Shown: in pieces, positions 1 to 64,000 of the stretch
Layout of the letters: each line of letters opens with the position of its first letter
Numbering within the stretch: the first letter of the stretch is position 1
Assembly (NCBI GenBank): GCA_008933705.1
Contig: WBUN01000011.1
Location: forward strand, 1-64,000
Direction of reading: 5' to 3'
DNA: 64,000 bases
From: Hyphomicrobiaceae bacterium
Lineage (GTDB): Bacteria; Pseudomonadota; Alphaproteobacteria; Rhizobiales; Hyphomicrobiaceae
Program-made: the position numbers and the translations under genes
The notes under the pieces: generated by a model
What the model saw: only the letters and a program-made list of their open reading frames with translations
The model's database searches: none
Told to the model about the DNA's origin: nothing

Positions 1-113
1 ACTCGATCGCCACCATGCGCCGACGCATCGAAGTCGAACTCGCCCGACGCCTGCCTCGCTGCCCATGTTGCGCAACGCCGCTCGCAAGACAAAGATGGCG
101 AGGACAAACGTGA
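1..113 (+). CDS. possible C-terminal end of a gene cut by the window edge
   Basis: A reading frame open from the left edge ends in TGA at 111-113. It contains an ATG at 15, from which it would encode only 32 residues, including a PCCATP zinc-knuckle-like motif. It could be the tail of a longer protein that starts outside the window, or chance. I recognise no family, and the sequence is too short to decide. Confidence 0.2.
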   Translation, partial: SIATMRRRIEVELARRLPRCPCCATPLARQRWRGQT

Positions 114-142
114 CACAGTACGATTAGCCCATGGCAGGAGCT

Positions 143-1447
143 TCAATGCAACTTCACGTGCGGTTCGGTGCGCCGCGTGATCATGCGGGCGACGGTCTCG
201 AGCGTCACCTTCGTCACGCCGTGCAGCGCGAGCTGATGCATCTTGTAGAGCGACTTGTACATCAGCCCCGCGAACACGCCCTCGATGAAGAGATTGCCGC
301 CCACCAGCTTCCCCATCAGGCTGCCGACGGTCGAGTAGTTGCCAAGCGACACCAGCGAGCCGAAATCGCGGTAGTGCCATTCCTTCAAGGGCTCGCCCGC
401 GAGATGGCGCTTGAGCTGCACGGCAAGATGCGAGGCCTGCTGATGCGCCGCCTGGGCGCGCGGCGGCACGGGGCGATCATGGCCGGGCCAGGAGCAGGCA
501 GCGCAGTCGCCCATCGCGAAGATGTCATCGTCGCGCGTCGTCTGCAGCGTCTGATGCACGACGAGCTGATTGAGCTTGTTGGTCTCCAGGCCGGCAATGT
601 TGCGCAGGAAGTCAGGCGCCTTGACCCCGGCCGACCAGACGACGAGCTCCGCCGGGATGAAGGCGCCGTTCGTCAGCTTCACGCCATCGGCCAGCACTTC
701 GGCCACGGGCGCGCCGGTATGCACGCGCACGCCGAGCCCGTCGAGCAGCTTGGCGGCGGCCTCGGACAGCCGCTCGGGCAGCGCCGGCAGGATGCGCGGC
801 GCCGCCTCGATGAGGCTGATCTTGATGTCCTTGTCGGGATCGATGCGGTCGAGACCGAAGGCGACGAGCTGGCGCGTGGTCTTGTGCAGCTCCGCGGCAA
901 GCTCGGTGCCGGTGGCGCCGGCACCGATGATGGCCACCTGCAGTTGCTCGGGACGCAATGGCCCTTCCTGCGCGTGCGCACGAATGCAGGCATTCACCAG
1001 CCGGCCATGGAAGCGGGCCGCCTGGTCCGACGTCTCCAGCGCGATGGCGTGCTCCTTCACGCCGGGCGTGCCGAAGTCGTTCGTCAGGCTGCCGACGGCA
1101 ATGACCAGGACGTCGTAGCCGAATTCACGCGCCGGCGTGACCTGCCGGCCCTCAGCGTCGACGAACGGGGCCACCTGCACCATGCGGCGTGCGCGATCGA
1201 TGCCCGTCATCTCGCCGATGCGGTAGGTGAAGCCGTGCCAATAGGCTTGTGCCAGATAGTCGACCTCATGCATTCCCAGATCCATGCTGCCGGCGGCGAT
1301 CTCGTGCAGCAGGGGCTTCCAGAGGTGTGTGCGTTTCCTCTCGATCAGCGTGATGCGCGCCTTGCCGCGTTTCCCCAGCTTGTCGCCGAGACGCGTGGCC
1401 AGCTCGAGCCCGCCTGCCCCACCGCCAACGATGACGATCCGCCGCAC
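143..1447 (-). CDS. ndh: type II NADH dehydrogenase (NAD(P)/FAD-dependent oxidoreductase)
   Basis: This 434-residue flavoprotein carries two dinucleotide-binding signatures: GGGAGG at residues 8-13 for FAD and GAGATG at 175-180 for NAD(P)H. A FAMGDCA motif near residue 310 is typical of the FAD-contacting segment of NDH-2 enzymes. The family transfers electrons from NADH to quinone without proton pumping and sits on the inner face of the cytoplasmic membrane. Length is normal for the family. The start is a GTG at 1447, only 14 nt behind the stop of the solute-binding protein gene, so the two are probably co-transcribed. A related sulfide:quinone-type role cannot be excluded, but the sequence fits NDH-2 best. 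Confidence 0.85.
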   Translation of the reverse strand: MRRIVIVGGGAGGLELATRLGDKLGKRGKARITLIERKRTHLWKPLLHEIAAGSMDLGMHEVDYLAQAYWHGFTYRIGEMTGIDRARRMVQVAPFVDAEGRQVTPAREFGYDVLVIAVGSLTNDFGTPGVKEHAIALETSDQAARFHGRLVNACIRAHAQEGPLRPEQLQVAIIGAGATGTELAAELHKTTRQLVAFGLDRIDPDKDIKISLIEAAPRILPALPERLSEAAAKLLDGLGVRVHTGAPVAEVLADGVKLTNGAFIPAELVVWSAGVKAPDFLRNIAGLETNKLNQLVVHQTLQTTRDDDIFAMGDCAACSWPGHDRPVPPRAQAAHQQASHLAVQLKRHLAGEPLKEWHYRDFGSLVSLGNYSTVGSLMGKLVGGNLFIEGVFAGLMYKSLYKMHQLALHGVTKVTLETVARMITRRTEPHVKLH

Positions 1448-1461
1448 CGAGAGCCTGCCCC

Positions 1462-3042
1462 CTAGTTGTCCAGCCAGACGTCAGCCAGATCCTGGTTGGC
1501 GAAGTGGGTCGGAATGATCTTCCACCCCTTCATGCTGGAGACGTGCGCCACCAGGCGGCTGTACCAGATGACCGGCACGCTGTTGGCATCGGTGATGATC
1601 CTGCGCTGCAAGGCCACCGCGAGCGCAGCCCTCTCCCTGTCGTCCGTCGAAGCCTTGAACTTGTCGTACAGGGCATCGAGCTCTGGATTGCGGCTGCGCG
1701 TCATGTTGCGCGGCGAGCGCTCCTTCGACAGGTACGGGAGGAGCAGCGGCTTGGGATCGTCGGAATCGGCGCAGAATGCATCGAGGGCCACCTGATACTG
1801 GCCGTTGGCGATGGTTGCCTTCTGCTGCGAAACGTCGAGCTGCTGATGCTCGGCCGTGACGCCGATGCGCTTCCACTGGTCGATCACGTACACGCCGACG
1901 GGCGTGAAGGGGTGGTTGACGTTGCGGTTCACCAGCTTGAATTTCAGATCGGCGAGGCCGGCCTCCGCCAGCAGACGCTTGGCTTCCGCGCGCGATTTCT
2001 CGGGGTCCCGCCCGTAGCCCGGCAGCGCGGAAAGCTCGTCGTTGGTGAGGGCCAGGGGAGAGCCGGGCAGGAGCGGGCCGCCGACCGGCTTCACAATGGT
2101 GATCTTCGAAAGCGCATCGGACCCTGCCCACCGGTCGATCACCATCGACAGCGCCTGGCGCACTTTCGGATTGTCGAACGGCTTTGACTCCGTGTTGAAG
2201 AGCAGATCGATCTTGCAGACCCACGGCGCCTCCTGGATCGTGATGCGATCCTTGAGGGCGCCCTGCAATTGCGTGCGCTCACCCGGAGATATGCTGCGGA
2301 ACTCGGCCTGGATCTGGCCGCCCTGCAGCGCGGTCACGACGGCCGACGACTTGACGAAGACCGCGCGGAAGCCGTCGAGATGGGGCTTGCCTTTCTCCCA
2401 GTACTTATCGAAGCGCTTGCCGATCCAATGCGATCCGGCCCGGTGCTCGACGAACACGAAGGGACCGCTGCCCATCACCGTCTTGGCGGGGAAGTCCGCA
2501 TCGGCCGCGAGCCGATCGGCGCTGTAGAGGCAGTTGTAGGGCAGAGCCAGTGTCGACAGGAACGAGGCATCCGGCGCCTTGAGCTTCATGACCACCGCGG
2601 AAGGATCCGGGGCGTCGATGCTGGCGATGTCGGCAAACAGCGCCTTGCGGATCGATACGATGCCGGGCGGCGGGGCGCGCAGGCGGTCGAACGTCGCCTT
2701 CACATCCTTGGAGGTGAGCGGCGTTCCATCGTGGAAGAAGACGCCGGGGCGGATCTTGAAGATGTAGGTCAGCCCGTCCGGCGAGACGGTCCAGCTCTCG
2801 GCGACATCCGGCTTGAGCTTGGGATAGTTGTCCTGATCGACCTTCAGCAGCAGCGAATAGTGCGGAGCCAGCACATGCACCGCAGCGTACGTGGTGATCG
2901 CGTGACAGTCGGTGCTCGGCGCTTCCGCGGTCACGGCGTACGTGAGCGTGCCGCCGTTCTTGGGCGCACCGGCGGCCGCGGCTGCCGCAGACAGGCTCGG
3001 AATCAGGAGCGCAGCACCAAGAATTGTCGCTGGAATGCGCAT
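1462..3042 (-). CDS. ABC transporter solute-binding protein, peptide/nickel (DppA/OppA, family 5) type
   Basis: A 526-residue periplasmic binding protein. The start at 3042 is chosen because it has a strong AGGGAGGA ribosome-binding site and gives a signal peptide (MRIPATILGAALLIPSLS, cleavage after an Ala-rich stretch). The track's longer 551-aa start adds a non-signal-like leader. The segments PDVAESW, YIFKIRPGVFFHDGTP and a late KDRITIQEAPWV-type region are characteristic of SBP_bac_5 proteins, which bind oligopeptides, nickel or other cationic ligands and deliver them to an ABC permease. No permease or ATPase gene is adjacent, so its partners lie elsewhere. The gene is followed after 14 nt by ndh. 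Confidence 0.85.
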   Translation of the reverse strand: MRIPATILGAALLIPSLSAAAAAAGAPKNGGTLTYAVTAEAPSTDCHAITTYAAVHVLAPHYSLLLKVDQDNYPKLKPDVAESWTVSPDGLTYIFKIRPGVFFHDGTPLTSKDVKATFDRLRAPPPGIVSIRKALFADIASIDAPDPSAVVMKLKAPDASFLSTLALPYNCLYSADRLAADADFPAKTVMGSGPFVFVEHRAGSHWIGKRFDKYWEKGKPHLDGFRAVFVKSSAVVTALQGGQIQAEFRSISPGERTQLQGALKDRITIQEAPWVCKIDLLFNTESKPFDNPKVRQALSMVIDRWAGSDALSKITIVKPVGGPLLPGSPLALTNDELSALPGYGRDPEKSRAEAKRLLAEAGLADLKFKLVNRNVNHPFTPVGVYVIDQWKRIGVTAEHQQLDVSQQKATIANGQYQVALDAFCADSDDPKPLLLPYLSKERSPRNMTRSRNPELDALYDKFKASTDDRERAALAVALQRRIITDANSVPVIWYSRLVAHVSSMKGWKIIPTHFANQDLADVWLDN

Positions 3043-3224
3043 AGAGTATTCCTCCCTGTCATTCTGCTTGTTTGCGACCATTGAGGCCGAGGCGATCATG
3101 CTGGTCAAGCGTCTCATCTCGCTCGCACGCGGCCTTTGCCGCAGCCGCGCCGTTGCCGGTGGGTATCGCGTCGTCGCGGCCGCCGGCGCATCGCCCGCTC
3201 ACACACTGGGAACCGCTACCGCTC

Positions 3225-3512
3225 ATGTACGCACGCGTGACCACGTTCCAGGTCGATCCCTCGCGCCTTGACGAGCTTGGCGCCAGGATCGCCGAGATGA
3301 AACGGCTGATTAAGGCCTTGCCCGGACTGCAGGATGCCTACGTGACGTGGCGCGGCGATGGTCAAGGCGCTGTGGTTGCCGTCTATCGCTCGCGACAGGA
3401 GGCGGACGCCGCCATGCGGCGGATGCAGGTCATCTGGGGCAACGTCGCAGGCCTGCTGGCCGGCCCCCCCAGAACCGACGCCTATGAGAACGTCGCGCAC
3501 ATCACGAATTGA
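3225..3512 (+). CDS. small ABM-like (antibiotic biosynthesis monooxygenase fold) protein
   Basis: A 95-residue protein beginning MYARVTTFQVDPSRLDE. This is the pattern of a dimeric alpha/beta-barrel (ABM/ferredoxin-like) protein: a first strand, a helix, then GLQDAYV and a VYRSRQEAD segment. Members are small cytosolic monooxygenases or stress proteins, and the specific activity cannot be told. The ATG at 3225 is preferred to the track's 3072 start because the extra 51 residues are low-complexity. The gene is divergent from the solute-binding protein and convergent with the GGDEF/EAL gene. Confidence 0.6.
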   Translation: MYARVTTFQVDPSRLDELGARIAEMKRLIKALPGLQDAYVTWRGDGQGAVVAVYRSRQEADAAMRRMQVIWGNVAGLLAGPPRTDAYENVAHITN

Positions 3513-3556
3513 GACCCGCAAGACGTTGTGCGCTGCCGACCTGTCCGGCCGCACTC

Positions 3557-5806
3557 TCAGGCCGCGTGCATGCCGCTCGGGCTTGCATCGAGCGCCGACA
3601 ACAGCTTCTCGACGTCCTGCAAAGGCAGCGGCCGGGCGAACAGGTAGCCCTGCATCTCGGTGCAGCCTTCGGCGCGAACCGCTTCCATCTGCGCCTGCGT
3701 CTCCACGCCCTCGGCCGTCGTCGTCATGCCGAGGCCGTGCGCCAGCGCCACCACGGCGCGCACGATGTTGAGCGAGCCGACACCCTCGGCGATGTCGCGC
3801 ACGAAGGAGCGATCGATCTTGATCTTGTCGAACGGGAAGCTCTGCAGCTGGCTCAGCGATGAGTAGCCCGTGCCGAAGTCGTCCATGACGATGTGCACGC
3901 CCACCTCGCGCAGCTGGTAGAGCGTGGCCAGCGTCGCCTCGCCGTTGTCGAGCAGCGCCGTCTCCGTGATCTCGAGCTCGAGGCGCTCTGCAGCCAGCCC
4001 GGAGGCGGCCAGCGCCTCCGTCACGGTCTGCACCAGGCGGGGGCTGCGAACCTGCGCCAGCGACAGGTTGACGGCAATCCTCAGATCGCCGGGCCATCTT
4101 GCGGCGGCCGCGCAAGCCTCTTTGAGCACCCAATCGCCGAGCGGACCGATGAAGCCGATCTCCTCGGCCAGGGGAATGAACTGGCCGGGCAGAACGAGAC
4201 CCTTCTTGGGATGGCGCCAGCGGATCAGCGCCTCGCAACCGCTGATCCGGTTGCGTTCCAGGTTGACGACCGGCTGGTAGTGGAGCTCGAACTCGCCGGC
4301 TCCCAGCGCCTTGCGCAGGTCGTACTCCGTGGCCCGCCGCTGCTGCATCTGCGCATCCATCTCCGGCTCGAAGAAGCAGAAGGTCCTGCGTCCGTCGCTC
4401 TTGGCCCGATACAGCGCCTGATCGGCATTGCGAATGAGCTGCTCGGGGCTCATCCCGTCCTGGGGCCCGATCGCGATGCCGACGCTGGTGCCGATGATCA
4501 CCTGCTGCCCTTCGATCTCGTAGGGCTCGCTCACCACCTCGATGAGGCGGTGCGCCAGCGAGGTGGCGTCGGCTGGCGAGCTGATGGCGACCTGCACGAT
4601 GGCGAACTCGTCGCCGCCCATGCGGGCGATAGTGTCGGTCTCGCGCACCAGGCCGCGCAGCCGGTCGGCGACCATCTCCAGCAGCTTGTCGCCGGCCGGG
4701 TGGCCCAGCGTATCGTTGACCGTCTTGAAATGATCGAGATCGATCAGGTGCGTGGCCACGACCTCACCGCGCTTGACGCGGGTCAGCGCATGCTCGAGCC
4801 GCTCATTGAGCAGCACGCGGTTGGGCAATCCGGTGAGCTGGTCGTGCAGCGCCATGTACACGATCTTGGCTTCTGCACGCCTCTGCTCGGTGATGTCCTG
4901 GTGGGTCGTGACCGTGCCGCCGCCGACGGTCGGCTGCACCGTGACGCAGACGCAGCGCCCATCGCCGAACGCCATCGCGATCTGCTCCGCATTGCCGACA
5001 TCGCGAGCACGCAGCATCGCCTGCATGAGCTGGTCGGCGCCTTCCTGTGAAAGATGGCCGGTGGCAACGCGCTCATCGAGAACCTCGCCGAGCGGTGTGC
5101 CCGGCGCGAGCTGCGACTCCGACAGGCCGTACAGGTCGGCATAGCGGCCGTTGCATACCTGCAGCCGCTGTTCGCCATCGAACATGGCGAGGCCCTGGAC
5201 CATGTGGTTGAGCGCCGCGTCAAGCTGCAGGTTCTGCGCGTTGAGCCGCGCTTTGGCCCGCCTCAGTCGCTCATTCCGCCGGGCCAACGCCGTGATGTCC
5301 TGATGCGTGGTGACCCAGCCCCCCTCGGCGCGAGGCCGGATCGAGATCACGATCGAGCGTCCGTCATCGAGCTTGCGCAGCAATTGACCGGCCTTCCCGT
5401 CGCGCACGCGTTGGCGGATCTCTTCCACGAACCGTGCCGCCTTCTCCCGCGGCGCCGCCGCAGTCTGGCACGCGACGATGTCGGCAAGCGACATGCCGGG
5501 CTTCATGGCATTGCGGGCAAGGCCGTAGATTTCGGCGCAGCGGTCGTTGGCGAGCAGAAGACGCTCATCGGCATCGAACACGGCGATGCCTTGCAGCATG
5601 TCCGCCATCACGGATTCGAGCGGCACGCAGTTGCCGGCGACGCCTTCCCGGCGCAGCCACCTCGGGACAGCACGCAACAGATGATCGAGCACACGCCCGC
5701 ACGCGCTGGCCACGTGGTCGGGCAGGGAGAACAGCAGGCCCTCGCGGCCCTGATCGGCCGGCGCCGAAATGCCAACAGGCTCGCGCTCGTCCGATCGGTG
5801 CTGCAT
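3557..5806 (-). CDS. PAS-PAS-GGDEF-EAL c-di-GMP turnover protein
   Basis: A 749-residue cytosolic protein with no membrane segment. In the track's numbering (20 residues longer), two similar PAS domains lie at about 85-190 and 215-330. Each begins with an FD(A/G)xxRL segment followed by a Y-G-L motif and ends in THQDIT. A diguanylate cyclase domain has an intact GGDEF at 417-421, preceded by a canonical RETD inhibitory I-site. A phosphodiesterase domain has EALIRW at 545-550, a DDFGTGYSSL segment and TTAEGVET. Both catalytic halves look intact, so the enzyme could make or break c-di-GMP in response to whatever the PAS domains sense. The ATG at 5806 gives the more usual start; 5866 is possible. 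Confidence 0.9.
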   Translation of the reverse strand: MQHRSDEREPVGISAPADQGREGLLFSLPDHVASACGRVLDHLLRAVPRWLRREGVAGNCVPLESVMADMLQGIAVFDADERLLLANDRCAEIYGLARNAMKPGMSLADIVACQTAAAPREKAARFVEEIRQRVRDGKAGQLLRKLDDGRSIVISIRPRAEGGWVTTHQDITALARRNERLRRAKARLNAQNLQLDAALNHMVQGLAMFDGEQRLQVCNGRYADLYGLSESQLAPGTPLGEVLDERVATGHLSQEGADQLMQAMLRARDVGNAEQIAMAFGDGRCVCVTVQPTVGGGTVTTHQDITEQRRAEAKIVYMALHDQLTGLPNRVLLNERLEHALTRVKRGEVVATHLIDLDHFKTVNDTLGHPAGDKLLEMVADRLRGLVRETDTIARMGGDEFAIVQVAISSPADATSLAHRLIEVVSEPYEIEGQQVIIGTSVGIAIGPQDGMSPEQLIRNADQALYRAKSDGRRTFCFFEPEMDAQMQQRRATEYDLRKALGAGEFELHYQPVVNLERNRISGCEALIRWRHPKKGLVLPGQFIPLAEEIGFIGPLGDWVLKEACAAAARWPGDLRIAVNLSLAQVRSPRLVQTVTEALAASGLAAERLELEITETALLDNGEATLATLYQLREVGVHIVMDDFGTGYSSLSQLQSFPFDKIKIDRSFVRDIAEGVGSLNIVRAVVALAHGLGMTTTAEGVETQAQMEAVRAEGCTEMQGYLFARPLPLQDVEKLLSALDASPSGMHAA

Positions 5807-5866
5807 TGAGGCTGAAGAGCCGGCGCGCGACCGATATTTACGCGCGAAGCCTAGCATTAAACGCAC

Positions 5867-6045
5867 CCCCCAATATACCCGGCGTTATGATTATCAGCGT
5901 AGCCCCTAATAGTGTGTTCACTGCGCACACTCTGCGAAATTCGCGGTTGTCATCGCTAATGATGCGTAAATCTGTATCCTGCGCGCGAGCGCAGGGCGCA
6001 TCGCAGGCATCCGCATCTTGTCTCTGGCGAAGGAACGGACCCGGC
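5867..6045. promoter_or_regulatory. divergent intergenic region with an inverted repeat
   Basis: This stretch separates the divergent GGDEF/EAL gene and agmatinase-family gene and is much more AT-rich than its surroundings. It contains AGTGTG-N9-CACACT at 5911-5931, a perfect 6-bp inverted repeat that could be an operator. An AAGGAACG ribosome-binding site precedes the ATG at 6046. The -10/-35 elements cannot be assigned with confidence. Confidence 0.35.
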
Positions 6046-7101
6046 ATGGATCGCAAGAAGCTCGAGAAATTGCGCGCCCAGTATGCGGCAGCCGCGCCTG
6101 GCGATGTCCGCGATCCCGAATTCAAGAGGGCAACCGAGATGGTGTATGCCGGCACCGACCGGCGGCCGAAACCCTATGAAGGGGTGTCGACCTTCCTCGG
6201 CGCTCCGCTACGGACGCATGCACGTGAGGCTGCGGATTTCGGCGGGCTCGACATCGCTCTCGTCGGCGTGCCGATGGACTTGGGCGTGACCAACCGGGCC
6301 GGCGCCCGCCTCGGCCCCCGCGCGGTGCGCGGCATCGAACGCATCGGCCCCTACCATCACGTGCACCGCACCGTGCCTCTGGCCGAAGTGAAGGTGGCCG
6401 ACGTCGGCGACGTGCCGTTTCGCAGCCGTTTCAGCCTGAGCGACAGCCACGCCGACATCGAGACCTACTTCACCGCGATCGCGGCCGCGGGCGTTGCGCC
6501 GATCAGCGTCGGCGGCGACCACTCGATCAGCTGCCCGATCTTGAAGGCGCTGGGCGCCGGGCGCCCCGTCGGCATGGTGCACATCGACGCGCACTGCGAC
6601 ACCGGAGGGCCATTCGAAGGCGAGAAATTCCATCACGGGGGACCGTTCCGACAGGCGGTGCTGGCTGGCGTTCTCGATCCCGAGAGGACCGTCCAGATCG
6701 GCATCCGCGGCGGCGCCGAGTACCTGTGGGAGTTCTCTTACGCGAGCGGCATGACGGTCATTCACGCCGAGGAGATCGCCACTCTCGGCCTTCCCCGCAT
6801 CATCAGGACGATCCACAAGGTCGTGGGCGACGGGCCGACCTACTTGTCCTTCGACATCGACAGCCTCGACCCCGCCTTCGCACCAGGCACCGGCACGCCG
6901 GAGGTGGGCGGCCTCAGCACGCGCGAGGCAATCGAGCTGATACGCGGCTGCGCGGGCCTCGAGATCATCGGCGGCGATGTCGTCGAGGTCGCCCCGCAGT
7001 ACGACGCTACCACCAATACCGCGCAGGCTGCCGCCCAGATGCTGTTCGAGATCCTGACGCTCATGGTCCTGACGCGCACGAAGGGCGCCCGCAAGACGTG
7101 A
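6046..7101 (+). CDS. speB: agmatinase-family ureohydrolase
   Basis: A 351-residue member of the arginase/agmatinase family. The binuclear manganese site is visible: GGDHS at 156-160, DAHCD at 181-185, and a later SFDIDSLDP segment followed by GTGTPE. The family hydrolyses guanidino compounds to urea plus an amine or acid. Agmatine, guanidinobutyrate and guanidinopropionate are all possible substrates and sequence alone does not separate them. The track's 555-aa version is a read-in from upstream; the ATG at 6046 with AAGGAACG is the natural start. No polyamine genes are adjacent, so the symbol is provisional. Confidence 0.8.
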   Translation: MDRKKLEKLRAQYAAAAPGDVRDPEFKRATEMVYAGTDRRPKPYEGVSTFLGAPLRTHAREAADFGGLDIALVGVPMDLGVTNRAGARLGPRAVRGIERIGPYHHVHRTVPLAEVKVADVGDVPFRSRFSLSDSHADIETYFTAIAAAGVAPISVGGDHSISCPILKALGAGRPVGMVHIDAHCDTGGPFEGEKFHHGGPFRQAVLAGVLDPERTVQIGIRGGAEYLWEFSYASGMTVIHAEEIATLGLPRIIRTIHKVVGDGPTYLSFDIDSLDPAFAPGTGTPEVGGLSTREAIELIRGCAGLEIIGGDVVEVAPQYDATTNTAQAAAQMLFEILTLMVLTRTKGARKT

Positions 7102-7224
7102 GACGCGTTGAGGCCCGTGGCAGAGTTAACCCTTTCAGCCGCCACAGGCTCCTGCTAAGGCACGTCCGCAGGTATTCGTTCCAACAATGCATCGTGCAGT
7201 GATGGCGAGCGGGGAGTTCGGTTC

Positions 7225-8292
7225 TTGAAGATCCTGGTCACGGGGGGAGCGGGGTTCATCGGCTCGGCGGTGTGCCGGCATCTCGTGCGCGAGAGCGATG
7301 CGCACGTGATCAACGTCGACAAGCTCACGTACGCCGCCAACCTGCGCTCGCTCGACCCCATCGCCAACAGCCCGCGCTACACCTTCATCCGCGCCGACAT
7401 CTGCGACAGCGCGGCGCTCGACGAGATCTTCGCCGCCCACGCGCCCGACGCAGTGATGCACCTGGCCGCCGAGAGCCACGTGGATCGCTCCATCAACGGC
7501 TCGGACGCATTCGTGCGCACCAACGTGCTGGGCACCCACTGCCTGCTCGAGGCGGCGCGGGCCTACTGGTCGCGGCTGCCGGCGGAGCGGGCGCGGGCCT
7601 TTCGCTTCCTGCACGTGTCGACGGACGAGGTATACGGCTCGCTCGGCCCCGACGGCGCCTTCAGCGAGACGACCGCCTACGACCCCTCCTCGCCCTACTC
7701 GGCCTCCAAGGCCGCCGCCGACCACCTGGTCAGCGCCTGGCACCGCACCTTCGGCTTTCCCGCCGTGATCTCCAACTGCTCCAACAACTACGGACCGTAT
7801 CATTTCCCCGAGAAGCTGATCCCGCTCGTCATCCTCAACGCGCTCGAGCGCAAGCCGCTGCCGGTGTACGGCGACGGCTCCAACGTGCGCGACTGGCTGT
7901 ACGTGGAGGATCATGCGCGCGCGCTCAATCTGATCCTGACGCAGGGGCGGGTGGGGGAGAAGTACAACGTCGGCGGACGCAACGAGCGCACCAATCTCGC
8001 CGTGGTGGAGAGCATCTGCGATACGCTCGACCGCCTGCAGCCCGGGCCCGTCAGCCGCCGCGCGCTCATCACCTTCGTGGCCGACCGGCCGGGCCACGAC
8101 CACCGCTACGCCATCGACGCGACCAAGCTTGAGCGCGAGCTTGGCTGGCGCGCGCAGGAGGGCTTCGACAGCGGCCTTGCCAAGACGGTGCGCTGGTATC
8201 TCGACAACCGGGCCTGGTGGGAGCCCTTGCGCAAGGGCATCTACGCGGGCGACCGCCTGGGCCTCATCGTGCCCCACACAAAGGCCGGCTGA
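7225..8292 (+). CDS. rfbB: dTDP-glucose 4,6-dehydratase
   Basis: A 355-residue extended short-chain dehydrogenase. It has the NAD site TGGAGFIGS at the start, the [10 protein letters not shown] segment that carries the dehydratase Asp/Glu pair, and the catalytic YSASK. It converts dTDP-glucose to dTDP-4-keto-6-deoxyglucose, the second step of dTDP-rhamnose synthesis. The start is a TTG at 7225 preceded by GGGGAG. rfbD follows after 36 nt, so the two form an operon, but rfbA and rfbC are not in the window. Confidence 0.92.
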
Positions 8293-8328
8293 GCGAGCCG
8301 GATGCCGCGCCAAGATGGAACGACGGCC

Positions 8329-9207
8329 ATGAAGATCCTGGTTGCGGGCGCGCAAGGACAGCTTGCGCGCGCGCTGGGCGAGCAGGCCACGCGCGACGGC
8401 GTCTCCGTGACGATGATGGGCCGCCCCCAGCTCGATCTGTGCGACAAGGCGACGATCGCGCGCGCCATCGGCATGACCGCGCCGGATATCGTCGTCAACG
8501 CGGCCGCCTACACGGCCGTCGACAAGGCGGAAGGCGATGCGGCGGCGGCCTTCGCCGTCAACCGCGACGGTGCCGGTGCGCTGGCGGCGGCGGCGCGCGC
8601 GCATGCCCGTCCGATCATCCACGTCTCGACCGACTACGTGTTCGACGGAACCAAGCAGGGCGCCTACGTCGAGGACGACCCGGTGGGGCCGACCGGCGTA
8701 TACGGGCGCTCGAAGCTCGAGGGGGAAATTGCCGTTGCCGCCGCCAATCCGCAGCATGTGATCCTGCGCACGGCCTGGGTCTACAGCGCGCACGGCCACA
8801 ATTTCCTCAAGACGATCGTGCGGCTGGCGCGCGAGCGCCCCGAGCTGCGCGTGGTCGTCGACCAGCGCGGCAACCCCACGTACGCGCCGCATCTCGCGGA
8901 CGCCATCCTGGCAATCGCCGCACAACTCCGCGCGGAGCCGGCAGCCGCGAAGCGCTGGGGCATCTACCATGCCGCGGGGACCGGCGACACGAGCTGGTAC
9001 GAGTTCGCATCCGCGATCATCGCGGCCGCCGGGCCGCTCGGCGTGCCGCAGGTGCCCGTGAAAGCCATCAGCACGTCCGACTACCCGACCCCGGCCAGGC
9101 GGCCGGCCAACTCTTGTCTCGACTGCTCCAAGCTCGCCCGCATCTTCGGCGTGCGCCTGCCGTCCTGGCGGCAGGGCGTGGCCGAGTGCATCGCGCGGCT
9201 GGCCTGA
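8329..9207 (+). CDS. rfbD: dTDP-4-dehydrorhamnose reductase
   Basis: A 292-residue RmlD-type reductase. It opens with the nucleotide-binding MKILVAGAQGQLARAL and has the catalytic YGRSKLEGE (YxxxK) and a DYPTPARRPANS segment typical of RmlD. It catalyses the last step of dTDP-L-rhamnose synthesis, using NAD(P)H. The ATG at 8329 is preferred to the track's start nine codons upstream because it begins directly at the Rossmann strand. It is co-transcribed with rfbB and probably supplies rhamnose for lipopolysaccharide or exopolysaccharide. Confidence 0.9.
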   Translation: MKILVAGAQGQLARALGEQATRDGVSVTMMGRPQLDLCDKATIARAIGMTAPDIVVNAAAYTAVDKAEGDAAAAFAVNRDGAGALAAAARAHARPIIHVSTDYVFDGTKQGAYVEDDPVGPTGVYGRSKLEGEIAVAAANPQHVILRTAWVYSAHGHNFLKTIVRLARERPELRVVVDQRGNPTYAPHLADAILAIAAQLRAEPAAAKRWGIYHAAGTGDTSWYEFASAIIAAAGPLGVPQVPVKAISTSDYPTPARRPANSCLDCSKLARIFGVRLPSWRQGVAECIARLA

Positions 9208-9303
9208 CCTCGCCGGCCTCGGGCACCGAGCCCGCGTTGAATTGCCGGCCATCTGCTCTTACCCTGCCCCCGCGTTGCGTTAGTCGCCAGCCGGGGAGGC
9301 CGC

Positions 9304-11151
9304 ATGTCCTTCATCAATCCCAATCCGTTCACGACGCGGCCCGAGATCAACGGCACCTTCGGCGTGGTGGCCACCACGCACTGGATCGGCACGGCCGTCG
9401 GCATGGGCATCCTGGAGCGCGGCGGCAACGCCTTTGACGCCGGCGTTGCCGCGGCCTTCACCCTGCAGGTCGTCGAGCCGCATCTGTGCGGCCCCGGCGG
9501 CGACGTGCCCGTGATGCTCTATGACGTGCGGGAGGCAAAGCCCGTCGTGGTGTGCGGCCAGGGCCCCGCCCCCGCGGGTGCCACGATTGCCCATTACCGC
9601 GGCCACCTGGGACTCGACATCATCCCGGGCACCGGCCTGCTGGCTGCGTGCGTGCCGGGCACATTCGAGACCTACATGGCCATCCTGCGCGACCGCGGCA
9701 CCATGCGGCTGCGCGACGTGCTGGAGCCGGCGCTCAGCTACGCGCGCAACGGCCACCCGCTGGTGGAGCGCGCCTGCGCCACCATCGCCACGGTCGCGCA
9801 GCTCTTCCGCGAGCACTGGCCGAGCTCCGCTGCCGTCTACCTCCCGGGCGGCCAGGTGCCGGAGCCGGGCGCGCTGTTCGGCAACGCCAAGCACGCCGCC
9901 ACCTATGCGCGAATCCTGGAGGAGGCGGAGGCCGGCGGCGGCGGCCGGGACAAGGAGATCGAGCGTGCGCGCCGCGCCTGGAGCCAGGGCTTCGTGGCCG
10001 AGGCGGTCGACAACTTCTGCCGCACCGCCGAGGTCATGGATGTCAGCGGGCGCGCGCACAAGGGCGTGCTGACCGGCGAGGACATGGCACGGTGGCTGCC
10101 GACCATCGAGGATCCCATCCACCTCGACTACGGCAGCTACCGCGTGCTGAAGCCCAACGCATGGACGCAAGGGCCCGTGCTGCTGCAGATGCTGGCCCTG
10201 CTCAAGGGCTTCGACCTCGACAAGCTGGCGCCGACCGACCCCGAGTTCATCCATCTGTGGGCCGAGTGCGCCAAGCTCGCTTACGCCGACCGCGAGGCAT
10301 TCTACGGCGACCCGAAGTTCGTCGATGTACCGATGCAGACGCTCCTGTCGGAAGCCTACAACGCCGAGCGGCGCAAGCTGGTGGGCGATGCCGCGTCGCT
10401 GGAGCAGAGGCCGGGACGCATCGAGGGCTTCGGCGGCAAGGTGATCGTCAAGAGCGCGCGCCAGGCCGCGGCCGGCGCCGGCGAGCCGACGTTTGCGAGC
10501 GTCAATTCCGGTCACGGCGCCGGCGAGCAGGAGGTGAGCCGCAGCGGCGAGGTGCAGGGCGACACCGTGCACATCGACGTCATCGACAGGCACGGCAACA
10601 TGTTCACGGCCACACCGTCCGGCGGCTGGCTGCAATCCTCACCCGTCATTCCCGCGCTGGGCTTCCCGCTCGGAACACGCGCGCAGATGTTCTGGCTGGA
10701 GGAGGGGCAGCCCGCATCGCTCGCGCCCGGCAAGAGGCCGCGCTCGACGCTATCGGTCGGCATGGCCCTGCGCGAGGGCAAGCCTTATCTCGTCTGGGGT
10801 ACGCCAGGGGGCGACCAGCAGGACCAATGGAGCTGCCAGCTCTTCCTGCGCCATGCCAGCCTCAATCACGCGCGGCCGAAGATGAACCTGCAGGAAGCGA
10901 TCGACGCTCCCGCCTGGCATATCGAGCATTTCCCGGCATCCTTCTGGCCGAGGAGCGCACGGCCGGGCGTGCTGGTGGTGGAGGGTCGGCTGCCGCCGGC
11001 AACGATCTCCGAGTTGCAGCGGCGAGGCCACAAGGTGGAGGTGGGCGCCGACTGGTCCGAGGGCAGGCTGACCGCGGCAAGCCAGGACGGCCGGCAGCGC
11101 AAGGCAGCAGCAAATGCCCGGGGCATGCAGGGCTACGCGGCGGGACGCTGA
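9304..11151 (+). CDS. ggt: gamma-glutamyltransferase-family protein
   Basis: A 615-residue Ntn-hydrolase of the gamma-glutamyltranspeptidase family. The N-terminal half shows GVVATTHWIGTAVGMGILERGGNAFDA and the GPGGD motif. The processing-site region reads GDTVHIDVID, where the Thr would be the self-cleavage nucleophile, and is followed by MFTATPSGG. The family cleaves gamma-glutamyl bonds (glutathione, acyl-amide antibiotics) after autoproteolysis into two chains. No clear signal peptide is seen, which suggests a cytosolic member. A GGGGAGG ribosome-binding site precedes the ATG. The DUF1028 gene follows after 27 nt. The precise substrate is unknown. Confidence 0.85.
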   Translation: MSFINPNPFTTRPEINGTFGVVATTHWIGTAVGMGILERGGNAFDAGVAAAFTLQVVEPHLCGPGGDVPVMLYDVREAKPVVVCGQGPAPAGATIAHYRGHLGLDIIPGTGLLAACVPGTFETYMAILRDRGTMRLRDVLEPALSYARNGHPLVERACATIATVAQLFREHWPSSAAVYLPGGQVPEPGALFGNAKHAATYARILEEAEAGGGGRDKEIERARRAWSQGFVAEAVDNFCRTAEVMDVSGRAHKGVLTGEDMARWLPTIEDPIHLDYGSYRVLKPNAWTQGPVLLQMLALLKGFDLDKLAPTDPEFIHLWAECAKLAYADREAFYGDPKFVDVPMQTLLSEAYNAERRKLVGDAASLEQRPGRIEGFGGKVIVKSARQAAAGAGEPTFASVNSGHGAGEQEVSRSGEVQGDTVHIDVIDRHGNMFTATPSGGWLQSSPVIPALGFPLGTRAQMFWLEEGQPASLAPGKRPRSTLSVGMALREGKPYLVWGTPGGDQQDQWSCQLFLRHASLNHARPKMNLQEAIDAPAWHIEHFPASFWPRSARPGVLVVEGRLPPATISELQRRGHKVEVGADWSEGRLTAASQDGRQRKAAANARGMQGYAAGR

Positions 11152-11178
11152 TCGACGCTAAGACGAACGAGGCCAACC

Positions 11179-11892
11179 ATGACCTTCTCGATCATCGCGC
11201 ACGAGGAGAGGACAGGGCGTGTGGGGATTGCGGTTGCAAGCAGGTTCTTTGCGGTCGGCGCCCGCACGGCCTTCATAAGGACCGGCGTCGGCGCCATAGC
11301 CAGCCAGGGCTTGTTCAATCCGTACTATGGGCCGCGCGGGCTGGCCCTGCTCGCGGCCGGCGCCTCCGCCGACGACACCGCGCGCCTGCTGACGTCCGCT
11401 GACGCGGGGCGCGACCTGCGCCAGGTGCACGTCATGGACCGCTGGGGGCGCTTTGCCGCGTTCACGGGGGCCAAGTGCACATCGTGGTCAGGCCACCTCG
11501 TCAAGCCGTCATACTCGGTGGCCGGCAACGTCCTGGCCGGTCCCAAGGTCATCGAGGAGGTGGCCGCCGCCTACGAGAAGGGCGCCCAAACCCCGTTCGC
11601 GCGCCGTCTGATCGCGGCCATGCGCGCCGGCGAGCAGGCTGGCGGCGACAAGCGCGGGCGACAGTCCGCCTCCCTGCTCATCCATGACGATCAGGAGTAT
11701 TCGCTGCTCGATGTCCGTGCCGACGACCACGCAGACCCGCTTGGCGAGTTGGAGCGGCTGGAGGCCATTGCCCGCCAGTCCTGGGTGCACTTCCGCCGCG
11801 TGCTCCCCAACCGTCATGATCCCGACGGCGTCCTTGACGATGGGCAGGCGGATGCCCGCATCAACGCCTCGCGCGCCGAGGGCTATGAATAG
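11179..11892 (+). CDS. DUF1028 family protein (putative Ntn-hydrolase-like)
   Basis: A 237-residue protein with the DUF1028 opening MTFSIIAHEERTGRVGIAVAS, a conserved GVGAIASQG segment and a SVAGNVLAG segment. DUF1028 proteins resemble Ntn hydrolases and often neighbour peptidases or amidases, but no activity is firmly known. Here the gene lies 27 nt after a gamma-glutamyltransferase, which hints at a shared role in gamma-glutamyl or peptide metabolism. Length is normal. Confidence 0.8.
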   Translation: MTFSIIAHEERTGRVGIAVASRFFAVGARTAFIRTGVGAIASQGLFNPYYGPRGLALLAAGASADDTARLLTSADAGRDLRQVHVMDRWGRFAAFTGAKCTSWSGHLVKPSYSVAGNVLAGPKVIEEVAAAYEKGAQTPFARRLIAAMRAGEQAGGDKRGRQSASLLIHDDQEYSLLDVRADDHADPLGELERLEAIARQSWVHFRRVLPNRHDPDGVLDDGQADARINASRAEGYE

Positions 11893-12034
11893 CGCCGAGC
11901 CCCCACCTGCCGGTCGCGGTTAAGAAAGGCCTAATTGCAGCATCTTTTCGGAAAGACTTAAGAAAAACCTTACTATCCATGCGCTTAATGCAGGGAGCGA
12001 CTTTGCCAACGCAACCCGCGCGCGCAGCAGCATC
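11893..12034 (+). promoter_or_regulatory. promoter region of the Wzc-like gene with two TTAAGAAA direct repeats
   Basis: An AT-rich stretch with two similar sites: TTAAGAAAGGCCTAA at 11920 and TTAAGAAAAACCTTA at 11958, 38 bp apart. They resemble CtrA-type TTAA-N7-TTAA boxes with one and two mismatches in the second half, or could bind another dimeric regulator. They lie just upstream of the polysaccharide gene start at 12035. Confidence 0.35.
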
Positions 12035-13540
12035 ATGCACCCCCAATTTCCGGCGATTACCGATACTGTCGATCTCCGCACTCTGGGGGCGGCCGTCAAG
12101 AAAAGCTTGGAGACGCTGCTCGTCGCCACGCTTCTGGCGGGCCTCGCGTTCTTCGCCGTCCTGTGGCAGCCGACGCAGCGCAGCGCGGCGCAGGCGGGCC
12201 CCGAGCCCGTCGCCGCCGAAGCACCGCGTGAGCCCGACCAGTCCCTCGTCGACCTGGCCGGCGCCCACGCCAAGGCGATGGCCGCCCGCGCGGAAGCCGA
12301 ATCGCGCCTGCGCCTCGCTCGCGAGATGTTGGCTCGGGGCACGGCCGAATCGCTCCCTGATGCGGGGGCGTCGGCGCAGGTTGGCGACCTCATCACCCAG
12401 CGCATGCGCATCGAGCGCCAGATCGCGGAGCTGTCGGCGACGCTTGTCCAGAGCGATCCCGGCATGAAGCAGCTCGTCGTGGAGCTTGCCGGGCTGAACC
12501 GGCAAATCAAGAGCGAGATCGACAAGATCGTGGGCGACCTTGAGCGGCAGGCGGCGGTCGCGGCGCTGCATGAGGAGCAGCTCAGGCGGCGCATCGCAAC
12601 CATGCGTGACCAAGGCGCTACAGTGGCTGCCGGCCCGCAGGCCGCATCGGAAGCGCAGATCGGCCCGCGCGCCGCACCCGCCAGCGAGACGACCTCCCCG
12701 CGGCTCGGCACGCTGACCTTGCTGGCCATGCTGGCAACGCTGCTGCTCGGCCTCGCCTGGGTCGCCGCACGCACCCTTCTCGGCCCCGTCGGCAGCGCGG
12801 GGAAGGGTCGCGCCAGGACCCCGGCTCCCACGCCGGCCACCGAAGCCCACCAGGCATCGCCGGTCATGGTCGCCGGCGTGTCATCCCAATCCGGCCAGCC
12901 GATCCAGACGCTGCGCTCCGCCGCATCTCTGGCGTGCCATCTGAAGTCCGTGGCCGCGGGCAGGAGCGGATTTCGCATCTTCGTTGCGGGAGACGCTGCG
13001 GCAGAGGGCGCCGGGCGCGCTGCGCTCGACCTCGCAGGGGCACTCGCACGGCTGGGCCGGCAGGCCATCGTTCTCGACTGGAGCGCCGATGGCAACGGGC
13101 TGACGCACGAGCTCGGCAAAGCCCCTTCCCTGGGCGTTGCTGACGTGCTGTCTGGGCGCGCCACCTTCGAGGACGTGATCGAGCCGCTGCCAGGCTCGAA
13201 GGCGCACGTCATCGCCGCCGGATCGAGCGCGGCAGGCAGGGCTGCCGCCGGCGACAGAGACCGGGTCAACATGTTTCTGGACGCCCTGGACGAGGCCTAT
13301 GACGACGTCATCGTCACGGGCGGCACCGAAGCGATGCGCGAGCTGTTCGCCACCATCGAAGGCCGGATCGATGCCGGCGTCGTCGTCGGCAGCGGTGTGT
13401 CGGCTCCTGCCCGTGAATTTCTGGCCCGTGAATTTCTGGGCTCCACCGGAACAAACCTCGACATCGTCCGCTACGAATCCACAGCGCAGGCGCTGCACCA
13501 CGACGTCAGGTTACACACGCTTCGCGGTGCGCTAATCTGA
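12035..13540 (+). CDS. Wzc/GumC-like polysaccharide co-polymerase with a degenerate kinase-like domain
   Basis: A 501-residue inner-membrane protein. A first membrane segment lies near residues 27-45, followed by a periplasmic part rich in Ala/Glu/Arg heptads (coiled coil, about 70-190) and a second membrane segment near 230-248. A cytosolic domain of BY-kinase/ParA-like fold covers about 285-480. It is much shorter than full Wzc proteins (about 720 residues). The kinase domain's first strand (FRIFVAGDAAAEGAGRA) occupies the Walker A place but lacks the GxxGxGK(T/S) pattern, and no C-terminal tyrosine cluster is seen. It is therefore likely non-catalytic and structural. Its place before a polysaccharide deacetylase fits exopolysaccharide assembly. 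Confidence 0.65.
   Translation: MHPQFPAITDTVDLRTLGAAVKKSLETLLVATLLAGLAFFAVLWQPTQRSAAQAGPEPVAAEAPREPDQSLVDLAGAHAKAMAARAEAESRLRLAREMLARGTAESLPDAGASAQVGDLITQRMRIERQIAELSATLVQSDPGMKQLVVELAGLNRQIKSEIDKIVGDLERQAAVAALHEEQLRRRIATMRDQGATVAAGPQAASEAQIGPRAAPASETTSPRLGTLTLLAMLATLLLGLAWVAARTLLGPVGSAGKGRARTPAPTPATEAHQASPVMVAGVSSQSGQPIQTLRSAASLACHLKSVAAGRSGFRIFVAGDAAAEGAGRAALDLAGALARLGRQAIVLDWSADGNGLTHELGKAPSLGVADVLSGRATFEDVIEPLPGSKAHVIAAGSSAAGRAAAGDRDRVNMFLDALDEAYDDVIVTGGTEAMRELFATIEGRIDAGVVVGSGVSAPAREFLAREFLGSTGTNLDIVRYESTAQALHHDVRLHTLRGALI
13410..13439 (+). repeat. 15-bp perfect tandem duplication inside the Wzc-like gene
   Basis: CCCGTGAATTTCTGG occurs twice in direct succession (13410-13424 and 13425-13439), keeping the reading frame and duplicating the residues AREFL. 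This looks like a recent replication-slippage event. Confidence 0.9.
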
Positions 13541-13589
13541 ATTGAATCGGCCAATTGCGGACCGACCGCTCGGGGGGAGCTGTTGCGGC

Positions 13590-14660
13590 ATGAGCCGACG
13601 CACGACGAAATTGCTGAAGGCCGTCCTCTCGACGCTGCACTACACCGGCGCCGACAGCATGATTGCGCCGTTCACGCGTGGCGCCGGCGCCATCCTCATG
13701 CTCCACCACGTGTCGCCGGAGAAGCCGGACGCCTTCGAGCCCAATCGCGTCTTGAAGGTCACGCCGCTGTTCCTGGAGCAGGTGATCCAGCAGGTCAGAG
13801 GCGCGGGGTTCGAGATCCTGTCGCTGGACGATGCGCATTTCCGGCTGATCGAAGGCGATTCGCGCCGGCCGTTCGTGTGCTTCACCTTCGACGACGGCTA
13901 TCGTGACAACCTCGAGCACGCCTATCCCGTGTTCAAGCGCTACGACCTGCCTTTCGCCGTCTACATCCCGACCGACTACCCTGACGGAAACGGTGACCTG
14001 TGGTGGCTGGCGCTGGAAAAGGTCATCGCCGTGGTCAATGCGCTGACCGTCAAGATCGACGGCTCGTCGCGCAGGCTGAAATGCACAACGCCGGCCGAGA
14101 AGGACGCGGCGTTCCAGACCGTCTACTGGTGGCTGCGGAGCATCGACGAAAACGATGCGCGAGCCTTTGTGCACGAGCTGTGCCAAGGCATCGGTTTCGA
14201 CGCCTACACGCTGTGCACCGACCTCGTAATGAGCTGGGGCGAGATCCGGCAGTTGGCGGCCGATCCGCGCGTGACGATCGGCGCGCACACCCGGCGGCAT
14301 TTCGCCCTGGCGAAGCTGACCCTTGCCGAAGCGAGGGCCGAGATCGAGGAAAGCGTGAAGCGGATCGAGCACGAAACCGGGCTCCCCTGCCGTCACTTCA
14401 GCTATCCCTACGGCGACGAGATGAGCGCAGGCCCGCGCGAGTTCCAGCTTGTGAAGGAGCTGGGCCTCAGAACCGGCGTGACCACCCGCCGGGGCGTCAT
14501 CCACCGCGACGGCGGCTGCGAAATGTCCGCCCTCCCCCGCATCTCGCTCAGCGGTCAGTACCGTAACCCTCGCTACGTGAAGGTGCTGCTCAGCGGGGCA
14601 CCCCTGCCGCTCTTCGGTCTGGTACAGAAGGGGCTGGGGCGGCCCCTGCCGGTCACCTGA
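13590..14660 (+). CDS. NodB-type polysaccharide deacetylase
   Basis: A 356-residue carbohydrate esterase family 4 protein. An ILMLHHVS segment is followed by the metal-site motif TFDDGYRDN, then AHTRRH and a HFSYPYGD motif, the usual NodB order. The family removes N- or O-acetyl groups from polysaccharides such as poly-N-acetylglucosamine or peptidoglycan. No signal peptide is evident. The ATG at 13590, with CGGGGGGAGC upstream, is chosen over the track's TTG at 13542. It follows the Wzc-like gene by 49 nt, so both probably serve one polysaccharide pathway. Confidence 0.8.
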   Translation: MSRRTTKLLKAVLSTLHYTGADSMIAPFTRGAGAILMLHHVSPEKPDAFEPNRVLKVTPLFLEQVIQQVRGAGFEILSLDDAHFRLIEGDSRRPFVCFTFDDGYRDNLEHAYPVFKRYDLPFAVYIPTDYPDGNGDLWWLALEKVIAVVNALTVKIDGSSRRLKCTTPAEKDAAFQTVYWWLRSIDENDARAFVHELCQGIGFDAYTLCTDLVMSWGEIRQLAADPRVTIGAHTRRHFALAKLTLAEARAEIEESVKRIEHETGLPCRHFSYPYGDEMSAGPREFQLVKELGLRTGVTTRRGVIHRDGGCEMSALPRISLSGQYRNPRYVKVLLSGAPLPLFGLVQKGLGRPLPVT

Positions 14661-14732
14661 ATTGGCCCCTGCCTCGGCCCCGGCGAAGCGCCGCATGCAA
14701 AACGAGCGCAAAAGCGCTTAAGAGATGCGGTC

Positions 14733-15824
14733 ATGGCACACGCGCAATCCCTTGGAGCACACCCGAGCGCAGCAGCCCGCACCGGGTCGGTGCGCGCCTG
14801 GCTGCTGACCGTGGCCGCGCTGGTTTTCCTCATGGTGAGCATCGGCGGCGCCACCCGTCTGACCGGCTCAGGCCTCTCCATCACCGAGTGGCAGCCGATC
14901 ATCGGCGTCGTGCCCCCCTTGTCGGAGAGCGACTGGCGCGAGGCGTTCGCCAAGTATCAGCAGATCCCCCAGTACCACCACGTCAACAAGGGCATGAGCC
15001 TGGAGGCGTTCAAGGGCATCTTCTGGTGGGAATGGGCGCATCGCTTTCTCGGCCGCCTCGTCGGCGTCGTCTTCTTCGTGCCGTTCGTCGTGCTGCTGGC
15101 ACTCGGCCGCATCCCCCGCAGCCTGATCCCGGGGCTGGCCGCGATCTTCGTGCTCGGCGGCCTGCAAGGATTTGTCGGCTGGTACATGGTGCGATCGGGC
15201 CTGGCCGACCGCATCGACGTCAGCCAGTACCGGCTCGCCCTGCATCTCGGCCTCGCCATCATCATCTTCGGTGCACTCCTGTGGGTTGCGCTCTCGCTCG
15301 GTGCACCGAGAAGCGCGCAGAGCGCCTCCACGACGACCTCGCGCTGGGCCGCCTGCATCGTGGCGCTGACTTTCTTCCAGATCCTGCTCGGCGCGCTCGT
15401 TGCGGGCCTCAAGGCCGGAATGGCCTACAACACCTGGCCGCTGATGGACGGCAGCCTCGTCCCCAAGGGCCTCGGCGCCATCGAGCCCTGGTATTTGAAC
15501 CTCTTCGAGAACGCCATGACGGTGCAGTTCAACCACCGCATCGTCGCCTACGCGCTCGCGCTCGCGGTCGTCTGGCACGCGTGGTCCGTGGCGCAGAGCG
15601 GCGACGGCCGTGCGCGTCTGTCGGCATTCGCCCTCGCGGCCGGCACCGTAGCCCAGGCCGCGCTCGGCATCTGGACGCTGCTCGCGCAGGTGCCGCTGGC
15701 GCTCGCCCTTGCGCATCAGGCCGGCGCGGCGGCGCTTTTTGCATTGGCGGTCTGGCATCTGCACGTCACGCAACCGCGAGCAGACAGCGCCGCTGCATTG
15801 CCGCCCCGTGCCGGCCAGCGCTAG
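14733..15824 (+). CDS. ctaA: heme A synthase (COX15/CtaA)
   Basis: A 363-residue polytopic membrane protein with about eight membrane segments. Family hallmarks are GGATRLTGSGLSITEW near the N-terminus, WWEWAHRFLGRLVG, VQFNHR and ALAHQAGAA, which carry the heme-ligand histidines. It oxidises heme O to heme A for cytochrome c oxidase in the cytoplasmic membrane. Length and motifs match the alphaproteobacterial type that lacks the Cys pair of Bacillus CtaA. The oxidase genes are not in the window. Confidence 0.92.
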   Translation: MAHAQSLGAHPSAAARTGSVRAWLLTVAALVFLMVSIGGATRLTGSGLSITEWQPIIGVVPPLSESDWREAFAKYQQIPQYHHVNKGMSLEAFKGIFWWEWAHRFLGRLVGVVFFVPFVVLLALGRIPRSLIPGLAAIFVLGGLQGFVGWYMVRSGLADRIDVSQYRLALHLGLAIIIFGALLWVALSLGAPRSAQSASTTTSRWAACIVALTFFQILLGALVAGLKAGMAYNTWPLMDGSLVPKGLGAIEPWYLNLFENAMTVQFNHRIVAYALALAVVWHAWSVAQSGDGRARLSAFALAAGTVAQAALGIWTLLAQVPLALALAHQAGAAALFALAVWHLHVTQPRADSAAALPPRAGQR

Positions 15825-15859
15825 CCTGTGCGGATCGCCCGCATCTGCAACGGAATGTC

Positions 15860-16825
15860 ATGATCGCCGGCCCGAAGAATGCCGCTCCAGCCCCCGCCGT
15901 CGCGACGGTTCCCGACGCACCACGCGGCAACTGGGTCGATCGCGCGGCACCGCCATCCTGGCGGCCCTATCTGCGGCTGGCGCGCTTCGACCGCCCGATC
16001 GGGGCGTGGCTGCTGCTGTTCCCCTGCTGGTGGGCGCAGGCGCTTGCCGAGCTGGCGCTGCAGCGGCCCTATCCCAACCCGTGGTACCTGGCACTCTTCT
16101 TCATCGGCGCCTTCGTCATGCGCGGCGCCGGCTGCACCTATAACGACATCGTCGACAGGGAGTACGACGCGCGTGTCGCGCGCACGGCGGCCAGGCCCAT
16201 TCCCTCGGGCCAGGTCAGCGTCGCCCAGGCCAGGATGTTCATCGTCGCGCTGTGCCTGATCGGGTTGCTGATCCTCCTCCAGTTCAACACATTCACGATC
16301 GTCCTCGGGGCCGCCTCGCTGCTGCTGATCGCCATCTACCCGTTCATGAAGCGGTTCACGTTCTGGCCGCAGGCGGTGCTCGGCCTGACCTTCAAGTGGG
16401 GTGCACTCGTCGGCTGGACGGCCGTCACCGGATCGCTGTCGACCCCGGCGGTCGCGCTCTACGCCGGCAGCGTGATGTGGACCATCGCCTATGACACCAT
16501 CTATGCCCATCAGGACAAGGAGGACGATCTCGCCATCGGCCTGAAGTCCACGGCGCTTCGATTCGGCGAGGCGACGCCCCGCTGGCTCGCCGTATTCTAT
16601 GCAGGCGCGATACTGCTCTGGGGCTGCGCGGGAATTCTGGCCGGCGCGCATCTGGCGTTCTTTTTCGCGCTGGCATTGACCGCGGTGCATTTCGCCTGGC
16701 AGATCGCGACACTCGACATCAACGATCCCGGCAACTGCCTCCACCGCTTCCGCTCGAATCAGACGGTCGGATGGATGCTGTTCCTCGGGCTGTCGGCCGA
16801 TATGGTGCTGGCCGCTTTGGCCTGA
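15860..16825 (+). CDS. ubiA: 4-hydroxybenzoate octaprenyltransferase
   Basis: A 321-residue membrane prenyltransferase. Both Asp-rich motifs are present: NDIVDREYD at residues 95-103 and DKEDDL near 225, which bind Mg-diphosphate. It attaches the polyprenyl tail to 4-hydroxybenzoate in ubiquinone synthesis. The ATG at 15860 is chosen; the track's 645-aa ORF is a read-through of an overlapping frame in ctaA. It follows ctaA by 35 nt, so the two may be co-transcribed, both serving respiration. Confidence 0.92.
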   Translation: MIAGPKNAAPAPAVATVPDAPRGNWVDRAAPPSWRPYLRLARFDRPIGAWLLLFPCWWAQALAELALQRPYPNPWYLALFFIGAFVMRGAGCTYNDIVDREYDARVARTAARPIPSGQVSVAQARMFIVALCLIGLLILLQFNTFTIVLGAASLLLIAIYPFMKRFTFWPQAVLGLTFKWGALVGWTAVTGSLSTPAVALYAGSVMWTIAYDTIYAHQDKEDDLAIGLKSTALRFGEATPRWLAVFYAGAILLWGCAGILAGAHLAFFFALALTAVHFAWQIATLDINDPGNCLHRFRSNQTVGWMLFLGLSADMVLAALA

Positions 16826-17114
16826 TCGATTTCGAAGCAGGTGCCCAAGACTCAAACAACAATGCGGTGCAACCGGCAACCGCCGATCACACCGCATATA
16901 GCCCGTCAACTCCTGAGCAGCCGTCTGGTCAGCGGCCTTGCATCACACCTTGCCAGAAAAGGCTTCCGAACCGCTTAAGTCGCAGGGTAAATGAGTGCTT
17001 GTCCCCGTCGCCATTGAGGGACCGGACGGCCTCTTCTTGCTGGCGCATGGAGGCCGACGATCTTGAGCCTCGCGGCGATTGGTCTTCTTTGCCCGTTTCC
17101 AGGAAGCAGCGAGC

Positions 17115-17381
17115 ATGACCGCCAAAGACGCAACCAGCCGCCCGACCAAGCAACTTCTGCATCTGGTGTTCGGCGGCGAGCTCAAGTCGCTCGACAGCGT
17201 AGAGTTCGTCAGCACCGATGCGCTCGATGTCATCGGCATCTACCCGAACTACGCGGAGGCCTACAAAGCTTGGAAAGCGGCAGCACAGCGCAGCGTCGAC
17301 AATGCACACATGCGCTACTTCATCGTCCACATGCACCGCCTGATGGACCCCGAGAAGATGCCGCCGCCTTCGCGCTCCTGA
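17115..17381 (+). CDS. DUF4170 family protein
   Basis: An 88-residue protein with the conserved core LHLVFGGELKSLDSVEF, then DVIGIYPNYAEAYKAWKAAAQ and RYFIVHMHRL. This is the DUF4170 pattern, of unknown function and mostly alphaproteobacterial. In Rhizobiales it sits at the head of the Kdo/lipid A gene block, exactly as here. The start at 17115 is preferred to 17079 because it begins at the conserved region. Confidence 0.8.
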   Translation: MTAKDATSRPTKQLLHLVFGGELKSLDSVEFVSTDALDVIGIYPNYAEAYKAWKAAAQRSVDNAHMRYFIVHMHRLMDPEKMPPPSRS

Positions 17382-17486
17382 CGCTGTTGCGCCCAGATTT
17401 GCCCATAACGGGGGTTGCCCAGGATCGGTAGCCTCGCTGCCGCCGACCTGTTAGGTAGGCTATAGAGCCCGTCCCGCCACCTCGAT

Positions 17487-19325
17487 TTGGAACAGCTTTT
17501 GGCCAAGGCTTCGACATCACCGAGCAATCCCCCCCGCACGCTGGACTCGCGGGCGAAAGGAACGTTGCGGCGATTCCTCGCCGACTGGGTGTTTCCGCGC
17601 TGGCGGCAAATTGCGGTCGCACTCGTTTTCACGGGCTGCGTTGCGGCGACCACAGGGGGCTACCCGCTCATCATCAAGCACTCGTTCGACACGCTGATGA
17701 CGGGTGATTCCAGCGCCTTGCCGTGGGTTCTGGCAGCGGTCGTCGTCATCACCACGTTTCGCGGCATCTTCCTCTATCTGCATCAGGTGACCACGTCGCG
17801 CATCGTCATGCGCATGACGACGGACATCCAGAGGACGGCCTTTGCGCACCTGATCCAGTCCGACTACGCGCGCTTGACGCGCGAGACGACCGGGCACCTC
17901 GTCTCGCGCCTGACGAACGATCTGGCCTTCATCCAGCAGGCCGCGCAGGTATCGATGATCGCCTTCGTGAAGGACGTGCTGTCGGTGGTCGCCCTGTTCG
18001 GCTCGATGCTCTACATCGACTGGATGCTGACGCTGATCGTGCTGATGATCTATCCGTTTGCGATCCTGCCCGTCGGCAGCATCGGCCGGCGGCTGCGCTC
18101 GGTGGCGAAGCGCACCCAGGCCGAGCTCGGCGATACCACCTCGCGGTTGACCGAGAAGCTTTCCGGCGCCCGCCTCATCAAGGCTTTCCAGTTGGAGAGC
18201 TACGCCATCGAGCGCCTCAACGGCAACTTCGAGCAGGTGTTCCAGCTCCGGATGAAGGCCGTGCGTGCGCGCGGGCGCATGGCGCCTGCGCTCGAGGTGC
18301 TGGCCGGCCTGGCAGTCGCCGGCGTGATCGCCTTCGCCTACTGGCGCATCGCGAGCGGCACGAGCACGGTCGGCGACTTCATGGGCTTCGTCACCGCGCT
18401 GCTTCTCGCCGCCCAGCCGACACGCTCGCTCGGCACGCTGACCACCTCGACGCTCGAAGGACTGGCGGCCGCCGACCGCATCTATGAGCTGCTCGACGAG
18501 CAGCCCACCATCGTCGACCGGGCCGGTGCAGAGCCGCTGGCGATCAAGACCGGCGCCATCGCCTTCGAGGACGTGAGCTTCTCCTACAGCACGGCGGCCG
18601 GCATTCTCGCCGTGAGGGACTTCACCCTCAATGTACCCGGCGGCAAGACGGTGGCGCTCGTCGGCCGCTCGGGTGCAGGCAAGTCGACGGTGATCAACCT
18701 CGCGGCGCGGCTGTTCGACGTGCAGTCGGGCCGCATTCTCATCGACGGCCAGGATCTGCGCGATGTCACGCTGGCAAGCCTGAGGAAGGCCGTCGCCATC
18801 GTCAGCCAGGAAGTGACGCTGTTCGACGATACGATCCGCGCCAATATCGCGTTGGGCCGCCTCGGCGCACGCGAGGAAGACATTATCGCCGCATCGAAGG
18901 CGGCCGCCGCCCATGATTTCATCCTGGCCCAGCCGCGCGGCTACGAGACGGTGATCGGCGACAGCGGGCTGCGGCTGTCCGGCGGGCAACGCCAGCGGCT
19001 GGCGCTGGCACGGGCCATCCTCAAGGACGCACCGATCCTGCTGCTCGACGAGGCGACGAGTGCACTCGACACCGAATCGGAACGTCTGGTCCAGGAGGCG
19101 CTGTCGCGCTTCACCCGCAACCGCACGACCCTGGTTATCGCGCATCGGCTATCCACCGTGCAGCGCGCGGACCTGATCTGCGTGATGGACGAGGGGCGTA
19201 TCGTCGAGATCGGCACGCACACCGAACTGCTGGCACGCGACGGCGCCTACGCCCGGCTGTGTCGTTCCCAGGCCCTGGCCGATCCCGACGGGGTGGCCCG
19301 GCCCGAACCCACAGAGGCAGCCTGA
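17487..19325 (+). CDS. msbA: MsbA-like lipid A/lipid ABC exporter (permease-ATPase fusion)
   Basis: A 612-residue half-transporter with an N-terminal six-helix membrane domain (about residues 35-330) and a C-terminal ATPase. The ATPase has Walker A GRSGAGKST, signature LSGGQRQRLALARAI, Walker B ILLLDEATSALD and the H-loop VIAHRLST. By homology and location inside the Kdo/lipid A block it most likely flips lipid A core across the inner membrane. The start is uncertain: the track uses a TTG at 17487, and a TTG about 28 codons later is preceded by AAAGGA. It could instead export another lipid. Confidence 0.85.
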   Translation: MEQLLAKASTSPSNPPRTLDSRAKGTLRRFLADWVFPRWRQIAVALVFTGCVAATTGGYPLIIKHSFDTLMTGDSSALPWVLAAVVVITTFRGIFLYLHQVTTSRIVMRMTTDIQRTAFAHLIQSDYARLTRETTGHLVSRLTNDLAFIQQAAQVSMIAFVKDVLSVVALFGSMLYIDWMLTLIVLMIYPFAILPVGSIGRRLRSVAKRTQAELGDTTSRLTEKLSGARLIKAFQLESYAIERLNGNFEQVFQLRMKAVRARGRMAPALEVLAGLAVAGVIAFAYWRIASGTSTVGDFMGFVTALLLAAQPTRSLGTLTTSTLEGLAAADRIYELLDEQPTIVDRAGAEPLAIKTGAIAFEDVSFSYSTAAGILAVRDFTLNVPGGKTVALVGRSGAGKSTVINLAARLFDVQSGRILIDGQDLRDVTLASLRKAVAIVSQEVTLFDDTIRANIALGRLGAREEDIIAASKAAAAHDFILAQPRGYETVIGDSGLRLSGGQRQRLALARAILKDAPILLLDEATSALDTESERLVQEALSRFTRNRTTLVIAHRLSTVQRADLICVMDEGRIVEIGTHTELLARDGAYARLCRSQALADPDGVARPEPTEAA

Positions 19326-19375
19326 ATGGCCCCGAAACAATGTGAGTGCAAGAGCGCAACTGCGGCCAATCTCGC

Positions 19376-19405
19376 CTTTGGAAGTCGGGCCCAGATCGGC
19401 TATAG
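19376..19405 (+). promoter_or_regulatory. possible sigma-70 promoter before the DUF374-waaA gene
   Basis: CTTTGG at 19376-19381 and CTATAG at 19400-19405 are separated by 18 bp, which resembles the alphaproteobacterial housekeeping promoter. This is a pattern match only. Confidence 0.25.
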
Positions 19406-19460
19406 AGTTTGCGACTCCAGTAAGATTAGCGGCCCATAGGCGCGCCAGGTACGACCCGGG

Positions 19461-21479
19461 ATGGCGAACGCCGAAAAGAAATTCAATCTATTCGATAGAG
19501 CCGCAGGCGCGCTGCTCGCCCGCTACATCCGCTTTGTGCATCGGACATCGACGCAGACCGATGCCATGACGGAGACGCTCGAGCAGCACTATGCCCATCA
19601 CCCCTGCATCATCGCAATGTGGCACGGCCAGTTCATGCTGCTGCCGCTTATCAAGCCGAGCTTCATACCGGTCGACATCATGCTCGCCAGGCATGGCGAC
19701 GCCCAGGTCCTTGGGGCCGCGCTGAAGCATTTCGACATGCAGCTCATCCGGGGCGCCGGCGCCGGATCGCGCGCCAGGGATCGCGGCGGCGCGCATGCCT
19801 TCCGCGCCGCGGTGCAGGCCCTGCGCGATGGCCGCACGGTGGCCATGACCGCGGACGTGCCGGGCGACGAGCCGCGGCGCGCGGGGCAGGGCATCGTCAT
19901 GGTCGCGCGGCAGTCGGGCCGGCCGATCGTGCCGGTTGCCATCGCCACATCCCGCTACTGGGCGCTCAACACCTGGAGCCGCATGACGATCAACCTGCCC
20001 CATTCGGGCCTCGGCTTTGCGGTGGGACCCTTGGTGAACGTGCCGCGCGAGGCCGGCCCGGAGGATATCGAGCGCTACCGGCAGGCGGTGGAAGACTCCT
20101 TGAACGTGGCGACGGACCTTGCCTACAAGCGCGCCGGCGGCGACCCGACGCGCGCAACGCCGGGTGCCGTGGCTGCCGGCAGCACGGAGCCCGGCCTGCG
20201 CCTCAAGACTTATCGGGCCGTCACCAGCCTGGCCCGCCCCATCGCCCCGATCCTGCTCAGCTTGCGCGAGCGCCGCGGCAAGGAGGAGCCGGCGCGCCGC
20301 CAGGAACGGCTCGGCCACTCAAGCATCGCGCGCCCCTCGGGCCGCCTCGCGTGGTTCCATGCCGCGAGCGTCGGGGAGACCAACGCCGTTCTGCCCCTCA
20401 TCGCGGCGCTGGCGAAGGAGCGCCCATCGCTGTCATTCCTGCTGACCACGGGAACCGTGACGTCGGCCAAGCTCGCCGCCGAGCGGCTGCCTCCGCACGC
20501 CGTGCATCAGTACGCCCCGCTCGACGCGCCCGAGTATGTGCGCAGCTTTCTCGATCATTGGCGGCCCGATCTGGCGGTATTCACCGAATCGGAGATCTGG
20601 CCCAATCTCATCCTCGAAAGCTCGGCCCGCGGCATTCCGCTCGCCCTCGTCAACGGGCGTATGACCAAGCGCTCGTTCCGCCGCTGGCGGCGCAACCCGG
20701 GCGTCGCCCGCCCCCTGTTCAGCCGCTTTGCCCTGGTTCTGGCGCAAAACGAGGGTCTGGCCCGCCGCTTCAAGGCTCTCGGAGCCCCGGGTGTCATTCC
20801 CACAGGAAACCTCAAGGTCGATGCGCCGCCGCCGCCGGTCGACAACGCTGCGCTCGCCCAGCTCAAACCATCGCTCGACGGGCGCACCCTGCTGATCGCC
20901 GCCAGCACGCACGACGGCGAGGACCAGATCATCGCCGATGCGCATCGCGAGCTGCGCCGCACGCTGCCCGATTTGTGCACGATCATTGCGCCGCGCCATC
21001 CCGAGCGTGGCGGCGCCATTGCCGAGATGCTGAAAGGTCGCGGCCTGAACGTGGCCCGCCGCTCTCTCGGCGACCTGCCGGACCGGTCGAGCGATGCCTA
21101 CGTCGCCGACACCATCGGCGAGCTCGGCATGCTCTACAAGCTGGCTCCCGTCGCCTTCATCGGCGGCTCCCTGGTCAACCGCGGCGGGCAGAACCCGATC
21201 GAGGCGGTGCGCCAAGGCGCGGTCGTCCTGACGGGCCCGCACTGGCAGAACTTCGGCGATGCCTACCGGACGCTGATCGATCATCGCGGCGCCATCGTCG
21301 TCAGGTCGGCGGAGGAGCTTGCCGGCGCCGCGCGCAAGCTCCTCTCGGATGAAGCCGAGCTCGGCAGCATGCGTCGCCGTGCCAGCGCCGCACTTGCCAC
21401 CATCTCCGGCGCCTTGCCGCGCACCCTGGAGGCATTGCTGCACTATCTGCCGAGCGAGGATCCCGTGCGTGCGGCTTGA
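19461..21479 (+). CDS. waaA: fused DUF374 lysophospholipid acyltransferase-like / Kdo transferase WaaA
   Basis: A single uninterrupted 672-residue ORF. Residues about 1-235 are a DUF374 (LPLAT-like) domain: IAMWHGQFML carries the H of the acyltransferase active site, and MTADVPGDEPRRAGQG carries the second block. Residues about 245-672 are a complete Kdo transferase, with the N-terminal GKEEPARRQERLG signature, WFHAASVGE, FTESEIWPNL, the LVNGRM segment, APRHPERG and the C-terminal GGSLVNRGGQNPIE. WaaA transfers Kdo from CMP-Kdo to lipid A precursor on the inner membrane. In related genomes these are usually two adjacent genes. lpxK follows with an 11-nt overlap. Confidence 0.9.
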   Translation: MANAEKKFNLFDRAAGALLARYIRFVHRTSTQTDAMTETLEQHYAHHPCIIAMWHGQFMLLPLIKPSFIPVDIMLARHGDAQVLGAALKHFDMQLIRGAGAGSRARDRGGAHAFRAAVQALRDGRTVAMTADVPGDEPRRAGQGIVMVARQSGRPIVPVAIATSRYWALNTWSRMTINLPHSGLGFAVGPLVNVPREAGPEDIERYRQAVEDSLNVATDLAYKRAGGDPTRATPGAVAAGSTEPGLRLKTYRAVTSLARPIAPILLSLRERRGKEEPARRQERLGHSSIARPSGRLAWFHAASVGETNAVLPLIAALAKERPSLSFLLTTGTVTSAKLAAERLPPHAVHQYAPLDAPEYVRSFLDHWRPDLAVFTESEIWPNLILESSARGIPLALVNGRMTKRSFRRWRRNPGVARPLFSRFALVLAQNEGLARRFKALGAPGVIPTGNLKVDAPPPPVDNAALAQLKPSLDGRTLLIAASTHDGEDQIIADAHRELRRTLPDLCTIIAPRHPERGGAIAEMLKGRGLNVARRSLGDLPDRSSDAYVADTIGELGMLYKLAPVAFIGGSLVNRGGQNPIEAVRQGAVVLTGPHWQNFGDAYRTLIDHRGAIVVRSAEELAGAARKLLSDEAELGSMRRRASAALATISGALPRTLEALLHYLPSEDPVRAA

Positions 21480-22503
21480 CGAGCCCTTCTGGTGGTACGA
21501 CGAGGAAGCATGGGGCATAGCCGCGTGCCTCGCTCCCATCGGCGCCGCCTATGGCTGGGCTGCAAAGTCTCGCTTCCGCCGCGGCAAACCCTACCGATCG
21601 CGCCTGCCCGTCATCTGCGTCGGCAACTTCACGGCGGGCGGCACGGGCAAGACCCCGCTGGCCATCCACCTTTGCGAGCACCTGCGCGCGGCGGGCCATG
21701 AGCCGGTCGTGCTCACCCGCGGCTATCGCGGGGGGCTGAGCGGGCCCTACTGGGTCGACCGCAAGACGGACAGTGCGCGCGATGTCGGCGACGAGGCGCT
21801 GCTGCTCGCCCGCGCCGCCCCCACGCAACTGGCGCGCGATCGGCAGGCCGGCGCACGCGCCATCGAGACCGGACCGAATGCCGCCACCGTGATCATCATG
21901 GACGACGGCTTGCAGAATCCGGGCCTCGCCAAGGACCTCAGCATCGCCGTGGTCGACGGCAGCCGCGGCATCGGCAACGGTCGGGTGATCCCCGCGGGGC
22001 CCCTGCGCGCACCCCTCGACTTCCAGCTCGAGCTGACCGATGCGGTGATCGTCAACGAGCAGTCCCCCGGCGCAGGCCGCCACATCACCGAGTGGATGCG
22101 GAGGCACTTCAACGGCCCCGTGCTTCGGGCGGTCACGATTCCGGCCGAGGATACCTCGTGGCTTGAGGAGCGCCGCGTTGTCGCCTGGGCCGGCATCGGC
22201 GCACCGCAGCGGTTCTTCGACATGCTGCGCGCCTGCAAGGCCGACGTGCGCGAGAGCGTGGCATTCCGCGATCATCAGATGCTGCAGGAGGTGGAAGCGT
22301 TGCGCCTTCTGGCGCTGGCGGACCGGCACGACGCCACGCTGGTAACGACCGAGAAGGACCTGGCGCGTCTCAGCGGCGCGGGCGGCCAGCTTGCGCAGCT
22401 GGCGGACAGCTCCCGGGTCCTGCCGATCAAGCTCAGCCTGGAGAAAGCGGATGCCGAGCGGCTGTCGTCCTTGCTCGACATGGCCCTCAAGGTGCGGACC
22501 TAG
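21469..22503 (+). CDS. lpxK: tetraacyldisaccharide 4'-kinase
   Basis: A 344-residue lipid A kinase. A short N-terminal membrane-associated helix is followed by the P-loop AGGTGKT at 56-62, preceded by VICVGNFT, and by the IIMDDGLQNP motif. It phosphorylates the 4' position of the disaccharide precursor to give lipid IVA. The start is a GTG at 21469 with GAGCGAGGA eight bases upstream, inside the last codons of the waaA fusion gene, which points to translational coupling. The track's 394-aa version starts too early. Confidence 0.92.
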   Translation: MRLDEPFWWYDEEAWGIAACLAPIGAAYGWAAKSRFRRGKPYRSRLPVICVGNFTAGGTGKTPLAIHLCEHLRAAGHEPVVLTRGYRGGLSGPYWVDRKTDSARDVGDEALLLARAAPTQLARDRQAGARAIETGPNAATVIIMDDGLQNPGLAKDLSIAVVDGSRGIGNGRVIPAGPLRAPLDFQLELTDAVIVNEQSPGAGRHITEWMRRHFNGPVLRAVTIPAEDTSWLEERRVVAWAGIGAPQRFFDMLRACKADVRESVAFRDHQMLQEVEALRLLALADRHDATLVTTEKDLARLSGAGGQLAQLADSSRVLPIKLSLEKADAERLSSLLDMALKVRT

Positions 22504-22552
22504 AGCGAGATCGTTCTTGATGGACGCGGGTGTGCTCGCAGCCCGTGGGTCC

Positions 22553-22583
22553 CTGCTCCGCTTCGCTTCTGCCGGGATGACAG
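22553..22583. repeat. short extragenic repeat-like element between lpxK and the DUF2093 gene
   Basis: TGCTCCGCTTCGCTTCTGCC and the following GGGATGAC resemble a short interspersed extragenic sequence common in GC-rich alphaproteobacteria. It lies in the convergent gap between lpxK and the DUF2093 gene. Only one copy is in the window, so the identification rests on memory of the pattern. Confidence 0.3.
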
Positions 22584-22631
22584 GCCTAGCGTGCGGATTT
22601 CCGCTTCAACCTAATTCGGAAAGATGCCAGC

Positions 22632-22865
22632 CTACTTCTTGCCGCCGCGCGCAGCCACCGCACGGTGGCGCTCGAAGGCGATCTCGGCGCTGGCGTAGGC
22701 CTCCTGCAGGGGCACGCTCCAGTAGCGCAGATCGGGCAGCATGATGGGCTCGCCCGTCACCGCGCAGCGCACGAAGTCGCCGGGGCTCAGGACCTGAAAC
22801 TCGCCATCGAGATATCGCAGCTTTGCCTCGCCCTTGAGGCCCAGCAACTTTTCGAACCTGTTCAT
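22632..22865 (-). CDS. DUF2093 family small protein
   Basis: A 77-residue protein beginning MNRFEKLLG, with the core AKLRYLDGEFQVLSPGDFVRC and LPDLRYWSVPLQEAYAS. This is the DUF2093 pattern, an alphaproteobacterial family of unknown function found regularly between lpxK and xseA. The track's 207-aa ORF reads in from upstream; the ATG at 22865 is the real start. It lies 85 nt downstream of xseA on the same strand. Confidence 0.85.
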   Translation of the reverse strand: MNRFEKLLGLKGEAKLRYLDGEFQVLSPGDFVRCAVTGEPIMLPDLRYWSVPLQEAYASAEIAFERHRAVAARGGKK

Positions 22866-22950
22866 TCGTCCAAACCTAGTGCCCCAAGGGCGAAACTGGG
22901 CGCGAGCATACATGCGACGCCTATCGCGCGCCAGTGTCACAGCAGCACGG

Positions 22951-24546
22951 TCAAAACAGCGAGCCCTGGCTGCCCCCGCCGCCTTTGCCGCGGTCCGGCG
23001 TTGCGGCCCGTGCCTCGGTCGGCTTGGCCGGGGCGGGCGCATTCTCCGCAACCCGCGCACCAAACCGGCCGTCGGCAAGCTCGATGTCGAGGCGCTGGCC
23101 GGCTGCGACCTGCTTGACCGAGCGTACCGTGCGGCCGCCTGCATCGCGCACGAGAGCAAAGCCGCGCTGCAGCACGCCCTGGTAGCTGAGCGAGCCAAGC
23201 AGCTTGGCGCAGCCGTCGAGGCGCTGGCGATGCGCGCCGACCCGGGCGAGCACACTCTGGCGGATGCGCCCCTCCAGCATGGTAACGCGCTCGCGGCCGC
23301 GGGTGAGGCGCACAGCCAGCACGCGCGGAGCCAGCATGCCTGCTATGCGCTCGAACCGCGCACGCCTGGGGCCGGCTGTACGCGCCAGCGATGCGGCGGC
23401 ACGCCGGCCGAGCCCATCCAGCCGGTCATGCACACGAGCCAGACGCGTGTCCAGCAGGCGAGGCTGCAGGCGCGCCGTGGCGCGCGCTAACCGCACGCCG
23501 TGCGCCCGCGCATTGGCCAGCAGCGCGCGGCCCAGCCTCTGCTCCACGGCATCGAAGCGCTGACGCGGCAGTGCGAGCAGGTCCTGCCGGCGCGGCAGGC
23601 CACGCATGGCGGCGCGCAGGTGCGCGCGCATGGCATCAAGCGCGCGATGCGCGGCAACGCTGAGGCGCAGACCGAGCTTGCCCGCCTGCTCGACGAGTTC
23701 GGAGAACTTCGGCACCGCCCACTCGGCGGCCTTGGTGGGGGTCGGCGCCCGCGCATCGGCGGCGAAGTCGATCAGCGTCCAATCCGTCTCATGGCCGACA
23801 GCCGCGATGAGGGGGATCCGGCTCGCGGCCGCGGCCCGCACCACGATCTCCTCGTTGAAGCCCCACAAATCCTCGAGGCTGCCGCCGCCACGGGCAACAA
23901 TCAGCACGTCCGGCCTCGCGACCGGCCCGCCCCGCGCCATCGCGTTGAAGCCGCGAATGGCAGCCGCCACCTCGGCGGCACAGGTGTCGCCCTGCACCCG
24001 GACGGGCCACAGCACCACATGCGCCGGGAAGCGCTCGTTGAAGCCGTGCAGCATGTCGCGGATCACGGCGCCCGTCGGCGACGTCACGATGCCGATGACG
24101 CGCGGCAGAAAGGGCAGCTTCTTCTTGCGCGCCTCGTCGAACAGGCCCTCGGCGGCGAGCTTCTTCTTGCGCTCCTCAAGCAGCGCCATGAGCGCGCCGA
24201 TGCCGGCCGGCTCAAGGGCATCGATGACGATCTGATAGGACGATTTGCCGGGGTAGGAGGTGATCTTGCCGGTGGCGATCACCTCAAGGCCCTCGGCCGG
24301 CTTGAACCTGAGCCCGGAGAACACCCCGCGCCAGATCACCGCATCGATCTTGGCCTTGTCGTCCTTGAGGGCGAAATAGCAATGGCCGGAGGAATGGACG
24401 CCGCGAAAACCCGAGATCTCGCCCCTGAGGCGCACATAGCCGAACGTGCCTTCCAGCGTCCGCTTGATGGCGGACGACAGCTCGGACACCGAGTATTCCG
24501 GCGCATTGACGCCCTGACGGGCGGCGCGGGCAGCAGCTTCGGCCAC
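22951..24546 (-). CDS. xseA: exodeoxyribonuclease VII large subunit
   Basis: A 531-residue protein with an N-terminal OB-fold (YSVSELSSAIKRTLEGTFG, then HCYFALKD). The catalytic core contains GIVTSPTGAVIRDML, VARGGGSLEDLWGFN and VGHETDWTLIDFAAD. A long Ala/Arg-rich helical region typical of the XseB-binding coiled coil follows. With XseB it degrades single-stranded DNA in repair. Length is a little above average because of the Arg-rich helices and a low-complexity tail. The gene is divergent from purD. Confidence 0.92.
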   Translation of the reverse strand: MAEAAARAARQGVNAPEYSVSELSSAIKRTLEGTFGYVRLRGEISGFRGVHSSGHCYFALKDDKAKIDAVIWRGVFSGLRFKPAEGLEVIATGKITSYPGKSSYQIVIDALEPAGIGALMALLEERKKKLAAEGLFDEARKKKLPFLPRVIGIVTSPTGAVIRDMLHGFNERFPAHVVLWPVRVQGDTCAAEVAAAIRGFNAMARGGPVARPDVLIVARGGGSLEDLWGFNEEIVVRAAAASRIPLIAAVGHETDWTLIDFAADARAPTPTKAAEWAVPKFSELVEQAGKLGLRLSVAAHRALDAMRAHLRAAMRGLPRRQDLLALPRQRFDAVEQRLGRALLANARAHGVRLARATARLQPRLLDTRLARVHDRLDGLGRRAAASLARTAGPRRARFERIAGMLAPRVLAVRLTRGRERVTMLEGRIRQSVLARVGAHRQRLDGCAKLLGSLSYQGVLQRGFALVRDAGGRTVRSVKQVAAGQRLDIELADGRFGARVAENAPAPAKPTEARAATPDRGKGGGGSQGSLF

Positions 24547-24650
24547 GTTTACCCCTGGCTTTGTTCAGCGACGCTAGAGATGATACATGAGGTCGGGCTC
24601 TAGAAAGGCCAAGTGATGGCCGATTTCCAGAGGTTTTGGGGGCCTCGCCC

Positions 24651-25934
24651 ATGAACGTACTCCTGATCGGCTCCGGCGGCCGCGAGCATGCGCTCGCCTG
24701 GGCCATCTCGGCGAGCCCGCTGCTCGGCAGGCTCTACTGCGTGCCCGGCAATGCCGGCATCGCGGAGGTGGCCGAGTGCGTGGCCTTCGACGTGGAGGAC
24801 CACGCGGCCGTCATCCAGTTCTGCATCGACAACGACGTGGAATTCGTCGTCGTCGGGCCCGAGGCGCCGCTGGTGGCAGGCCTCGCCGACGACCTGGCGG
24901 CTGCCAAGATCAGGGTGTTCGGCCCCAGCAAGGCGGCTGCGCAGCTCGAGGGTTCGAAAGGATTCACCAAGGATTTCTGCACCGAGTTCGCCATCCCGAC
25001 CGCCGCGTACCGCCGCTTCTCGGACGCCCGCTCGGCCGCTGCCTATGCGGCGGAGCATCCCCTTCCGGTCGTCGTCAAGGCGGACGGGCTGGCCGCAGGC
25101 AAGGGCGTCGTCATTGCCGAGACGCACGCGGACGCCGTGGCGGCCATCGACGCCTGCTTTGCCGGTGCCTTCGGCGCAGCCGGCGCCGAGGTCGTCATCG
25201 AAGAGTGCCTGGTCGGGGAGGAGGCAAGCTTCTTCGCCCTCATCGACGGGGCCCACGCGCTGCCCCTGGTCGCCGCGCAGGACCACAAGCGCGCCTTCGA
25301 CGGCGAGAAGGGCCCCAACACCGGCGGCATGGGGGCGTATTCCCCTGCTCCCGTCATGACGCCCGATATGACGCGCCGCACGATGGACGAGATCATCTGG
25401 CCCACTGTGCGCGGCATGGCGGCCCGGGGCACTCCCTTCAAGGGCGTCCTGTTCGCCGGGCTCATGATCACCGCCGGCGGGCCGAAGCTCATCGAGTACA
25501 ACGTGCGCTTCGGCGATCCGGAGACCCAGGTGCTGATGATGCGGCTAAAGTCGGACATCCTGGCGGCGCTCGTCGCTGCTGCCGACGGCGCGCTGAAGAC
25601 GTTCGATCTGCGCTGGCACGACGATGCAGCCCTCACCGTGGTCATGGCGTCCAACGGCTATCCGGGTGAGTACAAGAAGGGCAGCGAGATCCACGGTCTG
25701 GATGGTGCGCGCGCCGTCGAGGGCGTGGAGATCTTCCATGCCGGCACCACGCGCGAGGGCACGCGGCTGCTCGCGACGGGAGGGCGGGTGCTCAACGTGA
25801 CCGCGCGCGGCAAGACCGTGAGCGAGGCCCAGCGCCGCGCCTACCAGGCCGTGCGTGCGATCGATTGGCCCGGCGGCTTCTGCCGCAGCGACATCGGCTG
25901 GCGCGCCGTTGCCCGCGAGCGGGGCGGATCATGA
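24651..25934 (+). CDS. purD: phosphoribosylamine-glycine ligase
   Basis: A 427-residue ATP-grasp ligase. The N-terminal [17 protein letters not shown], the GPEAPLVAG segment, [15 protein letters not shown] and the [21 protein letters not shown] block are diagnostic. It makes glycinamide ribonucleotide in purine synthesis. The ATG at 24651 begins exactly at the conserved N-terminus. The hydrolase gene downstream overlaps by 4 nt (ATGA). Confidence 0.95.
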
Positions 25935-26851
25935 CGGGACTGCCCGACCTTTTTCCCGGCTTCGCCGAGCGACGCGTCAAGACCGCCGGCGGCCTCATGT
26001 TCCTGCGCACGGGCGGATCGGGCCCGCCGCTTCTGCTGCTGCACGGCTACCCGCAATCGCACGCCTGCTGGCACAAGATCGCCCCTGAGCTCGCCCAGCA
26101 CTTCACCCTCGTCGTGCCGGATCTGCGCGGCTACGGATCGAGCACGGCGCCGGCCGGCGATGCCGAGCACAAGACCTACTCCAAGCGGGCGATGGCAGAA
26201 GACTGTCTCGCCATCATGCACGCGCTGGGGCACGCGCGCTTCATCGTCGCCGGCCACGACCGCGGCGGGCGCGTCGCCTATCGGCTCGCGCTCGACCACC
26301 CCGACGCCGTGCGCGCACTCGTCCCCGTCGACATCCTGCCGACGGCAGAGGTGTGGCGGCGCATGGGCGCAGACAGCGCCGTCAAATCCTATCACTGGTC
26401 GTTCCTGGCCCAGCCCCATCCCATGCCCGAGACCCTGATCGGCAGGGACCCCGTGTTCTACCTGGAGCACACGCTGAAAAGCTGGGCCAAGCCCCGCAAT
26501 CTGTCGCCGTTTCTGCCCGAGGCGCTGGTGCATTACCGTGCCTTGCTCAAAGCGCCCGAGCGCGTGCACGCCGTGTGCGAGGACTATCGCGCGGGAGCTA
26601 CCATCGACCGGCAGCTTGACGAGGCGGACCTGGCGGGCGGGCGGCAGATCACCTGCCCCACGTTCCTCTTGTGGGGCAGCGACTACATCGGCAAGGGCAG
26701 CGCGGAGCCGCGCGACGTCTGGCGGCCCTGGTGCCGCACGCCCGCAGAGGGTGAGCAGATCGACTCCGGCCATTTCCTGGCCGAGGAGAATCCGCGTGCG
26801 ATGCTCGCCGCACTGCTGCCGTTCCTCAACGCGCACCGCGACGCCGCATAG
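25931..26851 (+). CDS. fluoroacetate/haloacetate dehalogenase-like alpha/beta hydrolase
   Basis: A 306-residue alpha/beta hydrolase. The oxyanion segment is LLLHGYPQ. The nucleophile motif [18 protein letters not shown] places Asp at 110 with Arg at 111 and 114. Asp134 lies in VPVDILP, His155-Trp156 in YHWSFLAQP and Tyr219 in CEDYRAG, and the catalytic His is near 281. These match, in type and almost in number, the catalytic triad, carboxylate-binding arginines and halide-binding residues of the characterised Rhodopseudomonas fluoroacetate dehalogenase. The family hydrolyses C-F or C-Cl bonds of haloacetates through an ester intermediate. Some relatives are epoxide hydrolases, but those lack this HW/Y pocket. 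It overlaps purD by 4 nt, an odd pairing. Confidence 0.8.
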
Positions 26852-26853
26852 CC

Positions 26854-27840
26854 ATGCACACGAGCAAAGCCGTCCAGGTCCGCAAAACCACGCATCCGGC
26901 GGTGCGGCCCAGCATCGCGCTGGCGCTCGGCGGCGGCGGTGCGCGCGGGCTGGCCCACATCCTCATGCTCGAGGTGTTCGATGAGCTGGGGCTGCGGCCC
27001 AAGGTCATCGCCGGCACGTCGATCGGCGCCATCTTCGGGGCTGCGTACGCGTCCGGCCTGTCGGCCCGGCTGATCCGCGCACACGTCGAGGAAACGCTGA
27101 GCAAACGCCTCGACATCGCAAGGCTGCTGTTCTCGGCCAGGGCCGAGCCCATCCTGAGGATCCTCAACGTGCTGCCGGTGCGGGCGGCTCTTCTCAAGCC
27201 CGAATTGTTGCTCGATCTCGTGCTGCCCAGCAGGATCGCGCGCGATTTTGCGCATCTGGAAATTCCCCTGCGCGTGGTGGCGACGGACTTCTACGCGCAG
27301 GAGCAGGTGGTGATCGGACACGGCCCGCTCAGGTTGGCCGTCGCCGCCAGCATGGCCCTGCCGGCCCTGTTCACACCCGTGACCCTCGGTGGCCAGGTGC
27401 TGATGGACGGCGGACTGGTCAACCCGTTGCCCTTCGACGTCGTGCGCGAGGAGGCCGACATCACGGTCGCCATCGACGTCAGCGGCGCATCGATGGGCCC
27501 CGGCAAGCGCCTGCAGCCGACCGCCTTCGCCGCGCTCATGTCGTCCTCGCAGATCCTGCAGCGCTCGATCGTGCGCGAGAAGCTGAAGGCGCAGCAGCCC
27601 GACATATACATCGACGTCGAGGTGGACGAGTTCCACGTGCTCGAGTTCCACCGCTTCGAGAAGATCCTGAAAGCGGCAACCTCCGCCAAGGAGCAGCTCC
27701 GCCGGCAACTGACGCGCGTGCTCGCGAGCCAGACGGCGGAGACGATCCCCGCCATCCCGCCTCCCGAGCAGGCACAACGCCAGGCGCGCAAGAAGCGTCT
27801 GCCGAGCCTGAAGCGGCTTGCACGAGGGCGGCACGCATGA
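26854..27840 (+). CDS. patatin-like phospholipase (first of tandem pair)
   Basis: A 328-residue patatin-fold protein. It has the oxyanion-hole motif GGGGARG near 26-32, the nucleophile GTSIG at 54-58 and the catalytic Asp in DGG at 185-187. The family hydrolyses acyl esters of phospholipids. The N-terminus is short and not signal-like, so it is probably cytosolic or peripheral. The C-terminus is basic. It begins just after the dehalogenase-like gene and overlaps its paralogue by 4 nt. Confidence 0.85.
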   Translation: MHTSKAVQVRKTTHPAVRPSIALALGGGGARGLAHILMLEVFDELGLRPKVIAGTSIGAIFGAAYASGLSARLIRAHVEETLSKRLDIARLLFSARAEPILRILNVLPVRAALLKPELLLDLVLPSRIARDFAHLEIPLRVVATDFYAQEQVVIGHGPLRLAVAASMALPALFTPVTLGGQVLMDGGLVNPLPFDVVREEADITVAIDVSGASMGPGKRLQPTAFAALMSSSQILQRSIVREKLKAQQPDIYIDVEVDEFHVLEFHRFEKILKAATSAKEQLRRQLTRVLASQTAETIPAIPPPEQAQRQARKKRLPSLKRLARGRHA

Positions 27841-28691
27841 GCGCGCAATCCCCGAGCGCGACACCGCGTATCGCCCTTGCGCTTGGCGGCGGCTCCGCCC
27901 GCGGCCTGGCGCACATCCTGATGCTCGAAGCCCTGGATGAGCTCGGCATCAAGCCCGCGATCATCGCCGGCACCTCGATGGGGTCGATCTGCGGGGCTGC
28001 CTATGCGGCGGGCCTCTCGGCTGCCCAGGTACGCGCCGAGTTCGAGGCGCTGCTCGGCAATCGCGCGACCTTTCTCAAGCATTTCGCCGGCAAGTTGCGG
28101 GAGGGCTTCAGCACCTTGTGGAGCGTGCGCAACCCGACGATCGTCGACAACGTCACGCTGTTCGAGATGCTGCTGCCCGACGCCATGCACTGCGATTTCG
28201 CCGCGCTCAAGATCCCGTTCCTGGCGATCGCGACCGACTACTACGGGATCGAGCAGGTCGTGCTGGGCCGCGGCCCGCTTATCCCGGCTCTGGCTGCGAG
28301 CTGCTCGCTGCCGGGCCTCGCGCGACCGGTGGTGCTGGAAGGGCGCATGCTTATCGACGGCGGCTACGTCAACCCCGTGCCCTACGACGTGGTGATGGAT
28401 CGCGCCAACATCACGGTGGCAGTCGACGTCACGGGCGAACCACAGGGGGGCCGCCCCGGCGTCAAGATACCGGGCACCCTCGATCTCCTCACCGGCGCGA
28501 CGCAGATCCTGTTCCATTCCGTCACGCGCGAGAAGCTGAAATCGCTGGCTCCCGACATCTTCATCCGCCCTCCGGTGGGCGGATTCGCCGCAATGGACTA
28601 TTTCAAGATCGGCGAAATCCTGGCGGCCGCGCAGCCCGCCAAGGACGAGCTGAAACGCAAGCTTTCCCAGCGGCTTGATGCGGCAGCGTGA
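27837..28691 (+). CDS. patatin-like phospholipase (second of tandem pair)
   Basis: A 284-residue patatin-fold protein, paralogous to the preceding gene. It has the same RGLAHILMLE run after the glycine-rich motif (GGGSARG), GTSMG at 45-49 and DGG in LIDGGYVNPVP. It differs mainly in the middle region and lacks the basic C-terminal extension of the first copy. The ATG overlaps the first gene's stop (ATGA), so the two are translationally coupled and may act together. Confidence 0.85.
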   Translation: MSAQSPSATPRIALALGGGSARGLAHILMLEALDELGIKPAIIAGTSMGSICGAAYAAGLSAAQVRAEFEALLGNRATFLKHFAGKLREGFSTLWSVRNPTIVDNVTLFEMLLPDAMHCDFAALKIPFLAIATDYYGIEQVVLGRGPLIPALAASCSLPGLARPVVLEGRMLIDGGYVNPVPYDVVMDRANITVAVDVTGEPQGGRPGVKIPGTLDLLTGATQILFHSVTREKLKSLAPDIFIRPPVGGFAAMDYFKIGEILAAAQPAKDELKRKLSQRLDAAA

Positions 28692-28796
28692 GTTTTCCAC
28701 ACCCTTCCTGCGCAATTGCGACTTCCCGCTTGCGCCCTCCCGAACGTTGCGTGCTACACCCCCAAGTTACCTTGCAGATCACCTGAGGGGGCCTGG

Positions 28797-29504
28797 GTGG
28801 CGCACGCAAAGCAGGAGGGGTTCCGCGTCGACGTCGACATCGATCACGCGCGCCGCGAGGGCGAGCGGGTGCTCGCGCTTCTGACCGCCCTGCGCCGCCG
28901 CCATGACCTCGCGCGCTTCGAGTACACCAACATCGTGCGCATCGTCCCGGGCGGCGAGACCTTCAGCCACCCCGTGCTGACGCTCGGCAACCGCTTTGCC
29001 GATAATGAGGACATCCTGCTCTCGACCTACCTGCACGAGCAGATGCACTGGTATCTCTGGTATCTCGGCACGCCCGACTACGACCCTGTGGCGCCGTTCT
29101 TCGACGAGCTGGTGCGGCGCTATCCTGACGCTCCGATCCAGCTCCCCGACGGCGCCCGCAACTACGAATCGACCTACCTGCATTTGGTGGTGAACTGGCT
29201 CGAGGTTGCGGCCACCTCGGAGCTGATCGGCCGCAGGCGCGCTTTCGCGCTCGCCGAAGCACAATGGACCTACCGCTGGATCTACCGCACGGTGGTGCGC
29301 GACTGGGACTCGCTGGCCGAGCTCTACGAGCGCCACGGTCTGGTGCCGATCCGCAGTGCCGCTGAGCTGCACGCTGAGAACGCCAAGGCCGTACCGCAGG
29401 CCCTCAACGGCGCTCGGAGAAAAATCGGCGCAGCAGCTCGCCGGAGCGTACCTCCTCGATCCCACCGTAGACATCAGGAGCAAAATGGCAGGTCGGTTGG
29501 GTGA
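28797..29504 (+). CDS. uncharacterised HExxH metalloprotease-like protein
   Basis: A 235-residue protein I cannot name. It contains LHEQMHWYLWYLG, an HExxH zinc signature at residues 80-84. About 45 residues later comes LHLVVNWLEVAATSEL, which offers His129 or Glu136 as a third ligand. No signal peptide or membrane segment is seen. The GTG at 28797 with GAGGGG upstream gives a better start than the track's 28716. The last 33 codons overlap the end of tadA on the other strand and are basic and unstructured, suggesting loss of an earlier stop codon. A peptidase function is inferred from the motif only. Confidence 0.55.
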   Translation: MAHAKQEGFRVDVDIDHARREGERVLALLTALRRRHDLARFEYTNIVRIVPGGETFSHPVLTLGNRFADNEDILLSTYLHEQMHWYLWYLGTPDYDPVAPFFDELVRRYPDAPIQLPDGARNYESTYLHLVVNWLEVAATSELIGRRRAFALAEAQWTYRWIYRTVVRDWDSLAELYERHGLVPIRSAAELHAENAKAVPQALNGARRKIGAAARRSVPPRSHRRHQEQNGRSVG

Positions 29505-29862
29505 AGATGCGGGCCCCGTGCTCGACGCCGCCGCCCTTGGGATCGCCAGCACCAAAATAGAGCCGCCTGATCCGCGCGAACGAGATGGCCGCCGCGCACA
29601 TCGGGCACGGCTCCAGGGTCACGTACAGGTCTGCGCCTATCAGGCGCTCCGAGCCGACCGCGGCGCAGGCTTGCCGGATGGCCAGCATCTCGGCATGCGC
29701 CGTCGGATCGGCCAGCTCGCGTGTGCGATTGCCCGCCTTGGCCAGCACGACGCCGTCGCCGTCGACCAGCACAGCCCCCACCGGCACCTCGCCGCGCGCA
29801 CCGGCAGCCTCGGCCTCGGCAAGCGCCGTCATCATGTGGCTCTGAGCCGGACGAGGTGGCAT
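29404..29862 (-). CDS. tadA: tRNA adenosine(34) deaminase
   Basis: A 152-residue cytidine-deaminase-fold enzyme. It has HAE at 56-58 (zinc His and catalytic Glu) and PCPMC at 85-89 (two zinc Cys). It converts adenosine 34 of tRNA-Arg(ACG) to inosine. The ATG at 29862 has GGAG seven bases upstream and gives the usual length; the track's longer start adds 13 atypical residues. It is divergent from the pseudouridine synthase gene, and its 3' end overlaps the HExxH gene by 101 bp. Confidence 0.92.
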   Translation of the reverse strand: MPPRPAQSHMMTALAEAEAAGARGEVPVGAVLVDGDGVVLAKAGNRTRELADPTAHAEMLAIRQACAAVGSERLIGADLYVTLEPCPMCAAAISFARIRRLYFGAGDPKGGGVEHGARIFTQPTCHFAPDVYGGIEEVRSGELLRRFFSERR

Positions 29863-29959
29863 AAGGGGGCTCCGCAAACGAAGGCTCCATTCCATGCGCA
29901 AAGGCGCGCTAGGTCAACGCCGTGAGCCGGCAGCCCGCGCAGGCGAGGCCGGCGGTCCC

Positions 29960-30760
29960 ATGCGCATTGCCAAGGCCCTGGCCCGGGCCGGACTTTGCTC
30001 GCGCCGCGAAGCCGAGCGCTGGATCGAGAACGGGCGCGTCAGCGTCAACGGCGTGGTCCTGCACAGCCCTGCCCGCGACGTGTCGCCGGCCGACCGCATC
30101 CTGGTCGACGGCAATCCGCTTCCCGCCGCGGAGCCGCCGCGCCTTTGGCGCTACCACAAGCCGCGCGGGCTCGTCACCACGCATCGCGACCCGGAAGGCC
30201 GGCCGACGGTGTTCGACGCACTGCCGCCGCACATGCCGCGCGTCATCTCCATCGGCCGCCTGGACTTCAACACCGAAGGCCTTCTCCTGCTCACCAACGA
30301 TGGCGCCCTTGCCCGTCATCTCGAGCTGCCCGCCACCGGATGGCTGCGCCGCTACCGCGTGCGCGCGCACGGCTCCATCACCCAGGAGGCGCTCGACAAG
30401 CTGAAGGACGGCATCGAGGTCAAGGGCATTCGCTACGGGCCGATCGAGGCGACGCTGGACAAGCCGCAGGGCAGCAACGTCTGGCTCTCGATCGGGTTGC
30501 GCGAGGGCAAGAACCGCGAGGTGCGCACCGTCCTGGAGTCGCTCGGGCTGTCGGTGAACCGGCTCATTCGCGTGTCGTATGGTCCATTCCAGCTGCTGGA
30601 CCTGGAGCCGGGCGGCGTTGAATCCGTCAAGCGACGGGTGCTCATCGAGCAGCTTGGACCCCGCGTCGCGGCAGAGCTCCGCCAGAGCGCCGAGAACGAG
30701 GAAGAGCGCCGGGCGCCGCGCGGCGGCAAGCCGAGGCGCAAACCCAAGGGTGGCGCGTGA
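29960..30760 (+). CDS. rluB: RluB/RsuA-family 23S/16S rRNA pseudouridine synthase
   Basis: A 266-residue protein with an N-terminal S4 RNA-binding domain (MRIAKALARAGLCSRREAERWI). The catalytic domain holds GRLDFNTEGLLLLTNDG, whose Asp is the catalytic residue, and KNREVR. The C-terminal tail is rich in Arg, Lys and Gly. It isomerises a uridine in rRNA, most likely 23S U2605. The start at 29960 begins the S4 domain directly; a start at 29894 is possible. rsmD follows with a 4-nt GTGA overlap. The RluB rather than RsuA assignment is by general similarity. Confidence 0.85.
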   Translation: MRIAKALARAGLCSRREAERWIENGRVSVNGVVLHSPARDVSPADRILVDGNPLPAAEPPRLWRYHKPRGLVTTHRDPEGRPTVFDALPPHMPRVISIGRLDFNTEGLLLLTNDGALARHLELPATGWLRRYRVRAHGSITQEALDKLKDGIEVKGIRYGPIEATLDKPQGSNVWLSIGLREGKNREVRTVLESLGLSVNRLIRVSYGPFQLLDLEPGGVESVKRRVLIEQLGPRVAAELRQSAENEEERRAPRGGKPRRKPKGGA

Positions 30761-31326
30761 GGATCGTCGGCGGCAGGTTCCGCGGCCGCACACTTGCCGC
30801 GCCGGAGGCCGAGGGCACGCGCCCGACCTCCGACCGCGTACGCGAGGCGGTGTTCAATATCCTCACGCACGGCATCGAGGGGTTCGCTCTGGAAGGCGCC
30901 AAGGTGCTCGACCTGTTCGCCGGCACCGGCGCGCTGGGGCTCGAGGCGCTGTCGCGCGGTGCCGCCTTCTGCCTGTTCGTCGAGGAGGGTGCGGCCGCAC
31001 GCGCCGTCATCCGGCGCAACATCGAAACGCTGGGCCTCACCGGCGTGACCAAGATCTTCCGCCGTGATGCCACCAGTCTGGGACCTGCCGGCAATCGCGG
31101 AGATGCCACCCTCGCCTTTCTCGATCCGCCTTACGGGCGAGGCCTGGCGGAGCGTGCGCTGGCGTCGGCCGCGGAAGGCGGCTGGCTCGCCGACGGCGCC
31201 GTCGCCGTCATCGAGGAACGCAAGGGCAGCGCGGTCGCCCTTCCTGCAGGATTCGCCTGGCTCGACCGCCGGCAATGGGGAGACACCGAAGTGCTGTTTG
31301 CGCGTTACGGCGGCAAGAGCGCATGA
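30757..31326 (+). CDS. rsmD: 16S rRNA (guanine(966)-N(2))-methyltransferase
   Basis: A 189-residue SAM-dependent methyltransferase. MRIVGGRFRGRTL is the RsmD N-terminal signature, followed by RPTSDRVREAVFNIL, the SAM site VLDLFAGTGALGLEALSRGA and the catalytic DPPY at 123-126. It modifies G966 of 16S rRNA. The start is GTG, overlapping the stop of the pseudouridine synthase gene, and the next gene's ATG overlaps its own stop, so the three genes form one coupled operon. Confidence 0.93.
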   Translation: MRIVGGRFRGRTLAAPEAEGTRPTSDRVREAVFNILTHGIEGFALEGAKVLDLFAGTGALGLEALSRGAAFCLFVEEGAAARAVIRRNIETLGLTGVTKIFRRDATSLGPAGNRGDATLAFLDPPYGRGLAERALASAAEGGWLADGAVAVIEERKGSAVALPAGFAWLDRRQWGDTEVLFARYGGKSA

Positions 31327-32309
31327 CGCCGAACCCGATGCCCCTGGAGAAGACGGCAGCGCAGCCGCACTATCCTGTCAGCGGTTGGATCGAGGCCGGC
31401 CTCTACGTGTTTGCGATTGCGGTGCTCAGCCTCACCTACGTCGTCGGCCACCAGGTCGGCGCCCATCCGATCGCCTTCGTCCTCTATGCCATGATCGTGT
31501 CGGCGGTGGCATTGCTTGCAGTCACTGGCCCCGGGCGCGACGCGCTCGACGTCGTTCTCGCACCGCAGAGCTGGCTGGTCGGCATCGGCACCATCACCAT
31601 GGAGATCTTCTACTATCTGCTGCTCGAGCACCTGTCGCCGGCGCACGGCAGCCTGCTTGTCCGCCTCGCCATCCCGGCGTCACTGATCGTCGGCTGGATC
31701 GTGTTCGCGCGCATGCCCCCGCGCCTGGCGCAGGCGGGCGGCGCCGTGGTCTTCGCCGGCGTTGTGCCGCTCATCGTCGTCGTCGATGCGGCGCATCGCG
31801 CCGAGGTCACCGCCGTGGCGCTCGCTTCAGCCCTCTCCTTCAACCTGCGCGGCTTCTCGGCCGAGTTCCACCCGTGGAACCGCAGGGCCAAGACCGTGAT
31901 GGAGAAGCTGCGGGTCACCGGCCTTGTCGTGCTCGTCACTTCCATCGCCAGCCTGGCCCTCACCGGCATCGGCAGCGCGCTCGTCGCCGCCGGCGCCATA
32001 CCGCATACGGGCCTGGTGCCGACGGCGGCAGAGTTGCTGCACATACCGACCATTCTGCTCGGCACATTGGTCGGCGGCGCCATTCTGACCGCAATGGCCG
32101 TCCTGAGCTTCTCCTCCGTCGTCAAGATCACGACCGAGAACTTCACGGCAACCAGCGCCTTCACGCCGGTCGCAACGCTGCTGGTGCAATTGGCTGCCAG
32201 CGCCCTCGGCCTCATCCCCTCCTACGCCTTGGACTGGAGCCTCATCCCCGCCATGGTGATCGTGATCAGCGGCGTGTTCCTGATCCTGTACGCCGCGCGG
32301 CGGCGCTGA
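31323..32309 (+). CDS. EamA/DMT-like polytopic membrane protein
   Basis: A 328-residue membrane protein with about nine to ten hydrophobic segments, resembling the drug/metabolite transporter superfamily in length and layout. No substrate-specific motif is visible. A polar stretch near the middle (RGFSAEFHPWNRRAKTVMEK) separates two halves. The ATG at 31323 overlaps the rsmD stop by 4 nt. The functional link with the two rRNA-modifying enzymes is unclear and may only be transcriptional. Confidence 0.6.
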   Translation: MTPNPMPLEKTAAQPHYPVSGWIEAGLYVFAIAVLSLTYVVGHQVGAHPIAFVLYAMIVSAVALLAVTGPGRDALDVVLAPQSWLVGIGTITMEIFYYLLLEHLSPAHGSLLVRLAIPASLIVGWIVFARMPPRLAQAGGAVVFAGVVPLIVVVDAAHRAEVTAVALASALSFNLRGFSAEFHPWNRRAKTVMEKLRVTGLVVLVTSIASLALTGIGSALVAAGAIPHTGLVPTAAELLHIPTILLGTLVGGAILTAMAVLSFSSVVKITTENFTATSAFTPVATLLVQLAASALGLIPSYALDWSLIPAMVIVISGVFLILYAARRR

Positions 32310-32339
32310 CAGGATCAGCTCCGACCAGCAGGAAAGAAA

Positions 32340-32373
32340 GGCGAGAGGCAGGTCGGGGAAACCGCCTCTCGCC
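32340..32373 (-). terminator. Rho-independent terminator of the sigma/anti-sigma operon
   Basis: Read on the minus strand, GGCGAGAGGC and GCCTCTCGCC form a perfect 10-bp stem with a 14-nt loop, followed by TTTCTTTCC. It lies 20 nt after the stop of the 71-aa gene and supports that gene belonging to the operon. Confidence 0.75.
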
Positions 32374-32393
32374 GCCCCGCATCATCGCCGGCA

Positions 32394-32609
32394 TCAGGCG
32401 ATGCTCTCGCGCGCTGAGAGCCAAGCAGGACGGGGGGCACGGCCAACGGCGGCGCCTCCTCGCCCGTCCACATTCGGTTGCGCTGCTTCACAGCAGCCGC
32501 CGGTCCGCTCGCCGCCCCGGCTCGGGGAAACGAGCGCGATCATCACGGCCACGGCGAGCGTCGCGGCGCCAAGGAGCGGCAGGAAGCGTGACGACACTCT
32601 GCGCAGCAC
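32394..32609 (-). CDS. small single-pass membrane or secreted protein in the sigma-factor operon
   Basis: A 71-residue protein missed by the track's longer ORF. The start is a GTG at 32609 preceded by AGGAGGAGG at ideal distance, the strongest ribosome-binding site in this area. The sequence begins basic (VLRRVSSRFLP), has one hydrophobic segment (about residues 9-26), then a Cys-pair and Gly/Arg-rich tail. I do not recognise a family. It is the third gene after the sigma and anti-sigma factors and is followed by a clear terminator, so it may be a target or modulator of that system. Confidence 0.6.
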   Translation of the reverse strand: MLRRVSSRFLPLLGAATLAVAVMIALVSPSRGGERTGGCCEAAQPNVDGRGGAAVGRAPRPAWLSARESIA

Positions 32610-32715
32610 GGCATCCTCCTCCTGCACCGCAGCCCGGCCATTTCGGCAGATACGCAGCAGCACCCGATCCGGTTTCAAGGCGGCGTCGGTTTCCGGCGCG
32701 ATTGCGGAGGGCCCG

Positions 32716-33444
32716 CTAACGCGACGTCGCAATCAGCCTGGCGTGGAACACCGGCCCCGTCGGCCGCCCGGTCGGCGATCCGCCCTCCGGCTCGAGACTG
32801 ACGCCGAACGTTGCCTTCTCGACCACGGCCGGATCATAGGAGACGAGCACGCGTTGCGTGAACACGCCGGCGCGCTGCTCGATGAGGCCCAGCGATTGCG
32901 GCACGCCGCCGGTCTGCTCGGATGCAATCCATAGCTGATAGCTCTTGCCCGGCTGCTCCTCGGCGGCAACCGGCCGGACGGACAGCGTGCGCGTCTGCAA
33001 ATCGATGCTCATCAGGAAGGCCGGCGAGGCATCGTCCTTCTGGAACACGGCCACGTAGTTGCGCGGCACCTGCGGGCGCGTCATCTCGCGCACACCGATC
33101 GCGACGACAAGGCAGGCGGCCAACGCCGTCGTGAGGGCGGCGACACCGCGCCAGCGCTTCATGCGCCGCTCGAGAGAGACGATCTGCGCCGACGCAGCGG
33201 CCGCACCATTGCGGCCGCCGCGACCGGCAATGCGGGCCTCGATGCGCGCCAGCAGATCGCGGGGGGGCGCCACTGCGGCGACCGTGTCGTTGAGAGGGGC
33301 GAGGCGGCGCTCCCAGGCGCCGATCGCGGCATCGAGATCGGGATCGCGCTGCCGCCTGGCGCTCACCGCCGCACGCTCCGATGCGTCGAGCGTGCCGAGC
33401 ACGTACTCCGCGGCAAGGCCGTCGATGTCCTCGTGGTCCGTCAT
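32716..33444 (-). CDS. rskA: RskA-type anti-sigma factor
   Basis: A 242-residue membrane anti-sigma factor. The cytosolic N-terminal part starts with DIDGLAAEYVLGTLDASER, the anti-sigma signature, and one membrane segment lies near residues 103-120. The C-terminal domain (SYQLWIASE, then FGVSLEPEGGSPTGRPTGPV) is the RskA fold, located in the periplasm. It would hold the upstream ECF sigma factor inactive until a periplasmic signal triggers release. Its ATG overlaps the sigma gene stop by 4 nt. Confidence 0.88.
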   Translation of the reverse strand: MTDHEDIDGLAAEYVLGTLDASERAAVSARRQRDPDLDAAIGAWERRLAPLNDTVAAVAPPRDLLARIEARIAGRGGRNGAAAASAQIVSLERRMKRWRGVAALTTALAACLVVAIGVREMTRPQVPRNYVAVFQKDDASPAFLMSIDLQTRTLSVRPVAAEEQPGKSYQLWIASEQTGGVPQSLGLIEQRAGVFTQRVLVSYDPAVVEKATFGVSLEPEGGSPTGRPTGPVFHARLIATSR

Positions 33445-34001
33445 GGCCCGAGACAGCCTCTCAGTTGCGCCAGGCTGCGGCGCAGCCAGGTCTTGATGGT
33501 GGGCACCGGGCGTCCGAAGCGCCGGCTCAGCTCCTCACGACTGAGGCCGTCGCGATAGGCGAGCAGCACGATCTGCCGTACCTCCTGATCAAGCCCCTCC
33601 AGGCATCGCATCACACGGCGCAGGTCCTCGCTCTGCTCCAGACCGTCCAGCGGATGCCTGTCCTCGCTGGCAATCTCCAGCGTTTCAGGAGCATCCTCGA
33701 TCGACAGCGGCGCCTTGCGGCGGACCTCGTCAAGAGCTCGATTTCTGGCGATCGTGCCCATCCACGTGATCGGCGAGGCCATTCCTGGCTGGAAGTCGCC
33801 CGCCCGCTCCCAGATCTTTACGAAAACGTCCTGCAGGATGTCGTCGGCTGCGTCCCTGCGTGACAAGATACGCAGGATGATGCCGTAGAGTTTCGCCGAC
33901 GTGGCGGCGTAGAGCGCCGAGAATGCCGCCCGGTCCTTGGCGGCGACGCGCTGCAGCAAGACGGCAATATCGCCGGCGGTTGTCGTCGCTGGTCTATGCA
34001 A
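33441..34001 (-). CDS. sigK: ECF RNA polymerase sigma factor, SigK-like
   Basis: A 186-residue ECF sigma factor. Region 2 contains DAADDILQDVFVKIWERAGDF, and ITWMGTIARNRALDEVRR follows. Region 4 has the helix-turn-helix GLSREELSRRFGRPVPTIKTWLRRSL. The pairing with an RskA-type anti-sigma factor is the SigK/RskA arrangement. The start is taken as a TTG at 34001 preceded by CGGGGA; the track's 243-aa start adds 57 low-complexity residues. ECF sigma factors of this type often activate their own operon. Confidence 0.85.
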   Translation of the reverse strand: MHRPATTTAGDIAVLLQRVAAKDRAAFSALYAATSAKLYGIILRILSRRDAADDILQDVFVKIWERAGDFQPGMASPITWMGTIARNRALDEVRRKAPLSIEDAPETLEIASEDRHPLDGLEQSEDLRRVMRCLEGLDQEVRQIVLLAYRDGLSREELSRRFGRPVPTIKTWLRRSLAQLRGCLGP

Positions 34002-34329
34002 TGCCGATCCCCGAAAATACTTCGCAGCGCCTTCTCGCAAGCCGATTGCCCGGCGACGCTGGGCGCGCGCCTGACCGCGGCCATCGGCCGAAGCGCCGAC
34101 ACCCCTGCAAATACGACGGCTGGGCGGCATTGGATTTGTGCGGGTCACGTCTTTTTTGCGCGGCGAGCCCACATAGCGGAGCCAAGCTGCCGCCTATTGG
34201 CCTCCCCAACGGCCGTCCCCGGCACAGTTGACGCGGTCCGCGGCCGCCTCTACGTGACAATATTGCGTCAAGGGCGGGGCCTGCTCGCTTCCCCGCAAGA
34301 CATGTTTCCAGACCAGTCGAATCTGCCCC
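34002..34329. promoter_or_regulatory. 328-bp divergent intergenic region between sigK and the diacylglycerol kinase gene
   Basis: No gene is supported here. It must hold the promoter of the sigma-factor operon (leftward) and that of the kinase gene (rightward). I see no certain ECF-type GGAAC/CGT pair, no terminator and no repeat. Confidence 0.4.
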
Positions 34330-35241
34330 ATGCGCCGCCGCCTCTTAGTCGTAACGAATCCCGGCGCCGGTCTTGGCGGCTCCTCCCTGGTCGACGCCAC
34401 CATACGGGTGCTGGAACGCGAGGGCGCCGTCGTCACCCGCTGCCAGCCGGCCGACGCCATGGCCGCCAGGGACGCGGTGCGGAAAGCCGCCGAGGAGCGC
34501 GCTCATGATGCCGTCGTTGCCGCCGGGGGCGACGGCACCATCCGCCATGCCGCCGCGGCGCTTCTCGGCAAGGCCACGCCGCTCGGCATCATCCCGGTCG
34601 GGACCGGCAACGTTCTCGCCCACGAGATCGGTCTGGCACCGAGACCCGAAGTCGTGGCGCATGTGCTGCTCACAGGCCCAACCGCGCGGATTGCCTGTGC
34701 ACAGGCCAACGGCGAGCCTTTCCTGCTGATGGCCGGGGCCGGGTTCGATGCCCGGGTGGTCGCGGCGCTCGACCAGCGGTTCAAGAGCCGACTCGGGAAG
34801 ATCGCCTATGCCGGGCCGCTGCTCGGTGCGCTGGCGCAACCGATGGACCGCCTCACCGTGACGATCGACGCGCGTGCTCATCAGGCGAGCTGGGCCGTCG
34901 TCGCCAATGCCCGCTGCTACGGCGGCGGGTTCATCATGGCGCCGCGCACCAGCGTGCGTCAGCGCGGGCTGCAGGCCATCCTGTTCAGAGCGAGAAGCCG
35001 CACCATGCTGCTGTCCCAGCTCATGAGCCTGGTGCGCGGCGACCTCGATGCACGTGCCACCGCCGGCGGCGACATCGCCATGCTGCCCTGCTCGCACGTG
35101 AGCATCACCGCCCCGCGTCCCGTGCCTGTGCAGATAGACGGCGACGTCTTCGGCACGACGCCACTCGTGGTCGAGGAGGGGACGGGCGAGCTTGATCTCA
35201 TCGTGCCGGGGGCACCCGGCAACGGCGGATCGGCGCATTAA
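34330..35241 (+). CDS. diacylglycerol/lipid kinase family protein
   Basis: A 303-residue DAGK-catalytic-domain protein. NPGAG follows the first strand, with the nucleotide loop AAGGDGTI near residue 66 and IPVGTGN near 92. A late beta-sandwich ends in VQIDGDVFGTTP. Family members phosphorylate diacylglycerol or related lipids, or long-chain bases, at the membrane surface. It opens divergently from the sigma-factor operon. The stop codon TAA is part of a CtrA-like box. Confidence 0.85.
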   Translation: MRRRLLVVTNPGAGLGGSSLVDATIRVLEREGAVVTRCQPADAMAARDAVRKAAEERAHDAVVAAGGDGTIRHAAAALLGKATPLGIIPVGTGNVLAHEIGLAPRPEVVAHVLLTGPTARIACAQANGEPFLLMAGAGFDARVVAALDQRFKSRLGKIAYAGPLLGALAQPMDRLTVTIDARAHQASWAVVANARCYGGGFIMAPRTSVRQRGLQAILFRARSRTMLLSQLMSLVRGDLDARATAGGDIAMLPCSHVSITAPRPVPVQIDGDVFGTTPLVVEEGTGELDLIVPGAPGNGGSAH

Positions 35242-35252
35242 CCTTTTGTTAA
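35238..35252 (+). promoter_or_regulatory. perfect CtrA-type box TTAA-N7-TTAA
   Basis: TTAACCTTTTGTTAA matches the alphaproteobacterial CtrA recognition pattern exactly and overlaps the stop codon of the kinase gene. Nine bases later is a 12-bp perfect palindrome GCCAAGCTTGGC (35261-35272). No annotated gene begins just downstream, so the regulated transcript is unknown. Confidence 0.45.
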
Positions 35253-35836
35253 CCAAATCAGCCAAGCTTGGCAGCAGGTGCCGATCACCAGGGCTGGTGG
35301 GGTCAGGCACACCAGGGACACAAGCTCCAGCCAAGTGCGCGTCGATGCGTGGGCTCAACGCAGCCTGACGCGTCCGAGCGAGGGCATGCACAGAACTCGC
35401 ACTACCGAATTACCGAGGGCGAGGCGGGCATGGATGGGGCCGCCGTCAGCAACTCTCGGATCCTCGTCACCGCGATCTCATCGCGGCCCCGTCCCGAACC
35501 GTTGTGCCCAATCGATCACGGCCGTTACGAAGGCGCATCCGAGACTGCCCTGTCTCGGCCCCGACGCTGTGGACGCCTGCCCGCGTCCCGCAACGGCTTT
35601 GCGGCTGCGGCACAGCAATACCTCTCGAGATGGAGTGGCACATGAAGCGCCTCTGTCAACGGTGTGGCGTGTCTCCCAGTCGGCTCTCGCCCCGCGCGAG
35701 CCTCACGCTTCGACCCGAGCCCGACTTCCACTGGGTGCTCCTCTGGCGCGACAACCAACGTCATCGTCCTCCAAGTAAACGATGACTGGGCCTGCGCCGG
35801 CGGGGCTGTGCGAACCGCCGCCGGCCACAAAATGCG
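35253..35836 (+). other. gene-free interval between a CtrA-like box and a terminator (candidate small RNA or small gene)
   Basis: No ORF here has convincing protein character. The least bad is a 47-codon frame from the ATG at 35642 (MKRLCQRCGVSPSRL), with a poor ribosome-binding site. The interval is bounded on the left by a perfect CtrA-type site and on the right by a strong plus-strand terminator, and contains a CCGGCGG/CCGCCGG hairpin just before the terminator. This layout fits a non-coding RNA or a short unrecognised gene. I find no 6S, tmRNA, RNase P or SRP signature. Confidence 0.35.
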
Positions 35837-35862
35837 AGGCCGGCCCCTGGGGCCGGCCTTTT
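35837..35862 (+). terminator. strong Rho-independent terminator
   Basis: AGGCCGGCCCC-T-GGGGCCGGCCT is a perfect inverted repeat (10-bp stem with a three-base CTG loop), followed directly by TTT. It is oriented to stop plus-strand transcription, yet the nearest plus-strand gene ends nearly 600 bp upstream. Confidence 0.75.
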
Positions 35863-35895
35863 GCATTTGCGGAGCACCGAAGTTTGCGACGCCCA

Positions 35896-37209
35896 CTACA
35901 TCGGCAGGCGTGCAAGCTGATGGCTGAAGTAGTTGTCGACGGCGGTCAGGATCGAGCCTGATACCTTGTCGCGCCATTTGTCGGATTTCAGCAGCTCGGC
36001 ATCCGACTCGTTGGTGACGAACCCGAGCTCGATCAGGACGGAGGGCACCTTCGCCGTCTTGAGCACCAGGAACGCGGCGGAGCGGTCGGGGTTGTCCATC
36101 ATGTTGGTCGTCTCGCCCATGAAGGACACCACCGAGCGCGCGAACACGCTCGTGCGTTCTTTCGTGACCTCGACCTCGCGCTTGGCAAGATCGGACAGGA
36201 TCGCCTTGACGGCGCCGACATCGGCCTCGGCCTGCTGCTTGACGGCGGCGAGCTCCTTGCTCGACAGCACGCTCTCCGACACCTGGCCCTGGGCTGAGCG
36301 CTTCAGCTCGTTGGCCACGTTCTCCCTGAGCGAGTAGATGGTGGCGCCGCGCGCAGAGGCGCGCGGCGTGTAGTCGGCATGGACGGCGATGAAAAGCGCA
36401 GCCTGATGGCGCTCGGCAAACTCGCGGCGATCGTTGAGCTCGACGAACACGTCGGTCTCGCGCGTCATCAGAACCTTGTAGCGACCGGTCGCATTGAGCT
36501 TGTCGCGCAGCTTGAGGCTGAAGGCCAGCACCACATTCTTTTCGACGGCACCGTTCTTCTGCGCTCCGGTGTCGTCACCGCCGTGTCCCGGATCGATGAC
36601 GATGATGGGCTTGTACATGCCGAGCGCCCTCACCTGGGGCGGCACGGCGGGCTTGGGCATCGGGGGCTGCAGCCCGCCCGCACCCAGCGCGGAAGCGCCG
36701 ACAAACGGCATGGGCCGCTTGGTCTCCGCGACCTTCGGCTGGGCGAGCGGCTCGGCCGATATGATGTCCACCACCAATCGCGGCGTCTTGCCGTCCTTGG
36801 CTTTCTCGATCGCCGCCCGCTCGACCACCACCGGGCCGGTCACGTCGATGACGACGCGTGCACGCCCCGGAGCCGACAGGCCGCCGCGGAAGGTCTTGAC
36901 GAGGCCGGCCGGCGTATCACCCGGGACCGGCGGAAGTTGCAGCTTCACATCGGGCAGCTCGACGATCACCCGGTTGGGCTGCGTCAGCGCGGTGACCTGA
37001 AAATCGACGTGGCGCTCGAGGCCGATGATGAACCTAGTGCGCGTGCTGTCTGCGAGCTCAGCGTCGTCGTGAGCAGCGCCCAGAGCATGGCCCGGCGTGG
37101 CCGCGGCCATCTGTTGTGCGGACGCTGCATTCGGTAGGGCGCACGCGACAACCGATGCCCATACAAGCAGCGCGCGGAATCCGCCTCGCTGCAGCCTGCC
37201 AAATCCCAT
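35896..37209 (-). CDS. amiC: N-acetylmuramoyl-L-alanine amidase with AMIN domain
   Basis: A 437-residue exported amidase. A signal peptide (about residues 10-31, ending ASA) is followed by an AMIN domain (about 55-155) that targets the septum or peptidoglycan. The Amidase_3 domain holds IVIDPGHGGDDTGAQ, a zinc-binding His in HADYTPRAS and the catalytic Glu in VLIELGFVTNESDA. It cleaves the amide bond between MurNAc and the stem peptide and takes part in cell separation. Upstream are several TTAA-containing sites that may be CtrA-related. Confidence 0.92.
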   Translation of the reverse strand: MGFGRLQRGGFRALLVWASVVACALPNAASAQQMAAATPGHALGAAHDDAELADSTRTRFIIGLERHVDFQVTALTQPNRVIVELPDVKLQLPPVPGDTPAGLVKTFRGGLSAPGRARVVIDVTGPVVVERAAIEKAKDGKTPRLVVDIISAEPLAQPKVAETKRPMPFVGASALGAGGLQPPMPKPAVPPQVRALGMYKPIIVIDPGHGGDDTGAQKNGAVEKNVVLAFSLKLRDKLNATGRYKVLMTRETDVFVELNDRREFAERHQAALFIAVHADYTPRASARGATIYSLRENVANELKRSAQGQVSESVLSSKELAAVKQQAEADVGAVKAILSDLAKREVEVTKERTSVFARSVVSFMGETTNMMDNPDRSAAFLVLKTAKVPSVLIELGFVTNESDAELLKSDKWRDKVSGSILTAVDNYFSHQLARLPM

Positions 37210-37472
37210 GTCGTCGACCCCCGTCTAACGCATTACTTCATGGCGGGACAGTCTGTGCATTAACCGTGGAAAAGTGGCATTTTCCAGGTCTTCGCAAGAT
37301 TAAGTTATGGCTCTGTAAACGTTAACGAATTATTACCCCGGCGGGAGTCAAGCCGTCGGCGCTGCGACAACGGGGCGGCGGATCAGGGGCCTGCAGCCTC
37401 GCGGGCGGCCGAGATGCGCTGCCGCCACCGCGGCCAGGGAAGGCCGCGCCGCCATCGCTCAGCCGCCAATGG
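37210..37472 (-). promoter_or_regulatory. AT-rich promoter region of the amidase gene
   Basis: The part nearest the amidase start is clearly AT-rich. It contains a perfect inverted repeat TGGAAAA-N6-TTTTCCA (37267-37286), a TTAACCG half-site at 37260 and TTAACGAATTATTAC (37322-37336), a CtrA-like box with one mismatch. Cell-cycle control of a septal amidase by CtrA would be plausible. The part nearer the SDR gene is GC-rich and featureless. Confidence 0.4.
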
Positions 37473-38315
37473 TCACCCCTTCTCGATGCCGAAGGCGGCC
37501 CTGGCCTGCCGCAAGCTCTCCTGATGCGGCGAGTACATGCGCCCGCCGATCAGGCCGCCGTCGACCACGATGTCGATGCCGTTCACGAACGTAGACCGGT
37601 CGGAGGCGAGCCAGGCCACGCATTGCGCGATGTCGTCGGGAACGCCGGCACGCGGGATCGGCTGCGCCTTGGCGAACCCCTCCTTCATCTGCTCGGCCAG
37701 CGCATCGGCGGGGCCCGCTTCCATGCCGAGGGCCTTGGCGAGAATGCCGGTCGCGATGGCGCCGGGAGAAACCGAGTTGACGCGAACGCCGTGCTCGCCG
37801 AGCTCCATCGCCGCACAGCGGCTGAGCTGGTTCACCGCCGCCTTGGCGGCGCTGTAGATCATCGAGCTCGAGTAGCCGGCCTGGTGGGCGGCAACCGAGC
37901 CGTTGTTGACGATGCTGCCCGACCGTTGGCGCATCATGATTGGCGCGGCGTGCTTCATGCCGAGCATGACCGAGCGCACCAGCAGCGCCATGGCCGCATC
38001 GAAGCCGTCGACGGGAACCGACGTGATGCTTCCCGTCGGCGCCGGACCTCCGGCGTTGTTGAACAGACAGTCGAGCCGGCCGTATGCCGCAACGGCCTCG
38101 CCGACTACGCGCACCCAGTCGGCCTCCACCGTCGCATCGGCCTGCACGAAGCGCGCATTCGCCCCGAGCCGGGCAGCGACCGCATCGCCCTGCGCCCGGC
38201 GCCGCCCGGTGAAGACGACCTTCGCTCCCTCCCCGACGAACAGCTCCGCGGTACGCGAGCCGATGCCGCTGGTCGCTCCCGTTATGATGGCGACCTTGCC
38301 GTCAAGCATGCCCAT
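37473..38315 (-). CDS. short-chain dehydrogenase/reductase
   Basis: A 280-residue classical SDR. It has the cofactor site TGATSGIG near residue 14, the NNAGG segment, catalytic Ser in NNGSVAAHQ and YSAAK (Tyr-x-x-x-Lys). It ends in the usual SFVNGxDIVVDGG-like segment. TGRRRAQGDAV after strand 2 has Arg residues that favour NADP(H). The substrate is unknown. The ATG at 38315 with GAAGGGAGAC upstream is preferred to the track's start 60 codons earlier. Confidence 0.88.
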   Translation of the reverse strand: MGMLDGKVAIITGATSGIGSRTAELFVGEGAKVVFTGRRRAQGDAVAARLGANARFVQADATVEADWVRVVGEAVAAYGRLDCLFNNAGGPAPTGSITSVPVDGFDAAMALLVRSVMLGMKHAAPIMMRQRSGSIVNNGSVAAHQAGYSSSMIYSAAKAAVNQLSRCAAMELGEHGVRVNSVSPGAIATGILAKALGMEAGPADALAEQMKEGFAKAQPIPRAGVPDDIAQCVAWLASDRSTFVNGIDIVVDGGLIGGRMYSPHQESLRQARAAFGIEKG

Positions 38316-38418
38316 GGCGTGTCTCCCTTCGTTGCACGTGCGGCGCCGGCAGACTTGTCTGAGGCCGCATTGTTCTGCCTTACGATTGCGAAGTCGGGCG
38401 GGGTCATGCCCCCTTAAG

Positions 38419-39186
38419 TCACGGCGGAACGAGGCGGGCGTAGCCCTGCTCCACGGCTTCGGCGAGCAGCTGCTTGTAGCCGGCATGCTGCGCATGAGCG
38501 GGGCCGATCTCGCCGAGGCTCACGCCGATGAAATCCTCCTGCTTCACATAGACGATCGGCGCGCTGACCGGCATGAACAGGGCGCGCTGCTTGTTGAGCG
38601 TGGTGATGAGCCCTCGCATCTGCCCGGCGATGTCGAGCTGGGAGACCATGACCATGCGCATGGCGCCCTTCGTGAGCGAAACCAGGTGGATGTACATCGA
38701 TGAAGCGGGGATGTAGAGGCGGCCGCGGTGCAGGAACGGCTTGTCGGGGCGGTCGCGCTCCTGGAACACCAGGCTTGGCCACTCGTCGTCCCAGATGATG
38801 TCGGTGCGATAGGCCATGACTCCATCAGGCGAGGAAAACGAAGGGCGCACCGTCAGATAGCTGCCGAGGTAGTGATCGACGGCATCGCGCGAGTAGGCCC
38901 CCATGTAGACCGGCGCAACGCGGCCGTGGGCACCATTGCTCTCGGGCGCATCCCTGAGCTCGCCGTGCCCTTCCCAGGCGCCCTTCACCTTGTCGAAGTT
39001 GAGCCCGAGCACCATGCACACATCGAACAAGGTCTGATCGCGCACCGAGCGGCCGGACAGGAGGTTCTGGATGGTCTTCTCGTGGCAGTCGGCGGCGTCC
39101 GCAAGCTCGGCCTGCGTCATCTTCTTCTCGATCATCGCCGTCTTGATGAGCGCGAGAGCAGCCGCGTGCTTGCCGTCCATGCGCAT
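38419..39186 (-). CDS. HTH-domain protein of unknown function
   Basis: A 255-residue protein. Residues about 20-60 form a Cro/CI-type helix-turn-helix (MTQAELADAADCHEKTIQNLLSG). The remaining about 180 residues are an uncharacterised soluble domain with many aromatic and acidic residues (VMAYRTDIIWDDEWPSLVFQE). I know no function for the C-terminal domain. It lies 167 nt downstream of the 371-aa gene on the same strand and may be part of the same regulator-led cluster. The track's 620-aa ORF is a read-through; ATGs at 39186 and 39180 are both possible. Confidence 0.6.
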   Translation of the reverse strand: MRMDGKHAAALALIKTAMIEKKMTQAELADAADCHEKTIQNLLSGRSVRDQTLFDVCMVLGLNFDKVKGAWEGHGELRDAPESNGAHGRVAPVYMGAYSRDAVDHYLGSYLTVRPSFSSPDGVMAYRTDIIWDDEWPSLVFQERDRPDKPFLHRGRLYIPASSMYIHLVSLTKGAMRMVMVSQLDIAGQMRGLITTLNKQRALFMPVSAPIVYVKQEDFIGVSLGEIGPAHAQHAGYKQLLAEAVEQGYARLVPP

Positions 39187-39334
39187 GGCTGCGTGGCCTC
39201 GTCCTGCTTCCCCCTCGCTCCGGCGAGCGTAACGGAAAGTGCGCCTTCCTGTCATCCCGCAAGAGCAACAGGATGCGGCGCAGACGAGCCCCCGCGCTGG
39301 CCTTAGATGAGCCGCGCGGAGGCTCGCCCGGGGG

Positions 39335-39353
39335 AGGCCGCCTAGGACGGCCT
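39335..39353 (-). terminator. weak hairpin after the 371-aa gene
   Basis: On the minus strand AGGCCG-TCCTAGG-CGGCCT follows immediately after the TAA stop. There is no U-run, so it may only be a partial terminator or an mRNA stabiliser. Confidence 0.3.
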
Positions 39354-40469
39354 TTAGGCCTGGCCCTCGCGAACAGGGCGCGCGTGCAAGCGAGGCGGCT
39401 TGCCGGGCCCGAGCCCGATCACGGTGCCAGGCGTAACCTCGCCATCGGGGCAGAGCACCTGCTCGCCCTTCTCCTCGGCCAGCTCGGCCACGCTCTTGAC
39501 GAGCGTCAGCGCCGGCGCTCCGGCGAGCGTCTCGAGGTCGGCCGCGTAGTAGTCGAACCACGGCAGGCCCGCCTTGGTGTAGTCGGCAGCGGTCGGCGGC
39601 CGCGTCGTCGGGACTTCGCCGGTGATGTCGCGCCACTGCACGGCGTCGATCAGCGTCACGAAGCAGCGGCTCGAGACCGACTGGTCCCAGGCGTCGATGC
39701 CGTGAGGATCGGCATAGATCTGCTGCGTCATGCGACCTCCGGCGGCGAGCCCCATCGCCCTGGGCGGTGCGGCGCAGGGGGCTGCCGCACCGGGTCTCGG
39801 GACGCTGCGCCAGGAAGCCTCCCAGGCGAAGCCGGCTGACCCCAACGCCCGCGCACGCTGCTCTTCCTCGCGCCGGCGCAGCTCCTCGCGCTGACGCAGT
39901 TCCTCGCGCTGACGCAGGATCTGCTGATAGCGCTCGCGCTTCATGGGGTAAGCGACGATCTGAAGCCCGCCATGCTCCGGCTTGCCGGTGATCTGCTCCT
40001 CGACCGAATACCCCGCGCCGAGCGGCATGGCGACGAACTGGCGCACCGCATCCTTGGCCACGCAGAAGCCGTCGAGCCAGGGCTGCTCGGGGACAACCAC
40101 GTAGTCGTTCTGCGATGGGTCCAGCTCCATCTTCCACGGCTTGCCGCTGACCGCGTTGATCTTGCCGGTCGCGATCTTGATGGCGAAGGGGTAGCCGTCG
40201 TTTGCCGCTCTGCCGCGAAAGGCGATCCACATCGCTTCGGCCTGGTACAGCGGCATCATCACACCGCCGCGCTGCCGCCAATCCTGCGGAATCCGGTCGG
40301 CGAAGTCTTCGATATGTCTCAGCGGGAAGGAGCCGAGCCCGGGTGGCAGCGGATAGTGCTTGCCGTCGTCGGGAATGCGCAGTGTCCTTTGGAAGTTGAT
40401 CTCCGTCTTGGCGTGTTCATGAACCTCGGGGAACCGAAACGTCAGGCTTTCGCCTTCGAGTGTGATCAT
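39354..40469 (-). CDS. conserved protein of unknown function (371 aa)
   Basis: A 371-residue soluble protein. The N-terminal about 190 residues are compact and conserved-looking (INFQRTLRIPDDGKHYPLPPG, GGVMMPLYQAEAMW, PFAIKIATGKINAVSG, VPEQPWLDGFCV). A charged Glu/Arg repeat helix (REELRQREELRRREE) leads to a second region with MTQQIYADPHGIDAWDQ and GLPWFDYY. I recall similar uncharacterised proteins scattered over distant bacterial phyla but know no function. It follows the XRE repressor gene by 32 nt, so both are almost certainly one transcript under the palindromic operator. The start ATG at 40469 has AGGGT upstream. Confidence 0.6.
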   Translation of the reverse strand: MITLEGESLTFRFPEVHEHAKTEINFQRTLRIPDDGKHYPLPPGLGSFPLRHIEDFADRIPQDWRQRGGVMMPLYQAEAMWIAFRGRAANDGYPFAIKIATGKINAVSGKPWKMELDPSQNDYVVVPEQPWLDGFCVAKDAVRQFVAMPLGAGYSVEEQITGKPEHGGLQIVAYPMKRERYQQILRQREELRQREELRRREEEQRARALGSAGFAWEASWRSVPRPGAAAPCAAPPRAMGLAAGGRMTQQIYADPHGIDAWDQSVSSRCFVTLIDAVQWRDITGEVPTTRPPTAADYTKAGLPWFDYYAADLETLAGAPALTLVKSVAELAEEKGEQVLCPDGEVTPGTVIGLGPGKPPRLHARPVREGQA

Positions 40470-40501
40470 TACCCTACCTACGAGTTGACTTCCCCACACT
40501 G

Positions 40502-40855
40502 TCACCAGTTTCCGTCGCGCACCTCCCTGACAACCTTGACGATGGCCTGGTCCGGAGCGTCCCGGAGCTGACGGATCAGCTCCGCGAACTGCTTCGGCCG
40601 GCGCAGGATGATCGCCTGCAGATCGCTCGACACCTTGCCCGCCAGCGCGAGCAGCATGTCGGGGTCCTCACCGAGATCCCCCGCCAGCCTGACGATGGTC
40701 GCCTCCGATGGTGGCGGCACGAGGCCGCGCTCGACCTTGCTCAGGTATGCGGGCTCCACATCGATGCGCTGCGCCACCTGACGAAGGCTGTAGCGCATGT
40801 CCTTTTCGGCGAGCGCTGTGCGCACCGTGCGGACGTAATCACCGAAACCGGCCAT
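40502..40855 (-). CDS. XRE-family transcriptional regulator
   Basis: A 117-residue regulator with an N-terminal Cro/CI helix-turn-helix (SLRQVAQRIDVEPAYLSKVERG, about residues 23-44) and a conserved PPSEATIVRLAGDLGEDPDMLLALAG segment. A C-terminal helix follows. It is the first gene of an apparent operon. A perfect palindrome lies eight bases upstream of its start codon, the usual place for an autoregulatory operator. It probably represses itself and the downstream 371-aa gene. Confidence 0.8.
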   Translation of the reverse strand: MAGFGDYVRTVRTALAEKDMRYSLRQVAQRIDVEPAYLSKVERGLVPPPSEATIVRLAGDLGEDPDMLLALAGKVSSDLQAIILRRPKQFAELIRQLRDAPDQAIVKVVREVRDGNW

Positions 40856-40862
40856 GTGGCCT

Positions 40863-40880
40863 GTGTACTACATAGTACAC
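40863..40880. promoter_or_regulatory. perfect palindromic operator GTGTACTA-CA-TAGTACAC
   Basis: An 8-2-8 perfect inverted repeat immediately upstream of the XRE gene start (ATG at 40855). Its position next to the ribosome-binding site means a bound repressor would block transcription start or early elongation. It is the most likely binding site of the adjacent XRE protein. Confidence 0.7.
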
Positions 40881-41002
40881 GTTCCAGTCAAGCGGCGATT
40901 TCAACGGGCGATTCAGGGGGACGATTTCGCGCGGCTTCCAGCCCGCACCGATGATCGGGAGATCGTCAGTCCGCTCGTCCGCAGCGCCTGCGGGCTGCAA
41001 AC

Positions 41003-41737
41003 TCAGGGATGTCCCATGCCGACCGCACCCCAAAGCAGGACAAGGCCGGCAACGATGAGCAGCGCATCCATCAGCAGACGAAACTGGCTGGCATCGAGCC
41101 GGATCACAAATCCCTTCGCCACCCACGAGCCCAGCATCACCGAGGAGCCGATGATCAGGCCCTTGGCCGCCGTCTCCCAGGGGAGCGCATCGAGGCGCTG
41201 GAACACAATGGTCTTGGTGAGCCCGATGGCCACCGACCCCAGGGCCTCGGTCGACAGGTAGGCGCCCTTCACCAGCCCGTAGGCGATGAAGAAAGGCGTG
41301 TTGATCGGCCCGGTGGAGGCGACGAGCCCTGAAAGGAAGCCGATCACCGCCCCGACAATGAGCAGATGCCAGGCCCTGATCCTCAGGCCCCGCGCCATCA
41401 GCCAGCGCCGCACCGGCACCATCACCATGAACAGGACGCCGAGCACGCCCTCCACCACACGCGGGTTCAGCGTCAGCAGCGTGCGCGCGCCCAGCGCCGC
41501 GCCCGGCACGGCGGTCGCGCAGTAGAATGCGTTGGCGCGCCAATCGACCTCGCGCCACCACACGGCAACGCGCGAGATGTTGGCGAGCAGGGCGGCGATG
41601 GCCATGATGGGCACGGCTTCCAGCGGACCGAACGCCAGCATCAGCGCCGGCATCAGCATGATCGAGGAGCCGAAACCGACGATGCCGCCGATGGTGCCGG
41701 CAGCCAGGCCCAAGCCGAGGATGGCGATCCAGATCAT
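41003..41737 (-). CDS. TauE/SafE-family sulfite exporter-like membrane protein
   Basis: A 244-residue membrane protein with about eight hydrophobic segments. Glycine-rich family signatures begin the two repeat halves: GTIGGIVGFGSSIMLMPAL near residue 14 and GAVIGFLSGLVASTGPINTPFF near 128. TauE/SafE proteins export sulfite, sulfoacetate or other organic anions. No sulfur-metabolism genes are adjacent, so the substrate is unknown. It is slightly shorter than average but complete. Confidence 0.85.
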   Translation of the reverse strand: MIWIAILGLGLAAGTIGGIVGFGSSIMLMPALMLAFGPLEAVPIMAIAALLANISRVAVWWREVDWRANAFYCATAVPGAALGARTLLTLNPRVVEGVLGVLFMVMVPVRRWLMARGLRIRAWHLLIVGAVIGFLSGLVASTGPINTPFFIAYGLVKGAYLSTEALGSVAIGLTKTIVFQRLDALPWETAAKGLIIGSSVMLGSWVAKGFVIRLDASQFRLLMDALLIVAGLVLLWGAVGMGHP

Positions 41738-41949
41738 GCCCGCTCCTGCCGCTGTCTCGGCAACGCCCTCGCGCCCGCCGAATGCGACAGGACGATGACA
41801 CCCGCGCCTGCCTACAGCGTGCCGCCGCGGACGGGAAGCTTGTCATTGGGAAAGACGCATTGGCGCGTGGCGGCGGGGGCATGCGGGGGCAGCGCTCACG
41901 GACAGCGCGGGCGCGGCGGAGGGCCGGGCGTGCAACGTCCCTTTCCGCC

Positions 41950-42326
41950 CCGAGCTTGTCGAAGGACAGCCCGAGGGCAGCCGCGTCCCGGCCGTGGTTC
42001 GACAGGCTCACCACGGAGAGGCGCTGCGCGTGCCCGCTCGGTCTCACCGCCCGCTCCGCCCTGAGCTTGTCGAAGGGCGGCCCGCGTCCCGGCCGTGGTT
42101 CGACAGGCTCACCACCGAGAGGCGTTGCACGTATTCCCTCGGTTTCACACCCCGCTCCGCCCTGAGCTCGTCGAAGGGCAGCCCGCGTCCCGGCCGTGGT
42201 TCGACAGGCTCACCACGGAGAGGCGTTGCACGTATTCCCTCGGTTTCACACCCCGCTCCGCCCTGAGCTCGTCGAAGGGCGGCCCGCGTCCCGGCCGTGG
42301 TTCGACAGGCTCACCACGGAGGACCG
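41950..42326. repeat. tandem array of 101-bp units with inverted-repeat halves
   Basis: At least three near-identical units have the same CTGAGC(T/C)(T/C)GTCGAAGG motif at 42061, 42162 and 42263, giving an exact 101-bp period. A diverged unit precedes them at about 41950. Each unit pairs CTGAGCTTGTCGAAGG with GTGGTTCGACAGGCTCACCAC about 25 bp later, which is roughly its inverse, so each unit can fold into a long hairpin. These are extragenic palindromic elements of a type common in alphaproteobacteria, expanded here in tandem. Confidence 0.85.
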
Positions 42327-42343
42327 TTCCAACCGAAAAGCGC

Positions 42344-42766
42344 AGGTGTGCGCGCCGTTGGAATGGCGCGCGCTGCCGCGGGGGTGATCTGCGGCGGACG
42401 TGGCCCGCGCGGCCCGGTGACCTGGTTACCGCGGAGGATCATCGCACAGCCCGCTCCGCCCTGAGCTTGTCGAAGGGCGGCCCACGTCCCGGCCCTGGTT
42501 CGACAGGCTCACCACGGAGAGGTGTTCGAGCCGGAAAGGGCACCTCACGTGACGTCATTCCCGCGCAGGCGGGAACCCAGATCACAGATCAGCAGAGGTG
42601 TGCGCGCCGTTGGAATGGCGCGCGCAGCCGCCGGGGTGCTCTGCGGCGGACGTGGCCCGCGCGGCCCGGTGACCTGGTTACCGCGGAGGATCATCGCACA
42701 GCCCACTCCGCCCTGAGCTTGTCGAAGGGCGGCCACGCCGGCCGTGGTTCGACAGGCTCACCACGA
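42344..42766. repeat. 252-bp spaced direct duplication containing the same palindromic element
   Basis: AGGTGTGCGCGCCGTTGGAA starts at 42344 and again at 42596. The two copies stay nearly identical for about 170 bp, including CGGTGACCTGGTTACCGCGG and one copy each of the CTGAGCTTGTCGAAGG/TTCGACAGGCTCACC element (42461 and 42713). The spacing of exactly 252 bp at both landmarks shows a segmental duplication. Confidence 0.85.
42554..42580. repeat. short inverted repeat element TTCCCGCGCAGGCGGGAA
   Basis: GTCATTCCCGCGCAGGCGGGAACCC contains TTCCCGC/GCGGGAA arms. It resembles the widespread short palindromic elements found near genes in many proteobacteria. Confidence 0.5.
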
Positions 42767-42778
42767 CGGAAAACCCGT

Positions 42779-42810
42779 GCTCCCTGTCCCGTAAGGACGG
42801 GAGAGGGAGC
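42779..42810. repeat. 14-bp-arm inverted repeat (GCTCCCT...AGGGAGC)
   Basis: GCTCCCTGTCCCGT and ACGGGAGAGGGAGC form a hairpin with a four-base loop and one internal mismatch. It belongs with the CCCTCTCCC/GGGAGAGGG type of element also seen at 56141. Confidence 0.6.
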
Positions 42811-43002
42811 GAGGGCGTTCACCTTGCATGCCCTTATCAACGGCACCTCGGCATGTGCGATGATGACGCCACCTCGGCTCTCGAGAGGGCGCTCGCGCGG
42901 GTGCCTCACCTCAGCCTTCGAGCGGAGGGTCGCAGTCAGGTGATCAAGCTGGGCCGGCCATACGAACCAATGGAGCGCTCTTCGGGACCCCGATTGCGGC
43001 AG

Positions 43003-43057
43003 CGGGGCGTTTGAGGCCCATCTCAAGCGCCAGGTTCAACGGGTCTCAAACGCCCCG
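43003..43057. repeat. long inverted repeat upstream of the NTE-type gene
   Basis: CGGGGCGTTTGAGGCCC (43003-43019) and GGGTCTCAAACGCCCCG (43041-43057) pair over 17 positions with one mismatch, around a 21-nt loop. No U-run follows. It may be a cruciform, a mobile-element remnant or an mRNA leader structure. Confidence 0.6.
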
Positions 43058-43217
43058 TTCCCTTCCTTCTCACTGACGCCCGGACCCGTCCGCGTGCCAG
43101 GCGATCTCCTATGGCCGAATGGATCGGGCCGTTTGCCTTTGCGCGCGCTTCCATGTTTTCGCGGGCAAAGCTGGAGTAGGCTGGCGCAGGAAACGTCCCG
43201 GGCCCACAAGCACGAGC

Positions 43218-45077
43218 ATGAAGCCGCAGGCTCCCGAAAGCCGCCTCGACGTGGTCGAGATCTTCGATGATCTGGGCCCGGACGAGCGTGCGCGGCTGGC
43301 CGCCGAGCTGCAGACGCTCAGCCTGAAGCGCGGTGACGTGCTGGTGCGCCAGGGCGAGACGGCGGATGCGCTGTACATCGTCGTGACTGGACGCTTCATC
43401 GTCACGGTCGACGGCCGCCGCCAGCCGGTGGCCGAGCTCGGACCCGGGCAACCGATCGGCGAGATCGCCTTCCTTGCCGGGGGCGCGCGCACGGCGACGG
43501 TGACGGCGCTGCGTGACAGCCTGGTGCTGCGTCTGGGGCGCGCAGAGTTCGAGGCGCTTTCTGCGCGCAGCCCCGGCATCTGGCGCACGCTCACGGTTAC
43601 GCTGGCGCGGCGCGTAGCCGAGGGCAACGTCGACCGCGCGGCGCCGCCTGACCCGCGACCACGCACGGTCGCACTCATTCGCGCCGGGGCGAGCCCGCTG
43701 CCCGAGACGTTCGTCGCCCGCCTCCTGACAACGTTCGAACGCTCCAGCCGGACCTTGCTGGTCGATGCCGCCAAGGCTAACGATGTCCTGCCTGCCGGCA
43801 CGCCTCTCGACAGCGCCGAGGCGACGCGCGCGCTCAACGCGCTCGAGAACCGCAGCGACTACGTGCTGTTCCTCGCCGACGCCGAGCTGACGCCCTGGTC
43901 CGAGAAGGCGATCCGGCAGGCGGATCTGGTGCTGGCGATCGGCTGGCACAATGCAACCGACACACGGCCCAACGCGCTCGAGCGGCTCGCGGCCGACCTG
44001 CTGCCGGCCGATGCGCAGCGCCTGGTGCTGCTGCACGAGACGCGTGCGCCCATCACCGGCACGGCTCGCTGGCTCGCGGGCCGAACCATCGCCATGCACC
44101 ATCACGTAGCACTCGATGCGCCGGGCGACATCGGGCGGCTGTTCCGCTTCGTGCACGGAACGGCGCTCGGCCTCGTCGCCTGCGGCGGCGGCGCCTACTG
44201 CGCGGCGCACATCGGACTCTATAAGGCGCTGCTGCAGTCGGGGATCACCTTCGACATCATGGGCGGCACCTCGGGCGGCGGCGCCATGACGGCGGCCTTC
44301 GCCATGGGCACCGCGCCCGACGACGTGGATCGCGCCACGCACGAGATATTCGTCACCAACAAGGCCATGCGCCGCTACACGTGGCCGCGCTACAGCCTGC
44401 TCGACCACACCAACTTCGACCGGCAGCTCGCCAGATACTACGGCGGGGTCGACATCGAGGATCTGTGGATCCCCTACTTCGCCGTCTCCACCAACCTGTC
44501 GCGACACGACCTGCACCGGCATCGGCAGGGCGACTTGTGGGCGGCCGTGCGCGCGACCGGATCGGTGCCGGTTCTGCTGCCGCCCTACTACACCGCCGAC
44601 GGGCACATGCTGGTCGACGGCGCCATCATGGACAACGTGCCGGTGCGCATCATGCACGAGCTGAAGAGCGGCCCCAACATCGTCGTCAGCTTCGATGTGC
44701 CCAAGCTCGAGCGCTTCGACGTCGACTACAGGGCGCTGCCGGGCCGCGCGCACCTGCTGAAATGCGCCGTCAACCCGCTGCTGCGGCGCACCCTGCCGAG
44801 GGCGCCGGGCGTCGGCACCGTGCTCATGCGCTCGCTGATGGCCAACCGGCAGGACTTCGACCGGCATCTGCAGGCTGACGACATACTGCTGGTACCGCCC
44901 ATTCCATCCGACATGGGTGTGCTCGACTGGCACCGCCATACCGAGCTGATGGACCGCGCCTATCGCTGGACCATGCGCGAGGCGGCGCGCCTGAAGGCGG
45001 AAGGGCACCCGGTCATGGCAGCGCCGGGGCGCGGGACGGCCGCCGTTCGTGCGGCCGAGCTGCCTGTGGCTGAATGA
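43218..45077 (+). CDS. cyclic-nucleotide-binding / patatin-like phospholipase (NTE type)
   Basis: A 619-residue protein. Residues about 10-130 form a CRP-like cNMP-binding domain (LVRQGETADALYIVVTGRF, then PIGEIAFLAGGARTATVTA). A middle region (about 145-310) has an ISPREC-like/Rossmann look. A patatin phospholipase domain has the glycine loop ACGGGAYCAAHIG near 321, nucleophile GTSGGG at 350-355 and catalytic Asp in DGA at 467-469. This is the neuropathy-target-esterase layout; members hydrolyse lysophospholipids under possible cNMP control. The ATG at 43218 begins before the cNMP domain; the track's earlier start adds 33 residues. Confidence 0.88.
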   Translation: MKPQAPESRLDVVEIFDDLGPDERARLAAELQTLSLKRGDVLVRQGETADALYIVVTGRFIVTVDGRRQPVAELGPGQPIGEIAFLAGGARTATVTALRDSLVLRLGRAEFEALSARSPGIWRTLTVTLARRVAEGNVDRAAPPDPRPRTVALIRAGASPLPETFVARLLTTFERSSRTLLVDAAKANDVLPAGTPLDSAEATRALNALENRSDYVLFLADAELTPWSEKAIRQADLVLAIGWHNATDTRPNALERLAADLLPADAQRLVLLHETRAPITGTARWLAGRTIAMHHHVALDAPGDIGRLFRFVHGTALGLVACGGGAYCAAHIGLYKALLQSGITFDIMGGTSGGGAMTAAFAMGTAPDDVDRATHEIFVTNKAMRRYTWPRYSLLDHTNFDRQLARYYGGVDIEDLWIPYFAVSTNLSRHDLHRHRQGDLWAAVRATGSVPVLLPPYYTADGHMLVDGAIMDNVPVRIMHELKSGPNIVVSFDVPKLERFDVDYRALPGRAHLLKCAVNPLLRRTLPRAPGVGTVLMRSLMANRQDFDRHLQADDILLVPPIPSDMGVLDWHRHTELMDRAYRWTMREAARLKAEGHPVMAAPGRGTAAVRAAELPVAE

Positions 45078-45338
45078 GCGGCGTGCGCCGACTGTGCAGC
45101 GCAAGATCGCGCCGAGCATGACGTAATCGTCCCGTCGGCATGTGGCGGGCAGGTCCGCCCCCGCGACAGCCGCAAGGCGTGGATTGCCAATCCTTGCAAA
45201 GCTGCCGCCGGCGCACCAACTCCAATAGAGGTGCCGGATCGGCCATGCCCTGTCATGCGGGTCGATCCCACAGCCCTCAGTCGATGAGGCTGATCACAGT
45301 CGCATCTGACCGGCCTCGGACAGTCCAGGGAGGACGCC

Positions 45339-46166
45339 ATGGCTGTGATTGCGATGACGCGCGAGATGGCGACGCTCGGCAAGGACGTGGCCGCCGGAGT
45401 CGCAGACCGACTGGGCCTTGCGGTCGTGCACCACGAGCTCGTCGAGCATGACATCGCCGAGCGCGCGGGACTGCGCGAGAGCGAGGTGCACAGGTTCCTC
45501 GAGGGCGAGGCCACGCTCCTGGAACGCTGGAAGATCGATCGCCAGCGCCTTTCCCGCTACACCGCCGAGGAGATCCTGGAACTTGCCGTGAAGGGCAACG
45601 TGCTGATCCGCGGCTGGGGCGCAACCTACCTGCTCCGCCTGGTACCCCACGTCATATGCGTGCGCATCTGCGCACCGATGGCATTCCGCGAGCAGGTGCT
45701 GATGCGCCGTCTCGGCATCGAAAACGCAGCCCTGGCGCGGCGGGAAATCGGCCGCAACGATGCGGCCCACAATGTAACCATGCAGAGAATCTTCGGCGTC
45801 AACTGGCTGGACGCCACGCTCTACGCCATCGTTCTCAATACGGAGCGCGTGCCGGTCGAGGACTGCGTTCAGCAGATTGTCGCCCTGACGCGAAGTCCGG
45901 CGTTCCAGGAAACGGCGCGTTCGCGCGGCGCCTTGATGGACGAGCTGGTGTTGTGCCGCGTCCGCGCGGTGCTCGATCAGCATTTCGGCTCCGGCATAGA
46001 AACGCTTGGCGGCATCGAGCCGACGGTGTCGGAGGGGAAGGTCATGCTGACGGGAGCAACGACCGATCGGAACACGATCACGGAAGCCGTGCGCCTCACG
46101 CGCGCCGTGAAGGGTGTTAAGGCCGTCGACAACCGCATCGCCCATGTCACCATGCGGGCGACATGA
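45339..46166 (+). CDS. cytidylate-kinase-like protein with C-terminal BON-like domain
   Basis: A 275-residue protein. Residues about 1-190 follow the cytidylate-kinase-like family pattern (AMTREMATLGKDVAAGVADRLGLAVVHHELVEHDIAERAG), but the phosphate loop lacks a clear GxxGxGK(S/T). The last about 70 residues (VMLTGATTDRNTITEAVRLTRAVKGVKAVDNRI) match the BON repeat, a lipid- or osmotic-stress-related module usually found in periplasmic proteins. No signal peptide is present. The combination is unusual and its role unknown. Confidence 0.7.
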   Translation: MAVIAMTREMATLGKDVAAGVADRLGLAVVHHELVEHDIAERAGLRESEVHRFLEGEATLLERWKIDRQRLSRYTAEEILELAVKGNVLIRGWGATYLLRLVPHVICVRICAPMAFREQVLMRRLGIENAALARREIGRNDAAHNVTMQRIFGVNWLDATLYAIVLNTERVPVEDCVQQIVALTRSPAFQETARSRGALMDELVLCRVRAVLDQHFGSGIETLGGIEPTVSEGKVMLTGATTDRNTITEAVRLTRAVKGVKAVDNRIAHVTMRAT

Positions 46167-46477
46167 CCTCGGGGCCAGCCCGCCTGCCCGGCGTCATGGG
46201 CTTGCGCCGGGCGCATTGGCCGCCGGCGTCCCGGCCGGGGCTTGGTGAATGAGCGCCAGCCCGGCGCGGCGTCAACGTCGCTCTTGTCGGAGCCATGCGC
46301 CAAGCCTAAGCTGACAACATGATAGCTGGCGAGCGACCGGGCAGGATGCGCCGCGCGGATTGCCAGCAACGAGCGCCGGAGCCCGTCGCGACGACGGCCC
46401 GGCTGGCCCGCGCTAAATGCGGCGTGTCCTTGAGCGGTTCGCCACGCACGGCGTGACGCAAACCGAAGGAGGACACC
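46167..46477 (+). other. 311-bp intergenic region before the YbaK gene
   Basis: No gene, terminator or repeat is supported. It ends with AAGGAGGACACC, a strong ribosome-binding site for the YbaK-type gene, and presumably contains that gene's promoter. Confidence 0.4.
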
Positions 46478-46948
46478 ATGGGTATCGCGCTGACGCTTCA
46501 GCAATACCTCAGCGATCAACACATCGACTACGAGGTGATGACACACGAACGAACGAGCACGGCGATGCAATCCGCTCGCGCAAGCCATGTACCGGGCGAC
46601 AACCTGGCCAAAGGCGTGGTGCTGACACGGGAAGGCGGCTATGTCGTCGCCATTCTTCCTGCATCCCGCAGAGTCCAGCTGGATGCGATCGAGGAGATGC
46701 TGCACTGCCCGGTCAGCATGGCCTCAGAGGATGAGATCAGCGGTCTGTTCCCCGATTGCGAGACCGGCGCCGTGCCGGCGATCGGAGCTGCCTATGCGGT
46801 CGACTGCATCGTCGACGACAGCCTCGATCGGCAAGGTGATATCTACCTGGAAGGTGGCGATCACCTCAGCCTGATCCACATCGGCGGGACGCAGTTCCGC
46901 GACCTCATGAAGGATGCGCCGCGCGGGCACATTGCCGCGCCGGCCTGA
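46478..46948 (+). CDS. YbaK/EbsC-type aminoacyl-tRNA deacylase-like protein
   Basis: A 156-residue YbaK/ProX-domain protein. Conserved features are the early MTHERTSTAMQSARASHVPG, LAKGVVLTREGGYVVAILPAS with the central Lys, and a late PAIGAAYAVDCIVDDSL segment. Such proteins hydrolyse mischarged tRNAs in trans. Members of this single-domain group vary in specificity, so the target tRNA is not assigned. Confidence 0.82.
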   Translation: MGIALTLQQYLSDQHIDYEVMTHERTSTAMQSARASHVPGDNLAKGVVLTREGGYVVAILPASRRVQLDAIEEMLHCPVSMASEDEISGLFPDCETGAVPAIGAAYAVDCIVDDSLDRQGDIYLEGGDHLSLIHIGGTQFRDLMKDAPRGHIAAPA

Positions 46949-47046
46949 TCGCCGGTCGCAATCATGGCTGCAAAGGCGCAGGCAGATAGCGCCGGGCCAC
47001 GACGCTGAGAAAGGTCACGGCGCGGGGGGGGGGTGGCGCTGCGTCC

Positions 47047-48318
47047 TCAGTAAAGGAGATAGCGGGCGCGCCGGACCTTGAACTGCGCGACTTCGTTCTG
47101 CCATGCACTCACGATGGCCGAACCGTCGCTGCCGCCCATGAGGAGGCGATGGAGACGCTTCGTGCCGGCAATGGCGTGCAGCATCTTCAAGTTCGGGAAC
47201 AGCCGCGTCACCCGCTTCGACCGCGCCTCGGCCGCCACGACGCAGAGCACGTGCATTCCGACCTCGAGCGGCTCGATGCGCGCGGCGTCCGTGACGACGA
47301 CCCGCACTCCTTCGATCTTCCGCCCCTCGAAGCGCGGCCGCGTGGCCACGCGCGGGATGGCGTGGGGCGTGAAGACCGCCGTCTCGAACCGCACGCCGGC
47401 AAGCCCGATGGCGTTGAGGTTCGCCACGACGCGCGGCGCCTCGAGCCAGGGCGCGCCGAAAAGCGAGAAAGGAGTCGCTGTGCCGCGCCCCTCGCTGACC
47501 TCGGCCTCGCCGACGATGCCGATGCCGGGGTAGACGAGCGCGGACTCGAATGTGGGAATGTTCGGGCTCGTCGCCACCCAGGCACGCCCGGTCTGCGGCC
47601 AGCGCATGGACCGCTGCCAGCCGTGCATCGCAACGACGCTCAGGTCGAGATCATCGAGGCCTTCCAGCCATCGCTCCTCCTTGATCATGCGCGCGAGCTC
47701 GCCCACGGTCAGACCGTGCACGATGGGGATCGGGTACTGCCCGACAAAGGAGCGCAGCGGCCGCTCGAGAACGAACCCCGAGACGTACTCGCCTCCGAGC
47801 GGATTGGGCCGGTCGAGAACGATGAAAGGGATGCGCGCCGCCGCCGCGCCCTGCATGGCGAGGCCCATGGTCGATATGTAGGTGTAGAAGCGGGCGCCGA
47901 CCTCCTGAATGTCGAAAACCAGGACATCGACGTTGCGCAGCATGGCCGGCGTCGGCTTCCGGCTGGCGCCGTAGAGACTGTAGACGGGGATGCCTGTCTT
48001 CGTGTCGACGCCATCGCGCACGCTTGCGCCGGCCTCCGCGTCGCCGCGAAAGCCGTGCTCCGGCGCGAAGATGGCCGTGAGCCTTACGTTCGGCGTCCGG
48101 CTCAGCAGATCAGCCAGATGCTCGCCGCCAACGCGTCCGGTCTGATTGGTGATGAGGCCGACCCGCTTGCCGGCAAGGGCGGCGAAGCCCGAGGCGGCGA
48201 GCACATCGGCGCCGGTCGCGACCGGACTGGATCGGGCAGGCGTTCGGCTCAATGACGAATGGGCCATGGCCAGGCTGCACACGATCGCGAGAAGGAATGC
48301 ACAGGCAGTGCGGGTCAT
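47047..48318 (-). CDS. namZ: exo-beta-N-acetylmuramidase NamZ-like (DUF1343) protein
   Basis: A 423-residue exported protein. A signal peptide (MTRTACAFLLAIVCSLAMAHS) precedes the DUF1343 domain. The domain shows KRVGLITNQTGR, FAPEHGFRGDAEAGASV, VFDIQEVGARFYTYISTM and FIVLDRPNPLGG. Characterised members release terminal MurNAc from peptidoglycan fragments, for recycling or scavenging. All main motifs are present. The ATG at 48318 is chosen because it starts the signal peptide. No other muropeptide genes are adjacent. Confidence 0.85.
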   Translation of the reverse strand: MTRTACAFLLAIVCSLAMAHSSLSRTPARSSPVATGADVLAASGFAALAGKRVGLITNQTGRVGGEHLADLLSRTPNVRLTAIFAPEHGFRGDAEAGASVRDGVDTKTGIPVYSLYGASRKPTPAMLRNVDVLVFDIQEVGARFYTYISTMGLAMQGAAAARIPFIVLDRPNPLGGEYVSGFVLERPLRSFVGQYPIPIVHGLTVGELARMIKEERWLEGLDDLDLSVVAMHGWQRSMRWPQTGRAWVATSPNIPTFESALVYPGIGIVGEAEVSEGRGTATPFSLFGAPWLEAPRVVANLNAIGLAGVRFETAVFTPHAIPRVATRPRFEGRKIEGVRVVVTDAARIEPLEVGMHVLCVVAAEARSKRVTRLFPNLKMLHAIAGTKRLHRLLMGGSDGSAIVSAWQNEVAQFKVRRARYLLY

Positions 48319-48389
48319 CAGTATGCGGGCGGGATGGGGCACGCTCAGCCACGCCGACGCGTGATGCCCCAAATGGCCAGCCCGCCTGC

Positions 48390-48584
48390 TCAGCGCATGC
48401 GGCCGGTGATGGCGCGCACGATAATGCGGCCGAGGCTGGCGGCGATGGCGCGGATGAAGGATTTCATCGCCGCCTCGCCGACGCTCTGGCGCTGATAGCC
48501 GCGACGCGGCGTCGGCGATGCGTAGTTGTAGTCCTCCCGCTGTGCGGGTGCGCTAGAATTGCGGTCGTCGGCTCTGTTCGCCAT
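48390..48584 (-). CDS. small paralogue of the DUF853 ATPase C-terminal tail
   Basis: A 64-residue protein with an AGGAGACGG ribosome-binding site before the ATG at 48584. After a disordered Arg/Asp/Tyr-rich N-terminus, its last 30 residues (SVGEAAMKSFIRAIAASLGRIIVRAITGR) align closely with the last 30 of the upstream ATPase (GLGETFTKSIMRSVASSLGTAIVKAILGG). It therefore looks like a detached, duplicated tail segment, an amphipathic helix that may bind a membrane or the ATPase. It lies 10 nt after the ATPase gene and is surely co-transcribed. Confidence 0.7.
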   Translation of the reverse strand: MANRADDRNSSAPAQREDYNYASPTPRRGYQRQSVGEAAMKSFIRAIAASLGRIIVRAITGRMR

Positions 48585-48594
48585 GGTCCGTCTC

Positions 48595-50058
48595 CTATCG
48601 CCGCCCGCCCAGAATGGCCTTGACAATGGCGGTGCCGAGGCTGCTCGCCACCGAGCGCATGATCGACTTGGTGAAGGTCTCGCCCAATCCCTGGCGACGG
48701 CCGGTGCCGTTGCCCATCAGAATGCTGCCCCAGCCCTCGGACTGGCTGGCCTGGGTGCTCGCCTTCTTCTGCAGCATCTCGTAGGCGGAGTCCCGATCCA
48801 TCACCTCCTCGTACTTGCCGTAGACGGGGCTCGCCTCGATCTTGGCCTTGCGCTCGGACTCGTTGACGGGCCCGATGCGCGCCGAGGGCGGGCGGATCAG
48901 CGTGCGCTGCACGATCGAGGGCTCGCCGCCCTTGTGCAGCACGGAGACCAGCGCCTCGCCGACCTTGAGCTCCTGGATCACACGCTCGGTGTCGATCTCC
49001 GGGTTCGGCCGGAAGGTCTCGGCCGCGGCACGGATGCCCTTCTGCTCGATGGGCGTGAAGGCGCGCAGTGCATGCTGGATGCGGTTGCCGAGCTGGGCGG
49101 AGACGGAGTTGGGGACGTCGCGCGGGTTCTGTGTGACGTAGTAGACGCCGACCCCCTTGGAGCGGATGAGGCGCGTCACGCGCTCCACCTGCTCGAGCAG
49201 CGCCTTGGGCGCCTCGTTGAACAGCAGATGCGCCTCGTCGAAGAAGAAGACGAGCTTCGGCTTCGGCGGATCGCCGAGCTCGGGCAGCTTGTCGAAGAGC
49301 TGGGCCAGCATCCACAGCAGGAACGTGCCGTAGAGCCGCGGGGTCTTCATCAGCCTGTCGGCGGCGAGAATGTTGATATAGCCGCGGCCGTCCGGCGCGG
49401 TCTTCATGAAGTCCTTGATGTCGAGCGACGGCTCGCCGAAGAAATTGTTGGCACCCTGCTCCTCGAGCACGAGCAGGCGCCGCTGGATGGCACCGACCGA
49501 GATGGCGGCAACGTTGCCGTACTTGGTCATCAGGGACTTGCCGCGCTGGCCGATGTCGTTGGCCATCGAGCGCAAGTCCTTGAGATCGAGGAGCGGCAGG
49601 CCCTCGTCGGCGGCCACGCGGAACATGATGTTGAGAACACCCTCCTGAGTCTCGTTGAGCTCCAGGAGGCGCGACAGCAGAAGGGGGCCCATCTCCTGCA
49701 CCGTCGCGCGGATGGGATGGCCCATCTCGCCGAACAGGTCCCAGTACATGGTCGGGTAGGCGGTGTTGGACCAGTCGTCGAGCCCGATCTCCTTGGCGCG
49801 CTTGGCAAGCCCCTCTTTCGGCTCACCCATGGCCGACACACCCGAGAGATCGCCCTTGATGTCGGCGGCGAAGACCGGCACGCCGGCATCCGAGAAGCCC
49901 TCGGCCATCACCTGCAGCGAGACGGTCTTGCCGGTGCCGGTGGCGCCGGTGACGAGGCCGTGCCGGTTGGCGAGCTTGAGCTCCAGGTACTCGGCGCCCG
50001 CGCCGCTGCGCCCGAGGAAGATCTTGCCCTCTTGCATCAGCGCTTCGCTCTTCACCAT
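48595..50058 (-). CDS. DUF853 / HerA-like helicase ATPase
   Basis: A 487-residue P-loop ATPase related to E. coli YjgR and to HerA/FtsK. It has Walker A GATGTGKT at 38-45, AADIKGDLSG, Walker B KLVFFFDEAHLLF near 270 and VYYVTQNPRDVP. The C-terminus ends in an amphipathic helix (SIMRSVASSLGTAIVKAIL). The function of DUF853 is not established; a DNA-translocating or hexameric role is inferred. A AAGGAG site precedes the ATG. The downstream 64-aa gene duplicates its C-terminal helix. Confidence 0.88.
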   Translation of the reverse strand: MVKSEALMQEGKIFLGRSGAGAEYLELKLANRHGLVTGATGTGKTVSLQVMAEGFSDAGVPVFAADIKGDLSGVSAMGEPKEGLAKRAKEIGLDDWSNTAYPTMYWDLFGEMGHPIRATVQEMGPLLLSRLLELNETQEGVLNIMFRVAADEGLPLLDLKDLRSMANDIGQRGKSLMTKYGNVAAISVGAIQRRLLVLEEQGANNFFGEPSLDIKDFMKTAPDGRGYINILAADRLMKTPRLYGTFLLWMLAQLFDKLPELGDPPKPKLVFFFDEAHLLFNEAPKALLEQVERVTRLIRSKGVGVYYVTQNPRDVPNSVSAQLGNRIQHALRAFTPIEQKGIRAAAETFRPNPEIDTERVIQELKVGEALVSVLHKGGEPSIVQRTLIRPPSARIGPVNESERKAKIEASPVYGKYEEVMDRDSAYEMLQKKASTQASQSEGWGSILMGNGTGRRQGLGETFTKSIMRSVASSLGTAIVKAILGGRR

Positions 50059-50270
50059 GGCGTGCTCCTTGCGGGGAGGGGCGACTCAAGGTCGCCCGTT
50101 GCCTGCCCTGATTACATGCCGGCCCAGTCTTGGCAATGGACGGTTGCATGTCCATCGTGGGGATAACTGATGCCGGTTCATGCTGCAATATTGGGCATTG
50201 GAAAGGCAGCGGAATGGGCTACCAATGGCGGGAACGCCAGCCCTCGAGGGCGCCGAAAACGAGACGGATC

Positions 50271-52145
50271 ATGACTGGACCCGATGTGCCGCTGGCTGCC
50301 GGCTTCGAGCAGCCCTCCCGCGAGGCGTGGCTGAAGCTGGTCGAAAAGGTGCTCAAGGGCGCCGATTTCGAGAAGCGGCTGGTGTCGCGCACGGCCGACG
50401 GGCTGGCCGTTGAGCCGCTCTATACCCGCCAAGATACCGGCCAAGACGCGACGCCCGCGCCGCTGCCGGCCGGGCGGACCGGGGCCCGCGCGTGGGATAT
50501 CCGTCAGCGTCACGCCGAGCCCGATGCGGTGCTCGCCAACAAGGCCATCCTGGAGGATCTGGAGGGCGGCGTCACATCGCTCCTCCTGCAGATCAAGGCG
50601 CCGGGGCAGACCGGCATCTCCTACCGCGCGAAGCCCCTGTCCACGGCGCTCAAGGGGGTGTTCCTCAATGCCTGCACGATCGCACTCGATGCCCGCGAGA
50701 ACACCATGGACGCCGCGGGCAGCCTGATCGAGATCTGGCGCGAGGGCAGTATCGGCGAGAATGTGCGCCGCGGCGCCTTCAACTTCGACCCGCTCGGCGT
50801 GCTGGCCGAGACGGGCACGCTCTACCATCCAGCCGGCCGCTCATGCGAGATCGCGGCCGAGCTTGCCAACAGCTGCCGCAGCATGCCGCACGTGAGCGCG
50901 CTGCTGGCCGACGGGCGCCCCTATCACGAGGCCGGCGCCAGCGAGGCGCAGGAGCTGGCGGCAATGCTCGCCACGCTGGTCGCCTACCTGCGCGCCTGCG
51001 AGACGGCGGGGCTCAGGCCGCGATTTGCGCTGGCCAAGATCGCGCTAGGCCTTGCGGCCGATGCCGACCTGTTCCTCACCATCGCCAAGCTGCGCGCGGC
51101 GCGATTGCTGGTGGCGCGCGTGGCGGACGCCTGCGGCGCCGGCACCGCCGCGGAGAGCATGCATCTGACGGCCACCACCTCCGAGCGCATGATGGCCAGG
51201 CGCGATCCGTGGGTGAACATGCTGCGCACCACGGCGGCCTGCGCGGGTGCCGCATTCGGCGGCGCCGACGCCATCACCGTGCTGCCCTTCACGTGGGCGC
51301 TCGGCCAGCCCGATGCGTTCGCGCGCCGCATCGCACGCAACACGCACCTGGTGTTGCAGGAGGAGAGCGCGCTCGGCCGCGTGGCCGATCCGGCCGCCGG
51401 CTCCTGGTTCGTCGAGAAGCTGACGCAGGACCTGGCGCAGAAGGCGTGGTCGCTGTTCCAGGAGATCGAGGCCAAGGGCGGCATGGCGCGCGCGCTCGAA
51501 ACCGAATTCATCCAGGCCCAGATCGGCAAGGTCGCCGAGGCCCGCGCCAGGAGCATCACCACCGGCCGGCTGGAGCTGACCGGCGTGTCGGCGTTTCCCA
51601 TGCTGGCCGACGACGGCGTCAAGGCCGAGCCGCATCCCGTGCCCGACCCGGTGGTGAAAGGCGCCACGTCGGTGGCGCCGCTGACACCCCGCCGCCTCGC
51701 CGAGCCGTTCGAGCGCCTGCGCGACGCCTCCGATGCCCATCTTGCCAGGACCGGCCGGCGCCCGCAGGTGTTCGTCGCCACGCTCGGCGAACTGTCCGAA
51801 TTCAACACGCGCGCGACGTGGACGACCAACTTCCTGGCTGCCGGCGGCATCGAGGCGATCGTGGGCGAGGGTGCTCACAACTCTGCGGACGCCGGCAAGG
51901 CGTTTGCCGAGAGCGGTGCGCCGATCGCCTGCCTCTGCTCGTCCGACAAGATCTACGCAGAGCTGGGGGAAGCGACTGCGGGCGTGCTGAAGGCCGCGGG
52001 GGCCCGGCAGGTGCTGCTCGCCGGGCGTCCGAGAGAGCAGGAAGCCGCACTGAAGGCGGCCGGCGTCGATGGATTCGTGCATGCAGGCTGCGATGCCGTG
52101 CAAACGCTGACCGGGCTGCACCGCGCGTTGAACGTAGGGGAGTGA
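50271..52145 (+). CDS. mutA: methylmalonyl-CoA mutase small (beta) subunit
   Basis: A 624-residue member of the methylmalonyl-CoA mutase family. The barrel domain shows ARAWDIRQRH, HLTATTSERMMARRDPWVNMLR and DPAAGSWFVEKLT. The C-terminal part has a cobalamin-domain fold but no DxHxxG motif, so it cannot bind B12 as the catalytic subunit does. This is the signature of the non-catalytic small subunit, which pairs with MutB to isomerise methylmalonyl-CoA and succinyl-CoA. mutB, which normally follows directly, is absent: the next gene is convergent. The ATG at 50271 is chosen over the track's 50130. Confidence 0.85.
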   Translation: MTGPDVPLAAGFEQPSREAWLKLVEKVLKGADFEKRLVSRTADGLAVEPLYTRQDTGQDATPAPLPAGRTGARAWDIRQRHAEPDAVLANKAILEDLEGGVTSLLLQIKAPGQTGISYRAKPLSTALKGVFLNACTIALDARENTMDAAGSLIEIWREGSIGENVRRGAFNFDPLGVLAETGTLYHPAGRSCEIAAELANSCRSMPHVSALLADGRPYHEAGASEAQELAAMLATLVAYLRACETAGLRPRFALAKIALGLAADADLFLTIAKLRAARLLVARVADACGAGTAAESMHLTATTSERMMARRDPWVNMLRTTAACAGAAFGGADAITVLPFTWALGQPDAFARRIARNTHLVLQEESALGRVADPAAGSWFVEKLTQDLAQKAWSLFQEIEAKGGMARALETEFIQAQIGKVAEARARSITTGRLELTGVSAFPMLADDGVKAEPHPVPDPVVKGATSVAPLTPRRLAEPFERLRDASDAHLARTGRRPQVFVATLGELSEFNTRATWTTNFLAAGGIEAIVGEGAHNSADAGKAFAESGAPIACLCSSDKIYAELGEATAGVLKAAGARQVLLAGRPREQEAALKAAGVDGFVHAGCDAVQTLTGLHRALNVGE

Positions 52146-52146
52146 C

Positions 52147-52509
52147 TCAAAGGGTCGCGGTCGGCTTGTGTGCCGCCTGGCTGTCCGCCGGCGCCTGGTC
52201 ACGCCGCTCGGTCATGCCGTAGTCGCGCACCACCGTTGCGACGCGCAACCGGTAGTCGCGGAAGACGCCGCTGCGGCCCGCGCTCTGGACCGCCCGATGC
52301 TGCGTGTGCCGGCGCCAGTTGGCGACCGCCTCCTCGTCGCGCCACATCGACAGCGACAGCATCTTGTCGGGATCGGTGAGGCTCTGGAAACGCTCCACCG
52401 AGATGAAGCCTTCGATCTTCTCCAGCTCCGGTCGCAGACGCGCCGCGTAGTCGAGGTAGGAGTCCCGGCGGCCGTCTGCGGGCCACACCTCGAAGATGAC
52501 CGCAATCAT
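52147..52509 (-). CDS. antibiotic biosynthesis monooxygenase (ABM) family protein
   Basis: A 120-residue ABM-fold protein. MIAVIFEVWPADGRRDSYLDYA, then LRPELEKIEGFISVERFQSL and MLSLSMWRDEEAVANWRRHTQH are the typical strand-helix-strand segments, including the conserved W-R-x-x-x-H end. A short disordered tail follows. Members are small monooxygenases or heme/quinol-handling proteins. It lies downstream of the livFGMH genes on the same strand and one base from the convergent mutA stop. Confidence 0.78.
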   Translation of the reverse strand: MIAVIFEVWPADGRRDSYLDYAARLRPELEKIEGFISVERFQSLTDPDKMLSLSMWRDEEAVANWRRHTQHRAVQSAGRSGVFRDYRLRVATVVRDYGMTERRDQAPADSQAAHKPTATL

Positions 52510-52636
52510 GTTTCCGATCCCTGCTGTGCTGTGTTCTGCCTTGGTGACGCGAGTGGAGCGACAGATTGCCTGCTCCGTCAAGCGCGGCGCCTTGTGCCAT
52601 TCGCCGGACAGGAGACGGCTCGCTCCCCGTCCCACG

Positions 52637-53347
52637 TCACGCGCCGAGATAGGCGCTCTTGACGTGCGGGTTGTCGAGCAGCTCGGCGCCGGTGCCGGTG
52701 AGCGTGACGCGCCCCTGCTCCAGGACGTAGGAGCGGTCCGACAGCTCGAGCGCGGCAAAGGCGTTCTGCTCGACCATGACGACGGTGACGCCCTGGCTGC
52801 GGATCTCCTTGATGATCTCGAAGGTGCGCTCGACGAGGTTGGGCGCCAGCCCCAGCGACGGCTCATCGAACAGCACGAGCTTCGGCGACGACATCAGCGC
52901 GCGCGAGATGGCAAGCATCTGCTGCTCGCCGCCCGACAGCGTGCCGGCCGCCTGATCGCGACGCTCGTAGAGGATCGGGAAACGCTCGAACAGGCGCCGC
53001 ATGTCGGCGGCGACCTGGTCGGCGTCGGAGCGCAGGTAGCAGCCCATCTCCAGGTTCTCGCGCACCGTCATGTAGGGGAATACGCGCCGGCCCTCGGGAC
53101 AATGGGCGATGCCGAGCTGCAGGATGCGCCTGGCGCTCGCCCGCGTGATGTCCTCGCCCTGGAAGGTGATGCGGCCGGAGGCGGCGGGCAGCACGCCGGA
53201 GATCGCCTTCAGGGTGGTGGTCTTGCCCGCACCGTTGGCGCCGATCAGCGTGACGAGCTCGCCCGCGCGCACGTCGATCGACAGCTCGCGCACGGCGGCG
53301 ACCTTGCCGTAGCGGCAGACGAGGCCTTCAACCTTGAGCACGGGCAT
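52637..53347 (-). CDS. livF: branched-chain amino-acid-type ABC transporter ATPase LivF
   Basis: A 236-residue ATPase with Walker A GANGAGKTT, signature LSGGEQQMLAISRAL and Walker B LVLFDEPSLGLAP, ending in the H-loop region. LivF-type proteins energise HAAT-family transporters for branched-chain amino acids, amides or aromatic and dicarboxylic acids. Its ATG overlaps the end of livG by 20 nt, so it is the distal cytosolic subunit of the same operon. Confidence 0.92.
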   Translation of the reverse strand: MPVLKVEGLVCRYGKVAAVRELSIDVRAGELVTLIGANGAGKTTTLKAISGVLPAASGRITFQGEDITRASARRILQLGIAHCPEGRRVFPYMTVRENLEMGCYLRSDADQVAADMRRLFERFPILYERRDQAAGTLSGGEQQMLAISRALMSSPKLVLFDEPSLGLAPNLVERTFEIIKEIRSQGVTVVMVEQNAFAALELSDRSYVLEQGRVTLTGTGAELLDNPHVKSAYLGA

Positions 53348-54113
53348 ACCTCTCGCCGAGATAGGCGCGCACCACCTCCGGGTTGCGCTGGATCTCCGCC
53401 GGCGAGCCGCTGGCGATGATCCTGCCGTAGTTGAGACAGATGATGCGGTCGGACACGCCCATCACCATCTTCATGTCGTGCTCGACCAGAAACACGGTGA
53501 TGCCGAGCCCGCGAATCTGCGCCAACAACTTCATGAAGCTCGCTGTCTCGGCCGGGTTCATGCCGGATACCGGCTCGTCGAGCAGCAGCAGCCTGGGCTT
53601 GGCGGCCAACGCGACGGCCACTTCAAGCAGCCGCAGCTCGCCGTAGGGCAGCGACGAGGCGACCTCACCGGCCCGTGCATCGAGGCCGACGAAACGCAGG
53701 ATGGCGCGCGCCTCTTCGGCGAGCTGTCTTTCCTCGCGCGCCACGGAGGGGAGGCCGAGAAGGATGGCAATCGGGCGCTGCCTGGAGCGCAGGTGCAGCC
53801 CGATCAGAACGTTATCGAGAACGGTCTGGCCGGTGAAGACGCTGGTCTTCTGGAAGGTGCGTACCACGCCGAGGGTCGCGATCTCGTTGGGCTTGAGGCC
53901 GATGAGCGAGGTGCCGCGGTAGACGATGGACCCGCCCGCGGCCGCGACGTAGCCGGTGATGGCGTTGAAGGCTGAGGTCTTGCCGGCGCCGTTGGGGCCG
54001 ATGAGTGAGAGCACCTCGCCCTCCTTGACCTCGAAGCTCATGCTCTCCACCGCTGTCAGGCCGCCGAAGCGGATGGAAAGGCCCTCCACGGTCAGCTCGG
54101 TTGCGGCGGTCAT
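53328..54113 (-). CDS. livG: branched-chain amino-acid-type ABC transporter ATPase LivG
   Basis: A 261-residue ATPase with Walker A GPNGAGKTS, a VVRTFQ segment, the LLLDEPVSGMNPAET Walker B and the VEHDMKMVM H-loop. The signature motif is the less canonical SLPYGELRLLEVA typical of LivG. It pairs with LivF as the two-ATPase motor of a HAAT-type importer. It overlaps livM by 4 nt and livF by 20 nt. Confidence 0.92.
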   Translation of the reverse strand: MTAATELTVEGLSIRFGGLTAVESMSFEVKEGEVLSLIGPNGAGKTSAFNAITGYVAAAGGSIVYRGTSLIGLKPNEIATLGVVRTFQKTSVFTGQTVLDNVLIGLHLRSRQRPIAILLGLPSVAREERQLAEEARAILRFVGLDARAGEVASSLPYGELRLLEVAVALAAKPRLLLLDEPVSGMNPAETASFMKLLAQIRGLGITVFLVEHDMKMVMGVSDRIICLNYGRIIASGSPAEIQRNPEVVRAYLGERYARAQG

Positions 54114-55144
54114 CGGGCGGGCTCGATGCTGGCGGGCGGGGCCGCGGCCGTGGCGGGCTCATGGTGCCGCCGCCGCCAGTTGCGCACGGCCGGCACGATG
54201 CCCTCGGGCAGGAAGTAGACGACCAGCACCATCAGCACGCCGTAGATCACCCACTGCACCTCGGGCTTGATCTCGGCCGCGCGCAGGATCTCGGGCAGCA
54301 GGCCGAAGATCAGGCCGCCGACGACCGGGCCGGCCAGCGTACCCTTGCCGCCGGTCACCACCATGATGACCATGGTCACGGTGTAGATGAACAGGAAGAC
54401 GTCGGGATCGACGATGCGCACGTAGTGCGCGTAGATCGCCCCGGCGGCGCCGGCCATGGCGGCGGAGACCATGGTCGCCAGCACCAGATACTTCGTGACA
54501 TCGACGCCGACAGAGGTGGCGAGCGGCTCGTTCTCGCGCAGCGCGATCATGGCGCGGCCGGCGCGCGACTGCACCAGCCGGCGGATGAGGATGTAGGAGA
54601 GCACGGCCACGACGAGCACGAGGTAGTAGTTGGCAGGCTTCCTGAGGAACGACAGCTCGAACAGCTCGGGCGTGCCGAGCCGCAGCGCCGGAATGTTGTT
54701 GAGCGCCATCGGCCCTTGCGTCAGCTCGACCCAGTTCAGCGCCACCAGGCGGATCACCTCGGCGAAGCTGACCGTGACGATGACGAAATAGGCGCCGCGC
54801 ACCTTGAACGAGATGCGGCCGATCACCCAGCCGCACAGACCCGCAATCGTCACCGCGCACAGCATGCCGAGCCAGACCGGCTTGGGCTCCATCTTCACCA
54901 GAACGCCGGGCAGCAGATGTGCCTCGAAGCCGAGCGAGGCGAGACTCGAGACGTAGGCGCCGATGCCGAAGAAGGCGACATGGCCGAGGCTGAGCTGGCC
55001 GGTGTAGCCGAGCAGCAGATTGAGGCTCATGGCGGCGATGATGAAGATCCCCGTCATGATCAGCACGTGCAGCACGTAGAGATCGCTCATCCACAGCGGG
55101 ATGGAGAACAGGAAGGCCAGCCATGCGAGCGTGACAAGACGCAT
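54110..55144 (-). CDS. livM: branched-chain amino-acid-type ABC transporter permease LivM
   Basis: A 344-residue permease with about nine to ten membrane segments. The family motif GYTGQLSLGHVAFFGIGAY lies near the N-terminus, and the EAA-like loop region contains RAGRAMIALRENEPLATSVGVD. The C-terminal tail is longer than usual (about 30 extra Ala/Pro/Arg residues). It forms the membrane channel together with LivH. Its start overlaps the livH stop (TGATG). Confidence 0.92.
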   Translation of the reverse strand: MRLVTLAWLAFLFSIPLWMSDLYVLHVLIMTGIFIIAAMSLNLLLGYTGQLSLGHVAFFGIGAYVSSLASLGFEAHLLPGVLVKMEPKPVWLGMLCAVTIAGLCGWVIGRISFKVRGAYFVIVTVSFAEVIRLVALNWVELTQGPMALNNIPALRLGTPELFELSFLRKPANYYLVLVVAVLSYILIRRLVQSRAGRAMIALRENEPLATSVGVDVTKYLVLATMVSAAMAGAAGAIYAHYVRIVDPDVFLFIYTVTMVIMVVTGGKGTLAGPVVGGLIFGLLPEILRAAEIKPEVQWVIYGVLMVLVVYFLPEGIVPAVRNWRRRHHEPATAAAPPASIEPAR

Positions 55145-56016
55145 CAGCCGATCCGCTCCTTCTGCGCGAACAGGCCGGTCGGCTTGACCAGCAGGATGAT
55201 GATGATCAGCAGGAAGCCCATGGCATCGCGGTAGCCCGACGACACGTAGCCGGCACCCAGCTCCTCCATGAAGGCGAGAATGAAGCCGCCGATGGTGGCA
55301 CCGGGAATGCTGCCGAGACCGCCGAGAATGACGATGGCGAAGGCCTTGAGCGAGGCCAGATCGCCCATCGTCGGATAGACGACGAAGACGGGGCCGAGCA
55401 GCGCGCCGGCCGCCGCGGCAAGGCCCGATCCCAGCGCGAAGGTCGCCGTGTAGATCGAGTTGATCTGCACGCCCATCAGCGCCGCGGTCTCGCGATCCTG
55501 GAAGGTGGCGCGCATGGCCTTGCCGAGCTTGGTGCGGTTGATAAGGGCATAGGTGGCGGCGATCAGCGCCAGCGCCACCACGAACACGAACAGGCGGTTC
55601 CAGGACACCGACACGGGGCCCAGCACCAGCGGGGAAGCGGGGAATGGACTATCGATCGATTTGGCCACACCCGACCAGGAGAGCTGCTCGATGTTCTGCA
55701 GCGCAATCCAGGCGCCGATCATCACCAGCATGGTCGTGTCGATGTCGGCACCGCGCAGGCGCCTGAGCAGCAGGAACTCGATGGCCGCGCCGAGCAGCAC
55801 GCCGAGCAGGATCGCGAGCGGCAGGGCAACGAAGAAGTTCACCCCCGACACCATCACCCACATGTACATGGCGTACGCGCCGAAGCTGTAGAGCTCGCCA
55901 TGCGTGAAGTTGACCACCCGCATGATGCCGAAGATCAGCGTCAGGCCGATGCCCAGCAGCGCGTAGGTGCCGCCGAGGATGAGCGCATTGAGGCAGTGCT
56001 GGAGGAGCTGTTCCAC
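55144..56016 (-). CDS. livH: branched-chain amino-acid-type ABC transporter permease LivH
   Basis: A 290-residue permease with about eight membrane segments. It begins LLQHCLNALILGGTYALLGIGLTLIFGIMRVVNFTHGE, the LivH signature. The coupling-loop region has GKAMRATFQDRETAALMGV. The start is placed at a GTG at 56016 that gives the standard N-terminus; the track's 336-aa version begins in the upstream repeat region. It is separated from livK by an inverted repeat. Confidence 0.88.
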   Translation of the reverse strand: MEQLLQHCLNALILGGTYALLGIGLTLIFGIMRVVNFTHGELYSFGAYAMYMWVMVSGVNFFVALPLAILLGVLLGAAIEFLLLRRLRGADIDTTMLVMIGAWIALQNIEQLSWSGVAKSIDSPFPASPLVLGPVSVSWNRLFVFVVALALIAATYALINRTKLGKAMRATFQDRETAALMGVQINSIYTATFALGSGLAAAAGALLGPVFVVYPTMGDLASLKAFAIVILGGLGSIPGATIGGFILAFMEELGAGYVSSGYRDAMGFLLIIIILLVKPTGLFAQKERIG

Positions 56017-56140
56017 GGAGCGCTTGAGATCGAATGACGGTGCGGCGTTCTCCCTACCCCCCGCACATCTGAGATGCGTGAAGATGGGACCGGCGTAAGC
56101 AGGCTGCGCGCCGCGGCGCAGCCCGCCAACCTCAGTCGAG

Positions 56141-56166
56141 CCCTCTCCCCGCAAGCGGGGAGAGGG
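56141..56166. repeat. 12-bp-arm perfect inverted repeat between livK and livH
   Basis: CCCTCTCCCCGC-AA-GCGGGGAGAGGG is a perfect inverted repeat 10 nt after the livK stop. On the minus strand it is not followed by a U-run. It may act as a 3' stabiliser or attenuator that lets the binding protein be made in excess over the permease. The same sequence type is a common interspersed element in this group. Confidence 0.65.
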
Positions 56167-56176
56167 AATGAGAGGA

Positions 56177-57328
56177 CTACTGGCGCGTGACCTTGCCGCC
56201 CTCGATCTTGACCAGATACACGCTTGGCACGTTCTGCGCGCTTTCCTTGCCGGCCGGTCCCTGCTTGATGAAGGCGATGTCGCCGTTGATGCCCTGCACC
56301 TTGACGCCCCACAGAGCCTGCTGGATCGCCGCGGGCTCGGCCTTGCCGGCCGCCTTGATGGCCGCGACGATGGTGTGGATGCCGTCCCAGCCGCGGAAGC
56401 CCTCCGTCAGTCCGCCGACGTTGTATTTCTTCTCGTTCCACAGCGCGACGAACTTCTTGGCGATGTCGGGGTTCTTCACGGCTTCAGGGAACCAGGGTGT
56501 GAAGAACACGAGATGATAGGAGCCGTTCGCTGCTGCACCGGCCTGGGCAATGAGCTGGTCGGGCGAGTTGGAGCCGCCCGTGGTGATGATGCGGGCGATG
56601 AGCTGCTGATCCTTGGCCTGCTTCAGAAGCAGCGTGATCTGCTCGACCGCGGTCGTCACGAACAGCGTGTCGCTGCCGGACGCCTTGATCTTGGCGAGCT
56701 GGGCAGAGAAGTCGGTGGCCTTGGGGTCCATCGTCTCCATCACGCCGACCGTGACGCCTTCGCGCTTGGCGGCTTCGGAGAACTCCTTGGCGGCGCCGAG
56801 CCCGAAATCGTTGTTGGTGCTGAGGAAGTCGGCCTTCTTGATGCCGAGCTTCTTGAAGAGCGGCGTGAACGCCTTGGCCTCCATCTCCGAGGTGGGGCTG
56901 ATGCGGAAGATGTAGGGATTGCCCGAGACGGTGATCTTGCCGGAGGAGGACGTCTCGACCAGCATCGGCACCTTGTATTCCTCAAGCTTGGGCATGACGG
57001 CGAGCGTCAGCGTGGAGCTCCAGGCACCCATCATGACGGGAACCTTGTCCTTGACGATCAGCTTCTCGGCGGTCGCGACGGCCTCCGTCGGGTTGGACTT
57101 GTTGTCCTCGACGATGAGCTGGATCTTGCGGCCGAGCACGCCGCCGGCCTTGTTGATCTCCTCCTCGGCAATCTTGGCGCCTTGGGCGACGTAGTTGCCG
57201 GACGCGGCGAAGGCGCCGGTCAACGGCTGCGTGACGCCGATCTTGATCGGCTCCTGGGCTGCGGCGGCACCTGCCAGGAGCGTTGCTCCGAGCGCGGCCA
57301 GCATGGTCTTGAACGGACGCGATGCCAT
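56177..57328 (-). CDS. livK: branched-chain amino-acid-type ABC transporter substrate-binding protein
   Basis: A 383-residue periplasmic binding protein. The signal peptide runs MASRPFKTMLAALGATLLAGAAAA, followed by the type I fold beginning EPIKIGVTQPLTGAFAASG. STNNDFGLGAAKEFSEAAKREG and GWDGIHTIVAAI are typical of Peripla_BP_6 proteins. The ligand could be a branched-chain amino acid, but such proteins in Rhizobiales often bind aromatic or dicarboxylic acids. Given the adjacent CoA-transferase operon, an organic-acid ligand is plausible. The ribosome-binding site AGGGGAG precedes the ATG. Confidence 0.88.
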   Translation of the reverse strand: MASRPFKTMLAALGATLLAGAAAAQEPIKIGVTQPLTGAFAASGNYVAQGAKIAEEEINKAGGVLGRKIQLIVEDNKSNPTEAVATAEKLIVKDKVPVMMGAWSSTLTLAVMPKLEEYKVPMLVETSSSGKITVSGNPYIFRISPTSEMEAKAFTPLFKKLGIKKADFLSTNNDFGLGAAKEFSEAAKREGVTVGVMETMDPKATDFSAQLAKIKASGSDTLFVTTAVEQITLLLKQAKDQQLIARIITTGGSNSPDQLIAQAGAAANGSYHLVFFTPWFPEAVKNPDIAKKFVALWNEKKYNVGGLTEGFRGWDGIHTIVAAIKAAGKAEPAAIQQALWGVKVQGINGDIAFIKQGPAGKESAQNVPSVYLVKIEGGKVTRQ

Positions 57329-57496
57329 TGACGTGATCTCCCCTGCGCTGAGACGGAATTTGCCGAAGTTACTTTCCCAGACCGATGGGCATGACGGCTT
57401 GTACCAATGTTAGTAAAACCATCACAGTTGAGGATATGAGAGAGGCCGTAAGCTGACAAGCGCGTTTGCACCGCCCGATTCGAGGCAAACTGCGCA

Positions 57497-58459
57497 TCAT
57501 TTCATCATTTTTTGCAGGCGCGGGATGATGTCGTTCGCGATCGCTTCCACCTGCTCCTTCTCGTACCTGTAGGGAACGAAGATGATGCGATCGACGCCGG
57601 CGGCAACGTGCGCCGCGAGCTGCTCGACGCACTCCTCGACGCTGCCCATGATGGCGCTGTCCATGGTCGACTCCGACCAAGAGGCGTAGTCCCACTCGGT
57701 CTGCAGCCAGTGCTTCATCGGCTCCTCGATCTTGGATCGCGGGCCGATGCAGATGGGGAGCTGGTTGGTGGAGATCAGCTCGTCGGGATTGCGCCCGGCT
57801 TCCTCGGCGAAGGAGCGCACCTTGCTCCATACGCGCTGGAAGCTCTCGGGCGTGTAGTAGTAGGTGAGCCAGCCGTCGCCCTTGGTCGCCGCCCGCTTCA
57901 GCACCGCATCGACATAACCGCCGATCAGGATGGGAGGCCGCGGCTTCTGCACGGGCTTCGGGTAAAGCACGGCGCCGCGCAGGAGGTAGGGCGGATAGTC
58001 GCCGACGACTTTTTCCTCCGTCCACAGCCTGTTTATGATCTCGAGACTCTGCTCCATGATCTTGCCGCGCTGGTGGAAGTCGACCCCCATGGAGTCGAAC
58101 TCGCGCTTGTACCAGCCGACCGCGGCGCCGACGATCAGGCGGCCGTTCGAGATATGGTCGATGGTCGCCAGCTCCTTGGCCAGGATGACGGGGTTGCGCA
58201 TCGGCATGACGAGGATACCCGTGCCGACCTTGATCCTGCTCGTGCGCGCGGCCACCGCCGTCAGGATCGTCAGCGCCTCGTGGATCGGAAAGCTCGGCTC
58301 GACGCCGAGCAGGATATGGTCCCAGGCCCACACCGACTCGTAACCGAGCTCTTCCATGCGCACGCCGTACGCGATCAGCTCCTGCGCATCGGGCATCTCC
58401 GGGTACTTCGTGAAGTTGCGCATGGCGATGCCGAATACGGTCTGCTTGTTCTTGGCCAT
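57497..58459 (-). CDS. LLM-class (F420-type) flavin/deazaflavin oxidoreductase
   Basis: A 320-residue luciferase-like (bacterial luciferase fold) oxidoreductase. YGVRMEELGYESVWAWDHILLG, RIKVGTGILVMPMRNPVILAKELATIDHISNGRLIVGAAVGWYKREFDSMG and PPILIGGY are typical of the F420-dependent subgroup. The cofactor is inferred from family similarity and from a co-oriented FO synthase gene nearby; an FMN-dependent monooxygenase is the alternative. It is the last gene of a four-gene operon, 47 nt after the CoA-transferase beta subunit, with AAGGAGCACC before its ATG. Confidence 0.8.
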   Translation of the reverse strand: MAKNKQTVFGIAMRNFTKYPEMPDAQELIAYGVRMEELGYESVWAWDHILLGVEPSFPIHEALTILTAVAARTSRIKVGTGILVMPMRNPVILAKELATIDHISNGRLIVGAAVGWYKREFDSMGVDFHQRGKIMEQSLEIINRLWTEEKVVGDYPPYLLRGAVLYPKPVQKPRPPILIGGYVDAVLKRAATKGDGWLTYYYTPESFQRVWSKVRSFAEEAGRNPDELISTNQLPICIGPRSKIEEPMKHWLQTEWDYASWSESTMDSAIMGSVEECVEQLAAHVAAGVDRIIFVPYRYEKEQVEAIANDIIPRLQKMMK

Positions 58460-58506
58460 GGGTGCTCCTTGTTGTGCAATGCGATGCTGGGCGTCGCCGG
58501 CAACAT

Positions 58507-59289
58507 TCACGCCGTGAAGCGGCGGTCGGGATCGAGACGGCGCAGCGTGGCCAGCTCCTCCTTGCGGGGCGGCTCCACGGTCTCGACCTTCCGGTCGAAC
58601 AGCAGCTTGAAGCCGGTGTTGTCCTGCACCTGCTCGCGCGTGACGCCGTGCTGCAGCGCCAGCACCTTCATCTCGCGCGTCTCCTCGTCGAAGCCCATCA
58701 GCGCAAGATCGGTGACGACCCGCCACAGGCCGCCCTCGGGCAGTCCGGCCTCGGCGCGGGAGCGCCTGCCCCTGATCCAGCCGGGCGACGTGATGAAATC
58801 GACATCGGGCACGAACCGACGCTTCTCGTGCTTCATCGCCACGATCATGTTGGTCAGCGAGGAGATGTCGTTGCCACCGCCGGTGCCCGGCAGGCGCGTC
58901 TTGGGGTTGTCGGCATCGCCGATGAAGGAGGAATTGAGATTGCCGAAGCGGTCGATCTGGGCGCCGCCCATGAAGCCGATATCGACGTAACCCCGCTGCA
59001 GCAGCAGCAGGACGTCAGTGATGGGCAGCACCATGTTGGCATAGCGCGTGCAGCGCTGCTCGTTGGTCGACGGCGGAAGCTCGCCCGGCACGATGCGCGG
59101 GCCGATGGTTCCGCCCTCGAACAGGATGGTGAGATGCGGGGCGAACTGGTGCTGCGCCAGGGTTGCTGCCAGCAGCGGCACGCCGATGCCGGCAAATACG
59201 GTCTGGCCGTCCTTCAGCAGCCTTGCGGCCATGACGCACAGCAGCTCAGAGGCCGTGTACGTTGTGCCTCCCGATTGATGCTTAGTCAT
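58507..59289 (-). CDS. CoA-transferase beta subunit, glutaconate CoA-transferase (GctB)-like
   Basis: A 260-residue CoA-transferase subunit. GGAQIDRFGNLNSSFIGD, then KTRLPGTGGGNDI and MKHEKRRFVPDVDFITSPGW are the GctB-like landmarks. The catalytic Glu in LTILFEGG lies at about residue 58, corresponding to Glu54 of the characterised GctB. With the alpha subunit it would move CoA between a short acid and an acyl-CoA; IpdB-type ring-cleaving hydrolases are related. Its ATG overlaps the alpha gene's stop by 8 nt. Confidence 0.85.
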   Translation of the reverse strand: MTKHQSGGTTYTASELLCVMAARLLKDGQTVFAGIGVPLLAATLAQHQFAPHLTILFEGGTIGPRIVPGELPPSTNEQRCTRYANMVLPITDVLLLLQRGYVDIGFMGGAQIDRFGNLNSSFIGDADNPKTRLPGTGGGNDISSLTNMIVAMKHEKRRFVPDVDFITSPGWIRGRRSRAEAGLPEGGLWRVVTDLALMGFDEETREMKVLALQHGVTREQVQDNTGFKLLFDRKVETVEPPRKEELATLRRLDPDRRFTA

Positions 59290-60253
59290 TATGTACGCTC
59301 CTGCCGCGGCGGCATGCATCGAGAACGGCGTCCATCCCGAGCTTGGAAAGGTAGTCGGCCCAGGACTTGGGCTCGTAGTAGTAGCGGGCGAGATAGTCCT
59401 GGGCGCCCTTGACGGCGTCCTCGGTCGTCATGTGGGCATATTCGTCGAGATGCGAGAAGAATGGCTCATAGACGCCGTAGCACTCGTGCGGGGCGCAGCC
59501 GATCTGCACCTCGACCACCGCATCGACGGTGAAGAAGGGAATGCGTGTCTGGTCGGGCGTTCGGCGGATCTGCTCGTTGGAGATGATCCGCTCCGTCGTC
59601 AAGATCACGCGCTTGGCGGCCATGGCGATGTCGAGGTCCATGAACTGCAGGCCGTCGAGCTGGGCATTGCCGTAGGCGTCGCAACGCTGCACGTGGATCA
59701 GCGCCACATCCGGATTGAGGGCCGGCAGAAGAGCCAGCTCCTCGCCCGTGAAGGGGCACGTCATGGTCTTGAGGCCATCGCCCAGGCGCTCGCCGACGCC
59801 CGAGCCCAGCATCGTGCGCGAGGGCATGAAGGGTATGCCCATGGCGCCGGCACGATAGCGCAGGCCCATCGACATGTGGCTCCACTCCTCGAACACGGCG
59901 AGCTTGTTCTCGGTGTAGTGGCGCATCACCTTCGATACGCCCCAGATCAGGCCCTGGCTGAACCAGCTCGTCACCACGTGGCGCGACACGCCGGATGCAA
60001 GCAGAAGATCGCTTTCCGACGAGGCGATGGAACGGGAGACGGTCAGGTTCTGCTTGCGTGCGCGGATCAGCGCCCAGATCATGGCATAGGGCGTGCGCGA
60101 CAGGTGGCAGCCGCCGAGGGCGACGTGATCGCCGTCGCTGACGAGCTTGGCCGCCTCCTCGAGCGACATGACCTTCTCGCGCAAACCGCGATCGCGCGCG
60201 AGCGTGTCCTCGCGCAGCTTCCGGTAAGGCGTCACCAGGCTTTGCGTGCTCAT
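59282..60253 (-). CDS. CoA-transferase alpha subunit, glutaconate CoA-transferase (GctA)-like
   Basis: A 323-residue subunit. DGDHVALGGCHLSRTPYA, MGIPFMPSRTMLGSG, VILTTERIISNEQIRRTPDQT and PHECYGVYEPFF follow the GctA pattern closely. A C-terminal YLSKLG segment is also shared. Family I CoA-transferases act on dicarboxylates or 3-oxoacids, and related IpdA proteins take part in steroid ring degradation. A GGAAGGA ribosome-binding site precedes the ATG. It follows the PLP-enzyme gene by 27 nt. Confidence 0.85.
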   Translation of the reverse strand: MSTQSLVTPYRKLREDTLARDRGLREKVMSLEEAAKLVSDGDHVALGGCHLSRTPYAMIWALIRARKQNLTVSRSIASSESDLLLASGVSRHVVTSWFSQGLIWGVSKVMRHYTENKLAVFEEWSHMSMGLRYRAGAMGIPFMPSRTMLGSGVGERLGDGLKTMTCPFTGEELALLPALNPDVALIHVQRCDAYGNAQLDGLQFMDLDIAMAAKRVILTTERIISNEQIRRTPDQTRIPFFTVDAVVEVQIGCAPHECYGVYEPFFSHLDEYAHMTTEDAVKGAQDYLARYYYEPKSWADYLSKLGMDAVLDACRRGRSVHND

Positions 60254-60280
60254 GCGCGTCTATTCCTTCCGGGTCAGGGA

Positions 60281-61783
60281 TCAGGCGGCGGCGTGCATGC
60301 CGCTGTCGCGGTTGAAAGCGGCGATCATCTCGTCCCACTGCGGCACGAGGGCATGCAGGCCGCGCCAGAAGTCCTGGGATTTGCGGCGATCGAAATCGGC
60401 AAGTGCAATGCCCTGCTGCTCGACCCACGTGAAATAGCCGAGGTTGAAGACGCGCTCGCGCTCACGATGGGTCGCATCGAGCACGTGCTCGGTATCGGCG
60501 CCGAGGAGGTGCCGGCCGACCAGCTCGGCCGCCGTCTCGTCCGTCAACTCGCCCTGGTTGTGCCGCCGCTTCAGGTAGGTCTCGAGCTCGCTCCGGTAGA
60601 GCTCGTGCCCATCGGTGGCGACCGTGATGATGACGTCGTCGGGCCCGAGCGCCAAGTGCTTGGCCATCTTGATGGCTCCGAGAACATTGGCGATTGAGGA
60701 CAGCCCGAAGTAGCCGAGCATGCGCGCCGTTGCGGGCGCGAGCCCAAGGCGCCGCCCAAGGTAGGCCCGTCCGGCCTCGGTGTTGAAGACGGCGTTGAGT
60801 CCGTCGGTCGCCTGGTCGCTGATCCCGATGACGAGGTCGGTGTTCATCACATTGTGGATGAGCGGAACGTGCTTGTCGCCGATGCCCTGGATATTGTGCT
60901 CGCCGTAGCCGTTCATGAGCAGCGTCGGGCACTCCACGGCCTCGACCACCGCAATGCGGGTGCCGTGCTTGTCCTTGAGATAGTCGCCCGCCGCGAGCGT
61001 GCCGGCCGAACCGCTGGCAGAGACATATCCGGCAAGCTTCAGCGGCTTCGATGTGCCTCGCAGGCTCTGGAAGATCTTCTCCAGCGCCGGCCCGGTGCAG
61101 CGCCAGTGTCCGAGATAATTGCCGAACTCGCTGAACTGATTGACGATCTCGTTGGCCGGATCGCGCGCAAGCTCAGCGCACCTGTCGTAGATCTCCTTGA
61201 CGTTGGATTCGGTGCCGGGCGTGCGCACAATGTCCTCGGGCGCCGTCACCCAATGGCCGAGCCAGTCGAACCGCTCCTGGCTCATGCCGCCGGGAAGAAC
61301 CGCCACGCCGCGGCAGCCGAGAATGCGCGAGATGGCAACGCCGCCGCGGCAATAGTTGCCGGTCGAGGGCCACACGGCCCGCTGGCGCGCCGGATCGAAG
61401 CGGCCGGCAACCAGGCGAGGCGCGAGACAGGCATAGGCGGCCAATACCTTGTGCGCGCGGATCATCGGGAACAGCGCGCCAAGCGCCACCACGATGCGCG
61501 CCTTCACCCCGGTCAGAGATGCAGGCAGCTCCACGTGAACCGGCGTTGCTGCCTGGCCGGTTCGCCCGAGGTCGTTGAACCAATTGACCCGGTAGAGATT
61601 GTGCGGGTGCGCCTCATCCGGACCCACGCTCGCCAGCGATGCGCGGACGTTCTTGGGCGCCTTCGCGGGATCCGCCAGCTCGCCGAACGTGGGCAGGCGG
61701 ATGCCCTTGTCCCTCAGCAGCGCAACGGTGCGGGCGCGAACGGCCTTGTCGTCCACCTTGACCGGGAAGTCGAACGGACCCAT
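60281..61783 (-). CDS. fold-type II PLP-dependent enzyme (cysteine synthase/threonine dehydratase-like)
   Basis: A 500-residue protein of the tryptophan-synthase-beta/cysteine-synthase superfamily. A putative Schiff-base Lys lies in [11 protein letters not shown] near residue 110. The phosphate loop resembles [22 protein letters not shown], and [18 protein letters not shown] may contact PLP. It is longer than cysteine synthase (about 320) owing to N- and C-terminal extensions. I do not know its substrate. It is the first gene of the PLP enzyme - CoA-transferase alpha/beta - LLM oxidoreductase operon, so a role in breaking down an amino or sulfur-containing acid is plausible. Confidence 0.7.
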
Positions 61784-61915
61784 GCGAATGCGCTTCCTAC
61801 ACTTCCATCTCGGCCTGCAGCCGCTTCCCGACTGTTTCTATTGTTCTATTCTTAGTACCAGTATCCTACGGCCGTTCACGGCAGGCAACAGGGAATTCCT
61901 GCATGTCTCCAACAC
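61784..61915 (-). promoter_or_regulatory. intergenic region upstream of the PLP/CoA-transferase/LLM operon
   Basis: This 132-bp region between the FO synthase stop and the PLP-enzyme start is locally AT-rich (TTCTATTGTTCTATTCTTAG). It probably contains the operon's promoter. No operator or terminator is clear. Confidence 0.35.
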
Positions 61916-64000
61916 TCACTCAGCCGCCGGCGGGAGGGCCAGAGCGCGCGGCTCCGTGCGCCGCCCGGTGCGTGCCGCCTCGCCATAGAGCGTCGTGCGC
62001 TGCCTCGGTATCCGACCGGCCTCGCGTATGAGCCGCTCCATATGCCCGGCGCGAATTTCCTGGCCGTGGGCAGCGCCGGCCGCACGCGTGATCGACTCCT
62101 CCATGAGCACACCGCCGATGTCGTTGGCCCCGGCATCGAGGCACAGCGCCGCTCCGTCCGGGCCCATCTTCACCCAGGAGGCCTGGATGTTGGGTATCAC
62201 CGGGTCAAGCACCAGCCGCGCCACGGCGTGCATCAACACAGCCTCGCGGAAGGTCGGGCCCTTGCGCGATTGCCCCTTGAGGTAGATGGGAGCCTCCATA
62301 TGCACGAAGGCGAGCGGCACGAACTCGGTGAACCCGCCGGTGCGCACCTGCAGCTCGCGCACGCGCAGGAGATGCTTGGCCCAGTGCCTGTAGCCGTCGA
62401 CGTGGCCGAACATGACGGTTGCGGTGCTGCGCAAACCGACCGCGTGCGCGGCCTCCATCACCTCGAACCATTCGGCCGTCGAAAGCTTGTCGGGGCAGAG
62501 AATGGCTCGCACCTCGTCATCGAGAATCTCGGCGGCCGTACCAGGGAGGCTGGCGAGGCCCGCGCCTCTCAACCGCATCAGATAGTCAGCCGGCGAGAGC
62601 CCGAGCGTCATGGCGCCGTGCCGGATCTCGAGCGGCGAGAACGCGTGCACATGCATGTCCGGCGCCGCGGATTTCACCGCCGCCACGATCGAAAGATAGG
62701 TATCGCCCGTGTAGCCGGGCCTGATGCCGCCCTGCAGACAGACTTCGGTGGCCCCGCGCTCCCATGCTTCGCGTGTGCGCCGGCCGATCTCCTCGATCGT
62801 GAGGTCGTACGGCTTCTCGCGATGGCCAAGGCTGTGGCGCCCCTTGGAGAAGGCGCAGAACCTGCAGCCGTAGGTGCAGATGTTGGTGTAGTTGATGTTG
62901 CGGTTGACGATGTAGGTGACCGTCTCACCCACGCGCGCAGCACGCAACCGGTCGGCGGCGGCGCAGACGGCGGCGAAGTCTGCACCCCGCGCATCGAACA
63001 GGGAAACGATGTCAGGCTCGGAAAGCTCCGCACCACCCGCAACCCGATCCAGCACCGAGGCGACTTGACCGGATGCCTTGTGGCCGCGCGAGCGAACGCG
63101 TGCCACCTGCGGTGCCGGCAGCGGCTCCAGTCCGCCGGGAGACCACGCGTCCTCGCGCGCCAGGCCCGCGCCATCGAGATGCCTCAGCATGTGCGGCACG
63201 ACTGCGGGATCGACCCAGCCCTTGGGCGCGGATGCCCATTCCGGGTAGACCGCCAGCCGCTCGACCAGCGTGCGGCCGGCGCTCGCGGTTGCTGCCTCCA
63301 GATCGCTCAGGTGCGGCCAGGGCGCCTCGGGGTTCACATGATCGGGCGTCACCGGCGACACGCCGCCCCAATCGTTGATGCCGGCGCGGATGAGCTGAGC
63401 GAGCCCTTCAGGGCGCAGATTGGGCGGCGCCTGGATGTTCATATCGGCGCCAAGGATGACGCGCGCCACGGCGATCGTCCATGCGTGCTCCTCGAGCGAG
63501 GGCTCGGCTGCTGTCGCCATACGCGTGCCGGGCTTGGCGCGGAAATTCTGGATGATCACTTCCTGGATGTGTCCGTGCCGCTCGTGACTATCCCGGATTG
63601 CGAGCAGGGCCTGGATGCGCTCGGCACGTGTTTCCCCTATGCCGATGAGAATGCCGGTCGTGAACGGCACCGCCGCGCGGCCGGCAGCCTCCAGCGTTGC
63701 CAGCCGGACGGCCGGCACCTTGTCGGGTGAGCCGAAGTGCGGACCGCCACGCGCCGAGAGGCGATCGGACACGGTCTCCAGCATGATGCCCTGCGACACC
63801 GACACGGCGCGCAGGCGCCGCAGCCAAGCCTCGTCCATCACGCCAGGATTGAGATGCGGCAGCAGCCCCGTCTCGCGCAGCACCAGGGCGGCCGAGGATT
63901 CGAGATAGGCAAGCGTGGAGTTCGCGCCCAGCTCGGCAAGTGCCCTGCGGGCTGCGGCATGGCGCAGCTCGGGCTGGTCGCCCAGCGTGAACAATGCCTC
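61916..64000 (-). CDS. fbiC: FO synthase (fused CofG-CofH, FbiC type), 5' end beyond the window
   Basis: The visible 692 or more residues continue past the right edge. The frame is open through EALFTLGDQPE at the window border, so the true start and the first radical-SAM CxxxCxxC lie outside. The N-terminal visible part is the CofG domain (SQGIMLETVSDRLSARGG, FTTGILIGIGETRAERI). From about residue 335 comes the CofH domain, with VNRNINYTNICTYGCRFCAFSKG carrying CX3CX2C for the 4Fe-4S/SAM centre, and QGGIRPG, HAFSPLEI and PGTAAEIL. Both halves together make the deazaflavin FO from tyrosine and 5-amino-6-ribitylaminouracil, the core of coenzyme F420. Confidence 0.92.
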   Translation of the reverse strand, partial: EALFTLGDQPELRHAAARRALAELGANSTLAYLESSAALVLRETGLLPHLNPGVMDEAWLRRLRAVSVSQGIMLETVSDRLSARGGPHFGSPDKVPAVRLATLEAAGRAAVPFTTGILIGIGETRAERIQALLAIRDSHERHGHIQEVIIQNFRAKPGTRMATAAEPSLEEHAWTIAVARVILGADMNIQAPPNLRPEGLAQLIRAGINDWGGVSPVTPDHVNPEAPWPHLSDLEAATASAGRTLVERLAVYPEWASAPKGWVDPAVVPHMLRHLDGAGLAREDAWSPGGLEPLPAPQVARVRSRGHKASGQVASVLDRVAGGAELSEPDIVSLFDARGADFAAVCAAADRLRAARVGETVTYIVNRNINYTNICTYGCRFCAFSKGRHSLGHREKPYDLTIEEIGRRTREAWERGATEVCLQGGIRPGYTGDTYLSIVAAVKSAAPDMHVHAFSPLEIRHGAMTLGLSPADYLMRLRGAGLASLPGTAAEILDDEVRAILCPDKLSTAEWFEVMEAAHAVGLRSTATVMFGHVDGYRHWAKHLLRVRELQVRTGGFTEFVPLAFVHMEAPIYLKGQSRKGPTFREAVLMHAVARLVLDPVIPNIQASWVKMGPDGAALCLDAGANDIGGVLMEESITRAAGAAHGQEIRAGHMERLIREAGRIPRQRTTLYGEAARTGRRTEPRALALPPAAE

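Follow-up and report, generated by a model that had tools for sequence, protein, structure and literature searches.

Gene organization and insertion site

We studied two adjacent minus-strand genes in a 64,000-nt stretch of a Hyphomicrobiaceae contig (hereafter the window). The first (40502..40855) encodes an XRE-family repressor of 117 aa, assigned from its Pfam HTH_31 match (1.3e-9) and its co-occurrence with the second; HTH_3 also scored above cut-off. The second (39354..40469) encodes a 371-aa protein of a family without a name, which we call Q, and begins 32 nt after the first. On one side of the pair lies the gene of a 255-aa HTH regulator (38419..39186, minus strand) and on the other a transporter gene (41737..41003). 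The elements described in an earlier note on this DNA, namely a palindrome before the XRE start, the 32-nt gap and the succession of the 371-aa and the 255-aa HTH proteins, were all found in the sequence, the palindrome being spaced 7 nt from the start codon.

That note had grouped the three genes into one cluster, a grouping that we rejected because the HTH gene was never found near Q elsewhere and is a resident gene in the relatives, where it lies beside the transporter gene. In genomes of the same genus these two genes are adjacent and the module is missing, i.e., the site is empty; in relatives such as L187 and L188 the HTH gene starts about 77-147 bp past the transporter gene. Since the two adjoin each other there, the XRE-Q segment of about 1.8 kb (39240..41002, ends approximate) is, as read from these gene orders, an insertion between two resident genes. 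Two other relatives carry a quinone oxidoreductase-like gene (assigned by eye) in or beside the same gap. The 255-aa HTH gene occurred in almost every genome sampled from the same genus and the same family, is vertically inherited and has a conserved upstream region of its own; no homologue of it was detected near Q in about 115 other Q loci.

Two observations concern the surroundings of the segment. Near-core in its family, the 255-aa HTH gene encodes a protein with an unnamed C-terminal domain; remote relatives of it adjoin class GN sortase genes on plasmids of Rhizobium, Phyllobacterium and Novosphingobium. Beside the module, positions 41939-42770 of the window hold an intergenic repeat element with six copies each of CCGGCCGTGGTTCGACAGGCTCACCACGG and CCGCCCTGAGCTTGTCGAAGGGC, partly in tandem with a spacing of 101 bp.

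The palindrome GTGTACTACATAGTACAC (40863..40880), located 7 nt upstream of the XRE ATG, consists of two perfect 8-nt arms around a CA centre (GTGTACTA-CA-TAGTACAC) and is a putative operator, as judged from its sequence and conservation. Of 89 related loci, 65 have a GTGTASTANNTASTACAC site with up to three mismatches next to the start of XRE, 21 of them a perfect one, as against 0.1 expected in shuffled sequence, so that the palindrome is not a product of chance. The consensus is missing from most of the jumbo-phage XREs, which are more diverged. In many loci TTGAC is positioned about 14-20 nt upstream of the site and the ATG follows directly; the predicted operator may thus overlap the likely -10 region of the promoter and the transcript may be nearly leaderless. 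From the conserved site we infer that the module carries its own autoregulation, with repression of both XRE and Q. The palindrome was the sole match in the 5.3-Mb genome when up to two mismatches were allowed, which left no candidate regulon in the host, and since the operator is single, the module seems to have no regulatory target other than itself. The idea of a self-regulated accessory module put forward in the earlier note gained support as far as XRE and Q are concerned, but did not extend to the 255-aa HTH gene.

Pairing, distribution and genomic neighbourhoods

Relatives of Q were drawn from plasmids and phages, from GTDB genomes (the best 80 of at least 362 loci) and from IMG/VR. The same XRE was located directly upstream of Q in 72 of these best 80 GTDB loci. 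In 201 Chloroflexota genomes all 16 XRE matches were followed by Q, and in Planctomycetota all nine Q matches obtained with an XRE-less cyanobacterial Q as the query had an XRE. Distances between XREs and between Qs were correlated (Mantel r 0.74, 87 pairs; none of 2000 permutations as high). No gene family other than XRE recurred widely beside Q, and in several phages and plasmids no XRE was detected beside Q. The trio was thus never found together elsewhere, but its first two genes almost always were. On these comparisons XRE and Q are a real, conserved and self-contained two-gene mobile module, for which we found no earlier description. In an acidobacterial bin (L060, 4654-7005) tandem duplicate Q genes were observed behind a single XRE.

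The pair was found in at least 13 named phyla: Pseudomonadota, Chloroflexota, Gemmatimonadota, Planctomycetota, Acidobacteriota, Krumholzibacteriota, Kiritimatiellota, Nitrospinota, Bacillota, Thermodesulfobacteriota, Nitrospirota, Lentisphaerota and Actinomycetota (a Euzebya plasmid), many loci being metagenome bins in which single phylum assignments are uncertain. Isolates carrying it include Sedimenticola, Pseudohalioglobus, Tolumonas, Stieleria, Aeoliella and Euzebya. The frequency per phylum sample was about 1% of the Pseudomonadota, 4% of the Planctomycetota and 8% of the Chloroflexota genomes, and Q was usually present in single copy. The Q tree mixes phyla (e.g., Nitrospira, Pseudohalioglobus and a Desulfobacterales bin have close Qs), in agreement with the horizontal spread among distant phyla suggested by the earlier note. 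The module was found on plasmids, in integrative elements with TraG and on phage contigs of up to 619 kb; a terminase large subunit was present in 10 of the 15 viral records tested, including records of 230-619 kb with XRE and Q. As far as distribution and sequence relationships tell, the module has spread as a unit, together with its own operator, among distant phyla, integrative elements and giant phages.

The neighbours of the module were compared with PADLOC models at E<=1e-30. Matching models (families) numbered 48 for 109 directly flanking genes and 0 for 109 control genes taken from elsewhere in the same genomes. Some of them are housekeeping look-alikes, probably including a RecQ-like helicase (L036) and also a methylase that by eye resembles CcrM (L096), which leaves about 6-9 true defence neighbours among the 109. 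In Sedimenticola, BrxA lies next to the module, and a complete BREX locus starts there and is transcribed away from XRE (BrxA, BrxB, a 1166-aa protein in the BrxC position, a PglX-like methylase, PglZ and BrxL). IetA and its subtilase partner (IetAS) are beside the module in Nitrospira, and AbiEi, PD-Lambda-5 and HEC-06/DUF262 were the other individually checked defence neighbours. Many module loci sit among metabolic genes in ordinary surroundings. In the integrative elements of Sedimenticola, Pseudohalioglobus, Nitrospira and L085 one side is constant (TraG and a small membrane protein), and the cargo varies where the other side is readable. The proximity to defence genes that the earlier note had proposed to check was thus confirmed in comparison with the controls, and on these sequence matches the enrichment is real but moderate.

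The Q protein and the shared C-terminal tail

Q comprises a beta-rich N-terminal half (residues 1-176), a long helix with a disordered linker (178-237) and a C-terminal part with the conserved motif MGLAAGG-x-M-x-Q (238-350). It matched no family in Pfam, NCBIfam, PADLOC (where it matched none of the described defence-system models) or PHROGs, in agreement with the earlier note's statement that no known system name fits, and it had no relative in the PDB by sequence. An AlphaFold2 model built with 60 homologues was confident (pLDDT 88, pTM 0.85), and neither this model nor that of a homologue resembled a PDB fold. Invariant or near-invariant residues include T29, R31, E78, W131, D133, Q144, Q159, Q249, D254 and W261, with no conserved His or Cys among them. 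Neither HExxH nor any other protease motif was found, no catalytic class was suggested by the conserved residues, and no known toxin family or fold was matched in Pfam, NCBIfam, PADLOC or the PDB fold comparison.

A Foldseek search of a viral library (BFVD) with the Q model retrieved giant-virus proteins at about 21-22% identity: two of Harvfovirus (A0A3G5A0P2, E 1e-20; A0A3G5A5W8, E 2e-19) and one of Hyperionvirus (A0A3G5A6D8, E 3e-7) that is annotated with a ubiquitin-like domain. These proteins share a Q-like fold, yet they are larger and uncharacterised. Such structural relatives, one of them with a ubiquitin-like domain, hint at a wider, possibly eukaryotic, family. Two further scans of IMG/VR revealed no recognisable giant-virus locus with a Q homologue. 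Apparent Q fusion proteins in the phage loci L102, L104 and L118 were discarded; their extensions lack Pfam domains and seem to arise where the mechanical ORF finder read through GC-rich sequence.

A feature missed by the earlier note is a short C-terminal tail common to XRE and Q. The XRE of the window ends in ...VREVRDGNW, its tail V-R-D-G-N-W and stop codon corresponding to 40502..40525 (minus strand). The strict form V-R-[DE]-G-x-[WF]-COOH was present in 78 of 88 XREs, with G115 and W117 invariant (1.00) in 87 homologues. The Q of the window has a degenerate version, P-V-R-E-G-Q-A and stop (39354..39377, minus strand), in which VREG is kept and the final aromatic residue is lost, as it is in some other XRE-paired Qs. 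Q ends in strict V-R-[DE]-G-x-[WF] in 46 of 119 loci, and many others, PVREGQA of the window included, are VRE-like or shortened. The strict motif was found in none of 1144 other ORFs of the same loci, and only 4 of 8173 ORFs ended in [DEN]Gx[WF] once the XRE/Q pair was set aside. Where XRE had lost the tail Arg, Q had lost it in three of four cases, as against 6 of 76 otherwise (Fisher p 0.004); these numbers are small and uncorrected for relatedness, and two of the six are parsing slips whose correction would strengthen the association. Several Qs without a detected nearby XRE keep the tail, and tailless Qs without XRE were found in large T4-like phages, Kovacikia and Bradyrhizobium.

The occurrence of the same short tail on both partners suggests that XRE and Q would bind through one common docking site. 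In the monomer model of a full-tail Q homologue the tail was disordered, which is what in-trans binding of such a peptide would predict. Docking of the tail in cis on Q was not supported: it formed a weak, low-confidence strand in the Q of the window and was disordered in the full-tail homologue. Literature searches returned nothing on the tail motif or on the XRE-Q pair.

Relation to known systems and candidate function

The repressors most closely related to our XRE (35-46% identity, E about 1e-22 to 1e-17) are sister XREs paired with ImmA/IrrE-type proteases. These XRE-ImmA/IrrE (COG2856) modules, e.g., ICEBs1 ImmR/ImmA and DdrO/IrrE, resemble the XRE-Q module in gene order, with the repressor encoded first, in mobility and in repressor size (ImmR has 127 aa, PMC8960796, and XRE 117 aa). 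ImmR loses its activity when ImmA cleaves it (PMC8960796), and lists of toxin-antitoxin-like mobile modules have long included XRE-COG2856 pairs (PMC2701414). The second gene of such pairs, however, encodes a COG2856 metallopeptidase with HExxH, to which Q is unrelated, and the tail V-R-[DE]-G-x-W of our module's XRE is missing from the ImmA-paired sister XREs. Repressor kinship and layout make the module a counterpart of the XRE-ImmA/IrrE modules with Q in the place of the protease; it belongs to the XRE-partner kind, as a variant in which the partner comes from a new family. Since Q, without protease motifs, stands in for an ImmA-type protease, control by binding would be the simplest guess.

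Type II toxin-antitoxin systems with XRE antitoxins (HigBA, HipBA, MqsRA, COG5654-COG5642) are likewise two-gene mobile operons, and the gene order and conserved predicted operator of the module would fit such an autoregulated operon. They differ in that Q is larger, belongs to no toxin family and lacks paralogous expansions. BrxR, which has a WYL domain (PMC9122601), and CapH are also repressors next to, and sometimes divergent from, BREX or other defence operons. In PADLOC our XRE had weak regulator matches only, CapH among them (E 1.3e-4); BrxR regulates a neighbouring system, whereas the module's XRE has one genomic operator and comes with Q.

We propose, with a probability of roughly 45%, that the module is a mobile pair of XRE repressor and effector Q in which Q is capped through tail mimicry until a trigger arrives. 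XRE dimers would bind the predicted operator, which overlaps the likely -10 and abuts the start codon, and would hold both XRE and Q low. With a C terminus that is a copy of Q's own disordered tail, XRE would dock onto Q at a site that would normally take the tail of a neighbouring Q molecule, and would thereby cap or sequester Q in an antitoxin-like manner. The contact between XRE and Q would be broken, or XRE consumed, by a trigger, with phage infection or another invading element as the likeliest candidates; expression would then rise, and Q would self-associate and act. Killing or arrest of the cell, a block of the phage and protection of a cell component are candidate outcomes. Against this reading stand the housekeeping look-alikes among the PADLOC matches, the many loci in metabolic surroundings, the Qs that keep the tail with no XRE detected nearby and the paired Qs that have lost its final aromatic residue; Q, moreover, presents no catalytic signature or known fold pointing to toxin activity.

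Alternatively, the docking pocket could be on XRE. Q would then sense the signal and pull XRE off the operator with its tail, being mainly a sensor and derepressor whose output is the level of Q. Sister XREs paired with proteases that inactivate their partner repressors (ICEBs1 ImmR/ImmA, PMC8960796), a gene order identical to that of XRE-ImmA pairs and the lack of toxin-like features in Q favour such an anti-repressor, but we consider it unlikely: with a sole operator in the genome, derepression would alter nothing beyond the module, Qs without a nearby XRE keep the tail, and Q has no protease motif. A classical type II toxin-antitoxin pair, spread by addiction, in which free Q would kill or arrest the cell and a labile XRE would serve as antitoxin as well as autorepressor, also seems improbable. 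Q is large, resembles no toxin family, is usually present in one copy per genome, unlike many toxin-antitoxin families, and in several phages and plasmids has been kept with no XRE detected beside it, which is unexpected of a free toxin; these points stand against a regulator-first two-gene layout with predicted autoregulation and a small conserved repressor, a sporadic distribution on plasmids and integrative elements, and the commonness of XRE antitoxins in such pairs (PMC2701414).

The tail itself might serve as a docking tag or degron that a host protease or chaperone recognises, giving equal turnover of XRE and Q without direct contact between them. It is short, C-terminal, disordered and ends in an aromatic carboxylate, and Qs without a nearby XRE retain it; yet 13 phyla and the phages would all have to share a single host reader, the tail is a peculiarity of the XRE-Q pair, and its Arg covaries between the two proteins, all of which make this a very unlikely explanation. 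Finally, Q could be a stress protein of metabolic or housekeeping type with a regulator of its own, and its proximity to defence genes would then reflect only that integrative elements collect both. The ordinary surroundings of most loci would agree with this, and the giant-virus structural relatives and the tailless homologues beside replication or recombination genes in large phages would fit a general function. A sporadic presence in about 1-8% of genomes per phylum sample and the excess of defence proteins among the neighbours over same-genome control genes speak against it, and we regard it as distinctly unlikely.

Returning to a capped effector, a role of the module in anti-phage defence or a stress response is probable, and the defence or stress idea of the earlier note is plausible, with support gained here that falls short of proof. 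Its own repressor and operator and its BREX, IetAS and Abi neighbours make the module a candidate defence system. Although Q is a well-conserved family, found in at least 13 phyla as well as on plasmids, in integrative elements and in phages, and with structural relatives in giant viruses, the general family libraries that we searched contain no entry for it. The common tail offers a specific handle on repressor-effector communication and can be used to look for further pairs of this kind. A broader version, which we hold tentatively and find rather doubtful, is that Q founds a new effector family, with a fold absent from the PDB and common to bacteria, jumbo phages and giant viruses, and that tail mimicry couples transcriptional and direct effector control in a portable defence device; if tail mimicry is true, one short motif would achieve both.

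Tailless Q homologues were also observed in settings of their own. In large phages (L014, L117, L119, L120 and L123) a shorter tailless homologue occupies a fixed place, adjoining recombination nuclease (gp46/gp47-like) and ribonucleotide reductase-like genes (assigned by eye). XRE-less tailless homologues on the Bradyrhizobium barranii plasmid pBb1S5b (L012, 5953-12810) and on a Kovacikia minuta plasmid (L016, 5947-8040) are each followed by an astacin/M12-like metallopeptidase; on pBb1S5b caspase-family and trypsin-like proteins come next, an arrangement reminiscent of a proteolytic conflict cluster.
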